This document shows positions 1-46,301 of a DNA stretch of 46,301 bases, piece after piece. The DNA is from Candidatus Cloacimonadota bacterium (GTDB taxonomy: Bacteria > Cloacimonadota > Cloacimonadia > Cloacimonadales > Cloacimonadaceae), in contig JAKOXG010000021.1 of assembly GCA_029781115.1 (NCBI GenBank), positions 1-46,301 of the forward strand. The letters run 5' to 3'. Below the pieces are notes generated by a model. The model was not told where the DNA came from and made no database searches. It saw nothing but the letters and a program-made list of their open reading frames with translations. Each line of letters opens with the position of its first letter. The first letter of the stretch is position 1. The position numbers and the translations under genes are program-made.

Positions 1-156
1 AAAAACGCAGCATTAGATGCGATAAAGAACGCTATCTATCTATACAACAATGAAAGACTACATCAAGCTTTAGGTCTTAATACGCCATCTGAAGTATATG
101 ATAACCAAGCAATTTCAAAACTCACTACGCGGAGCACAAAATGCGTAGAGAAATAA
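1..156 (+). CDS. IS3-type transposase, C-terminal fragment (partial)
   Basis: The reading frame is open from the left edge to TAA at 154-156 and gives 51 residues. It contains YNNERLHQALGLNTPSEVY, the usual end of the rve/DDE integrase domain in IS3-family OrfB transposases, which carry out cut-and-copy transposition. The start and catalytic DDE residues lie outside the window, so integrity cannot be judged. The AT-rich coding style differs from the genes to the right, as expected for a mobile element. The sequence just after the stop (about 157-202, including GGCTTTTTCAGTACGGCACA) resembles an IS terminal region, but the opposite end is not visible, so the inverted repeat cannot be confirmed. 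Confidence 0.75.
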   Translation, partial: KNAALDAIKNAIYLYNNERLHQALGLNTPSEVYDNQAISKLTTRSTKCVEK

Positions 157-207
157 CACTAAAAACTAACAAAAACTGTCCGGCTTTTTCAGTACGGCAC
201 ACGCAGC

Positions 208-238
208 CCTAACACCTAACACCTACAACCTAACACCT
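208..238. repeat. Telomere-like heptad array
   Basis: Short degenerate tandem array of the 7-mer CCTAACA with an imperfect unit. The same heptads recur at 4268-4290, 14771-14793, 14901-14940, 29357-29386, 29497-29525, 41842-41871, 42066-42117 and 42312-42370. Confidence 0.7.
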
Positions 239-252
239 TGCCAAAGGCATCC

Positions 253-372
253 CTCACTATATACACTGACGATGTTGCTCCGACCTCAAAAAACCGAGTG
301 AACCAAGCTCGTAACTGCCTGCATATAAAAGGCATACAAAAGGGTCAAATATTAACCCGGTTCTGCCGAAAT
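253..372 (+). repeat. Dispersed ~120-nt element, copy 1 (possible structured RNA)
   Basis: It begins with a 21-nt block (253-273) that is identical at 29036-29056. AAGCTCGTAACT (305-316) and CAAATATT are also shared with that copy. Between conserved blocks the sequence differs but can still pair: GCCT/AGGC (317-320 with 330-333) here corresponds to ACCT/AGGT in the other copy. GGGT/ACCC (342-345 with 355-358) is a further possible stem. No ORF is conserved between the copies. The function is unknown. Confidence 0.5.
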
Positions 373-402
373 AGAAATACCTGGTGAAGGGTATCAATCC
401 CC

Positions 403-837
403 GTACGGGCGGTCGCTGAACCGCCGCTGGTACACACATGCTCGCTGATGTGATGCCGTATGCCTGTATGGTCGCTTGCCATAGCGACCCTATAACGGCA
501 CTCACCCGAGTGCCGATGTAAACATCCGCTCCAGTATGGTCGCTTGCCACAGCGACCTTATAACGGCACTCCTACGAGTGCTGATGGGGAAAATCTGCTC
601 CAGTATGGTCGCTTGCCATAGCGACCTTATAACGGCACTCGGATGAGTGCCGATGGAAAACATCCGCTCCAGTATGGTCGCTTGCCACAGCGACCTTATA
701 ACGGCACTCACCCGAGTGCCGATGGAAAACATCCGCTGCTCCAACGAGCAGCGGCAAATGGGTCGCTATGGCAAGCGACCATACTTTATGGCGGTTTAGC
801 AGCCGTCCGTACAGGTCGCTATGGCAAGCGACCATAC
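403..837. repeat. REP-like palindrome array, left flank of the RAYT gene
   Basis: Starts with a block (403-465) that is repeated at 3940-4003, followed by four tandem units of about 69 bp starting at 466, 534, 603 and 672. Each unit contains a hairpin with arms GGTCGCT/AGCGACC and loop TGCCAT or TGCCAC, then a hairpin with arms CGGCACTC/GAGTGCCG and a variable 4-nt loop (ACCC, CTAC, GGAT, ACCC). The last unit adds a third hairpin, CCGCTGCTC/GAGCAGCGG, and inverted copies of the first hairpin ending at 785 and 837. Short ORFs here only translate the repeat (SLWQAT, MVACHSD) and are not genes. The rest of 157-849 holds nothing else recognisable. Confidence 0.85.
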
Positions 838-849
838 AGGCGATCGACC

Positions 850-1515
850 CTACATCACCCCATCTTTCAGGTAAGTGCCCCTCCAATCCCGCCAGTCCTC
901 CACCAGATTTGCTTCTACCGGATTATTCACGATATATCCTATCACTCTACCCAAGCCGTCCGTATCTTTCACCAGGCTGTCATAGTTTTCCTTTTCCCAA
1001 AAGTTGCCCTTCCTGCCCAATACTCTGTTTATTGCAGTAGCTGTATATCTCTTCCAAGTATACACTATATGCGAGATGGAAAAGATGTTTCCATCTTCCT
1101 GAACCAGTGGATTTATCAGGACATGTACATGGTTTGGCATGATGCAGTAGCAGAGCAAGGTGTAGCGAACGCCATCAAACTTATGAAATGATTCCTGAAT
1201 GATCTCACGAATCCCGTCCTGATGAAGAATCTGTGGCACATCGGGAGATAGCCCAATAAGATTGTCAAACCAGTCGAAGAATCTTTTGTCCTTGTCCTTC
1301 AATCTGTCTGCTCTTTCATCTTGTGGCAGGTCTTCCAGTTCTGCATGCCAATCCTTTATCCGTTGTTGGTAGTCAGCCATCACCTTATCAGGTAGGGTGA
1401 ATTTTAATCTATAGGTGATGAAGATGGGTTTTTCATGGTGATACATGTGGGGTAAACGTCTGGCCTTGAAGAAGCTTTTCATGTTTTCATTGGAGAGATT
1501 ATCACGGGTGTTCAT
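850..1515 (-). CDS. REP-associated tyrosine transposase (RAYT, Y1_Tnp / IS200-like)
   Basis: The 221-residue protein has the HUH signature of Y1 transposases in IMPNHVHVLI (H129 and H131). It is followed by a downstream candidate catalytic tyrosine in KRYTATAINR (about Y157), NFWEKENYD (171-179) and YIVNNPVEANLVEDW (194-208), all typical of the RAYT branch. RAYTs are known to bind and cut REP hairpins in single-stranded DNA and are thought to disperse them. The gene sits exactly between two REP-like arrays (403-837 and 1531-1708), the classic REPtron arrangement. The ATG at 1515 is preceded by AGGA on the minus strand. The frame is intact. A domesticated cellular role is also possible for this family. 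Confidence 0.88.
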   Translation of the reverse strand: MNTRDNLSNENMKSFFKARRLPHMYHHEKPIFITYRLKFTLPDKVMADYQQRIKDWHAELEDLPQDERADRLKDKDKRFFDWFDNLIGLSPDVPQILHQDGIREIIQESFHKFDGVRYTLLCYCIMPNHVHVLINPLVQEDGNIFSISHIVYTWKRYTATAINRVLGRKGNFWEKENYDSLVKDTDGLGRVIGYIVNNPVEANLVEDWRDWRGTYLKDGVM

Positions 1516-1530
1516 GGTTTCATCCTATTT

Positions 1531-1708
1531 GTATGGTCGCTTGCCATAGCGACCTTAACGGCACTCGGATGAGTGCCGATGTAAACATCCGCCCCAGTAT
1601 GGTCGCTTGCCATAGCGACCTTAACGGCACTCGGATGAGTGCCGATGCAAAACATCCGCTGCTCCGATGAGCAGCGGCAACTAGGGTCGCTATGGCAAGC
1701 GACCATAC
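1531..1708. repeat. REP-like palindrome array, right flank of the RAYT gene
   Basis: Two tandem units carry arms GGTCGCT/AGCGACC and CGGCACTC/GAGTGCCG (4-nt loop GGAT in both). A CCGCTGCTC/GAGCAGCGG hairpin (loop CGAT) follows, then an inverted copy of the first hairpin that ends at 1708. The spacing is slightly shorter than in the left array (CCTTAACGG instead of CCTTATAACGG). The array lies immediately upstream of the RAYT start codon. Confidence 0.85.
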
Positions 1709-1885
1709 AGGACAACCCCTTGTTTGCTCTACCAAGTTTCATCTTTCTAAGTCCTCTCTTCTTGCTTTACCTAATCTGCTTTAAGGGCATTGTTTTGCAA
1801 GAGGGCTTACCTGTCAAATACTTTCTTAGGATGCGTCTACGCTGTAAAGCCAGTGCAGCGACGATCAACTCGTTTGTGGTCACAA
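1709..1885. other. Intergenic stretch with a possible coding remnant
   Basis: This 177-bp segment lies between two REP-like arrays and has no complete gene. On the minus strand it encodes an open stretch of about 38 residues ending at a stop (TTNELIVAALALQRRRILRKY and so on), which looks protein-like. It may be the tail of a gene disrupted by the arrays. I do not recognise it. Confidence 0.3.
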
Positions 1886-2050
1886 GTATGGTCGCTTGCC
1901 ACAGCGACCTTATAACGGCACTCGCTTGAGTGCCGATGTAAACATCCGCTGCTCCAACGAGCAGCGGCAAATGGGTCGCTATGGCAAGCGACCATACTTT
2001 ATGGTGGTTCAGCGACCACCCGTACAGGTCGCTATGGCAAGCGACCATAC
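1886..2050. repeat. REP-like palindrome array at the 3' side of the BNR-protein gene
   Basis: One full set of the three hairpins is present: GGTCGCT/AGCGACC, CGGCACTC/GAGTGCCG with loop GCTT, and CCGCTGCTC/GAGCAGCGG with loop CAAC. Two inverted copies of the first hairpin follow, separated by a GGTGGTTCAGCGACCACC palindrome. It ends 17 bp from the stop codon of the gene at 2068-3369. Confidence 0.8.
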
Positions 2051-2067
2051 ATGACTCCTGCCCTTGC

Positions 2068-3369
2068 TCACCTCACCAATATCACCTTCCGTGTGGCTGA
2101 ATACTTCCCCGATCGCAATTTACACAAATAGACCCCGGCAACTGCCGTTTGACCGGAATCCGTCTTGCCATCCCAAGTGATCTCATGCTCACCAATCGGT
2201 AGCAATTCGTTGTCCTTCAAAGTCCGAATCAGTTGTCCTCTGATATTGTAGACCGCTACGGTGGTTGGACTGTGATCGGTCTGAAACTTAAATGTGGTGC
2301 CCATACCACTCTTAAATGGATTGGGATAGCAGGTCAATTCTGGATTGACAGCCGGAATCACCGGATCGTCATTGGTTACGGTTGTATCAGTAAAGGTGCC
2401 TAAAGCACCACCCCAGCCGACAAATAAACCGCCATTACCCCTCATATCAAATTTGCAGATTAAGCCATAGATATCGGGTAATCTTACCACTTCTTGCAAA
2501 GTATTGTTGTTGTTAACTTTCCAAATACATTTATATCCTTTATGAGCTACAACAGCATATAATTTATTATTAGTCCAAGCTAGCCTAGAGACCGCACTAT
2601 TTGGAAAATTTAAAAACGAATTCCAGGTTTGGCCACCATCAGTTGACCGATAGAGCATGTCCGTTTCACTGGTGGAGGCATAAAATACATTTGGTGAAGC
2701 AATTTTCACGTTCCAAAATCCACCAGAATTATAGATATGAGATAATTGCCAAGTTTGGCCACCATCTTGCGAAACATGACAATTCATTAAATCGTTGGCG
2801 TCATAGCGCCCTGCCGTTATTAATATTGTTTCCCCTACAACATCAAAGCCCATATATCCACCTTCACCAGCTTCTACAAACTTAACAGTTCTCCAAGTTA
2901 ACCCACCATCATAAGTTTTTTTCAGACCACCATTAGTCAGAATATAGCCAATCCGCGGTGAAATGAATATAATTTTCATTAAACTGCTGCCTGATGATGA
3001 GCTAATTCCTGGTCTATTAGATGCATCTATCCAGGTTTGACCACCATCTGTGGTTCGATATAAACCATAGTTATGTCCACAAATCCAACCAGTTTGGGAA
3101 TCAATCATCCATAGACCATTAACACAAAAGGATGATTGAACACTGGGCACCTCAACAGATTGCCAAGTTTGACCAGCGTCATTAGATTTCATGAACCTAA
3201 ATAAAGTTGTGCTGGTCCAACCAGCGACATAGTAATTATTTTGGTCTAAAATTTGGCAAGCTTCCAGATTGGAATTATGCCAAGTTATGTGGTAGTTTTG
3301 GGCACTAACTTGGCCAACCATCAGGACGATAAAAACGGTTATCCAGCAGATTAAAGCAACCTTATTCAC
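2068..3369 (-). CDS. Secreted BNR/Ycf48-like repeat protein with C-terminal sorting tail
   Basis: The 433-residue product begins with a hydrophobic signal peptide (about 1-23, ending VSAQ). Five or more Asp-box/BNR-type motifs (DAGQTW, TTDGGQTW, YDGGLTW, QDGGQTW, STDGGQTW) predict a beta-propeller like Ycf48/sortilin domains. The last ~90 residues (CYPNPFKSG, VYNIRGQLIRTL, GVYLCKL, RKVILVR) form the FlgD-Ig-like/Por-type sorting tail seen on many proteins in this window. Export through a type IX-like route to the cell surface is inferred. The start is GTG at 3369, chosen because AAGGAGAT lies about 6 nt upstream and the signal peptide begins there. Its specific substrate is unknown. Confidence 0.85.
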   Translation of the reverse strand: MNKVALICWITVFIVLMVGQVSAQNYHITWHNSNLEACQILDQNNYYVAGWTSTTLFRFMKSNDAGQTWQSVEVPSVQSSFCVNGLWMIDSQTGWICGHNYGLYRTTDGGQTWIDASNRPGISSSSGSSLMKIIFISPRIGYILTNGGLKKTYDGGLTWRTVKFVEAGEGGYMGFDVVGETILITAGRYDANDLMNCHVSQDGGQTWQLSHIYNSGGFWNVKIASPNVFYASTSETDMLYRSTDGGQTWNSFLNFPNSAVSRLAWTNNKLYAVVAHKGYKCIWKVNNNNTLQEVVRLPDIYGLICKFDMRGNGGLFVGWGGALGTFTDTTVTNDDPVIPAVNPELTCYPNPFKSGMGTTFKFQTDHSPTTVAVYNIRGQLIRTLKDNELLPIGEHEITWDGKTDSGQTAVAGVYLCKLRSGKYSATRKVILVR

Positions 3370-3939
3370 AGGTTATCTCCTTTTAAAAATCATTTACTTG
3401 GTTTACATTATGAAAAGCTTTCTGATACTGAGCACTACACTTACCAACACACAGATGGTAAGGCAACCCGAAAGCGGGCAAAATCAGATTCTATCGGATT
3501 CTCTCTTTCGGGCAAGGGAAAACACACTATGCAGATAAAGCGGGGAGAGATCAAAGCACAGCCCGGGAGCTGCGTTTCTTAGGTGTTTGCAACTTTGATC
3601 TTTTCTTCGATTTCCGCCATCTTTCTCCATGCGAGCCATCGTAAGTAAAAGCAAAGATTTCGTCAAGCCTTATTTTGGCTTTGTTTGGTTCATGTTCATT
3701 TATGTTGGGTAAAATGATTGCCAACTACCGGCACTACTAAATCAGAATAATGCAATGTTCCTTGCCCACTTCTTCCTTGCTTAGCCTCCCGGTGATTCCC
3801 CGGAGCCTCCCGGGAAAAACCCGAGTATCTCCACGGCATCACCGGGCGGGTAAGTAAGGGCCGACTGCGTCGTCCAGTGGTCAGTTGCCAGTAGTCAGTA
3901 GTCAATCGCTGCGCTGGCTTCGGAGATGTGTGCGCGTTT
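3370..3939. other. Intergenic region upstream of the BNR protein
   Basis: No gene is recognisable; small ORFs here have no protein-like character. On the minus strand the 5' leader of the BNR-protein gene can form a hairpin with 7-bp arms (CTTACCA/TGGTAAG, 3440-3462) and a CCCG/CGGG hairpin beside it. About 3787-3860 is a GC-rich dispersed repeat that recurs inverted at about 41482-41546. About 3876-3905 contains CAGTGGTCAGTTGCCAGTAG-like short-period repeats. Confidence 0.5.
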
Positions 3940-4116
3940 GTACGGGCGGTCGCTGAACCGCCGCTGCTACACACACGCTCGCTGATGTGATGCCGTACGC
4001 CTGTATGGTCGCTTGCCATAGCGACCTTATAACGGCACTCGTTTGAGTGCCGATGGAAGATATCCGCTGCTCCAGCAAGCAGCGGCAAATGGGTCGCTAT
4101 GGGCAAGCGACCATAC
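3940..4116. repeat. REP-like composite array
   Basis: It repeats the 403-517 segment almost exactly: the GTACGGGCGGTCGCTGAACC block, the CTCGCTGATGTGATGCCGTA block, then the GGTCGCT/AGCGACC and CGGCACTC/GAGTGCCG hairpins (loop GTTT). A CCGCTGCTC/AAGCAGCGG hairpin and an inverted GGTCGCT copy follow. The final copy has an extra G in its loop. Confidence 0.8.
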
Positions 4117-4261
4117 AGGCCAGCAGAACATGGTCGGTTCAGCGACCGACCCTACAGGAGCGACCATACATGACGATCATCATCCGTGTAATTCGTGGGA
4201 AAAAACTTGCTATCTGTGGGCTCGATCTACGCAAATAACACGCGCATCCCCGAAGCGAGCG

Positions 4262-4305
4262 TCAGCTCTAACACCTAAAACCTAAAACCTGCAGCGAAGC
4301 TGCCC
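4262..4305 (-). terminator. Possible terminator of the hydrogenase operon
   Basis: Just past the stop of the phosphatase gene, the minus strand reads GCAGC-TTC-GCTGC followed by the T-rich complement of the heptad array (AGGTTTTAGGTTTTAGG). A 5-bp stem with a 3-nt loop is weak, so intrinsic termination here is only a suggestion. The same hairpin-plus-heptad arrangement occurs elsewhere in the window. Confidence 0.3.
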
Positions 4306-5481
4306 CTACACAAACCTGATATTGGTCTGCTTAAAGTACATCGTCTCCATCACGTGCGCCAGTCTGCGGATGAGGCTGCGCCGGATTTCCAGGTCTTTTG
4401 GCAGGGCGGGGTCTTGGTGTGCTTCGTTGATTTTGGTGCCCACCACAAAGTCGATAATATCGCTACTGATGAGGATATTCATCAAGCGGCTGATGCCGTT
4501 ATCTTCCAATGTTTCCGGATGCACGTCTTCTTCCAGGAGTTGCAGGGCGCGGCTGAGCGTGATGGTTCCTTCGGTGACCAGGTCTACGCCTTCGATATGT
4601 GCCGTAGGAGGCACTTCCAGTGAGCTGCGCATATCTTTGAGGTTCACGGTCACGGGTCGTTGCAGCTCGCGGGAGATGATCTCCGAGGTTGTGCCGCCGC
4701 AGACCACTTTCTTGCCTTGGAATCCTTTGAGGATTTCGGCCATCATAGCATCGTGTTCCCGCTTGTAGGGAGGGCCGGTAACCAGCAGTGTTCTGCGGGG
4801 TTTACGCAGGTAGATTGCCGCAGCGGTAATGTCGTCCGCAGCTTTGCCCATATCGTTTTCCCGGGCTTTGCGTGCCAGGCGTTTGCAGAGTTCAGAGGCG
4901 GAGATTTCGGGGTTTTGTTTGATCAGTTGTTGGATATGTTCTTCCGCACCGCTCTGTTGCCAGCCAAGCAGCATGCCGGGGCGTCCCATTCCGGACTGCG
5001 TCACGCCATCGGAGAACATGATCAGTCGATCGCGTGGCTCAAGTTGAAATTCACTGAAGTAGATCACGGTTTCGTGCACCGCTTCAAACTTCATACTCTG
5101 CTTTTCAAAGGGTGTGATTTTTCCGTTGCGCACCAGGACGCTGGCGGGGTTGTCGTGCTCGATCAGCCTCACGACGCCATCGCCGGCTACGTCCATAATG
5201 GTGAAAGTGCTGTAGCCGATCTTGCGAACAGAGCACACGGGCAGGGTTTCGATGATCACTTCCGCAGCGCGGCGGATATCCATTTTGGCGGAGACGAAGG
5301 CTGAGGCCATGGTGCTGGTGAGAGTGGAAAGCACGCTTGCTTTGATGCCACTTCCCAGTCCGTCTGCCAAGACCAGGATGGTGCGATCGTCCTGCTTGGT
5401 GGTATAGAAAGAGTCGCCGCAGGCAATCTGTCCAGCTTTGCTGATCTGGTGAAAGTCGACTTCCAAAAAGTGGTTTTGCAT
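4306..5481 (-). CDS. SpoIIE-type PP2C protein phosphatase of the hydrogenase operon
   Basis: This is a 391-residue cytoplasmic protein. Residues ~1-226 are a PP2C/SpoIIE phosphatase fold, with metal-binding aspartates visible in CGDSF (D23), VLADGLGSG (D40), FSDGV (D158) and ADDIT (D216/D217). This family removes phosphate from Ser/Thr of partner proteins. Residues ~228-391 are an additional domain I cannot name (TLLVTGPPYKREHD, VVCGGTTSEII). There is no kinase or receiver domain. The gene is last in the operon, 6 bp after the sensory hydrogenase. Such phosphatases are known beside group C [FeFe] hydrogenases, so it is probably the output of an H2/redox sensor. The phosphoprotein target is not visible. 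Confidence 0.85.
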   Translation of the reverse strand: MQNHFLEVDFHQISKAGQIACGDSFYTTKQDDRTILVLADGLGSGIKASVLSTLTSTMASAFVSAKMDIRRAAEVIIETLPVCSVRKIGYSTFTIMDVAGDGVVRLIEHDNPASVLVRNGKITPFEKQSMKFEAVHETVIYFSEFQLEPRDRLIMFSDGVTQSGMGRPGMLLGWQQSGAEEHIQQLIKQNPEISASELCKRLARKARENDMGKAADDITAAAIYLRKPRRTLLVTGPPYKREHDAMMAEILKGFQGKKVVCGGTTSEIISRELQRPVTVNLKDMRSSLEVPPTAHIEGVDLVTEGTITLSRALQLLEEDVHPETLEDNGISRLMNILISSDIIDFVVGTKINEAHQDPALPKDLEIRRSLIRRLAHVMETMYFKQTNIRFV

Positions 5482-5487
5482 CTGGCT

Positions 5488-7179
5488 CTACTCTTCTTGA
5501 TCTTTGAAGCTTTCGATGATGGAATTGAGCAGCACTTCACTATCGGCAGCGTTTTCTCCCAAGAGGAAGGCGATTTTCTGCACGGTGCTGATGTTTTTCT
5601 TCATCACTTCAGATGCCTTTTCCATGATCTGTTCGCGTTGGATGACCGGTTCGGTGATGTCCTGAATGATGCCGCCCACCACGTGTCTGTTTTGGATGTT
5701 GAAGATGGTGAGGCGCAGGATTTTGCCTTGGTAGCGGATGTCTTTGGTATCTGCCTTGTCGGGGTCTTGCAGCACTCTGGTAAAGTAGTTGTGGAAGGGC
5801 ACCAGGCGTTCCAGGTAAGCTCCTTCGAGGTTGGGGTCTGCTTCGCCGATGATGCTGGCTTCGCCACCGATGAGGTCGATGAACTGTCTGTTGGACTCGA
5901 TGATGCGCAAATCTTCATCCACGATCACCACACCGGAGGGCATGGTCTGGATGAGTGCGGAAGCCTTGGTTTGAGCCAGTTTCCTGAGGTAAGACACGCA
6001 CATGGCGGGTTCTGCCTTGCCCTGCAGGAGTGCCGCAGCAAAATCCCGACAGGTATCGTAGCCGCAGCCGCCGCAGTTGAGCTCGTCTTCCTTGCGCTTT
6101 TTGCTCACTTTGAGCAGGGCGGCAGAGAGCTCATCCTCGGTATACTTCACTTTTGGGATCTCGCGTGAGCTGAAGTGTCCGGTGAAATCCAGCTCGGAAG
6201 TATTGGACGCACCATCTGCCATGGGGGTGTTGTTGTAGATCTGGATGCGTTTGGAAGCGGTGGAGCCCTGTTTGGAAACCACGGGTCCATTGACGCAGCC
6301 GCCTTCACAGGCCAAAATCTCCACAAAGACGGGGCAGTCATGCTCTTGTCCCTTGATATCTTCCAGAGCCTCTTGCACTTGCTTCACTCCGGTGAAGCCC
6401 ATGTAGAGTGTATTTTCAGGGGCACCGCAAAGCTTGATGCCATCCACCATACCGCCATCCACGGGATACAAGCCACCCTCGTGGGCAGACTTGGGCACAA
6501 ACTCTTCATCGTCGTCGAGGTCAGTCCAATCGATATTGTTTTGCGTGAACCAACGCCTGAGGTCGTTGAAGGTGAGAGCCAGCTCAAAGTGGCCATTGGC
6601 CTCATTCTTCTTGGCGACGCAGGGACCGATGAAGATGACCTTGGTCTCGGGGCCATAGTGGTTTTTCAGCATCTTGGCATGCGCTTGCAGGGGTGAAAGC
6701 ACGGGTGTGAGAAATTCCACCAACTCAGGATGGTATTGCTCGATCATGTGGATGGTGCTGGGGCAGCAAGTGCTGATCCAAAGCTTGTTTCCACCTTCAT
6801 TTAAAAGCTGCGCGCAGGCAGCCGAAACTTCCTGCGCGCCCAATGCTGTTTCCGATACACCTTTGAAACCGAGCTTCTTGATGGCACTGATGAGGCGCCC
6901 TGGTTTGAGGTTTGGAAATTCGGTGACGTAGCTGGGAGCCAATGATACATAGACATCGTGTCCGTCAGCGATGAGTCCCTTGGCTTCTTCCAGATCATCA
7001 CGGATCTTCTTGGCGTTAACGGGGCAAATCTGCGTGCAGTGTCCGCAGAGGATGCAGGCTTTTGGAATCACCATCGCACTGCCATCCACCACGCGGATCG
7101 CCTTCACGGGGCATTCACGCACACACTTGTAACAGTCCTGACACTGGGTTTTCTCGGTGTAGATCGGTTCTAATTTCAT
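5488..7179 (-). CDS. Sensory-type (group C-like) [FeFe] hydrogenase with PAS domain
   Basis: The 563 residues contain, in order: two [4Fe-4S] ferredoxin motifs (C13/16/19/23 and C42/45/48/52); an H-cluster domain with altered motifs STCCPS (C138/C139), IGPCVAKKNE (C187) and ACEGGCVNGP (C291/C295); a CGGCGYDTC...C iron-sulfur motif (C369/372/377/394); and a PAS domain (about 402-510) with a helical tail. All H-cluster cysteines are present, but the methionine of the usual MPC motif is glycine and the GAGQP tail of loop 3 is missing, as in sensory rather than catalytic enzymes. It likely senses H2 or redox state. Its ATG overlaps the upstream stop (ATGA) and the phosphatase follows after 6 bp, so the two probably work together. 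Confidence 0.87.
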   Translation of the reverse strand: MKLEPIYTEKTQCQDCYKCVRECPVKAIRVVDGSAMVIPKACILCGHCTQICPVNAKKIRDDLEEAKGLIADGHDVYVSLAPSYVTEFPNLKPGRLISAIKKLGFKGVSETALGAQEVSAACAQLLNEGGNKLWISTCCPSTIHMIEQYHPELVEFLTPVLSPLQAHAKMLKNHYGPETKVIFIGPCVAKKNEANGHFELALTFNDLRRWFTQNNIDWTDLDDDEEFVPKSAHEGGLYPVDGGMVDGIKLCGAPENTLYMGFTGVKQVQEALEDIKGQEHDCPVFVEILACEGGCVNGPVVSKQGSTASKRIQIYNNTPMADGASNTSELDFTGHFSSREIPKVKYTEDELSAALLKVSKKRKEDELNCGGCGYDTCRDFAAALLQGKAEPAMCVSYLRKLAQTKASALIQTMPSGVVIVDEDLRIIESNRQFIDLIGGEASIIGEADPNLEGAYLERLVPFHNYFTRVLQDPDKADTKDIRYQGKILRLTIFNIQNRHVVGGIIQDITEPVIQREQIMEKASEVMKKNISTVQKIAFLLGENAADSEVLLNSIIESFKDQEE

Positions 7180-7418
7180 TTTGGTTGCAGCTCTTTATCT
7201 AATATTTCGTTGATTTGGTCTGGTAACACTTTGCTGTAAAGTGTGTCGCCGACCATGATGTTTGGCCCGTCGGCACACTTTCCCATGCAGAGAGAACCTG
7301 CAATCTGCACGCTGTCAGTCAGCCCGTAGAGGGCCAGGTATTCCTCGATCTTGGCCAGATTGTCTCGATTTTCTCTGGCGAAGCAGGAGCTTCCCATGCA
7401 GATTTTGATCGTTTTCAT
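7176..7418 (-). CDS. Small thioredoxin-like [2Fe-2S] ferredoxin
   Basis: An 80-residue protein with the four-cysteine pattern of NuoE-like thioredoxin-fold [2Fe-2S] domains: C7, C12, C44 and C48 in KICMGSSC and GSLCMGKCADGP. It closely resembles the C-terminal domain of HydA (KVCVGTSC, FCTENCDKGP) and probably arose from the same stock. It is likely a cytoplasmic electron carrier between the bifurcating hydrogenase and the PAS hydrogenase. Its start overlaps the hydA stop by one base (TAATG) and its stop overlaps the next start (ATGA), implying translational coupling. Which partner it serves cannot be read from sequence. Confidence 0.85.
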   Translation of the reverse strand: MKTIKICMGSSCFARENRDNLAKIEEYLALYGLTDSVQIAGSLCMGKCADGPNIMVGDTLYSKVLPDQINEILDKELQPK

Positions 7419-9430
7419 TATGCTTCTCTTTTCTTGGCTTCTTCGCCCAAGATGCGCTCTACATCGGCTATAGTGGCTTTATGGACCACTTGGTCGCCGA
7501 TTACGACGGTGGGGCCTTTGTCACAGTTTTCGGTGCAGAAGGTGGCTGCCACTTCAAAGTAGCGGTTCCAGCCGTTGTCTGCCACGGTTTTCAGGGTGTG
7601 ACCCAGAATCTCCTGAGCTCCTCTGAGGAAGCAGGAAGTTCCCACGCATACCTTCACTTTGCAGCGGCTTTCATCGCTGGCATCAAAGAATTGGATCTCT
7701 TCGTCCTCGATGCGCTTGCGGCTGTGATAGTGCGTATGCAGCAGTTCGTGAGCTTTTTCGCTGTTGGGCTCTTTGAGGAAGGTTTCGTAAAGCTCTTTCA
7801 TGAAGGGGTTGTCCTGTGATCTGTGCAGGCTCATCATCTTGTCTGTATGATTGAGGTTTTCTGCACGTGTGGCTCTGTGTTGGATGGAGCTGGCGATCGG
7901 TTGACCGGCACCGCCGATGCAGCCGCCGGGGCAGGCCATCACTTCGATGACGTCGTAATACTCTTCACCCTTTTCGATCTTCTCAGCCAGTTCATGCGCA
8001 CGTTTGAGTCCATGCACCACGGCAAAGCGGATTGGTCCGACGGGTGTATCGATTTCGGCACTCTTGAAGCCCTTATCCAGATAGTCGGGCATGAGGTCGA
8101 TGGTCTCAGGGAGGTCTAAATTGAGCTTGTCCGCAGCGTAGCGAACCACTGCTTCAGACACACCACCGCTATTGCCAAAGATGACTCCGGCACCGGTGGC
8201 AAAGCCCATGGGAAGGTCAAATGAGCCGGGTTCGAGATCGGCAAAGTTGATTCCCGCTTCCTTGATCATGCGTCCCAGCTCTTGAGTGGTGAGCACGTGA
8301 TCAACGTCTCTGACGCCGCCGGGTGCAAATTCAGGTCTGCCAGCCTCAAATTTCTTGGCTGTGCAGGGCATGATGGAAACCACGCTGAGCCTTTCTTTTT
8401 CAACGCCCAACATTTCGGGAAGCTGCACTTTGGCCAGTGAGCCAAACATCTGCTGCGGCGAGCGGCAGGTGGAAAGGTGGTCTAACAGTTTGGGGTGGCT
8501 CTGCTCGGCAAATTTCACCCAGGCGGGGCAGCAGCTGGTGAAGATGGGCAGCTTTCCGCCGTTGAGTTTGCGATTCAGAAATTCGTTGGCTTCTTCGATC
8601 ACGGTGAGGTCAGCTGAAAAAGCGGTGTCAAACACCTTGTCAAAGCCAACCATTCTCATGGCGGTGACCATTTTGCCAATGTTTTGCTGGTTGGGAGGCA
8701 GGTTGAACATCTCGGCCAAGGCTACGCGCACTGCGGGTGCGACCTGAGCAACCACGACCTTATCCGGGTTTGCGATGTCCGCCCACACTTTGTGGGTTTC
8801 GTTTTTGATGGTGATGGCACCGGTGGGGCAGACGGCTGCACACTGGCCGCAATTCACACAATCCACGTTTGCCAGGCTCTTGCCATAGGCAGGGCTCACC
8901 ACCACGTCTTCGCCGCGGTTGACAAAGTCGATGGCGCCAATGCCTTGAACTTCGTCGCAGAAGCGCACGCAGTCGCCGCAGAGCACGCACTTGTTTGGGT
9001 CTCTCACCAGGCTGGGAGAGCCGGTGTCGAGTTCTCTGGGTTCACGCGTTCTGCGGAAGCGCAATTCGTTCACGCCCAATTGATAGGAGATCTCTCTGAG
9101 CTTACAATCATCAGACCTGTCGCACTGCGTGCATTCTCTTTCATGGTTTGCAAGCAGCATTTCGATGATGATCTTGCGCAGTTTGAGGATCTGGTTGGTA
9201 TGGGTCTTGACCCGCATTCCTTCAAAAGGAGCAGTGGAACAAGAGGTTACCAAGCCACGCCCCTCCACTTCTACCAGGCACATTCTGCAAGCTCCGTAAA
9301 CGCTGAGCTCGGAATGATAGCAGAAGGTGGGAATAGTGATATGTGCTTTTTTGGCTAAAGCCAGGATGTTGGGCTCGTCTTCCCAAAGCACGGGACGATC
9401 ATTTATATATACGTATCTTTCGCTTTTCAT
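7418..9430 (-). CDS. hydA: Electron-bifurcating [FeFe] hydrogenase catalytic subunit HydA
   Basis: The 670-residue subunit has the complete group A3-type domain order. It starts with an N-terminal [2Fe-2S] domain (C37/48/51/64), then a His-Cys3 [4Fe-4S] site (H96, C100/103/109) and two ferredoxin clusters (C148-158 and C191-201). The H-cluster domain has canonical TSCCPAW (C300/C301), MPCTAKKFE (C356) and MACPGGCIGGAGQP (C500/C504). A C-terminal thioredoxin-like [2Fe-2S] domain follows (C595/600/632/636). With HydB and HydC it would produce H2 from NADH plus reduced ferredoxin, or run in reverse, in the cytoplasm. All catalytic residues are present. ATG at 9430 has AAAGGAG upstream, overlapping the hydB stop. 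Confidence 0.96.
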   Translation of the reverse strand: MKSERYVYINDRPVLWEDEPNILALAKKAHITIPTFCYHSELSVYGACRMCLVEVEGRGLVTSCSTAPFEGMRVKTHTNQILKLRKIIIEMLLANHERECTQCDRSDDCKLREISYQLGVNELRFRRTREPRELDTGSPSLVRDPNKCVLCGDCVRFCDEVQGIGAIDFVNRGEDVVVSPAYGKSLANVDCVNCGQCAAVCPTGAITIKNETHKVWADIANPDKVVVAQVAPAVRVALAEMFNLPPNQQNIGKMVTAMRMVGFDKVFDTAFSADLTVIEEANEFLNRKLNGGKLPIFTSCCPAWVKFAEQSHPKLLDHLSTCRSPQQMFGSLAKVQLPEMLGVEKERLSVVSIMPCTAKKFEAGRPEFAPGGVRDVDHVLTTQELGRMIKEAGINFADLEPGSFDLPMGFATGAGVIFGNSGGVSEAVVRYAADKLNLDLPETIDLMPDYLDKGFKSAEIDTPVGPIRFAVVHGLKRAHELAEKIEKGEEYYDVIEVMACPGGCIGGAGQPIASSIQHRATRAENLNHTDKMMSLHRSQDNPFMKELYETFLKEPNSEKAHELLHTHYHSRKRIEDEEIQFFDASDESRCKVKVCVGTSCFLRGAQEILGHTLKTVADNGWNRYFEVAATFCTENCDKGPTVVIGDQVVHKATIADVERILGEEAKKREA

Positions 9431-9444
9431 TGTCTTATGCTCCT

Positions 9445-11334
9445 TTAGGATATGGCTTTGAATTTACAGGCGTTCTTACAAGCACCGCACTTGATGCAGA
9501 CCATGGGGTCGATCTTGTGGGGTTGTTTCACTTCACCGCTGATGGCTCCCACGGGGCACACTCTTTTGCAAAGGGTGCAACCGCGGCAAAGCTCGGGATC
9601 AATCGTAATGGCAGTGAGGGCTTTGCATTGTCCGGTGGGGCAGTAGCCGGCCTTCACGTGAGCCAGGTATTCGTCACGGAAAAAGCGCAAGGTGCTGAGG
9701 CCGGGATTGGGAGCTGATTTGCCCAGACCACACAGAGAGGTGATCTTGATGGCTTTGCCCAGTTCTTCCAGCAGTTCCAGGCTCTCTTCTGTGCCTTTGC
9801 CGTCGCTGATGTCGTCCAAAATCTCTTTCATCTGGCGGGTTCCTTCACGGCAGGGTACGCACTTGCCGCAGGATTCCATCTGTGTAAAGCCCATGAAATA
9901 GCTGGCGATCTTGACCATACAGGTGCTGTCGTTCATCACCACCAAACCGCCTGAACCGACCATGGCGCCCACTTCGGCAAGCGAGTCGTAGTGCAGGGGA
10001 AGGTCGAGGTGTTCTTTGGTGAGACAGCCGCCTGAAGGACCGCCGATCTGAACTGCCTTGAAGGCGTCGTTGTTGATGTTGCCATCTTTATCCAGCACTC
10101 CGCCACCGATCTCAAACACGATCTGGCGCAGTGTGGTTCCAAAGGGGACTTCGATGAGGCCGGTGTTGACCACATGTCCTGTGAGGGCAAAGGTCTTGGT
10201 TCCGGGGGATTTGGGGCTGCCGACCTTGCGGTATTCTTCCGGTGTTTGCTTCATGACCACGGGCACCAAAGCCAGGGTTTCCACGTTGTTGATCACCGTG
10301 GGCTTGCCAAAGAGGCCTTTATTTGCCGGGAAGGGAGGTTTCGGGGTGGGCATGCCGCGCTTGCCTTCGATGGAAGCCAGCAGAGCTGTCTCTTCTCCAC
10401 AGACAAATGCGCCGGCGCCTTCGACCACATGGATGTCAAATGCTTGACCGCTGCCAAAGACGTCGTTGCCCAAAATGCCAAGCTCTTCGGCGTCTTTGAT
10501 CGCCTTGCGGATGCGAGCACATGCCAACGGATATTCCATGCGCACATACACATACCCTTCGTCCGCTCCGATAGCCTTTGCCGCTATCATCATGCCTTCG
10601 ATCACACTGTGGGGATTGCCTTCCAAGATACTGCGATCCATAAATGCGCCCGGGTCGCCTTCGTCACCATTACAGACGACGTATTTCTTGGGTTCTTTTT
10701 CGATGCGGGCAAAATGCCATTTCCGTCCGGTGGGGAAGCCACCGCCGCCGCGACCGCGCAGACCAGCCTCCTCAACATGCTTGCAGACTTCTTCGGCTGT
10801 GTAGTTCAGATACACATCACGGGCGGCAAAGTAGCCATCATGGCTGATATATTCTTTGATGTTTTCAGGGTCAACGTGTCCGCAATCCTTGAGAGCGGTG
10901 CGTTTTTGCAATGTATAGAAGGGGATGTCGTCTGCGCCATGGCAGTGCTTGCCGGTGTTCTGATCAAGATAAAGCAAACGCTCGATCATCTCTCCATGCA
11001 TCACGGTCTTTTCGATTATTTCTTCGGCGTCGGCAGGCTTCACGTGGGTGTAGAGAACGCCGTCAGGCTCGATGGAGACCAGTGGTCCCACCTGACAGAA
11101 ACCTTGGCAACCGCTTCCGGAAAGGAGAACGTCATGGTTGTGATCATCGCAAGGTTTGAATTCCACGCAGACATCCAGGGAGTGCATCGCAGCAGCGTTT
11201 TTGAGGCTTTCAAATACCTTCATCGAACCATTGGCGATGCATCCTGTTCCTGCACAAACGACTATGCGCTTCTTAAAATGAGACGCAGCATCCAGATATT
11301 CCTTTTTAATTTGTTCCAAACTAAGCATTTTCAC
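9445..11334 (-). CDS. hydB: Bifurcating hydrogenase NADH/FMN subunit HydB (NuoF-like)
   Basis: A 629-residue flavoprotein. Residues ~20-110 are a thioredoxin-like [2Fe-2S] domain (C27/32/76/80). Residues ~170-480 are the NuoF core, with the glycine-rich RGRGGGGFPTGRKW (193-206) and CNGDEGDPGAF (221-231) that bind NADH and FMN. SCGKCVPCREGT with a later cysteine (C489/492/495/535) binds a [4Fe-4S] cluster. The C-terminus adds two ferredoxin motifs (C583-593 and C613-623), an extension found in HydB-type but not respiratory NuoF proteins. The FMN is the presumed bifurcation site. The start overlaps hydC by 14 bp. Confidence 0.96.
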   Translation of the reverse strand: MKMLSLEQIKKEYLDAASHFKKRIVVCAGTGCIANGSMKVFESLKNAAAMHSLDVCVEFKPCDDHNHDVLLSGSGCQGFCQVGPLVSIEPDGVLYTHVKPADAEEIIEKTVMHGEMIERLLYLDQNTGKHCHGADDIPFYTLQKRTALKDCGHVDPENIKEYISHDGYFAARDVYLNYTAEEVCKHVEEAGLRGRGGGGFPTGRKWHFARIEKEPKKYVVCNGDEGDPGAFMDRSILEGNPHSVIEGMMIAAKAIGADEGYVYVRMEYPLACARIRKAIKDAEELGILGNDVFGSGQAFDIHVVEGAGAFVCGEETALLASIEGKRGMPTPKPPFPANKGLFGKPTVINNVETLALVPVVMKQTPEEYRKVGSPKSPGTKTFALTGHVVNTGLIEVPFGTTLRQIVFEIGGGVLDKDGNINNDAFKAVQIGGPSGGCLTKEHLDLPLHYDSLAEVGAMVGSGGLVVMNDSTCMVKIASYFMGFTQMESCGKCVPCREGTRQMKEILDDISDGKGTEESLELLEELGKAIKITSLCGLGKSAPNPGLSTLRFFRDEYLAHVKAGYCPTGQCKALTAITIDPELCRGCTLCKRVCPVGAISGEVKQPHKIDPMVCIKCGACKNACKFKAIS

Positions 11335-11815
11335 TCTCCATTATGGCATCAATAAGTTTTATGGCTTCTTCCGGAGTCATCATTCCGTGCACTTCGTCAT
11401 CGATAACCATCACAGGCGCCAAGCCACAGGCACCCAGACAGGCTACGGTTTCAAAAGTGAACATCAAATCGTTTGTGGTGATCTTCGTCTCGCTAAGACC
11501 AAGCTTTTCTCTCACGGCATCAATCACGGCCTTGGAGCCGCGCACGTGGCAGGCGGTTCCGTCACACATCTTGATGATGTGCTTGCCTTTGGGTTCCAAA
11601 GAGAAGTGACTGTAAAAAGTGGCAACGCCATAGAGGCGAGCCGGGGACACTTTCAGAGAAGTGGCTACAAATGTGAGTACCTCCTGTGGAAGATAGCGGT
11701 ACTCTGCTTGAACTGCCTGAAGGATAGACACGATCCTGTTTGCGTCAAAATCGTGCTCTTCCAAAATCTCCAGGACTTTGGTGAAACTGCGGGCAGCAGT
11801 GTTGTCGTTGCTCAT
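11321..11815 (-). CDS. hydC: Bifurcating hydrogenase [2Fe-2S] subunit HydC (NuoE-like)
   Basis: The 164-residue product matches the NuoE/HydC family in length and layout: an N-terminal helical part (1-75, including YGVATFYSHF) and a thioredoxin-like [2Fe-2S] domain with C84, C89, C126 and C130 in KMCDGTAC and ACLGACG. It passes electrons between HydB and the other clusters of the soluble HydABC complex. Its ATG overlaps the rex stop by 4 bp (ATGA), and its 3' end overlaps hydB, so rex-hydC-hydB are one transcript. Confidence 0.95.
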   Translation of the reverse strand: MSNDNTAARSFTKVLEILEEHDFDANRIVSILQAVQAEYRYLPQEVLTFVATSLKVSPARLYGVATFYSHFSLEPKGKHIIKMCDGTACHVRGSKAVIDAVREKLGLSETKITTNDLMFTFETVACLGACGLAPVMVIDDEVHGMMTPEEAIKLIDAIMESENA

Positions 11816-12501
11816 TGTTTCTCCTGATCTATAGTATTTTTTTTGTTCTTGGATTTGTTGTCTTGCTGGCTGTCCTGCTCATATTTCTCGCTCAAACGAC
11901 GCGACAAAACCGCCAAAGATGCGCTCATATCCACGTCTTCCACGATGATGCCCTCATCCAGCTGCAACAGAGTCGGAGTGAAATTCCAAATGGCCAAAAT
12001 GCCGCTTTCCACCATCAACTCCGCTGTGGCTTGAGCTTGATCCGCAGGAACAGTCAAGATACCGATGTGAACCTTCATCCGGCGGCAGAGATTGGCAAAT
12101 TTGTCCATGGGATGCACGATCACGCCATCCACAAGGCTGCCAGCCACGGAAGGGTCTGTGTCAAAACCAGCGACGATGTTCAAACCTTTGCGCTTGAACT
12201 CGGAATAACCCAAAAGAGAAGACCCCAAACGACCCACACCCACCAAAAAGGCGGAACTATGGTCTTTCCAATTGAGACAGGACTCGATGGATTCGATCAA
12301 ATCCCTGACCTTGTGACCAACCTTGGGGATGCCAACCACACCGGTCAACGCAATATCCTTGCGCACCTGAGTCATATGAACTCCGGTGAGCTCTGCCAAA
12401 CGCGTGGCGGATATCGTGTCTTGCCCCTCATGCTCAAAGCCGTAAAGCAGCTCCAAGTATTGGGGTAATCTTTTCAGTGTTAAAACCGGTATGGATATCA
12501 T
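11812..12501 (-). CDS. rex: Redox-sensing transcriptional repressor Rex
   Basis: A 229-residue Rex homologue. The N-terminal winged helix (about 1-80) contains TRLAELTGVHMTQVRKDIA, and the Rossmann domain carries VGVGRLGSSL (around 88-98), where the family usually has GAGNLG. A mobile C-terminal helix and a short Lys/Asn/Gln-rich tail follow. Rex proteins leave DNA when NADH/NAD+ rises. Placed first in the operon, it would derepress an NADH-consuming hydrogenase when NADH builds up. The ATG at 12501 has GGAG 5 nt upstream, and a palindrome overlaps that site, suggesting autoregulation. Confidence 0.95.
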   Translation of the reverse strand: MISIPVLTLKRLPQYLELLYGFEHEGQDTISATRLAELTGVHMTQVRKDIALTGVVGIPKVGHKVRDLIESIESCLNWKDHSSAFLVGVGRLGSSLLGYSEFKRKGLNIVAGFDTDPSVAGSLVDGVIVHPMDKFANLCRRMKVHIGILTVPADQAQATAELMVESGILAIWNFTPTLLQLDEGIIVEDVDMSASLAVLSRRLSEKYEQDSQQDNKSKNKKNTIDQEKQ

Positions 12502-12509
12502 TTAATCTC

Positions 12510-12524
12510 CTACTATTTTAGTAG
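12510..12524. promoter_or_regulatory. 15-bp palindrome overlapping the rex ribosome binding site
   Basis: Minus-strand CTACTAAAATAGTAG is an odd-length palindrome that is perfect apart from its central base. It lies 9 nt upstream of the rex start codon and its last bases form part of the Shine-Dalgarno GGAG. It is a candidate operator for Rex or another repressor. It does not match the TTGTGAA-N6-TTCACAA type operator known for Rex in Gram-positive bacteria. Confidence 0.45.
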
Positions 12525-12777
12525 ATATTCCTTATATTTATGGCGATTGAATCAGAGGCGCAGTTTTTGTCAAGCAGTATTTCGATATTTTTATAGCGAT
12601 TAAGGCGAGAGCTTGACTAACCGCTTGATACTCTGCTGGATACAAGCATAAAAAAAGTTGCCGCCTCAACCTCGATTTTACCGACTTTAGGCTCGGCTAA
12701 CTTGCGGGAAAAGCAGATATTTGCCGTTTCCCTGCGTCACGTTAAGCGCAAAATTGTGCAGTTTTTGACCCCCCTGT
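12525..12777. other. Promoter region upstream of the hydrogenase operon
   Basis: No gene. On the minus strand a TTGACA (12573-12568) could be a -35 box, but no well-spaced -10 hexamer is visible; TAAATA and TATAAG (about 12540-12531) lie too far downstream. The rest is AT-rich sequence without recognisable structure. Confidence 0.3.
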
Positions 12778-12960
12778 AGCCGGCGGTCGCCGAAGCGTCG
12801 CATGTAGGGTCGCTCGCTGGACCGACCATTTACTGTTGCTCATGGAGCAACGGATATTTCCATCGGCACTCGAACGAGTGCCGTCATAGGTGCAGGCTGC
12901 GCCAGCTGCGGCGGTATGGCAACCGCCGGCTACAAAGCGGGTCGCTATGGCTGGAGCAAG
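12778..12960. repeat. Degenerate REP-like composite
   Basis: Contains diverged copies of the hairpin words used elsewhere: CGGCGGTCGCCG, GGTCGCTCGCTGGACCGACC, GTTGCTC/GAGCAAC, CGGCACTC-GAAC-GAGTGCCG, GGCGGTATGGCAACCGCC and the start of a GGTCGCTATGG copy. The last word is broken, which suggests an old or truncated insertion. Confidence 0.7.
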
Positions 12961-12971
12961 CATCCCCGATT

Positions 12972-13287
12972 CCACCACCAAAAAAACCGGCCTGTTTTTG
13001 CAAAAAACAACCTTGACAAAAAGATAAAGGGGATAATACTGACAACGAGCTTGGTCTTAGCCCCCTTGGGGGAGAGGATCAAATAATATAGATTTGTCAT
13101 CCACCGGCTGTTGACCAAAGCAAAAGTTCTTTGTAAGCTTTGACATTCAGCCACGAGCATGCAGAGCCAAAATGCTGAGCGGTTAGACTGAATCTGGGTG
13201 GTCCTGCTCCTAACGTCGGTTTTCAAGTGGCATATTATAGCCACCCGAACGACTGAAAGCTGAGAGTCTTTCCTTGAGGAGGATAAG
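12972..13287 (+). promoter_or_regulatory. Conserved promoter and structured leader, copy A
   Basis: 12972-13217 is nearly identical to 38073-38319, which lies in front of a paralogous gene. TTGACA (13013-13018) and TAATAC (13034-13039, 15-bp spacer) form a plausible promoter. The transcribed part can fold into nested stems ATTCAG/CTGAAT (13145-13150 with 13188-13193) and AGCAT/ATGCT (13156-13160 with 13172-13176). A CCCCC/GGGGG hairpin precedes them, and a last hairpin (GTGGC/GCCAC) lies just before the ribosome binding site GGAGGA. Leader function is inferred from conservation and position; a plain segmental duplication is the alternative. Confidence 0.55.
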
Positions 13288-14667
13288 ATGAAGAAGTATC
13301 TTACACTACTGACCTTGATGGCACTATCATTGAGTGCTGTCTGTGCCCAAACCTGGATCAAACGACTGCCTATGGACGGGCTTCCAGATTGGGATGTTAA
13401 TCGCTCTAAGATGTGCAACGTCATCGCGGCAATTGGTGGCGGCTATATAGCCCAAGGCTATAAGACAAACTCAACTGAAGATGGCTGGGCATGGAATGAT
13501 TTTAACATACTCTGGAAACTGGATGAAAACGGCAATGTCCTGCAGCGAACAACAATAGACGTTGAAGAAGTTATCGTAAGTATGGTATCCAATGGGGTTG
13601 ACAGGTATTATTTCCTGGCACAAGGTGCTCATGCTGGCGAAACACTGTTGTTTGTCCTTGATACCGGACTTAACCTTCTGGACACCTACAACTTTAGGAT
13701 AACCAACGGCTACAGTATTACCTTGTATGACATGCAATATGCTGAAGATGGCTTGGTCTTTGTTAGCCAAGGCTGGCAACCCATGGCACTTAAAACTGAT
13801 TTCCAGTTCAATGTGATTTGGCAGAGTGAGATCTTTGGAGTAGGGGATGGCGTTTCAATTGAACCATATGAAGATGGCTGGATATCTATATCCTCAGGAA
13901 TGTATTTTGCGTACATATCGTCAGTAGGCGATACGCTTTGGACCTACCACGCTACGGTAGACAATAATATAGGATTCTATGATTGTAAAGTGTCCTCTGA
14001 TAGTAGGGTCGTTTTATTAGGATTTTATAGTCTATTGGAAATGAACATGTTAGACCGTTCACTACATCAGTTTGCCAAAGATACTCCTGGTGGATTTGAC
14101 ATCAACAGAAAAAGGTCTATCGATATCCTACCCAATGGCAATATCGTGTATACTGGCAGAGCTGATACAGGCGAGATTCTCCATTGCTACAGCCCTGATG
14201 GAGTGCATCAATGGAGCAGAGCGTATAACACTCACGCTTGGGCTAAATACTTTGGGACAGGCTCAAAGAACCTACTGGTTATGCCGGATGGCAGTATACT
14301 CTTCCTGTTGCATGATGGCTACGGAACATACTTATATTTGATCAAGACCGATGCTGAGGGCAACGTGGTGGCTAATGATGACCCTGTTACACCCGCACCC
14401 GTGGCGTCTATTACTGCTTTTCCTCAACCGGCAAGCGACAGATTGACGTTAGCCATCAAAAGTGAACTGCCGGGCGATCTGAGCTATAGTATTTATAATA
14501 TCAAAGGGCAGAAGCTCCATACCGCTGCAATCACTGGACATCAAAGAGAACAAAGCATCGATCTGGATGCAAAGATCATTGGGAACCTGCCCAATGGCAT
14601 CTATCTGGTAAATCTGAAACAAAACAATAGGACTATCGCCTCATGTAAGGCGGTGATAGTAAAATAG
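13288..14667 (+). CDS. Secreted beta-propeller-like protein with sorting tail (paralogue A)
   Basis: A 459-residue product with signal peptide (about 1-20, SAVCAQ). The body has PQQ/WD-like alternating motifs (ILWKLDENGNVL, VIWQSEIF, ILHCYSPDGVHQWSRAY, YLIKTDAEGNVV) that suggest a beta-propeller of unknown ligand. The tail (about 375-459: FPQPASDRL, YNIKGQKLH, GIYLVNLKQ) is a sorting domain. ATG at 13288 follows GAGGAGGATAAG. The N-terminal ~90 residues and a block near residues 285-320 are nearly identical to the protein at 38389-39777, while the middle and tail differ, a mosaic pattern pointing to recombination between the copies. The ligand and role are unknown. Confidence 0.85.
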   Translation: MKKYLTLLTLMALSLSAVCAQTWIKRLPMDGLPDWDVNRSKMCNVIAAIGGGYIAQGYKTNSTEDGWAWNDFNILWKLDENGNVLQRTTIDVEEVIVSMVSNGVDRYYFLAQGAHAGETLLFVLDTGLNLLDTYNFRITNGYSITLYDMQYAEDGLVFVSQGWQPMALKTDFQFNVIWQSEIFGVGDGVSIEPYEDGWISISSGMYFAYISSVGDTLWTYHATVDNNIGFYDCKVSSDSRVVLLGFYSLLEMNMLDRSLHQFAKDTPGGFDINRKRSIDILPNGNIVYTGRADTGEILHCYSPDGVHQWSRAYNTHAWAKYFGTGSKNLLVMPDGSILFLLHDGYGTYLYLIKTDAEGNVVANDDPVTPAPVASITAFPQPASDRLTLAIKSELPGDLSYSIYNIKGQKLHTAAITGHQREQSIDLDAKIIGNLPNGIYLVNLKQNNRTIASCKAVIVK

Positions 14668-14683
14668 TATCAAGTGACTATCC

Positions 14684-14940
14684 TTGTACGGGCGCTTGCC
14701 ATGGCGCCGCGACTTCACACGGTCTCGCTCAACAAAGATAGCACGCGCATCCCCGAAACCAGCGCAGCTGCTAACACCTAACACCTAACACCTGCGGCGA
14801 AGCCGCACCGACCTTGTACGGGCGCTTGCCATAGCGCCGCAACTTCACACGGTCTCGCTCAACAAAGATAGCACGCGCATCCCCGAAACCAGCGCAGCTG
14901 CTAACACCTAACACCTAACACCTAAAACCTAAAACCTAAC
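14684..14940. repeat. Tandem duplication of a ~130-bp composite repeat
   Basis: Two near-identical units (14684-14813 and 14814-14940) each contain TTGTACGGGCGCTTGCCAT, a GGTCTCGCTCAAC block, GCACGCGCATCCCCGAAACC, and a CCTAACA/CCTAAAA heptad array. The first unit ends with a GCGGC-GAA-GCCGC hairpin. A third copy is at 29407-29525. Confidence 0.8.
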
Positions 14941-15585
14941 CGACACAGTCGGTCCCTACCATTTTAGTAGGAAATCCTCACCCACCTCCGGTACCGGAAA
15001 ACCCAGGCCAAAAATCAACAATTGATCTTATTATACCACACAGCAACTTATAACCCCTATCAAAGACACTCCTCAAATGCCGATTCCATGCGGCTTGCCA
15101 ACTCCGCCCCTGCTGCTCTCCTGCTCCTCGAGTAAGCAAGCAGTAGAAAGTCAGGCAGTTAGGAGGCAGAGCCAAGGGGAAGAAAAAGCTTCCTGCGGAG
15201 GGTGGCCGGTTGGGCTCAAAAGTCAATATTTGCAGTGGTGGCCGAAATGAGCAAATAAAATAATGCCCAAAATGAGCACGGATTTCGGGGAGAATCAGAG
15301 GTAAAAAGTTTCACGAATTTGGCAAATATCAGCCTGCTTCCATAGTTACCGGTGGAAGGGCAGTGGCGATAAACCATCATCTCTATATTTCCAAGGAGCT
15401 TGTCAGAGGGAGCAGTTTTGTCTCAGGGAGATGTTTCCTTTCGCCTTTTATGATGATAATCAGATATAGGCTGTCTTTTTCTCTTGACATTCCAAGGCTG
15501 GTAAAAAGGATGGTAATCAAAGAGAAATTATCAATTGTGGGTATTGTGTGTCCATGTCACGCATGCCCCAATAAAGAGGTTTTTA
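14941..15585. other. Intergenic region upstream of mreB
   Basis: I see no convincing gene; an 82-residue minus-strand frame (14978-15226) has no signal peptide, motif or good ribosome site. A TTGACA at 15484-15489 could be the -35 box of the mre operon, without a clear -10 partner. The leader ends in AGAGGT before the mreB start. Structured RNA cannot be excluded for 15060-15230. Confidence 0.35.
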
Positions 15586-16623
15586 ATGTCTTTCTTCAAT
15601 ATATTTGGACACATGACAAACGATGTTGCCATCGACCTTGGCACGGCCAACACGCTTGTATATAAAAAGACGTCCGGGGTTGTGATCAATGAACCCTCCG
15701 TGGTCGCTGTATCCACGGATAACAAGAAGATTATCGCCATCGGTCAGCAGGCCAAGGCGATGTTGGGCAAAAATCCCGACGAAGTGAGGGTGATCAAGCC
15801 CCTCAAAGACGGAGTGATAGCAGATTTTCAAGTAACCGAGCTCTTGCTGCGGAATCTGATCATGAGAGCGCAGAAAAAGCGTCTTTTGGTGCGTCCCCGG
15901 GTGATCGTTTGCGTGCCTTCCGGCATCACAGAAGTGGAAAAGCGTGCCGTGCGTGATAGCGCCCTGCATGCGGGTGCCCGTGAAGTTTATCTGATCAGTG
16001 AGCCGGTGGCTTCCGCTATTGGTGCGGATTTGCCCATCGAACAGGCCTGTGGCAACATGGTGATGGACATCGGCGGCGGCACCAGTGAAATTGCCGTGAT
16101 TTCGCTCTCACACATCGTGGTGCACAATTCCATCCGCGTGGGTGGCGATAAATTGGACATCGACATCATCAACTATCTCAGGAAGAAAAACAACCTCCAC
16201 GTGGGCTTGCAGACCGCTGAGCAGATCAAGATGGAGATCGGTTCTGCCTATCCCCTCAAAGAAGAGCTCACCATGGATGTGCGCGGCAGGGACGTCGTGA
16301 GTGGCTTCCCCGTGACGCTGAAGATTTCCAGTGAAGAAATCCGTGAAGCCATCAGCGAAACCATTGCCACCATGATAGATGCCATCAAGCGTCTTTTGGA
16401 ACGCACTGCCCCGGAACTCTCGGCAGACATCGCCGAGCACGGCATCTTCCTCACCGGAGGCGGAGCCTTGCTAAAGGGTTTGGATGAAAAGATTTGCAAG
16501 ACTGTAGACCTGCCCGTGCATGTGGTTCCCGATCCGCTGGAATGCGTGGTGAAGGGTGCCGGCAGAGTGTTGGACGATGTAGACCGCTATAAGAAGGTAT
16601 TGATCAAGCGTATCGAAGATTGA
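15586..16623 (+). CDS. mreB: Rod-shape determining actin homologue MreB
   Basis: The 345-residue protein has the MreB/actin ATP-binding elements: AIDLGTANTLVY (phosphate 1), VMDIGGGTSEIAVIS (phosphate 2) and FLTGGGALLKGLDE (adenosine motif). It forms membrane-associated filaments that guide the elongation machinery encoded downstream. I chose ATG 15586 (MSFFNIFGHMTNDVAIDL) over an upstream in-frame ATG at 15535 because AGAGGT lies 6 nt before it and the length fits the family. It is the first gene of mreB-mreC-mreD-mrdA-rodA. Confidence 0.96.
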   Translation: MSFFNIFGHMTNDVAIDLGTANTLVYKKTSGVVINEPSVVAVSTDNKKIIAIGQQAKAMLGKNPDEVRVIKPLKDGVIADFQVTELLLRNLIMRAQKKRLLVRPRVIVCVPSGITEVEKRAVRDSALHAGAREVYLISEPVASAIGADLPIEQACGNMVMDIGGGTSEIAVISLSHIVVHNSIRVGGDKLDIDIINYLRKKNNLHVGLQTAEQIKMEIGSAYPLKEELTMDVRGRDVVSGFPVTLKISSEEIREAISETIATMIDAIKRLLERTAPELSADIAEHGIFLTGGGALLKGLDEKICKTVDLPVHVVPDPLECVVKGAGRVLDDVDRYKKVLIKRIED

Positions 16624-16701
16624 GCTTTTCAGCCCAAGCTCAGAAGAAAAGCGCATGAATACAAGTAACAACACGGCGTCTGTAATGGGGATTTTGGCCG
16701 G

Positions 16702-17457
16702 ATGATCAAACAGTATATTGTTCCCATCATCCTGTTTATCCTCTGCTTGATGATGCTGATCGGCTCTGTGGAGAGCCGAAGAGCCCGGGCGGAGTTCATC
16801 GGCAAAACCGTGCTCTATCCTTTTACTCATTCCATCCATGCCATGCGCAGCAACAAAGAGCTAAAGACAGAGCTGACCAAGCTGCGCGAGCAATTGGCCA
16901 GCGAAACGCTGAAAAACCTGAGATTGCAAAACGAGCTGAAGCTGTATGATTGGGCGGCTTCTGTGGCTATAGATGAGGGTTTGAGTGATTTTGAGACCTG
17001 TGAGGTGATCGGGTATTCGGGGGCTTTCCAACAGCGCAACCTGATCGTGAACAAGGGTTCTATCAAAGGGATAAAGATCGAGAGCCCGGTGGTTTCTGCT
17101 ACCGGAATTGTGGGTAAAGTGATCAATGTTGCCCAGACCTATAGCGTGGTGATGCCCTTTAGCAATCCGGATTTTCAGATGCCGGTGATGGACAAAAACA
17201 CCAGTGTACAGGGGATTTTGCAATCCGATATCCGCGGTACCGTGAGCATGAATATGATCAGGCTGGGCTCGCAGATCAGTGTGGGCGATACGATCGTAAC
17301 CTCCAACCTGTCACAGCTTTATCCCAAAGCATATCCCGTGGGGACGGTGCAAAGAATCAAGGAATCCAGCGACAACCTCTTCATCAGTGCCGAATTGGCT
17401 CCCTTCACTCAAGTGGAAAACCTGGAGCACGTCTTTGTGCTCAGGAGGCAGAGATGA
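16702..17457 (+). CDS. mreC: Rod-shape determining protein MreC
   Basis: A 251-residue bitopic membrane protein: a transmembrane segment at about 5-22, a coiled-coil stretch (about 50-82, KELKTELTKLREQLASE), then the beta-rich periplasmic MreC domain (IVNKGSIKGI, PVVSATGIVGKV, GDTIVTSNLSQLYPKAYPVG). It scaffolds PBP2 and RodA in the elongasome. The gene lies 78 bp after mreB and its stop overlaps the mreD start (ATGA). No strong Shine-Dalgarno is visible. A 16-codon frame (16655-16705) overlaps its start and might couple translation. Confidence 0.94.
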   Translation: MIKQYIVPIILFILCLMMLIGSVESRRARAEFIGKTVLYPFTHSIHAMRSNKELKTELTKLREQLASETLKNLRLQNELKLYDWAASVAIDEGLSDFETCEVIGYSGAFQQRNLIVNKGSIKGIKIESPVVSATGIVGKVINVAQTYSVVMPFSNPDFQMPVMDKNTSVQGILQSDIRGTVSMNMIRLGSQISVGDTIVTSNLSQLYPKAYPVGTVQRIKESSDNLFISAELAPFTQVENLEHVFVLRRQR

Positions 17458-17948
17458 TCTTAAGAGGCATCTGGTCTTGGTTTTTTGGCCTGATCTTTCT
17501 CTATATCCAGATTATGCTGATGCCGGCGATCAGTATTGCGGAGTGGATCCCCAACATCCTGCTGCCTTGGGCGGTGTTCATGATCTGGACGCGGCCCCGC
17601 GATATGGCTCTGATCGTGAGCTTTATCATCATGACGATGTATGATACCACGCAGCCTGCGCTCTTTGGCTACAGTCCGCTGCTGTTTTTGATTATCGGCT
17701 TGTCTATCAGCGAGGTGCGCAAACCTTTTGAGGCGGAGAGCAAAGCGGCGATGATGATCTCATTGGTGATGGCAAATCTGATCTGGTTTTTGTCGTTGTG
17801 GCTGGCTTTGGGGATCACATATGGCTTCTCCCTGCGCCTGGCGACCATGAACCTGATCGCCTTTATCTACAATCTGGTCATCAGCTTTGTCGTGTTTTGG
17901 CTGCTGTATTATGCCTCACGCCTGAGATTGGTAAGGGTAGATGAATAG
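17454..17948 (+). CDS. mreD: Rod-shape determining membrane protein MreD
   Basis: The 164 residues are mostly hydrophobic with about five predicted membrane helices (for example WSWFFGLIFLYIQIMLMP, SFVVFWLLYYAS), the size and layout of MreD. Identity is supported mainly by position between mreC and the PBP2 gene, because MreD diverges quickly. It overlaps mreC by 4 bp and the PBP2 gene by 8 bp. It acts in the inner membrane with MreC. Confidence 0.9.
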   Translation: MILRGIWSWFFGLIFLYIQIMLMPAISIAEWIPNILLPWAVFMIWTRPRDMALIVSFIIMTMYDTTQPALFGYSPLLFLIIGLSISEVRKPFEAESKAAMMISLVMANLIWFLSLWLALGITYGFSLRLATMNLIAFIYNLVISFVVFWLLYYASRLRLVRVDE

Positions 17949-19833
17949 AAGCACTTCCGCCTTTTCCTTGAAGATACTTCTCTGCCTGCTTTTTCTGTTT
18001 TTGTTTGGAGCCCTGTTTCGTCTGCAGGTGATCAAGGGCAGCTATTACCGCCGTATTGCCGAAAATAACTTCGTGCGCATCCGCAGGGTAACTGCCACCA
18101 GGGGTGAGATTTACGACGTCAAATATCGTCCCATCGTGATCAATATCCCTTCGCATGACCTCTATCTGATCAGCGGCAGAGTGAAGAACATCGACGCACT
18201 CGGCGTCTTCTTGAAAACCAACTTTGGCATCGAAAAGGAAGAGCTGCACAACCTCATTTTCCAACAACGCTTTAAGACCTATGAAGAGATCATGCTGGTG
18301 GATAATATATCCTACGAGACGATGCTGGCGCTGTCTGAGAGGCTGAACTATTTTCCGGAGCTGGTCTTCCGCAGTGGAACCACACGTGAATACCTCTATC
18401 CAAACCACTTTACCGGCTATGTGGGACGCATCAACGAGGATGAATTCAAGCGCTATCGTCAGGAGGATTATTCGCTCAATGGCTATATCGGCAAGGGCGG
18501 ACTGGAGAAATACTATGAGATTCTGCTGCGCGGCAGGGATGGGAAGCAGATTATCCAAGTGGATGCCCGGGGACAGAACTTGGGCTTTTTCCGCACCGAT
18601 GCGGATGTGGCGCCGATCAATGGGCTTTCCCTGGTTTTGAGTATAGACAACGACCTGCAAAGCTTTGTCCAGGAATGCTTTCCCTATGCAAGCAGGGGCG
18701 CCATCGTGGTTTCCAATATCAAGGATGGCGGGATTTTGGCCTATGCCAGCAATCCGAGCTACGATCCCAACGTCTTCATGCAGAGGATCAGTCCGGATCA
18801 ATGGGCAGAGCTCAATCGGCCTGAGAGGCCACTTTTGGATCGAGTCTGCCAGGGTGCTTACCCTCCCGGTTCTGTGTTCAAGCCTGTGACCGCGGCGGAA
18901 GGCCTTGAGGCTGGGCTTATCAATAGAAATACACTGTTGGCCCCCTGTACAGGTGGCATGAAGATAGGTAACAGGTTTTTCAAGTGTTGGTCGAGCCATG
19001 GGCATGGGCGCACCAATGTTGTGGATGCGCTCAGAGTCTCTTGTGACGTCTTTTTTTATGATCTCATCAGCAGGATTCCACTGGACGATGCTTGGCGGCA
19101 TGCCGTTTCCTGTGGCGTAGTAAACCGCACGGGGATTGATCTTCCGGGTGAAAGATCGGGTTCATATCCCAACACTGAATGGTATAAAAAGCGTCTGGGG
19201 CGCAGCAAAGGTTTGCAGGGCTATAAAGCCAATCTTTCCATCGGACAGGGTGAGGTGCTCACTACACCGCTGCAGATCAATACTCTCTATGCGGCGATTG
19301 CGCGGGGCGGGTATTGGATCCAGCCTCACTTTTTGGTGAGGACTTTGGGGCGTGGAAAGTTGAGTCGTGAACAGGTGCAGCCCCTTGATAAACATAGCTT
19401 TGGCTGGAGTCAGAGCACGGTAAAAGCCATCCAGGATGGCCTTTGGGCGGTGACCAATGCGCCCGGCGGAACGGGCAGAGCCTTCAATGTGCCCGGCGTA
19501 ACAACTTACGGCAAGACCGGCTCTGCAGAAAACGCCATGGGCAAGACCACGCATGCTTGGTTCACAGGTTATATCGTGACGGATAAGCCTGAGATCGTGA
19601 TCACCGTCTTTTTGGAAAATGCAGGTGGGGGAGGAGCGGTGGCGGCGCCAATTGCCAGCCGCATTGCAAACTATTATGTGGGCAATATCGACCGCTTCAA
19701 AGCACCCGCACCTATCCCGGATCAATTTAGAGATTTGGAAGGTGAAGATGAGAACGGGATGGAGGAGGGTTTCCCGCATCCCAGCCCGCATGAAGATCCC
19801 GCAGCGGTGGTTCCTGCTGAGGAGGATGCTTAA
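17941..19833 (+). CDS. mrdA: Penicillin-binding protein 2 (elongation transpeptidase)
   Basis: A 630-residue class B PBP. It has one N-terminal membrane anchor (about 8-27), a pedestal/dimerisation domain (~50-240) and a transpeptidase domain with the three signature motifs: S311-V-F-K314 in PPGSVFKP, S367-C-D369 (the second motif in its PBP2 form) and K525-T-G527 in YGKTGSAEN. It cross-links peptidoglycan during lateral wall growth with RodA, the next gene. The C-terminal ~45 residues are acidic and proline-rich and probably disordered. It overlaps mreD by 8 bp and its TAA directly abuts the rodA GTG start. Confidence 0.96.
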   Translation: MNRSTSAFSLKILLCLLFLFLFGALFRLQVIKGSYYRRIAENNFVRIRRVTATRGEIYDVKYRPIVINIPSHDLYLISGRVKNIDALGVFLKTNFGIEKEELHNLIFQQRFKTYEEIMLVDNISYETMLALSERLNYFPELVFRSGTTREYLYPNHFTGYVGRINEDEFKRYRQEDYSLNGYIGKGGLEKYYEILLRGRDGKQIIQVDARGQNLGFFRTDADVAPINGLSLVLSIDNDLQSFVQECFPYASRGAIVVSNIKDGGILAYASNPSYDPNVFMQRISPDQWAELNRPERPLLDRVCQGAYPPGSVFKPVTAAEGLEAGLINRNTLLAPCTGGMKIGNRFFKCWSSHGHGRTNVVDALRVSCDVFFYDLISRIPLDDAWRHAVSCGVVNRTGIDLPGERSGSYPNTEWYKKRLGRSKGLQGYKANLSIGQGEVLTTPLQINTLYAAIARGGYWIQPHFLVRTLGRGKLSREQVQPLDKHSFGWSQSTVKAIQDGLWAVTNAPGGTGRAFNVPGVTTYGKTGSAENAMGKTTHAWFTGYIVTDKPEIVITVFLENAGGGGAVAAPIASRIANYYVGNIDRFKAPAPIPDQFRDLEGEDENGMEEGFPHPSPHEDPAAVVPAEEDA

Positions 19834-21051
19834 GTGTTCAACCGCAAGAAGTTTGACTGGGTCCTGGCTTCGCTGCTGATCATCCTCATCGTGATGGGCT
19901 GCATCGCTATCTATTCTGCCAGCACCACCATCATCGGCAAGCATCACAGCACCGAAAACCATTGGTGGAAGCAGATCATCTTTGCCGTTATCTCCCTCAC
20001 GGCTGTGGTGTTGCTGCTCAAACTGCCCATGCCGATCTTTGACATCCTCATCGTGCCGCTCTTTGTCGTCAATATGTTAGCCTTGATCGGGGTGCTGTTT
20101 GTGCCTGCTGCCGGTGGAGCGCACCGCTGGTTCAGCTTCTTTGGGCTTCACTATCAGCCCTCGGAGAGTGCCAAGCTACTTTCGGTGCTGCTGGTTGCCC
20201 GGGTGATTTCCAAAGAAAATCTCACGGAATTGAGGCAAGTAGCCTATGGAATTGCCCTCATGACCATACCTGTAGTGCTGATCCTGATGGAGCCGGACTT
20301 TGGAACCTCCCTGGTCTTTGTCTTTTCGCTTTTGGTGATGTTTATCGCTGCTGATGTGCCTCTGTATTACATTCTCTTGATCATTTCGCCGGTGCTGAGC
20401 ATAGTGTCTTCTTTGCATTGGCTCGCTGTGGTGGTCTGGATTTTGGTGTTTGTGTTTCTGCTCATCCGGATGGGGCTTTCCTGGATTGCCATCACCATCA
20501 GCGGCATCATCAACGTCTTTCTGGCGCTCATCATGCCCGTCTTTTGGAACGGACTCAAGGATTATCAACAGGAGCGCATCCTCACCTTCCTGGATCCCAC
20601 GCGTGATCCTCTGGGGGCTGGCTATCAGATCATCCAGGCCAAGATCGCTATCGGCAGCGGCGGCTTTGCGGGCAAGGGCTGGCTGATGGGGACGCAGAAA
20701 AACATGAACTTCCTGCCGGAACATCACACAGACTTCATTTTCAGCGTGATCGGTGAGGAGTTTGGCTTTTTGGGCAGTATTCTGCTGCTGACTGTGTTTG
20801 CTCTTTTCTTTTGGAGGTTGGCACATGCTATTCCGGAGATCAAGGTGCGGGAAAGAAAAGTTGCCACCGCCGGCATTTTGGCTTATCTTATGATTCAAAG
20901 CTTTATCAACATTGGGATGAATGTTGGCATCGTGCCAGTTACGGGAGTTCCCCTGCTTTTCATCAGCTATGGGGGTTCCAGCCTATTGATCAACAGCTTG
21001 GCAGTGGGCGTCGTACTGAAATATCTTAATGAACGGGGATTTATAAAATGA
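19834..21051 (+). CDS. rodA: SEDS peptidoglycan glycosyltransferase RodA
   Basis: A 405-residue polytopic membrane protein with about ten hydrophobic helices. SEDS hallmarks are present: RWFSFFGLHYQPSESAKL, MEPDFGTSLVF, LPEHHTDFIFSVIGEEFGF and VPLLFISYGGSS. RodA polymerises lipid II glycan strands in complex with PBP2. The start is GTG at 19834, directly after the PBP2 stop, with GAGGAGG about 8 nt upstream. Its last codons overlap the lipoprotein ATG (ATGA). Confidence 0.95.
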   Translation: MFNRKKFDWVLASLLIILIVMGCIAIYSASTTIIGKHHSTENHWWKQIIFAVISLTAVVLLLKLPMPIFDILIVPLFVVNMLALIGVLFVPAAGGAHRWFSFFGLHYQPSESAKLLSVLLVARVISKENLTELRQVAYGIALMTIPVVLILMEPDFGTSLVFVFSLLVMFIAADVPLYYILLIISPVLSIVSSLHWLAVVVWILVFVFLLIRMGLSWIAITISGIINVFLALIMPVFWNGLKDYQQERILTFLDPTRDPLGAGYQIIQAKIAIGSGGFAGKGWLMGTQKNMNFLPEHHTDFIFSVIGEEFGFLGSILLLTVFALFFWRLAHAIPEIKVRERKVATAGILAYLMIQSFINIGMNVGIVPVTGVPLLFISYGGSSLLINSLAVGVVLKYLNERGFIK

Positions 21052-21650
21052 GAAAACTACTTTTGGCCGCAATCGCCATGATGACGCTGCTGTTGAGTTC
21101 CTGCTTTGTGAGCTCCAGCCTGGTCTTTAATGAATCACAGACCAAGGGCTTGCCAAACCTTATCGCCAATCCTGGATTTGACCCCTATTCTCTGGACGCA
21201 GCCACCGCACTGCAAGGCTGGAGGGTAGACCATGACCCACCCGACGCCGAGGGAGACAATGTGGTGATAGACACAAACGTCGCCCTGGAAGGCAAGACCA
21301 GCGTCCGCATCGATGCCGCAGAATATGCTACCATCATCATCTCAGACCCTTTTGAAGTGATTCGCTATGGCGGCTACTTTATCAAGGCAAATGTCCGTTC
21401 AGACTCCTCAGAAAGGCCGGAAGTTGTGCTCAGATACATTACTTTCAAGGATGACGGCAAGATCTACAACCGCTTCCGATCCAAGATCCGCACCTCTGAA
21501 GAATGGAAAGAAGGCACCATCAGCGCCGGTTTCATCAAGCCCGGTGTGAGCTTTGGCCGTGTGGCAATCCTGGTGCCGCCCTTCAAAGACGGTTCAGTGT
21601 GGATCGATGACGTCGGTTGCTGGAAGGTGCACCACTTCAGGATAGACTGA
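21048..21650 (+). CDS. Lipoprotein with carbohydrate-binding-like beta-sandwich
   Basis: A 200-residue protein with a type II signal peptide and a lipobox LLSSC (Cys19 would be acylated). The mature part (NLIANPGFDPYS, LQGWRV, GKTSVRIDA, SVWIDDVGCW) follows the pattern of CBM4/9-like beta-sandwich domains, in which N-P-G-F opens the first strand and W-I-D-D closes the last. Binding of a cell-wall or envelope glycan is a reasonable guess given its coupling to rodA, but no function is established. It overlaps rodA by 4 bp and dtd by 1 bp. Confidence 0.8.
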   Translation: MRKLLLAAIAMMTLLLSSCFVSSSLVFNESQTKGLPNLIANPGFDPYSLDAATALQGWRVDHDPPDAEGDNVVIDTNVALEGKTSVRIDAAEYATIIISDPFEVIRYGGYFIKANVRSDSSERPEVVLRYITFKDDGKIYNRFRSKIRTSEEWKEGTISAGFIKPGVSFGRVAILVPPFKDGSVWIDDVGCWKVHHFRID

Positions 21651-22087
21651 TGCGCGTGATAATGCAAAGAGTCCTCAAAGCCTCCGTGAGCGTGGAAGGC
21701 AAGGTCGTGGGCGCTATCCGGGATGGACTGCTGCTCTTTGTGGGCTTTGGCCGTGAAGATGAAGAAGAGGTACTGGACACCGCGGTGGACAAAATCCTCA
21801 ACCTGCGCATCTTTTCCGACGAAAATGGCAAGCTGAACCGCTCCCTCCTGGATGAAAACTACTCCATCCTGGCCATCTCGCAGTTTACGCTCTATGCAAA
21901 CTGCACCAGGGGACGCAGGCCGGACTTTACCAAAGCAGCCCAGCCAGACAAGGCTTCGCACCTCTTTGAGCTCTTCAAAACCAAGCTGAAAGAGAAGGGC
22001 GTGCACACCGAGAGCGGAATATTCGCCGCCGATATGCTGGTGGAACTCATCAACGACGGGCCGGTGACCATCAGCTTGGAATTTTAG
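21650..22087 (+). CDS. dtd: D-aminoacyl-tRNA deacylase
   Basis: A 145-residue Dtd homologue that hydrolyses D-aminoacyl-tRNA and so keeps D-amino acids out of proteins. Both active-site motifs are seen: SQFTLYA (SQFTL motif) and NDGPVTISLEF (the NxGPV/T motif at the C-terminus). I chose ATG 21650 (MRVIMQRVLKASV), the canonical Dtd start, over an upstream in-frame codon at 21617. TGATG overlaps the lipoprotein stop. Its location in a wall-synthesis operon fits with cells that handle D-amino acids, though this is only an association. Confidence 0.95.
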   Translation: MRVIMQRVLKASVSVEGKVVGAIRDGLLLFVGFGREDEEEVLDTAVDKILNLRIFSDENGKLNRSLLDENYSILAISQFTLYANCTRGRRPDFTKAAQPDKASHLFELFKTKLKEKGVHTESGIFAADMLVELINDGPVTISLEF

Positions 22088-22455
22088 TATCATACCATAC
22101 ACAGAGGGTTGGGGCGGGCTCCTGAAAGCTGTTCAGGCAGGAAAATCCCCCGTTTGTCGCATCCGCATGTCAAGAAATACGCCTGCTACAGCTTTTCTTT
22201 ACCTTTCATAACTGCCCAATTATCACAACGTTGCCCAGCTGTCAATTCAGCTGTAATAAATACGAGGGGGAATAGTTCTGAAAAGTCCTTGACACGATGG
22301 TTGGAGATTATAAACTTGAACTTAGTTCATTTTGACTGTGTCATCATATTTAGGTTGGTGATGCATAGCCGTTCTCTTCAAGCAACCTGAGCAAACAATA
22401 TGTCGGATGCCAATCCCGACCAACATTTAGATTTACAGCAAAAAGGAGATTTCTT
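22088..22455 (+). promoter_or_regulatory. Intergenic leader of the giant secreted protein
   Basis: 368 bp without a convincing gene. TTGACA (22289-22294) with TATAAA (22309-22314, 14-bp spacer) is a suboptimal promoter candidate. Near the gene, GTCGG...CCGAC (about 22399-22417) can form a hairpin, followed by AAAAGGAGAT as the ribosome site. No terminator for the mre operon is obvious after dtd. Confidence 0.35.
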
Positions 22456-25400
22456 ATGCGCCGAATCTTTCTGTTAGTTATGGCTTTAGCCATGCTGTTG
22501 CCAGTAGTTACAGGCCTCAATGCCACAGAGGTAACCATTGGCACTGGAGATGAAACAGCTCGCTATCCCTTTGATTTCTACTGGAAAAACTCACTCTATC
22601 AGTGTTTGTATTTTCCGGATGAATTGGGGTTTGTCAGCGGCACAATCACTCAACTCAAGTTTTACAACAATTTCTCAAGTGCAGACATCGCGGATAAACC
22701 CGTCAGGATATGGTTGGGAAGCACCCAACTGAATGACCTCAGCGGTGGGTTTATTCCAGCGTCGCAGCTTACCTTGGTGTATGATGGTGTGATGACTTTC
22801 CCCACGGGCACAAACACCATCACCTTCAATCTACAAACGCCCTACATGCATACGCCGGGCAACTTGGTGCTCTATGCGCAACGCGTCATGGACAGCCAAT
22901 ACTTCTCTTCAACAAACTACTTCCAGTGTCAGTCTGGTACCGCAGGTCGTGCTCGCTATCTGCGTTCAGACTCCACCACTTATGATCCCAACAACCCGGA
23001 TAATGGAACTGCGACTGTGCAATTCCCCCAAGTTACCATCGTTTACACTGCCCAAGCTATTGATAATGACATCAGCGCCAACGGGATATCCGGGACTTTG
23101 ACACCCAACCAGGACCAACCCACACCCTACGTGATAACCGTCAGAAACAATGGTTTAAACGCTCAGTCCGATTATCAGGTGAAGCTCAAAGACACCAATG
23201 GCGTGGAGCTTGCCAGCGCTGCCGGGCCTGCCATTGCCAGCCAGGAAAGCATGGATGTTACCCTGTTTTGGACGCCCGCGACGCTCGGCCCCATGGGTAT
23301 CTACGGCGAGGTGGTGATGGCTGGCGATGAGATTGATCTCAACAACCAGACCCGAACGCTCAACGTCGACGTTCAGCCTCCGGGCACCATCACTGTCACT
23401 ATTGGCACTGGCTTGTCTTCAAATAGTGCCACCGGAACGCCCACTCCCTACGGGACAAGATACAAAAACTTCCATCAACAGTATCTCTACACCGCTCAAG
23501 AAATAATTGATGGTGGAGGAATACCCGGTCCCATCACCTCTTTGGCCTTTGAAGTGTATGCTCTAAACGAATGCTTGCCCATGGCAAACTTCAAGATCAG
23601 GCTCAAACACACCGACCAAACAGCGCTCACCACCAGCTTTGAAACCGGTGATTACACCCAAGTGTTCTTCCAGGAAAGCTTTTTGCCGGAGGTCGGCTGG
23701 AACTACCACAACTTTGATTCCCCCTTCATCTGGGATGGCACCTCAAACATCCTGGTAGATATCGTCACAACCATGATCGACGAGGCTTACACCCAAAATG
23801 CCAGTGTCCCCTACACTCCCACTTCAGGAACCTACACCAGCTTGAGATACCAAAGCAACACCGTTGATGCCGAGACCGCCACGGCAACCGGATCCCGCAG
23901 CTACAATCGTGCCAACATCAGATTTGGACAGAGCACCACCGTCACCGTCAGTGGACACGTAGTGGGCAGTGATGACCCAACCCTGGCTTTGGAAGGTGCA
24001 AACGTGCTCTTGCAAGGTCCCTTGACCTACAGCGGCGTCACCAACGCCCAAGGCAACTTTAGCATCTCTGAAGTGTTGAGTGGCAATGAGTATACTTACA
24101 CCATCACTCTGGAAGGTTATGATGAGCTTGTTGGAACGGTGTTTGTGGGCTCTACAAACCACGATTTGGGCACCTTGATCGTTCCCGAAGCCACCAACCC
24201 TCCGCGTAACGTGACCGCCCTGGTATCAGACGACAACACCCAGGTCAACCTCATGTGGCGTCCTCCCGGTGCAGGCGGTGGCGGAATTGGATTTGTGGAA
24301 GACTTTGAATTTGATGATGGCGGTTGGGAATCCAGTGGCTACGGTGACTGGGAATGGACAAACGAGTATGATGTCTCCCAGTATGTAGACATTGACACCC
24401 ACACAGACCAGCCACCGCAGACGGCTCACAGTGGCACCGGAATGTGGGGCACCAAGATTCACAGCGGCTACAGCAACTCCGGCGCATGGTCCTACCTGCG
24501 TAAGACCTTCAACCTCTCTGGGATACCTCAGCCTGTGCTCAGCTTTTGGCACTACATGGATGGTTACAACACCTGGGATTATGGCTTCATCAAGGTAAAT
24601 GGAACCCATGTCTGGGGAGCTCAAAACGCAGCTGTATTCATGCCCTGGCAGGAGCTCACCATTGATCTCTCCCAGTGGGCAGACGAGACCCAGGTAGAGA
24701 TCAGCTTTGAATGGTATGCCACCACCACCGTGTCCTATGCCGGCTGGTATATTGATGACCTGTATGTGGGTCAAGCCCTCAGCAAGCATGTCCACTTTGC
24801 AAACCACGCTCCCAGAAAGCTGCTCCGCTCCAATCTCAGCGAGGAAGAAGGAGCACGCTTGATGGCTCCAAAAAGAATCGCCCAAAGCCTGAGCAGGCCC
24901 GTAGACAGGACGGACAGCCGTGTCCATCTCGGCTACAAGGTGTGGAGACTCATTGCCGGTAACGAGCAAAATGAAGACAGCTGGACTCTGCTTACCGCAG
25001 ACACCATCACCGACACCACCTTCGTAGACCCCGCCTGGGGAACCTTGCCTGATAGCGTATACAGATGGGTGGTGAAAGCGGTTTATACAAACGGCGTCAC
25101 CAGCGTCTCCTCCTTCTCAAACAGATTGACCATCTTGAGAAGCGACCTCGCAGCAAACTCCCTGAGCGGCAACCTCACGCCCACAGCCGGTATGGCCAAT
25201 CCTTACACCATAGAGGTGCAAAACACGGGCACAGACCCGCAACTTGGCACAGCCTACACCGTGAAGCTGATGCAGTCTGTAGCGGATGGCGATGACGTGG
25301 AATTGGTAAGCCTGCCCGGAGTAGACCTCGCACCCGGTGCAACGCACAACTTTGTCGCCTCTTGGACTCCCGCCGCAGAAGGCCAGGCAACCATCTACGG

Positions 25401-28400
25401 CAAGGTGATTCTGCCCGGTGACTCGATACCTGCAAACGACGAAACCAACACCCTGAACGTCGACATCTTGCCCTCAGGCACACAAGCCGTCACCATCGGT
25501 GCGGGAGACCAGAACGCCCGTTATCCAATCGACTTCTACTACAAAAATGGCATCTACGAATGCATTTACCTGGCAGACGAACTGATTTTCCCCAGCGGAA
25601 CCATCACCGGAATCTCCCTCTACAGCCAGTTCGCAGTCGCTCCCACCAACGGAGCCACCAAGATCTACCTGGGAACCACGCAACAGACAGACCTGAGCGG
25701 CGGCTTTATCCCCGCCACTGAGCTCAACCTGGTCTTTGATGGAAACGTGGATTATCCTGTCGGTGAAAACACCATCAACATCGTGTTCCAGACGCCTTAC
25801 ATGCACACGCCGGGCAACTTGGTGATGATGGTATACCGTCCCATGGATACCAACTGGTATTCTTCATCCAACTACTTCAAGTGTCAGACTGTTGGCAGCA
25901 ATAGAGGCCGTTATATCAGGTCTGACGGCACAGCCTATGATCCCAACAACCCCGGCACTGGAACCGTTACCAGTCAATTCCCCAAGATCACCATCTTCTA
26001 CACCTCACAGGAGATCGAAAACGACTTGGGTGCAGTTTCCATCAGCGGAAACAGATCCCCTACCGTGGGTGCAACTTCAATCTACACCGTCCGCATCCGC
26101 AACAACGGCAGCCAAGCTCAAGACACTTACACGGTGAAACTGATGGGCCCCAACGATGAGGAATTGGTCAGCATGGCTGGACCTGCTGTCCCCAGTCTTG
26201 AGACCGTGGATGTAGAAATCCCTTGGACACCCACCACCGCAGGAAACTATGCCATCTACGGCAAACTGGAAATGGTTGGTGATGAATTTGAGATCAACAA
26301 TACCACCAGACCTCTCAACCTCATGGTAAATCCCGCAGGAGTGTTTACCGTGACTGTGGGTGAGGGTACCCAAACCATGCGCGTACCCATGGACTTCTAC
26401 TACAAAAGCTCTCTCTATGAAACCATATACTTCCAAGATGAGCTGCAAGGATTCATTGGCCAAATCACCGGTATTAAGTTCCATACCAATATGACGAATA
26501 CGCTTACGAACCAGGCATGTAAAGTATGGCTCGGCACCACCACGCAGACTGATCTTTCTACGGACTGGATCCCCTCTACCCAGCTTACCCCGGTGTTCGA
26601 TGGCACCCTGGATTTCACCTCAGGAGCCGGAGAATCTGTTAACATCATCTTCAACGAACCATTTATGTACCTGGAAGGCGGCAATTTGGTGATGATGGTC
26701 AATCGTCCCCTGGACGCTCAATATTACAGCTCCTCGGATTACTTCATGGGTCAATCCGGAGTTGCCAACCGAGCTCGAAAACAGCAATCAGACAGTGTCG
26801 AATACGATCCAACCAGCCCATCTGGCGGCACTGCTACAGCAGAGTTCCCCATGACTACCTTCCTGGTGATACCGGGCGGAGTGGGTCACATCTCCGGAAC
26901 TGTGACCGGTGCAAATAACCAACCCCTCAGCGGCGTGTCGGTTACCCTCAACAACGGTATCTACAGCGCCACCACCAACGCAGCTGGACAATACCAGCTG
27001 ATCAACGTCCTGCCGGAAACCTACACCCTCGCCTTCAACGCGCATGGCTACTATGAACACACACAGACAGTCGTGCTGGAAGAAGACGATGAGCTCACCA
27101 TCGACGTGACCCTGCAGCTCCTGCCTCAAGTGAGCGTGACCGGTACTGTCCTGGCCAGCGATACGGGCGTCGGAATCTCCGGAGCTCTGATCCAGCTTGC
27201 GGGTTATGAGCCCTACAGCACAAATACAAACGCTGCGGGCGCCTTCACCATCCCCAACGTCTTTGCCGATCATACTTACGATTACAATATCAGCGCAGCC
27301 GGTTATTCTTCGCTGAATGGTCAGGTGATCGTGGGCACCACAAACTACGACATGGGCGAGATTACCCTCAGCGAAGTGGCTTACGCCCCTGTAAATGTGA
27401 CTGCTGAAGTAAACACCGTCGGCGACATTGTGAACGTCACTTGGCTGGCTCCGGATCCCAACGCTCTGGAGATAGTCGAGAGTTTTGAAGGTGCTGAATT
27501 CCCGCCTGATGGCTGGACTCAAACCATCACCAACAGCGGCCCGCCCAACGCCCTGGGTCTCTATCCCACCTGGTGCAGGGTAGGTGCGCTCACCGTTCAG
27601 GGTGACAATATCACGCCCACCGAGGGTGAATACCAAGCGGGCTTTTACTGGGATTACAACCACCAGGACGAGTGGCTGATCACACCTCCCTTCAACTGCC
27701 CGCCCAATGCCTATCTCAGCTTTGACAGCTACGTCTTCCTCGGATCCGATGCCGGTGATCACTACTACGTGAAGGTATCCACTGACAACGGCAGCAGCTG
27801 GACAGTCCTCTGGGATGCTTCCGCACAAACCGGCGGCTGGAACGAATATTCCTCGCCCATCACCGTAGACCTCGGCGCCTATACCGGCAATCAGATCAAG
27901 ATTGCCTTCCATGCCATAGATGGACCTGAAAACACAGGCCTCTATTACCTCTGGTTCATAGACAACGTCTACATCGGCAACAGCACTGCCAAAGTGCATT
28001 TTGACCTGGAAGAGATGAGCGTCGTATCCGCAAGCAGGCCTGAGCTTCAGCGCCAAGCTTTCGGCACCGCACCCATCAGAGCCAGATCACGCCTGGTGGA
28101 GGAAGGTGCTGCCAGCCGCGTCGAGCCCAGATTGCCACGTGCCAACGAAGTCGGCTACACGCGCCATAATCCCAGGGTGCTCACCGGTTACACGGTCTAC
28201 AGGTTGGAGCCGGGACAAGAGCAAAATGAAGCTTCATGGGTCCTTCTGACCGATGAAGCCATCAGTGACCTCAGCTTTGCTGATACCGGTTGGGATCCGC
28301 TTCCCAATGGAGACTACCGCTGGGCTGTTAAAGCCGTCTACACCAACGGCGTCACCTCTGTGGCCAGCTTCTCCAACATCCTCAACAAGGATATAGCCAT

Positions 28401-28941
28401 GGGCATGATAGTGGGAACCGTGAGACGTGAAAACAACACCGGTATCATCGGCGCTACCGTGACCAACGGAACCGTGTCTACCACCACAAACACTATCGGA
28501 GCATACACCCTCTTAGTCCGTGTGGGGTATCACAATGTGACCGCCATCGCCGCGGGCTTTGATACACTCACCGTGGAAAATGTGCTGGTCAGCCAGGGCG
28601 ACAATACCACCGTGAACTTCGTGATGACGCAAACGGATAGCGATGACCCCGTGATTCCTGTGCTGGCTACCGCCCTCGATGGCAACTTCCCCAATCCCTT
28701 CAACCCTGAAACAACCATCAGTTACAGCATCAAGGAACCCGGGAAAGTGAAGCTGGAAGTCTATAACATCAAAGGCCAATTGGTGAGAACCTTGGTGGAT
28801 GAAGAGCAGATTACCGGCCATTATAAACTGGTCTTCGATTCCAAAGATGACCGTGGACGCAGCATCTCCAGTGGTGTCTATCTGCTGAGGATGGTTGCAC
28901 CCGGATACCGCAAGACCTCCAAGATGATTCTAATGCAATAG
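22456..28941 (+). CDS. Giant multidomain secreted protein (2161 aa) with sorting tail
   Basis: Signal peptide (1-23) followed by a modular exterior. Residues ~26-200, ~313-492, ~1009-1187 and ~1296-1472 are four copies of one beta-sandwich module (VTIGTGDETARYPFDFYWKN; PYMHTPGNLV). CARDB-like spacers (~202-307, 895-1005, 1189-1292) separate them. Carboxypeptidase-regulatory-like domains lie at ~495-579, 1478-1557, 1559-1640 and 1982-2057. Two choice-of-anchor J/cleaved-adhesin-like domains (~614-774, 1674-1846) are flanked by Fn3-like strands. The C-terminus (~2076-2161: NFPNPFNPETTI, YNIKGQLVRTL) is a sorting tail. A cell-surface adhesin or matrix protein is inferred; no catalytic residues are recognised. 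It has its own ribosome site and a strong terminator. Internal repeats invite assembly error, but the frame stays intact. Confidence 0.87.
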   Translation: MRRIFLLVMALAMLLPVVTGLNATEVTIGTGDETARYPFDFYWKNSLYQCLYFPDELGFVSGTITQLKFYNNFSSADIADKPVRIWLGSTQLNDLSGGFIPASQLTLVYDGVMTFPTGTNTITFNLQTPYMHTPGNLVLYAQRVMDSQYFSSTNYFQCQSGTAGRARYLRSDSTTYDPNNPDNGTATVQFPQVTIVYTAQAIDNDISANGISGTLTPNQDQPTPYVITVRNNGLNAQSDYQVKLKDTNGVELASAAGPAIASQESMDVTLFWTPATLGPMGIYGEVVMAGDEIDLNNQTRTLNVDVQPPGTITVTIGTGLSSNSATGTPTPYGTRYKNFHQQYLYTAQEIIDGGGIPGPITSLAFEVYALNECLPMANFKIRLKHTDQTALTTSFETGDYTQVFFQESFLPEVGWNYHNFDSPFIWDGTSNILVDIVTTMIDEAYTQNASVPYTPTSGTYTSLRYQSNTVDAETATATGSRSYNRANIRFGQSTTVTVSGHVVGSDDPTLALEGANVLLQGPLTYSGVTNAQGNFSISEVLSGNEYTYTITLEGYDELVGTVFVGSTNHDLGTLIVPEATNPPRNVTALVSDDNTQVNLMWRPPGAGGGGIGFVEDFEFDDGGWESSGYGDWEWTNEYDVSQYVDIDTHTDQPPQTAHSGTGMWGTKIHSGYSNSGAWSYLRKTFNLSGIPQPVLSFWHYMDGYNTWDYGFIKVNGTHVWGAQNAAVFMPWQELTIDLSQWADETQVEISFEWYATTTVSYAGWYIDDLYVGQALSKHVHFANHAPRKLLRSNLSEEEGARLMAPKRIAQSLSRPVDRTDSRVHLGYKVWRLIAGNEQNEDSWTLLTADTITDTTFVDPAWGTLPDSVYRWVVKAVYTNGVTSVSSFSNRLTILRSDLAANSLSGNLTPTAGMANPYTIEVQNTGTDPQLGTAYTVKLMQSVADGDDVELVSLPGVDLAPGATHNFVASWTPAAEGQATIYGKVILPGDSIPANDETNTLNVDILPSGTQAVTIGAGDQNARYPIDFYYKNGIYECIYLADELIFPSGTITGISLYSQFAVAPTNGATKIYLGTTQQTDLSGGFIPATELNLVFDGNVDYPVGENTINIVFQTPYMHTPGNLVMMVYRPMDTNWYSSSNYFKCQTVGSNRGRYIRSDGTAYDPNNPGTGTVTSQFPKITIFYTSQEIENDLGAVSISGNRSPTVGATSIYTVRIRNNGSQAQDTYTVKLMGPNDEELVSMAGPAVPSLETVDVEIPWTPTTAGNYAIYGKLEMVGDEFEINNTTRPLNLMVNPAGVFTVTVGEGTQTMRVPMDFYYKSSLYETIYFQDELQGFIGQITGIKFHTNMTNTLTNQACKVWLGTTTQTDLSTDWIPSTQLTPVFDGTLDFTSGAGESVNIIFNEPFMYLEGGNLVMMVNRPLDAQYYSSSDYFMGQSGVANRARKQQSDSVEYDPTSPSGGTATAEFPMTTFLVIPGGVGHISGTVTGANNQPLSGVSVTLNNGIYSATTNAAGQYQLINVLPETYTLAFNAHGYYEHTQTVVLEEDDELTIDVTLQLLPQVSVTGTVLASDTGVGISGALIQLAGYEPYSTNTNAAGAFTIPNVFADHTYDYNISAAGYSSLNGQVIVGTTNYDMGEITLSEVAYAPVNVTAEVNTVGDIVNVTWLAPDPNALEIVESFEGAEFPPDGWTQTITNSGPPNALGLYPTWCRVGALTVQGDNITPTEGEYQAGFYWDYNHQDEWLITPPFNCPPNAYLSFDSYVFLGSDAGDHYYVKVSTDNGSSWTVLWDASAQTGGWNEYSSPITVDLGAYTGNQIKIAFHAIDGPENTGLYYLWFIDNVYIGNSTAKVHFDLEEMSVVSASRPELQRQAFGTAPIRARSRLVEEGAASRVEPRLPRANEVGYTRHNPRVLTGYTVYRLEPGQEQNEASWVLLTDEAISDLSFADTGWDPLPNGDYRWAVKAVYTNGVTSVASFSNILNKDIAMGMIVGTVRRENNTGIIGATVTNGTVSTTTNTIGAYTLLVRVGYHNVTAIAAGFDTLTVENVLVSQGDNTTVNFVMTQTDSDDPVIPVLATALDGNFPNPFNPETTISYSIKEPGKVKLEVYNIKGQLVRTLVDEEQITGHYKLVFDSKDDRGRSISSGVYLLRMVAPGYRKTSKMILMQ

Positions 28942-28962
28942 GCATACAAAGATAAACCATCG

Positions 28963-28996
28963 AAGCCGGCTCGCCAGGGCCGGCTTTCTTTGTTTG
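28963..28996 (+). terminator. Rho-independent terminator after the giant secreted protein
   Basis: An 8-bp GC-rich stem AAGCCGGC/GCCGGCTT with an 8-nt loop is followed by TCTTTGTTT. It starts 21 bp after the stop codon. Confidence 0.85.
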
Positions 28997-29035
28997 AGTT
29001 CACAAATTGCAAAATGGAGTTTGGAAAAATGCCTC

Positions 29036-29158
29036 CTCACTATATACACTGACGATCTCACCTTGTGGATAAAAATCCACAAAATAAAGCTCGTAACTAC
29101 CTGTAAATAGAGGTGATACAAAGGGGGCAAATATTGTCACCTTTCGGGCGTTATTAAA
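29036..29158 (+). repeat. Dispersed ~120-nt element, copy 2 (possible structured RNA)
   Basis: It shares the 21-nt opening block, AAGCTCGTAACT and CAAATATT with 253-372. A GTGGAT-AAAA-ATCCAC hairpin and an ACCT/AGGT stem (29099-29102 with 29111-29114) occupy positions where copy 1 has different sequence. It follows the terminator at 28963-28996 by 40 bp. Confidence 0.5.
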
Positions 29159-29530
29159 ATACCGGCGCAGCCGCCCCATTCGTGTAATTCGTGGGAAACA
29201 TCAAACTGCGTTTGATTGCGGCGGTTTGGTAACCTCCGGCTACAGGTGGGTCGCTATGGCAAGCGACCATACAGGGACGAGACTGTGTGAAAACCCTTTC
29301 TGTAGCTGGTCTTGCTTTTGCTCAGAGCATTCGCATCTCTAAATAAAGCGCAGCTGCTAACACCTAACGCCTAACACCTAAAACCTACGGCGAAGCCGCT
29401 CCAACCTTGTACGGGCGCTTGCCATAGCGTCGCAACTTCACACGGTCTCGCTCAACGAAGATAGCACGCGCATCCCCGAAACAAGCGCAGCTGCTAACAA
29501 CTAACACCTTAAACCTAACACCTAACCAAC
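29159..29530. repeat. Composite repeat block
   Basis: 29159-29390 is a copy of the ~240-bp unit found twice at 41872-42342. It contains CATTCGTGTAATTCGTGG, an ATCAAAC-TGC-GTTTGAT hairpin, a GGTCGCTATGGCAAGCGACC hairpin, a CCCTTTCTGTAGCTGGTCTT block and heptads. 29407-29525 is a copy of the 130-bp unit at 14684-14940. There is no gene. Confidence 0.8.
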
Positions 29531-29693
29531 ACAGCTTGCACTTAACAGGCTGATACTCCAAAAGATAGCACCGATTTATGCCGCTTGGGAAAATAAAGAT
29601 TTCTTAACAATCGAAAAAAGTTGCCATTCCAGAGTATCAAAATCGGCAGTTTTGACACTAATGTTATAGAGCGAACAAGAAAGGAGCATAAAC

Positions 29694-30208
29694 ATGAAAA
29701 ATGGTCTTACTTTTAGCACTGGCTGTCCTCAGCCTGAACCTCGTATGTGCGGGATGGGATTATTCTGCGATACCGCCACAGTCACTTCCCGTATTTACCG
29801 GATCCTTGAACGATCCCGATGTCCAAATTATCTTTGAAGACGCAGACGGTGAATTTGTATTCGTTTTGCACAATGGTGTCTTCTACATCTTTTATCTATA
29901 ACGCAATGACAGCATGCTCTGATTTGGAAATGATTGAGCACAAAAGTGTCGCTTCCATCAGAGCTGCCTCCCGAGAAAGACAAACTATCGCCTTTAACGG
30001 GGTGTGCCTGTTATTGTCCCTGTGTAGTAAAACAACCCAAGCACTTTCCAATGCTTGCGATTCTTCAAGGGCTCATCTTTCGATTACAAGATGGGCAGAA
30101 CCTCAAAACACCCAAACGCAAAACCCAACAACCGAGCTGCCTGCCACCCGATTGGCAGATCGGGGCTCATTTGTAAGAACGGCATGCGATATGCCACAAG
30201 AAAGTTAA
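29694..30208 (+). pseudogene. Probable degraded secreted-protein gene
   Basis: AAGGAG at 29681 is correctly spaced for ATG 29694, but that frame (MKNGLTFST) is not signal-like. Seven bases on, ATG 29701 opens a frame with a signal peptide (MVLLLALAVLSLNLVCAG) that runs 66 residues to a stop at 29901. One extra A in the AAAAA run at 29697-29701 would explain this. Downstream, protein-like stretches occur in other frames up to 30208 (KVSLPSELPPEKDKLSPL, VKQPKHFPMLAILQG). I read this as a broken gene. A genuine 66-residue secreted peptide starting at 29701 is the alternative. Confidence 0.45.
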
Positions 30209-30247
30209 CAAACCATAATTACTACTATTAATCAATAGGAGAACGTC

Positions 30248-32788
30248 ATGAAAAAGACAATTTTAGCCCTTTTGCTGGCGTTAACATGCGTGATTATTAA
30301 CGCCACTGCCACACGTTTCGTGAATATTGAAACGACCGGCCCTTTCGTCGTATCAAACACTGCAGGATGTATTGAAATATTCGCAGAATTAGACGACTCA
30401 TTAGCGTGTAACGTACCAGGCCAGTCAGATCAAAGGATTGCGTTATCCTATCCACCTTTCTTCAACAACCCAACTTGGCTATCTGGAGTTACCGTATACC
30501 ACATGGGAAACGGCTTTTATAGAATTACACTAAACTACTCAGACAACAACACTGGAATCCTAAGAAGTGGTTGGTTCAGGATTGACCTCCAATACTATAA
30601 CCAGTATGAGGGAATGTGGATGTCATATTCATCAGCAAGCACACATATCCTGGATCAAATATCCCAGTTTTGTTCTACAGTTACCAATCCCTACCAGGCA
30701 GCGATAACAAATGCCCCCAACAACTCTACTGTGACTATCCCTGCAGGTGTGCATGTTGGTCACTTAGTAATAAACAATAAGCATAACCTAACCATCAGGG
30801 GTGCGGGCATTACGGGTAATGATGTTACAACAATTCAGTGCGCTGGCAATGCCTCCACAATAACTATAACAGGTTGTACCAATCTAACGATACAGGACAT
30901 GATGATCACCAATGGCATATTTGAGAAAGGCAGTGGTATTAATTGTTCCCATAGTACTGTTACAATAGAAAACTGCCTGATTAAAGACAATAACGCTTCC
31001 CAGTTATACTCTGGAGGCCTCATTCCAGATGTAACAAAAGGGGGTGCTATATATGTGACCGGATATGATGCCACATGCACTGTAAGATCTTCAATAATAT
31101 ACGATAACGATGCAGAGCTGGGGAAAACCGCTTATGTCTGGGGTGGGAATATCGTCTTCGATGCATGTAATTTGCTTGAAAGCACTACTGGCTCAAATTA
31201 TGATGGTCATTATTGGGAGGCATTTACCTTTTGGAACTCCATTATTTCATCTGCCAATCTAAACATGGGTACTTATAACTACTGTTGCAGCTACGATCAG
31301 ACTGTAACATTGCCGGGTTCAAATAATATCAGAACAACTGACCCTATGTTTACGGATTCCAGCACTGATGATTACTCACTACGAAAGGGTTCTCCTTGCA
31401 TAGGAATGGGCTACAATCCGGATTATGACGATCCCGATACTCCAGGTTATGATCAAAATCTGATTACCGTATTTGACGAAACGCAGGAGATCGGTGCGGT
31501 AAACTTTGAGTGGGACAGATATACCACCTATACATTCACCGACGATCCGGATGCAAACTGGATGTGCTTCCCCGTTGTGGATGACTATTCTACTGTTGAA
31601 ATTGATGGTGTGGCATATACGAAGGATATTATGAGAGCCTTCTTCCTACAATATGAAGCACCAGGCTCCGAAATGGATAATGTAAGCTATTTGTTGTATA
31701 GTTCAAATTTGATTAGTATGCGGCGGCATACTCCCTCAAACCCCAGCTATGACCCCATAGAAAGGAATATGGGGTATAAAGCACTGTTTAATGAGAATAG
31801 CATCATGCCCCTTACAGGAACTATCCATGGCTACCACATACCCTATACGGCTCCAGTGCCAGTACCAGTATCCAATACAGAATGGTGGGTAGGGTATTTC
31901 ATTCCAGAAACCCAGTCCCCTCATGTTGCTTTCGGTTCTTTTTTGGATGAACTGTACTTCCTGAAGGGGAAAAATTGGGCAGCAACAAGGCTTAAGCCTA
32001 CCCGAAACTCACCTTGGGTTTGGGCTATTGGTCCATCTGGACCGTCTACTATCTCATATGGTGATATGGTTATAGTCAAAAAATTCGCTGATAGTCAACA
32101 AAACCAGTTTACTTGGAATCGGCTTACGAGCGTGCCTGCATGCCAAAAAGTCGAACCAGATTACTTCACTTTTACAAAAGAACCTGACTACACACCCATC
32201 TTTGTAGAAGTGGATTCACTTTCCACATTCAAGGAACTGGCCGTTATTATGGATGGAGATTGTTATGGGGCGGCTGTAGTTGATGGGAGCACCGTCATGA
32301 TCCCTGCCTACATCGACTCCGTTCCTAATGGTGCTGAAATCCAGATTGTCGGCTGGGATGGTGCCAAGTCAAAATCTGCACCCTTAGATTTAAGGGTTTA
32401 TAACAGCAATGCTGATGTGTTTTACCTAAGCTCGTCAATCACCAAAGAAGGTTATGACTTCTATTATGTAAAATTGGGTGAGGGTGAGGATAACACCAAC
32501 GTTCCCACTCCGCTCAACCTTGAGGTGTCAAACTATCCCAATCCCTTCAATCCATCCACCACGATAAGGTATACCGTCCCCGATGACGGTGATGTAAAAA
32601 TAAATGTATACAATACCAGGGGACAACTGGTTACAACCTTGGTGAATGAGCGAAAAGACAGGGGAGCCTACAGCTTGATCTGGAATGGCAGAAATAAGAA
32701 TGGCAATCAGGTATCATCCGGAGTATACTATACTAAAGTAACCACAGGCGGAAAGAGCGTAACAGCCAAAATGCTGTTGCTGAAATAA
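30248..32788 (+). CDS. Secreted right-handed beta-helix protein with sorting tail
   Basis: 846 residues. A signal peptide (1-21) leads a beta-sandwich-like N-terminal part. A parallel beta-helix follows at about 160-340, recognisable by short repeated strands such as LTIRGAGITG, ITITGCTNLTIQDMMI and VTIENCLIKDNN. A long C-terminal region of unknown fold (~425-750, TYTFTDDPDANWMCFPV) comes next, then a typical tail (YPNPFNPSTTIRYTV, YNTRGQLVTTL, SGVYYTKV, KMLLLK). Beta-helix domains commonly bind or cleave polysaccharides, but no lyase residues are recognisable. AGGAG lies 6 nt before the ATG. AT-rich codon use resembles its two downstream relatives more than the mre or hyd genes. Confidence 0.85.
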   Translation: MKKTILALLLALTCVIINATATRFVNIETTGPFVVSNTAGCIEIFAELDDSLACNVPGQSDQRIALSYPPFFNNPTWLSGVTVYHMGNGFYRITLNYSDNNTGILRSGWFRIDLQYYNQYEGMWMSYSSASTHILDQISQFCSTVTNPYQAAITNAPNNSTVTIPAGVHVGHLVINNKHNLTIRGAGITGNDVTTIQCAGNASTITITGCTNLTIQDMMITNGIFEKGSGINCSHSTVTIENCLIKDNNASQLYSGGLIPDVTKGGAIYVTGYDATCTVRSSIIYDNDAELGKTAYVWGGNIVFDACNLLESTTGSNYDGHYWEAFTFWNSIISSANLNMGTYNYCCSYDQTVTLPGSNNIRTTDPMFTDSSTDDYSLRKGSPCIGMGYNPDYDDPDTPGYDQNLITVFDETQEIGAVNFEWDRYTTYTFTDDPDANWMCFPVVDDYSTVEIDGVAYTKDIMRAFFLQYEAPGSEMDNVSYLLYSSNLISMRRHTPSNPSYDPIERNMGYKALFNENSIMPLTGTIHGYHIPYTAPVPVPVSNTEWWVGYFIPETQSPHVAFGSFLDELYFLKGKNWAATRLKPTRNSPWVWAIGPSGPSTISYGDMVIVKKFADSQQNQFTWNRLTSVPACQKVEPDYFTFTKEPDYTPIFVEVDSLSTFKELAVIMDGDCYGAAVVDGSTVMIPAYIDSVPNGAEIQIVGWDGAKSKSAPLDLRVYNSNADVFYLSSSITKEGYDFYYVKLGEGEDNTNVPTPLNLEVSNYPNPFNPSTTIRYTVPDDGDVKINVYNTRGQLVTTLVNERKDRGAYSLIWNGRNKNGNQVSSGVYYTKVTTGGKSVTAKMLLLK

Positions 32789-32799
32789 CATTGTAACAT

Positions 32800-32824
32800 G
32801 TGGAGCGGTATCATACCGCTCCAC
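32800..32824 (+). terminator. Intercistronic hairpin
   Basis: 11-bp perfect arms starting GTGGAGCGGTA enclose a TCA loop, 11 bp after a stop codon and 22 bp before the next start. No T-run follows (GATTTG), so it may be an attenuator, an mRNA-stabilising hairpin or a terminator. Confidence 0.5.
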
Positions 32825-32846
32825 GATTTGATAAATGGAGTAAACC

Positions 32847-35243
32847 ATGAAGAGATATATATCACTGGTAGTGATCCTGTTGCCACTGATCTGTTCAGGT
32901 ATTACCAGACGAGTGGCACTTGATGGCAGCCAAACATACACATCTATCCAGGCTGCCATCAATGACGCTGTCAGTGGCGACATGATCCTGGTTTATCCGG
33001 GACGCTATCTGGAAAACCTGGACCTTTCCAATAAGAGCGATCTGATCCTGACTTCTCTGGAATACACCACAGCAGATACCAGCTATATCAGTAGCACAAT
33101 CATTGATGGGAGCAATGGCAACACCTCCACCATTCTTTGCTATGAGAATGTCCTTGATTGCGAGATCAGAGGGTTTACCATCACCGGTGGTAGAGGTTAC
33201 GACTATTTCAATGGAAACAGCCCGCGGCAGATATTCGGGGGAGGGCTTTTTATCTACTCAAACTGTGATCTTAACTTGTTCAATCTAAACATCTGCAACA
33301 ATCGCTCAAGCTGGGGTGGTGGAATAATGATTTGTGAATCAAATACTGTCTTTATGTCCAAGGTCAATATTTATAATAACTTTGCCAGATATGTGGGAGG
33401 TGGTTTGGCAACAGGAAGCAGTATATATAGCATCCCTCAAATCATTTTTGACCAGGTACATAGATGCAGCATCTATAACAACTTTGCTCAATGGGGATTG
33501 GATATACATTGGCACTACACCCACGGCGGAACAGTTGAGGTGTATTTAAATAAGTTTACCATACCCCAATGGGAAAGGTATTATGCCTCTTATTTTGATA
33601 TGAGGGTTCTTACTAACCCTTATACCGTATTTGACGTGCAAGAGGCGTATCTACAGCCTGTTGATGCGGATTTATATGTCAATCCCGACGGCGACGATGA
33701 TAACGATGGCCTGAGTGCCGCCACTGCCCTGAAAACGCCCTCAATAGCAATGCAAAGGATAGCCTCCAATCCGGATAGTCCCAAAACGGTGCACCTCGCA
33801 GCGGGTATCCATCACAATCTCTTTGGTGGTGAATACCTCCCCATCTCAATCAAGGATTATTGCATTCTGCAAGGCGTTTCCCAAGCAGCCACCCGCTTGT
33901 ATGGCGAGAACATGATGGAAGGAACGGGAGTTATCAGCATGGGGATAGAGAGTTGTGGGATGACGATGCGAGATCTATCCATCACGACTATCAATGCCTC
34001 AGCAGTGTTTTCTTGGGATATGTATGACTTTCTGATGGAAAATGTATGTATAGAGAACTGCACCGTTGATATTTGGATATCCTCAATAGGACTGTATAAA
34101 GCCACTTTCGCGCTTAACAATGTAACAGTGCGCAATAACCTGGCTCATTACGCATTTAACGGGCTGGAGCTCAGGGGCTCAAATATCAACTTGGACAATG
34201 TCTTGGTAATTAACAATCAAACGGAAAGCCTCCCGTCTGACTGGTTCAACCAGGGAGGTGGATGCTTTGAAACTCGTGTCAGTGGTACTATGACCATCCG
34301 CAATAGCAAATTCATCAATAACACCCACTATTCTGTGGAAGGATGGGACAACATTAGGTTTTCAGGCACAGGCGATGAATATATGGGTGTAGTAGTAGAC
34401 GTTGATAACTGCCTCTTTGCCTCCAATGCCACCTATGGAGGCGCAAGGGACATCTGTACGTTCTTTCTGGGAAGCGTGAATTTTACCAATTGTACCTTTG
34501 CCAACTATATGGGAACCTATCCCAGTTCTCTGCTTATTTCTGGTACCGACTCATGCAGATTTGTAAATTGTATCTTTGCCAACAGCAGTGCCCAATACGA
34601 GATGTTAATTGGTGTTGACACATATGTGGAAAACTGTCTGTTTTTGCGCTCTGACAACTTTGCTTACTTGGGCGATGGTGTAACGCTTGATTGGGGCAAC
34701 AACAATATCACGGGAGTGGATCCCTTGTTTTCCGGGACAGATCCCTGCCAACCAGATCACTATTACCTGTATGCGGATGACGTGAATGGTTACTCTCCCG
34801 CGATTGATGCAGGGACGATGGACCCCAGTATTTTACCTCCGGGTTATATTATCCCACCCCATGATGCCTTTGGCTTTAAGCGGGTTTATGGAGATGGGAT
34901 AGATATAGGCTGCTATGAAGCACCAGGCTATACCGACAGTGATGAAGAGATTATCCAGCCCGCAGGCATCCACAAACTGGAAGCCTGGCCCAATCCCTTC
35001 AAGGTTTTTACCAATATCAAAGTCAACTTGGAAAAAGCCCAGAGTGCCAGTATCACTATCTACAACATCAAAGGGCAGAAGGTAAAGACCATCGCACTTG
35101 ATCCGCATAAAGGCGGCGAGCAGCATACATATTGGGATGGCAGGGATGCCGATAACAGGCAATGCTCCAGCGGGATTTACCTGATCAATCTGCAAGTAAA
35201 TGGCAGAAATGTGAGCAGTAAGAAGGTGACGCTGGTAAGGTAG
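32847..35243 (+). CDS. Secreted DUF1565-like beta-helix protein with sorting tail
   Basis: 798 residues. Signal peptide (1-18), then the segment VALDGSQTYTSIQAAINDA...VYPGRYLENL, which opens many right-handed beta-helix (pectate-lyase-like, DUF1565) proteins. A second such start occurs near residue 275 (YVNPDGDDDNDGLSAATALKT), so there are two beta-helix modules. The tail (~708-798) has WPNPFKVFTNIKV, YNIKGQKVKTIALD and WDGRDADNRQ. It is about 95% identical in DNA to the tail of the next beta-helix gene. The role is probably surface or extracellular polysaccharide binding; no catalytic residues could be assigned. GGAG precedes the ATG. Confidence 0.86.
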   Translation: MKRYISLVVILLPLICSGITRRVALDGSQTYTSIQAAINDAVSGDMILVYPGRYLENLDLSNKSDLILTSLEYTTADTSYISSTIIDGSNGNTSTILCYENVLDCEIRGFTITGGRGYDYFNGNSPRQIFGGGLFIYSNCDLNLFNLNICNNRSSWGGGIMICESNTVFMSKVNIYNNFARYVGGGLATGSSIYSIPQIIFDQVHRCSIYNNFAQWGLDIHWHYTHGGTVEVYLNKFTIPQWERYYASYFDMRVLTNPYTVFDVQEAYLQPVDADLYVNPDGDDDNDGLSAATALKTPSIAMQRIASNPDSPKTVHLAAGIHHNLFGGEYLPISIKDYCILQGVSQAATRLYGENMMEGTGVISMGIESCGMTMRDLSITTINASAVFSWDMYDFLMENVCIENCTVDIWISSIGLYKATFALNNVTVRNNLAHYAFNGLELRGSNINLDNVLVINNQTESLPSDWFNQGGGCFETRVSGTMTIRNSKFINNTHYSVEGWDNIRFSGTGDEYMGVVVDVDNCLFASNATYGGARDICTFFLGSVNFTNCTFANYMGTYPSSLLISGTDSCRFVNCIFANSSAQYEMLIGVDTYVENCLFLRSDNFAYLGDGVTLDWGNNNITGVDPLFSGTDPCQPDHYYLYADDVNGYSPAIDAGTMDPSILPPGYIIPPHDAFGFKRVYGDGIDIGCYEAPGYTDSDEEIIQPAGIHKLEAWPNPFKVFTNIKVNLEKAQSASITIYNIKGQKVKTIALDPHKGGEQHTYWDGRDADNRQCSSGIYLINLQVNGRNVSSKKVTLVR

Positions 35244-35420
35244 CCGGCGCTCGCCGAAGCGCCGCAATCAAGCGGGGCTTGATGCTTACAACTGCGATGA
35301 AGCTGCTTTATGCGACATTTTAGTGGGTAGAAGCTTTGAGAAAGAATGAGTTGAGTAGCAGGCAGTGCCTGCAGGCGGCGCTACGGCGAGCGCCGGCTAC
35401 GGGTGGGTCGCTTTGGCAAG
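35244..35420. repeat. Composite repeat following the beta-helix gene
   Basis: Starts directly at the stop codon with GCCGGCGCTCGCCGAAGCGC, then an ATCAAGC-GGG-GCTTGAT hairpin, a CATTTTAGTGGG block and a GGTCGCTTTGGCAAGCGACC hairpin. A sister copy lies at about 41571-41760. Confidence 0.75.
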
Positions 35421-35599
35421 CGACCATACTGTGGCGGTTAGGCAACCGCCCGTACAGTGGAGACGCAGAAGTTGGTAGTCATTCAGTAATCTGGAATGGC
35501 TTGGATAACTCCGGCAAAGCCTGTGCTTCAGGAGTATACTTCTACAAACTACGAACTTCCAAGACAAGTTTGGTTCAAAAAATGCTTCTGATGAAATAG
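35336..35599 (+). pseudogene. Orphan sorting-tail remnant interrupted by REP-like hairpins
   Basis: The 87-codon frame begins in repeat DNA (the translation LRRAPATGGSLWQATI is the palindromes). From about 35466 it becomes a true sorting tail: VGSHSVIWNGLDNSGKACAS, GVYFYKLRTS, KMLLMK. This is the last third of a tail whose protein body is gone. It looks like the 3' scar of a secreted-protein gene cut off by the repeat block. Confidence 0.65.
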
Positions 35600-35611
35600 T
35601 ATAACTATATC

Positions 35612-35633
35612 GGGGAGGGCAGCCGCCCTCCCC
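35612..35633 (+). terminator. Intercistronic GC-rich hairpin
   Basis: Perfect 9-bp arms GGGGAGGGC/GCCCTCCCC with loop AGCC are followed by AATTCTT. It is placed between a stop codon (35599) and the next start (35651), like the hairpin at 32800-32824. Confidence 0.55.
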
Positions 35634-35650
35634 AATTCTTAGGAGTAGTA

Positions 35651-36133
35651 ATGAACAGACATAGAATTATCGTTGTTGTCCTGTTATCTGTGCTTAGCAT
35701 TGCGGCGCATACGGTTACCCGCACTGTTGCTCTGGATGGGTCTCAGCAGTATACCAGCATCCAAACAGCGGTTTCGGCAGCCTCACCGGGGGACACGGTT
35801 CTTGTTTACCCGGGAAGATATCTGGAGAGAGTACTAATCCAGACTAACGGCATATCGTTAGTCAGTTTGGAAACCGTTACCGGCAACCCTGCATACATTG
35901 ACTCCACTATCATTGAAAGTGGTCTAACATATCCATGCATATGGGTAGATGAAAACATACGTAATGTCAAACTTCGTGGCTTATCTGTTACCAATAGTAG
36001 GACAGGTATCTTGTTGGCTGACAATAGTACCTCATCAATAACCAATTGTTCTCTCTTCGGTAATAAATCTTCATACGGGGGGGGTAAAAGTGTTTGGATG
36101 CACTACCACCCTAAGTGGAGTTCGGATATATGA
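35651..36133 (+). CDS. Beta-helix secreted protein, 5' part (frameshifted)
   Basis: 160 codons with signal peptide (about 1-20) and TRTVALDGSQQYTSIQTAV...VYPGRYLERV, closely matching the N-terminus of the protein at 32847. The frame is lost after SSYGGG at an 8-G run (36077-36084); the last ~17 residues (KSVWMHYHPKW) are out-of-frame. With seven Gs the sequence would read on into the frame at 36090-38000 as SSYGGVKVFG, aligning with SSWGGGIMIC of the paralogue and giving one 782-residue protein. Either it is a sequencing error, a real mutation, or a phase-variable tract. AGGAG lies 6 nt before the ATG. Confidence 0.8.
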   Translation: MNRHRIIVVVLLSVLSIAAHTVTRTVALDGSQQYTSIQTAVSAASPGDTVLVYPGRYLERVLIQTNGISLVSLETVTGNPAYIDSTIIESGLTYPCIWVDENIRNVKLRGLSVTNSRTGILLADNSTSSITNCSLFGNKSSYGGGKSVWMHYHPKWSSDI

Positions 36134-38000
36134 TAATCATGCCTATTTGTTTGCAGGCGGCATATATATCAATGGCTATATGGGAAGCGTAAATGTAACT
36201 TTTGATCCGGTGAATCGTTGTTCTATCTACAACAACACCGCTGGAGCCGGACAGGATATTGTCGCAAATTCGATCAATAATGATCTGCATATCCCTCTGG
36301 ATATGTTCACGGTAGCCAATCCTACCAGTTATTATGTTGCTGCACACAGGGCTATCGACAATGAGTTTCAGATTACTGTGGACGCCTTAAATTTCCATCA
36401 TCAGGAAATCAACTATGATCTCTACGTTTCTCCTGATGGCGATGATGCCAACGACGGTCTGACTCCTGCTACAGCACTCAAGACGATCAGAACCGCCGTG
36501 TATAGGGTTGCCTCCGATAGCCTCAACCAGAAGAGCGTTCATATTCTGCCGGGCACCTATTCCAGCACAGCCAACCAACAAGTATTTCCCATTCCACTCA
36601 AGAGCTGGGTCAAGGTTCAGGGTGCGGGTATTGATGCCACCCAGATAGTCGGAGAAATGGATCCGATTTATGGTAATATCCCGGATGCTTCACTGATGGT
36701 GTTTTCCAGCTTTTATCAGGAAAATGCCGGCTTGGAAGAGCTGTCCATCACTACTGCAGGGTCTGACAACAGTTGTGCCATTTGGGGTTATAAAGAGAAA
36801 GCTCTCCATCTGGAGAACCTAAGAATGCATGAGCTAAGCCCTGACTTGAATGCCATTATTCACATCACTTATGCCTCAAATTGTCTTTGGGATGGGCTTA
36901 TTATTGAAGATTTCACAACTGATCAAAGGGGTTTCTTACGTATCGATGGCTATTTTACGGGAGTGATCCGGAACTCTGTTTTTCGAGATGCAACCTCTAC
37001 CTTCACCAGTGATGATGTGTGGGCAAAACCACTGATTTGGATCTCGGCTGGGGATGAGATTACTGTTGAGAATTGTATTTTTGACAACATTGAGATGATG
37101 AATGACAATTCGCAGGCTCTCAGTTTTGGCGGTGTTCTAAATCCGACCTACCAGCAGTATTACCATTTTCATAACTGTTTGTTTTCTAAAATACACTGCA
37201 ATGAAAGGGGAGTGCTGATAGTTGGACACGCATACCCTGAAATGCACATAAGCAACTGCACATTTGCCGGACACACCGGTAATGGTGAAGCACTGATGAT
37301 AAATGGAGACGTTACGATTTCAAACAGCATTTTCTACAATCAGCGTTCCAAGGAAATAGCCATTAACCCCATGGATGGGACAGGCCTACCTACCACGCTG
37401 ACCCTCAATAACAACCTGATCAGAAACGGATATAGCGACATCTGGCAAGGTATCAACAGCACCGTCAACTACTCAGACACCAATATCACAGGTAATCCTC
37501 TCTTCCTTGGCGGTGATGATGTTCACGACCCGCTTTACTACAGCCTTTCCGCCGCCTCACCCTGTATCAATGCCGGTACTCCGGATACCGCCGACCTGAA
37601 TTTGCCGCCCTATGATCTGGCAGGTAATTGGCGCATCTGGGACGGACGGATAGACATGGGCTGCTATGAATATGGCTCTGAGCCCTGGGTGAGTGTGGAT
37701 GATCCCACTATACCGCCTACTCCCTCGATAAGCATGAAAGCTTATCCCAATCCCTTCAAGGTTTTTACCAATATCAAAGTCAACATGGAAAAAGCCCAGA
37801 GTGCCAGTATCACCATCTACAACATCAAAGGGCAGAGGGTGAAAACCATCGCACTTGATCCGCATAAAGGCGGCGAGCAGCATACATATTGGGATGGCAG
37901 GGATGCCGATAACAGGCAATGCTCCAGCGGGCTATACCTGATCAATCTGCAAGTAAATGGCAGAAATGTGGGCAGTAAGAAGGTGACGTTGGTAAGGTAG
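36090..38000 (+). CDS. Beta-helix secreted protein, 3' part (frameshifted)
   Basis: The 636-codon continuation of the gene that begins at 35651. The GTG at 36090 is just the first possible start codon in this frame; there is no ribosome site or signal peptide, so it is not an independent gene. It contains DUF1565-like YVSPDGDDANDGLTPATALK and a beta-helix with repeated short strands (MHISNCTFAG, VTISNSIFYN). The sorting tail (YPNPFKVFTNIKVNMEKAQS, YNIKGQRVKTIALD) is nearly the same as in the gene ending at 35243. If the 8-G tract slips by one base, the complete 782-residue protein is made. Confidence 0.8.
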   Translation: MFGCTTTLSGVRIYDNHAYLFAGGIYINGYMGSVNVTFDPVNRCSIYNNTAGAGQDIVANSINNDLHIPLDMFTVANPTSYYVAAHRAIDNEFQITVDALNFHHQEINYDLYVSPDGDDANDGLTPATALKTIRTAVYRVASDSLNQKSVHILPGTYSSTANQQVFPIPLKSWVKVQGAGIDATQIVGEMDPIYGNIPDASLMVFSSFYQENAGLEELSITTAGSDNSCAIWGYKEKALHLENLRMHELSPDLNAIIHITYASNCLWDGLIIEDFTTDQRGFLRIDGYFTGVIRNSVFRDATSTFTSDDVWAKPLIWISAGDEITVENCIFDNIEMMNDNSQALSFGGVLNPTYQQYYHFHNCLFSKIHCNERGVLIVGHAYPEMHISNCTFAGHTGNGEALMINGDVTISNSIFYNQRSKEIAINPMDGTGLPTTLTLNNNLIRNGYSDIWQGINSTVNYSDTNITGNPLFLGGDDVHDPLYYSLSAASPCINAGTPDTADLNLPPYDLAGNWRIWDGRIDMGCYEYGSEPWVSVDDPTIPPTPSISMKAYPNPFKVFTNIKVNMEKAQSASITIYNIKGQRVKTIALDPHKGGEQHTYWDGRDADNRQCSSGLYLINLQVNGRNVGSKKVTLVR

Positions 38001-38072
38001 CCGGCGAAGCCGCCCCATTCGTGTAATTCGTGGGTATAATCATGCCGGCGCAGCCGGCCCCCATCCCCAAAA

Positions 38073-38388
38073 CCACCACCAAAAAAACCTGCCTGTTTTT
38101 GCAAAAAACAACCTTGACAAAAAGATAAAGGGGATAATACTGACAGCGAGCTTGGTCTTAGCCCCCCTGGGGAGAGGATCAAATAATATAGATTTGTCAT
38201 CCACCGGCTGTTGATCAAAGCAGGAATGCCCATACCAAGCTTTGACATTCAGCCACGAGCATGCAGAGCCAAAATGCTGAGCGGTTAGACTGAATCTGGG
38301 TGGTTCTGCGCCTAACGTCTAAGAACAGTCGGCATACTATATGCCACTAACGCATCAGAACCTGAGGATTTTACCTAAGGAGGTGAAG
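38073..38388 (+). promoter_or_regulatory. Conserved promoter and structured leader, copy B
   Basis: Matches copy A (12972-13217) almost base for base to 38319. TTGACA (38114-38119) and TAATAC (38135-38140) are retained. The ATTCAG/CTGAAT stem (38247-38252 with 38290-38295) and its inner AGCAT/ATGCT stem are unchanged. The last hairpin has different bases but still pairs (GGCAT/ATGCC here, GTGGC/GCCAC in copy A). AAGGAGGTGAAG then leads into the gene. Confidence 0.55.
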
Positions 38389-39777
38389 ATGAAAAAGTCT
38401 CTTACACTACTGACCTTGATAGCATTATCATTGAGTGCTGTCTGTGCCCAAACCTGGATCAAACAATTGCCCATGGACGGTCTTCCAGATTGGGATGTTA
38501 ATCGCTCTAAGATGTGCAACGTCATCGCGGCAATTGGTGGCGGCTATATAGCCCAAGGCTACAAGACAAACTCAACTGAAGATGGCTGGGCATGGAATGA
38601 TTTTAACATACTCTGGAAACTTGATGAAGAGGGTAACGTCTTACAACGAACAACGATAGACAGGGAACAAACCATCGTAAGTATGGTATCCAATGGGGTT
38701 GACAGGTATTACTGCCTGGCTCAAGGTGCTCAGGGCGGTCTAACAATACTAATTGTCCTTGATCCCGGACTGAACCTACTTGAAACTTACTACTTTGAGA
38801 CAGTCAACGGCTACGGTATTACCTTGCATGACATGCAATATGCTGACGATGGCTTGGTCTTTGTTGGAAGAATAGGCTCGCAAGCTTTAGCAATCAAAAC
38901 TGACTTCCAATTCAATGTGATTTGGCAGAGCGAAATCTTCCCAAACAATAGCTCGGGATTTATAACCATTGAACCATACAATGATGGTTGGATCTGCTTA
39001 GGGAGAGGGATTTTTGCCTGTTTGACAAGTAATCTTGATACTTTGTGGATATATGATCCAGAGAATTATGTTACGAGCCTATTTGATTGCAGGGTATCGT
39101 CAAATAACGATATTTACTTACTTGGATACTATAAGCTATGGAAGATAAACTCAGGTGAGCAAAATCCCGAGTTAGTCGCTGATAACATACCCGCCTGCTA
39201 TGTGCTCTACGGCGACCGAGTGTCTTTAGATATCCTTCCAAATGGTAATATCGTGTATACTGGCAGAGCTGATACAGGCGAGATTCTCCATTGCTACAGT
39301 CCTGATGGAGTGCATCAATGGAGCAGATCATATGATACTAATATTTGGGCTACCTACCTTGGAACAGGTTCAAAGAATCTACTGGTTATGCCGGATGGCA
39401 GCATTCTCTTCCTGTTGCATGATCGCCCTGGAGCGTACTTATATTTGATCAAGACCGATGCTGAGGGCAACGTGGTAACAAATCAGGACCCATTGATCCC
39501 GGCACCACATACAAAGATAAGTCATTACCCGAACCCTGTGACAGATAGAGTTACTATCAAGTATGAAACAGAGCAGCCAAAGCGGAACCTGAAGGTCGAA
39601 CTGTACAACATTCGTGGGCAGAAATTGCTTTCTGTTCCGATCAACGATTGCGGTAACACCGGTGAAATTGAATTGGATCCCGCACTAATCCAATCTCAAA
39701 ACAGCGGAGTATACCTGTATGTGCTAAAGAATGGAAACCAAAAACTCGCCACTGGCAGAATGGCATTGATAAAATAA
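38389..39777 (+). CDS. Secreted beta-propeller-like protein with sorting tail (paralogue B)
   Basis: 462 residues from ATG 38389, chosen because AAGGAGGTGAAG precedes it and the signal peptide MKKSLTLLTLIALSLSAVCA starts there; an in-frame upstream ATG (38341) lacks both. The body resembles paralogue A at 13288 (NILWKLDEEGNVL, VIWQSEIF, LHCYSPDGVHQWSRS). The middle has diverged and the tail is of another subtype (YPNPVTDRVTIKY, YNIRGQKLL, SGVYLYVLKNG). The following gene starts 9 bp after its stop, so they probably share a transcript. The ligand is unknown. Confidence 0.85.
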   Translation: MKKSLTLLTLIALSLSAVCAQTWIKQLPMDGLPDWDVNRSKMCNVIAAIGGGYIAQGYKTNSTEDGWAWNDFNILWKLDEEGNVLQRTTIDREQTIVSMVSNGVDRYYCLAQGAQGGLTILIVLDPGLNLLETYYFETVNGYGITLHDMQYADDGLVFVGRIGSQALAIKTDFQFNVIWQSEIFPNNSSGFITIEPYNDGWICLGRGIFACLTSNLDTLWIYDPENYVTSLFDCRVSSNNDIYLLGYYKLWKINSGEQNPELVADNIPACYVLYGDRVSLDILPNGNIVYTGRADTGEILHCYSPDGVHQWSRSYDTNIWATYLGTGSKNLLVMPDGSILFLLHDRPGAYLYLIKTDAEGNVVTNQDPLIPAPHTKISHYPNPVTDRVTIKYETEQPKRNLKVELYNIRGQKLLSVPINDCGNTGEIELDPALIQSQNSGVYLYVLKNGNQKLATGRMALIK

Positions 39778-39786
39778 GGAGAATAT

Positions 39787-41409
39787 ATGAGAACATTTAA
39801 AGGCCTCACTTCGCTGATCATCTTAATCCTGTGTCTAAATGCACTCCACGGAGTCAACGAAATGCCCGTCATCGCATACTTCCAGGGTGAGCATCACGGC
39901 TCAATGTTTGGTTATTCGATGACTTCTCTGGACTTCAATCATGACGGGATTGACGACTTGGCGGTCTGTGCCTTTGCTTACGGGTATGAGTATGGAGAAA
40001 CCCCAACCCGAGGCAAGGTCTACATCTATCTGGGTGGCACAGATTTCAGTTCTACAACACCTGCCAGTATGACCCTGGAAGGAAATTATAATGATGTAGA
40101 CGGTAGGCAGGTTCGAGCTGTCTACAAAGTCGGCGACATCAATGGAGATGGTTTTGATGATCTGTGTGTGAGTGTAACAGACCACGTAAATTTGACCGAA
40201 AGTTATGCCAAACTGCTTTTTTACTATGGCGGAACTCCTGATCTGGGTGTCCCCGATCATGAAATGCCGCTGTATGACTTCTACAATTCTTATGTGAGGG
40301 TTTACCCCTTGGGCGATGTCAACGGTGACGGCTATGATGACATGGGATTCTATTATACACATGATCCCACACGCGAGAGAAGACATTCAGTTATCTTTGG
40401 TGGAACATTTGAAGAGCAAGTTTTAACTTCTATTGGTGAAATTAGTTCCTCCTATGCATCATGTATTCATGGCATAGGAGACATCAATAATGACGGTTAC
40501 GATGATTTCACTTCCGCATTTGCCACCCCTCAGAGCAATCCCACCCACAATCTGATCCGGCTCTACTATGGAAATGCCGAGTGTAATTTCGATAATCCCG
40601 TCACCTTTCTATATTGCCAGTATGGGGTATCTAGAGGCAGTAAACCTTTGGGGGATATGAATGGTGATGGCTATGCTGACTTCATGGGCTATATAACCAA
40701 TGATGGGATGCATATCTGGTTGGGTGGACAGGATATCAATTATGATGTCCCCAACTTCAATATGGATCCGGCTTGGTATGGCGGTGATTTTCAACAAGCA
40801 CTGGCTTACGGTGATTTTAATGGTGACGGTTATGATGATGCAGCCGGTGCCGGCCTTGGGCGAGGTTTTGCAGTTTGGCTGGGTAAACGGAATGTAAACG
40901 GAACCGCCGATCTGATTGTTGGTAATCAGGGATATGATTACTACGGCTGGAGGCTGGCTACCGGAGACTTCAATGGCGATGGGTACGATGACATCGCCGT
41001 AGCCGCATCGCATGATGACTCTGCTCCCTGGGCACAAGGCACCTACTATGGGTTTGTTTGGGTGCATGCGGGTAATGCACAGCTTAAAGATACAACCGTG
41101 GCTATTGATGACCCTGCCATTCCCAGCGTCTCGGGTGATCTCTTAGTGAAACTCAGCCCCAATCCCATAACGCGGGCTGATAATACTCTTAACATCGAAT
41201 TACAGTCCAAGAGCCCAAACGAGCACGAACAGGTTGCCATTGAGATATACAATATCAAGGGTCAATCTGTCTTGAAAGAGGTATACCAATCCCAGTTGGA
41301 TGCAAGAACATATCGGGTTCCTGCCTCCTCTTTGGCAAATGGTATCTACTTTTGCCGTGTTACCTGCGGCAAACAACAAGCAACCGGCAAGTTTTGCGTG
41401 ATAAAGTAA
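39787..41409 (+). CDS. Secreted FG-GAP (integrin-alpha-like) repeat protein with sorting tail
   Basis: 540 residues. After the signal peptide (1-22) there are seven FG-GAP/calcium-binding loops: DFNHDGIDD, DINGDGFDD, DVNGDGYDD, DINNDGYDD, DMNGDGYAD, DFNGDGYDD and again DFNGDGYDD, spaced 50-65 residues apart at about 51 to 393. This makes a seven-bladed integrin-alpha-type propeller, a fold that usually mediates adhesion or ligand binding and needs Ca2+. The tail (~450-540: LSPNPITRADN, YNIKGQSVLKE, GIYFCRVTCGK) is a sorting domain. AAGGAG overlaps the 3' end of the upstream gene. Confidence 0.88.
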   Translation: MRTFKGLTSLIILILCLNALHGVNEMPVIAYFQGEHHGSMFGYSMTSLDFNHDGIDDLAVCAFAYGYEYGETPTRGKVYIYLGGTDFSSTTPASMTLEGNYNDVDGRQVRAVYKVGDINGDGFDDLCVSVTDHVNLTESYAKLLFYYGGTPDLGVPDHEMPLYDFYNSYVRVYPLGDVNGDGYDDMGFYYTHDPTRERRHSVIFGGTFEEQVLTSIGEISSSYASCIHGIGDINNDGYDDFTSAFATPQSNPTHNLIRLYYGNAECNFDNPVTFLYCQYGVSRGSKPLGDMNGDGYADFMGYITNDGMHIWLGGQDINYDVPNFNMDPAWYGGDFQQALAYGDFNGDGYDDAAGAGLGRGFAVWLGKRNVNGTADLIVGNQGYDYYGWRLATGDFNGDGYDDIAVAASHDDSAPWAQGTYYGFVWVHAGNAQLKDTTVAIDDPAIPSVSGDLLVKLSPNPITRADNTLNIELQSKSPNEHEQVAIEIYNIKGQSVLKEVYQSQLDARTYRVPASSLANGIYFCRVTCGKQQATGKFCVIK

Positions 41410-41481
41410 ATACGGCTAATGCGCATTTTTAGTGGGCGGAAGTTCGTCGCTGACTTGGCTCTTGCTTACCCGCAGGGAGAT

Positions 41482-41800
41482 GGCGTGGAGATACTCGGGT
41501 TTTTTACGGGAGGCTCCGGGTAATATCCGGGCGGCTCAGTAAGGTAGGGTCGCTCGCTGGAGCGACCAAGTAGCCGGCGCTCGCCGAAGCGCCGCAATCA
41601 AGCGCAGCTTGATGCTTACAAATGCGGCGAAGCCGCTTTATACGACATTTTAGTGGGCATAAGCTTTGGGAAAGAGTGAGTTGGGTGGCATTCTGTGCCT
41701 GCTGGCGGCGCTACGGCGAGCGCCGGCTACAGGTGGGTCGCTATGGCAAGCGACCATACAGGGACGAGACTGTGTGAAGCAGCGGCGGTTAGGCGACCGC
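41482..41800. repeat. Mosaic of dispersed repeats after the FG-GAP gene
   Basis: 41482-41546 is an inverted relative of about 3787-3860 (GAGATACTCGGGTTTTTTAC, GGGAGGCTCCGGG). 41571-41760 is a copy of 35244-35420 with the ATCAAGC-GCA-GCTTGAT hairpin and the CATTTTAGTGGG block. GGTCGCTATGGCAAGCGACC and GCGGTTAGGCGACCGC hairpins follow. No gene. Confidence 0.75.
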
Positions 41801-41841
41801 CCGTACAGAAAGCACGCGCATCCCTAAACAAAGCGCAGCCG

Positions 41842-42370
41842 CTAACACCTAAAACCTAACGCCTAACACCTGCGGCGCAGCCGCCCCATTCGTGTAATCC
41901 GTGGAAAACATCAAACTGCGTTTGATTGCGGCGGTTTGGCAACCTCCGGCTACAGGTGGGTCGCTATGGCAAGCGACCATACAGGGACGAGACTGTGGGA
42001 ATACCCTTTCTGTAGCTGGTCTTGCTTTTGCTCAGAGTATTCGCATCTCTAAACAAAGCGCAGTCCCTAACACCTAACACCTAACGCCTAACACCTAACA
42101 CCTAACACCTAAAACCTGCGGCGCAGCCGCCCCATTCGTGTAATTCGTGGAAAACATCAAACTGCGTTTGATTGCGGCGGTTTGGCAACCTCCGGCTACA
42201 GGTGGGTCGCTATGGCAAGCGACCATACAGGGACGAGACTGTGGGAATACCCTTTCTGTAGCTGGTCTTGCTTTTGTTCAGAGCATTCGCATCTCTAAAC
42301 AAAGCGCAGCCCCTAACACCTAAAACCTAACGCCTAAAACCTGCGGCGTAGCCGCTAACACCTAAAACCT
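41842..42370. repeat. Tandem ~240-bp composite units with heptad arrays
   Basis: Two tandem units (41872-42117 and 42118-42342) each begin with a GCGGC-GCA-GCCGC hairpin, then CATTCGTGTAAT, an ATCAAAC-TGC-GTTTGAT hairpin, GGCGGTTTGGCAACCTCCGG, the GGTCGCT/AGCGACC hairpin and CCCTTTCTGTAGCTGG. Each ends in CCTAACA/CCTAACG/CCTAAAA heptads. The heptad tracts differ in length (about 7 and 4 units). A partial third copy and more heptads run to 42370. 42371-42519 has no recognisable structure. Confidence 0.85.
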
Positions 42371-42519
42371 GCGGCGCAGCCGCCGCGCATCCCCATAGCC
42401 TGCCTTTTCTCATTTCTACTCAATTGACTTGCTATCCCTCTGAAATCCACCACGTTACCATCGGAACATGCGCATGTTAAAAAACTAACTATTGACTAAA
42501 CTATGCTACTTAAATAATC

Positions 42520-43785
42520 ATGTCCCTTATGAGTAAAACAGCGAATCGAGCCGTATCCTGGTTGGCTGGCAGGTATCTGCGTGGCCGGAATGCCCGCATT
42601 GTGAGCAAAAACCACTATCTCACGCTTGCGGGCATCACCCTCGGTGTGCTCGCCCTTCTTTGTGTGAGCAGCGTCATGAACGGCTTTAGAGAGGATATCG
42701 GCCTGCGCATCTCCGGCACCCTGAGCCAGATTCGCATGCGCAGCATGGACTCTGGTGGAATCAGCAACCCGGACAGCCTGATCAGCGTCTTGAAAGATTC
42801 CGGCATCGCCGCTTCTGCCGTGATTCGCAACGAGCTTTTGGCCAAAAAGGGAACCGTCGTTCTGCCCGCCTTTTGTTTTGGCATCGATGCAGACGATCAC
42901 AAGAGTGTTTCCATGGCTTTGAATCATTTGAGTGACAACGGCATGGGCTTGCGTCAGGGTCTCATTGCCGGCACCGCTTCGCAGCAGGCTTTGGATGCTG
43001 ACGGCATCATCCTGGCGGCGGGTTTGGCGGGCGGACTGGGACTCTATTTGGGCGATGAAATCCAGCTCATTTCACCGCGCTTCAATATCCCCACCGCCTT
43101 TGGCATGATCCCCAGGGTAAAGACCTTCAAGGTGATGGGCGTCTTTGAATCCGCCATGCCGGAATATCAGCAGAGTTACGCCTATGTGAGCTTGGAAAAT
43201 GCCAAGTTTTTCAGCGGCAAATCCACCGTGGATCAACTGGATCTGCGCGCCGGTGACTTTTCCCAAAGCGAAGCCCTGAGCAAAACCCTGCAAAAGAAGT
43301 TTCCCCAATATAAAGTAGAGCCCTGGAGCCGCTTTGATGCCAGCCTCTACAGCGCCATCCGCTTTGAAAAGATGCTGATGTTTACCATCATGCTGCTCAT
43401 GTATGTGATTGCCTCGTTCAACCTCACGGGCAACATGCTCAAGAGCATCGCCCAAAAGAAGAAGGAACTTGGTTTGCTCAAGGCCATCGGATTCAGGGAT
43501 AAAGACCTGAGCGGCCTGTTTCTCAGGCAATCTCTCTTTTTGAGCAGCTTCGGTATCCTGCTGGGGCTCGTGTTGGCCAGCCTGCTGCTCTGGTTGCAGA
43601 GCAACTATGGTTTCGTGAAGCTCGCCGCCGGAGATGATTTCACCGTCTTGCCCGTTAAGGTATTTTGGCAGGATTACGTTGTCGTGGTGATAGCCTCCTA
43701 TACGATCACCTTCTTGAGTGTGTTGCTGCCGCTGAGAAGGTTGCGCGAGGTGGATCCCATTGCCCTGATCAGGCAGCATACCTAA
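42520..43785 (+). CDS. LolC/LolE-type ABC transporter permease
   Basis: The 421-residue inner-membrane protein has the LolCE/FtsX layout: one N-terminal helix (~34-55, ending in SSVMNGFRED, the LolC/E hallmark), a large periplasmic MacB_PCD-like domain (~60-280) and three C-terminal helices (~288-310, 338-362, 385-405) with KKKELGLLKAIGF as the coupling loop. In proteobacteria such permeases release lipoproteins from the inner membrane with LolD. No ATPase gene is in the window. Start ATG 42520 or 42529 cannot be decided, as neither has a Shine-Dalgarno. It may instead belong to a MacB-like exporter. Confidence 0.82.
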   Translation: MSLMSKTANRAVSWLAGRYLRGRNARIVSKNHYLTLAGITLGVLALLCVSSVMNGFREDIGLRISGTLSQIRMRSMDSGGISNPDSLISVLKDSGIAASAVIRNELLAKKGTVVLPAFCFGIDADDHKSVSMALNHLSDNGMGLRQGLIAGTASQQALDADGIILAAGLAGGLGLYLGDEIQLISPRFNIPTAFGMIPRVKTFKVMGVFESAMPEYQQSYAYVSLENAKFFSGKSTVDQLDLRAGDFSQSEALSKTLQKKFPQYKVEPWSRFDASLYSAIRFEKMLMFTIMLLMYVIASFNLTGNMLKSIAQKKKELGLLKAIGFRDKDLSGLFLRQSLFLSSFGILLGLVLASLLLWLQSNYGFVKLAAGDDFTVLPVKVFWQDYVVVVIASYTITFLSVLLPLRRLREVDPIALIRQHT

Positions 43786-43798
43786 AGGAGAGAGGAAT

Positions 43799-44671
43799 AT
43801 GAAAACTCTCAACAAAGACTTTTCCATCGTCCACAGGATTTTGGCTGTGAATGATGAGCGGGCTGTGCAGGTGCTTTTACACCCCCAAAAACGTGAATAT
43901 GCGGCAACCACCCGCAAACTGATCAATTCCGCTTGGGAAGACGCCCGGCTCAATCCCCAATTGGACCTCGCCAACAACCTGGTTCCCAGCTATCAGGAAA
44001 GCAAGGTTGAGGATGGCAAGCTGCTGATCGAAGCTTGCGTCACCGATTACAAATCCTTTTACGGCACCAATGTCTGCAATATGGATCAGCTTCCCAAAAG
44101 TGAGCTGGCAGATGCTCTCGCCGTCTGCGGCGTAGTGGTATCCAAGGATGGAGCCATTCTCCTGGGCAAGCGCAGCGACAGGGTCGCCGAAGCTCAAGGC
44201 CACTGGCATGTGATTGGTGGCAATTTGGAGGTGAACCGCTCGGATTACAATTGGCGCAAAAAGTATGATGAGACGGAGTTTAGATGGTGGTTTCTCAGTG
44301 AGTTAAATCCCACCAAAAACCTGCTGCGCGAGATCGAGGAAGAGCTGGGTCTCACCAGCCGGCAGATCTCCAATGTCTACACCTTGGGCTTGGGCAAAAA
44401 CCTGCTCAACAACAAACCCGAAGTCCTGATGTTTGTGCAGACCAACGTCAGCTCGCAACGCCTGCGCGATTGCGCCACCCACGCCATCTTACACGGTGAA
44501 CACAGCAGCCTCATCACCTTGCCTTTTGAAGATGTGGGAGCCTTTGTCTCGGATTACCCCGTGGCTCCCATCGGTAAAGCAGCCCTGTTTGCCGCCCTGG
44601 GCTGGTATCATTGCCGGGAAAACTGGCCAAATGTAGAAATTGAGGAGCTGATTCAGCTGATAGGTTCATGA
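43799..44671 (+). CDS. NUDT22-like Nudix-fold hydrolase
   Basis: 290 residues. A Nudix helix is visible (LLREIEEELGL, R177-L185), preceded by GHWHVIGGNLE (135-144), but the usual 13-residue gap between the glycine and REUxEE is about 35 residues here, an insertion rich in Trp, Arg and acidic residues. The region TDYKSFYGTN (83-91) before the Nudix domain, and the general layout, recall eukaryotic NUDT22, a UDP-glucose/UDP-galactose pyrophosphatase; this comparison is from memory. It is probably cytoplasmic and cleaves a nucleoside-diphosphate sugar. AAAGGAGAGAGG lies just upstream, and the stop overlaps the rarA ATG (ATGA), so the two genes are coupled. Confidence 0.75.
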   Translation: MKTLNKDFSIVHRILAVNDERAVQVLLHPQKREYAATTRKLINSAWEDARLNPQLDLANNLVPSYQESKVEDGKLLIEACVTDYKSFYGTNVCNMDQLPKSELADALAVCGVVVSKDGAILLGKRSDRVAEAQGHWHVIGGNLEVNRSDYNWRKKYDETEFRWWFLSELNPTKNLLREIEEELGLTSRQISNVYTLGLGKNLLNNKPEVLMFVQTNVSSQRLRDCATHAILHGEHSSLITLPFEDVGAFVSDYPVAPIGKAALFAALGWYHCRENWPNVEIEELIQLIGS

Positions 44672-45975
44672 AAGACAAACAGACCAATCTTTTTGAAAGC
44701 GAAGAAAGCCGGGAGCGCAACGTGCCTCTGGCTGAGAAGTTACGTCCTAAGTCTTTGGACGAAATCCTGGGTCAGCCCAAGCTGATCAATCCGGATTCAC
44801 TGCTGCGGCAGATGATAGAAAGCGGCCGCTATCAATCCTTTATCCTCTGGGGGCCACCCGGCACCGGCAAAACCACCATCGCCCGCATCATCAAAGAAAG
44901 GGCAGAGCAGCCCTTTGTGCAGTTTTCCGCCGTGTTGGCTTCGATCACGGAAGTGAAAGCCATGATGAAAGATGCGGACTACCATCACCGCAAAGACGGC
45001 CGCGGCACTATCGTCTTTATCGACGAAATCCACCGCTTCAACAAATCCCAGCAGGACGCCTTTTTACCTTTTGTCGAGTCCGGTGCGGTCATCCTCATCG
45101 GTGCCACCACGGAAAACCCCTCTTTTGAGGTTATCCCCGCCCTGCTATCCCGAGCTCATGTCTTTGTGCTCAGCATGCTCTCGGAAGAAGAATTGAGCCA
45201 GATCGTGACCAAAGGCATGCGTGAACTCGAGCTCGAGGAAGACGAAGAGGTGAGCGGCTGGCTGGCTTCTCAAAGCGGAGGCGATGCACGCCGCGCCCTC
45301 AACTATCTGGAGCTGATCTCAGATTTCTTGAAGACAAACCCGCACCCCGGCATCAAAGAACTGGCGGGCATCCTGGAAAAGAAGACCCTCTTTTATGACA
45401 AAGGCAGGGAAGAGCACTACAACCTGATTTCCGCCCTCCACAAATCCCTGCGCGGCTCCGATCCCCAAGCGGCGCTTTATTGGCTGGCCAGAATGTTGGA
45501 AGGTGGGGAAGACCCGCGCTACATCGTGCGCAGGCTCATCCGCTTTGCCTCTGAGGATATCGGCTTGGCAGATCCCCAGGCACTCAGCCTCGCTATCGCC
45601 GCCAAAGACGCTTTGCTCTTCATCGGCATGCCGGAAGCCTCTGCCGCCCTCTCACAACTGGTGATCTACCTTGCCACCGCTCCCAAGAGCAATTCCGCTG
45701 ACGTCGCCTACTTCAAAGCGCGTGAGGATGCCATCAAGACCAGCCACTATGGCGTGCCCCTGCACATCCGCAATGCGCCCACCAAGCTGATGAAAGAGCT
45801 GGATTATGGCAAGGGCTATCAGTATGATCACGATTCAGAGCATCACTACAGCTACCAAAAGTATTTCCCGGAAAAGATGCCGGAAAAGACCTACTACGAA
45901 CCCGGGCAATTTGGCTTTGAGAAAGAGATCGCCAAACGGCTGAAATGGTGGAAGAGCCTGCGAGAGAAGCAGTAG
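44668..45975 (+). CDS. rarA: Replication-associated recombination protein RarA (MgsA)
   Basis: A 435-residue AAA+ ATPase of the clamp-loader-like RarA/WRNIP1 family, acting at stalled replication forks. Walker A is [10 protein letters not shown] (61-70), Walker [11 protein letters not shown] (115-124), sensor 1 GATTEN (145-150), and the arginine finger is in LLSRAHVF (159-166). The C-terminal part has the family's tetramer/helical region ([37 protein letters not shown]). The length is normal. It starts inside the Nudix gene stop. Confidence 0.95.
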
Positions 45976-46024
45976 CCAGCCTTGGGGAAATGTGTTACAA
46001 TAAAAACAGAACGGAGCCTTGAAG

Positions 46025-46301
46025 CTATTTCATCAGCACCATCTTATGGACTTGAGCTCTGCCAGCCATTTCAAGGCGCACAAAATAGACACCCGAGCTC
46101 ACAGCCACGCCCCTGTCATCCAAACCATCCCACAAGACACTATGATGACCTTTTGATATTGACCCGCCGTATAGCTCCTTTACTTTTTGGCCTTTGATAT
46201 TGAGTACAGACAATCGCACATTCCCCGCCTCCGGAGCGATGAACCCGATCGTGGTGCTTGGGTTGAAGGGATTAGGGTAATTGTTCAGGCCAAAATCTGC
46301 A
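46025..46301 (-). CDS. Sorting-tail protein, C-terminal fragment (runs off the right edge)
   Basis: The minus-strand frame is open from the window edge to the stop at 46025. The 91 residues are a complete sorting tail: NNYPNPFNPSTTIGFIAPEA, LNIKGQKVKELY, HHSVLWDGLDDRGVAVSSGV, KMVLMK. The main domain lies outside the window. It converges with rarA, whose stop is 49 bp away. Confidence 0.85.
   Translation of the reverse strand, partial: ADFGLNNYPNPFNPSTTIGFIAPEAGNVRLSVLNIKGQKVKELYGGSISKGHHSVLWDGLDDRGVAVSSGVYFVRLEMAGRAQVHKMVLMK

Follow-up and report, generated by a model that had tools for sequence, protein, structure and literature searches.

The question raised by this locus is whether a transposase gene that lies between two arrays of palindromes has spread those palindromes. 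The window is the whole stretch of DNA that was analyzed, 46,301 nucleotides of contig C19 (G000:C19:1-46301). The source genome (G000), from the little-studied phylum Cloacimonadota, contains 2.25 Mb in 22 contigs and is 99% complete. The gene (850 to 1515, minus strand) is an intact open reading frame of 221 amino acids and encodes a RAYT, or TnpA-REP, transposase of the HUH-Y1 type. Hairpin arrays flank it at 403 to 840 and 1530 to 2050, as the earlier note had described. We read the locus as a REPtron, a RAYT from the IS200/IS605-like HUH family together with the REP family that belongs to it, at a probability of roughly 85%. The same identity was proposed in that note. It is supported by the fold and motifs of the protein and, as far as sequence can carry it, by the hairpin anatomy, the GTAN feet, the dispersal, the class-specific flanks, the compensatory changes, one in-frame filled site, the purifying selection on the RAYT and the hairpins at other RAYT loci.

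The C19 RAYT contains the HUH motif N128-H129-V130-H131, W173 in the guide region and the catalytic Tyr194 within YIVNNP. A Pfam search retrieved Y1_Tnp (E=4.4e-5). An NCBIfam search retrieved REP_Tyr_transpos (E=2.5e-17) with 63.1 bits, under the NF047646 cut-off of 80, which is a database threshold and not a biological feature. Within the order, only some relatives pass it. A PDB sequence search gave 4er8 at E=0.2, which is a hint only, and the fold search was decisive. It used an AlphaFold model with 31 homologues as input (pLDDT 85); a single-sequence model (pLDDT 38) was dropped. The top PDB match was 4er8 (E=9e-8), the E. coli TnpA-REP (RAYT) in complex with a REP hairpin, and the ISDra2 and IS608 transposases came next. 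The catalytic residues (the HUH motif and Y194) are invariant across 31 relatives. Invariant or nearly invariant columns of the alignment include RxLPH, YCIMPNHxH, W173 and Y194 to N198. The dN/dS was 0.20 to 0.23, which indicates purifying selection on the RAYT.

The main hairpin is GTAT-GGTCGCT-tgccat-AGCGACC. It has stem-compensated relatives with the arms GGTCGGT, GGGCGGT, GGGCGCT, CGGCGCT and CGGCGGT. The REPs are palindromes of the 20- to 50-nt type with perfect or near-perfect stems. The window contained 109 perfect stems of at least 7 bp (nested forms counted) versus 28 to 31 in shuffles. The exact main hairpin is present in 72 copies in the genome, on most contigs, and in 0 copies in the backwards-read control. 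These counts rule out a chance origin. A stem-family search, in which the foot was not required, retrieved 30 hairpins from the window and 50 from 394 kb of contigs C10 and C20. It retrieved zero from shuffled sequence.

In 80 of 80 sampled family hairpins of the source genome, a GTA foot preceded the 6-bp core stem on its 5' side at a distance of 1 to 3 nt, with the strand picked by the foot and about 9% expected by chance. GTA is constant and base 4 is variable (GTAT 35, GTAC 25, GTAG 23, GTAA 2). This fourth base goes with the stem class. The loop is YGCYR, with G at position 2 in 81 of 82 and C at position 3 in 79 of 82. Surveys have described a GTAG foot that varies at its second and third bases, or GTGG (PMC3733652, PMC6006769). 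A change of the foot from GTAG to GTAC abolished cutting in Stenotrophomonas and shifted the cut to GA/GT in Marinomonas (PMC8266576).

REPs of the window also occur as parts of a composite unit. Four complete units, all on the plus strand, were found at 672 to 784, 1597 to 1708, 1886 to 1997 and 4003 to 4116. Each contains a REP, a second hairpin, a third hairpin and an inverted REP in fixed order. The unit at 672 to 784 consists of a GTAT-REP, the CGGCACTC hairpin, the CCGCTGCTC hairpin and an inverted REP ending in ATAC. The units are 108 to 114 nt long, and the feet of the end REPs point outward. Genome-wide, the first hairpin was present in 94 copies and the CGGCACTC and CCGCTGCTC hairpins in 12 and 7 (10 and 5 in the congener G002). 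A GTA foot was looked for on both strands of the latter two and was absent. Because they are footless and rare, these two hairpins are not equivalent to the REP. They are not REPs; together they make up the conserved core of a unit that has a REP at one end and an inverted REP at the other.

About 18 units from two species, some of them truncated, were aligned. The local stems were paired in 96.7% of cells, and 7 pairs had changed on both sides. That level of compensatory change was reached in 0 of 500 shuffles. The outer REP-iREP junction stem was paired in 92.8%, with 5 or 6 mismatches at two outer pairs. It is less well kept because the end REPs can differ in class. The comparison of the local hairpins with the junction (96.7% versus 92.8%) weakens the idea that selection keeps mainly the outer stem. 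Folding predictions for complete units as single-stranded DNA gave a three-way junction, with z near -12 for two units of the window and near -9 for a unit of G002 whose ends are unlike. The composite is thus a REPIN, or BIME, with a structured two-hairpin linker, and it probably moves as one piece. The fixed order of three hairpins given in the earlier note holds in the four complete units. Its contrast of this arrangement with a single REP or a BIME does not, since the unit is a BIME/REPIN in which two of the hairpins are footless.

Left of the gene, the array begins with a second-class REP, GTACG-GGCGGT-cgctga-ACCGCC, at 403 to 425 (plus strand). This class also flanks the second RAYT of the genome, on contig C20. 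It is followed at 466 to 668 (plus) by three tandem repeats of a REP and a CGGCACTC hairpin with a period of about 69 bp, which are truncated composite units. A REP with its GTAT foot at the right end lies at 814 to 837 (minus), beyond the complete unit. Right of the gene, another truncated unit (REP and CGGCACTC hairpin) lies at 1531 to 1592 (plus), directly 5' of the point where RAYT translation starts. In this leader (1515 to 1554), a REP hairpin, foot included, ends about 15 bases 5' of the start codon. The leader of the C20 RAYT likewise holds REPs, and self-regulation is possible. The right array ends with a REP at 2027 to 2050 (minus).

Further REPs are scattered through the window. A REP of the GTACG-GGCGGT class (3940 to 3962, plus) and one of the GTAG-GGTCGGT class (4132 to 4155, minus) lie on either side of the fourth complete unit. 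A degraded composite unit (12804 to 12888, minus) lies beside a REP of the GTAGC-CGGCGGT class (12909 to 12933, minus). A dispersed REP of the GTAT-GGTCGCT class was found at 29249 to 29272 (minus). A cluster of four REPs at 35240 to 35455 contains two GTAGC-CGGCGCT, one GTAT-GGTCGCT and one GTACG-GGCGGT. A cluster of seven occupies 41544 to 42228, partly inside a 246-bp tandem duplication. Perfect copies were present near 1886, 3940, 29225, 35400, 41530, 41940 and 42180, where the earlier note had placed recurrences of the palindromes. The one it cited near 12778 is imperfect and is accompanied by a CGGCACTC hairpin.

A strict foot-plus-stem pattern was counted over whole genomes, with a control of 0 or 1. 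It found 183 REPs in the source genome, 118 in G002, 166 in G005, 65 in G018 and 18 in G030. Only 12% of REPs lie inside open reading frames, though open reading frames (at least 150 amino acids) make up 84% of the sequence. Neighboring REPs no more than 250 bp apart were feet-outward in 14 cases and feet-inward in 2. On contig C4 of the source genome, a metallo-hydrolase gene contains a 57-bp in-frame stretch with a GTAT-REP. The G002 orthologue is uninterrupted; this is the sole filled/uninterrupted pair aligned at the base level, and about 25 of the 57 bp are non-REP. The cluster at 41544 to 42228 corresponds to 963 bp with seven REPs in the window versus a 208-bp REP-free gap in G005. Filled/empty pairs collected automatically between species were set aside, since most were driven by common dispersed repeats. 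Two such pairs (G002 C48 and G005 C32) were not claimed, as the alignment around the junction was poor.

A rival reading takes the hairpins chiefly for transcription terminators or RNA-stability elements that selection, and not transposition, has spread. Short T runs follow some hairpins, 5 terminator-like sites were found versus 1.5 expected, and REPs serve elsewhere as terminators or stabilizers (PMC6006769). Terminators, however, are not marked by a GTAN foot on one side only, outside the stem, nor by feet-outward pairs or a copy inside a gene, and an Rfam search of the first 4.5 kb gave no match. Terminators were rejected as the explanation on account of the foot, the pairing and the intragenic copy, and we regard them as very improbable.

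The source genome encodes a second intact RAYT (C20:41885-42547), and G002 encodes one (C45:30648-31310). The C19 RAYT shares 74% identity with each of them. Near the C19 RAYT, 12 of 13 REPs belong to the GTCGCT/TGCC class. Near the C20 RAYT, 0 of 12 do, and the classes there are GGCGGT and GGCGCT. The difference between the two flanks gave a Fisher p of 2.7e-6, with counts that are not independent, as they include tandem copies. The REPs near the G002 RAYT are of the GGCGCT class. In the source genome there is thus one RAYT per REP class, with two RAYTs and two flanking class sets. The leading classes in its sample were GTAT-GTCGCT (32 of 85) and GTAC-GGCGGT (22 of 85), both inflated by the inclusion of the two RAYT loci. 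The leading class in the G002 sample was GTAC-GGCGCT (26 of 88). The leading class matches the class that flanks the resident RAYT in both genomes.

An ordinary IS200/IS605 insertion sequence with the hairpins as its ends would have the same common HUH fold family, and subterminal hairpins and guide tetranucleotides are also shared (PMC6006769). The two RAYT copies of the source genome, at 74% identity, have no common element ends, and their flanking hairpins differ. There are about 90 hairpins per gene copy, and the IS200 model scored 13 bits on the C19 RAYT versus 63 bits for REP_Tyr_transpos. An ordinary IS200 element was rejected on these three points, and we give it next to no credence.

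By its NHVH and YIVNNP motifs, the C19 RAYT is a candidate member of subclass 2.4. It encodes W-E in place of the W-Q of that subclass (PMC6006769). The C20 and G002 copies encode W-Q, as do most relatives. In the E. coli protein, the region that corresponds to this residue pair makes contact with the guide; the relation of the pair to the foot of the C19 class is a correlation only.

The earlier note had held that the hairpins should not be equally common in close relatives without a RAYT, and the comparison came out divided. The RAYT-less congeners G001, G003 and G004 contained 0 REPs each by the strict pattern. G005, also a congener, is 99% complete and encodes no detectable RAYT or remnant, yet it contains the 166 REPs counted above. 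The counterparts there of the C19 RAYT flanks (window 202 to 452 and 1717 to 1857) enclose another gene, whose product has HATPase_c_4 and Fic-like_C domains. Perfect right arms made up 67% in G005 versus 83% (p=0.02). The C19 REP class was nearly absent (3 of 51), and no class was leading in the sample.

It is likely, though unproven, that G005 lost its RAYT, because E. coli provides a precedent, G002 contains a remnant, perfect right arms are fewer and the C19 class is near absent. Loss of the RAYT with persistence of the REPs has been documented in E. coli (PMC3733652, PMC8049555). It is also possible that the gene is missing from the G005 assembly. A fragment on G002:C53 is nearly identical to the C20 RAYT over the first 22 codons and the region upstream of them, and then breaks off; by its sequence it is a RAYT remnant. 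Over this stretch (L031:3886-4551 and L135 at about 3110 to 3210, G002:C53) the identity is about 97%, although the two genomes are 85 to 90% identical in orthologous stretches. Recent transfer or strong constraint, with truncation in G002 afterwards, may explain this.

The REPs of G005 support a reading in which the repeats are old and no longer moved by this RAYT. Recombination and gene conversion would keep them, and the RAYT, domesticated for another role, would sit in a repeat-rich spot by coincidence. At some sites the REP class differs between species, as expected of conversion, and a dN/dS of 0.2 is compatible with domestication. The match of the leading class to the resident RAYT in two genomes, with no leading class in G005, argues against it. 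So do the fewer perfect right arms of G005, which are expected after loss of the RAYT, and the in-frame REP stretch specific to one species. We consider this reading unlikely.

Other genomes were examined at 49 RAYT loci, mainly from FCB phyla (Bacteroidota, Ignavibacteriota and Neomarinimicrobiota). Hairpins with a GT[AG]N foot were present at 1.60 per kb within 700 bp of the RAYT, 0.11 per kb beyond 1.5 kb and 0.02 per kb in shuffled sequence. The family members G030 and G036 encode RAYTs that are 51 to 57% identical to the C19 RAYT, with similar REPs adjoining. More distant RAYTs have hairpins unrelated to those of the C19 locus.

Under the REPtron reading, the C19 RAYT probably spread these hairpins. 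A REP would fold into a hairpin when its strand is exposed, for example, as the lagging-strand template. The RAYT may be guided by the loop (YGCYR) together with the GTAN foot on the 5' side. Tyr194 would then cut beside the hairpin, and the strand would be transferred elsewhere. Binding, cutting and strand transfer are what the protein and its REPs lead us to infer. The outcome would be slow copying or movement of single REPs and of paired units (REPINs). The main such unit would be the 108- to 114-nt REPIN, in which a REP and an inverted REP, feet outward, surround two footless hairpins. The points against the REPtron reading are the 166 REPs of G005 without a RAYT, the RAYT score under the NCBIfam trusted cut-off, the nonindependence of tandem copies and the single aligned pair.

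The earlier note had stressed that the locus lies outside the proteobacteria. RAYT/REP systems there have already been published (PMC6006769, PMC3733652). RAYT subclass 2.4 occurs with REPs in Cyanobacteria, Bacteroidetes and other phyla (PMC6006769), and GTAG repeats occur in Cyanobacteria, Chloroflexi and the PVC phyla (PMC3733652). The locus resembles TnpA-REP subclass 2.4 (Bertels group 4), which is scattered over Bacteroidetes and other phyla, in its NHVH motif, YIxNNP and flanking GT[AG]-footed hairpins. It differs in that its gene is without an internal REP and its feet are GTAT, GTAC or GTAG and not GT[AG]G (PMC6006769). Like the REPtrons of E. coli, Stenotrophomonas and Marinomonas, it has a RAYT between cognate REP/iREP pairs that are dispersed and intergenic. 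Unlike these three, it has a foot base 4 that varies with the stem class and a two-hairpin linker. Its stems are perfect and without the bulge of the E. coli REPtron and BIMEs, as in group 3 (PMC8266576).

The REPINs of P. fluorescens SBW25 are likewise two inverted REPs with a hairpin fold that form one mobile unit, which is the presumed behavior here. In contrast to them, the spacer is a conserved hairpin pair, and the end REPs may differ in class (PMC3116915). Repeats in P. putida and P. fluorescens also join a REP to an unrelated stem-loop; there, the REP is degenerate and the copies number in the hundreds. Those repeats have been described as TIRs of degenerate GTAG-1 units, whereas intact REPs bound the two-hairpin core at both ends here (PMC3733652). 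A partial literature search found no publication on REPs in Cloacimonadota. What sets this variant apart is its linker of two hairpins and a fourth foot base that goes with the class, with GTAT and GTAC feet.

The locus extends REPtrons to Cloacimonadota, and the arrangement is present around most of the 49 related RAYT genes. One genome in which two RAYT paralogues have different REP classes, sister species that have or lack a RAYT and REP-free congeners form a useful natural experiment on how RAYTs move REPs and pick cut sites. From the variable fourth foot base, a direct prediction follows for the IS608-style guide model. As a tentative conjecture, the fourth guide base (GTAT, GTAC or GTAG) may have diversified in this RAYT lineage together with the stem class and the resident RAYT. 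Guides would then differ between paralogues of one genome, as presumably would the cut sites, and the conserved two-hairpin core of the three-way-junction REPIN might have a function of its own.

Other repeats were also found. The 246-bp tandem duplication (41842 to 42333) is 97% identical and carries a REP, and a third copy lies at 29132 to 29377 (85%). A second dispersed repeat at 3765 to 3861 is about 97 bp long, GC-rich and unrelated to REPs, with about 40 copies in G005. Two stretches 25 kb apart (13269 to 14399 and 38370 to 39506) are duplicates with 86 to 91% identity. Period-7 tandem tracts (CTAACAC/CTAAAAC/CTAACGC) lie at 209 to 244, 4268 to 4303, 14771 to 14943, 29357 to 29529 and 41842 to 42356. 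In 21 of 37 sampled cases they lay within 300 bp of a REP, versus 5.7% of the sequence; the true enrichment is smaller, because tracts and REPs are both intergenic. The period-7 tracts of G005 are of the CTCACAA type.
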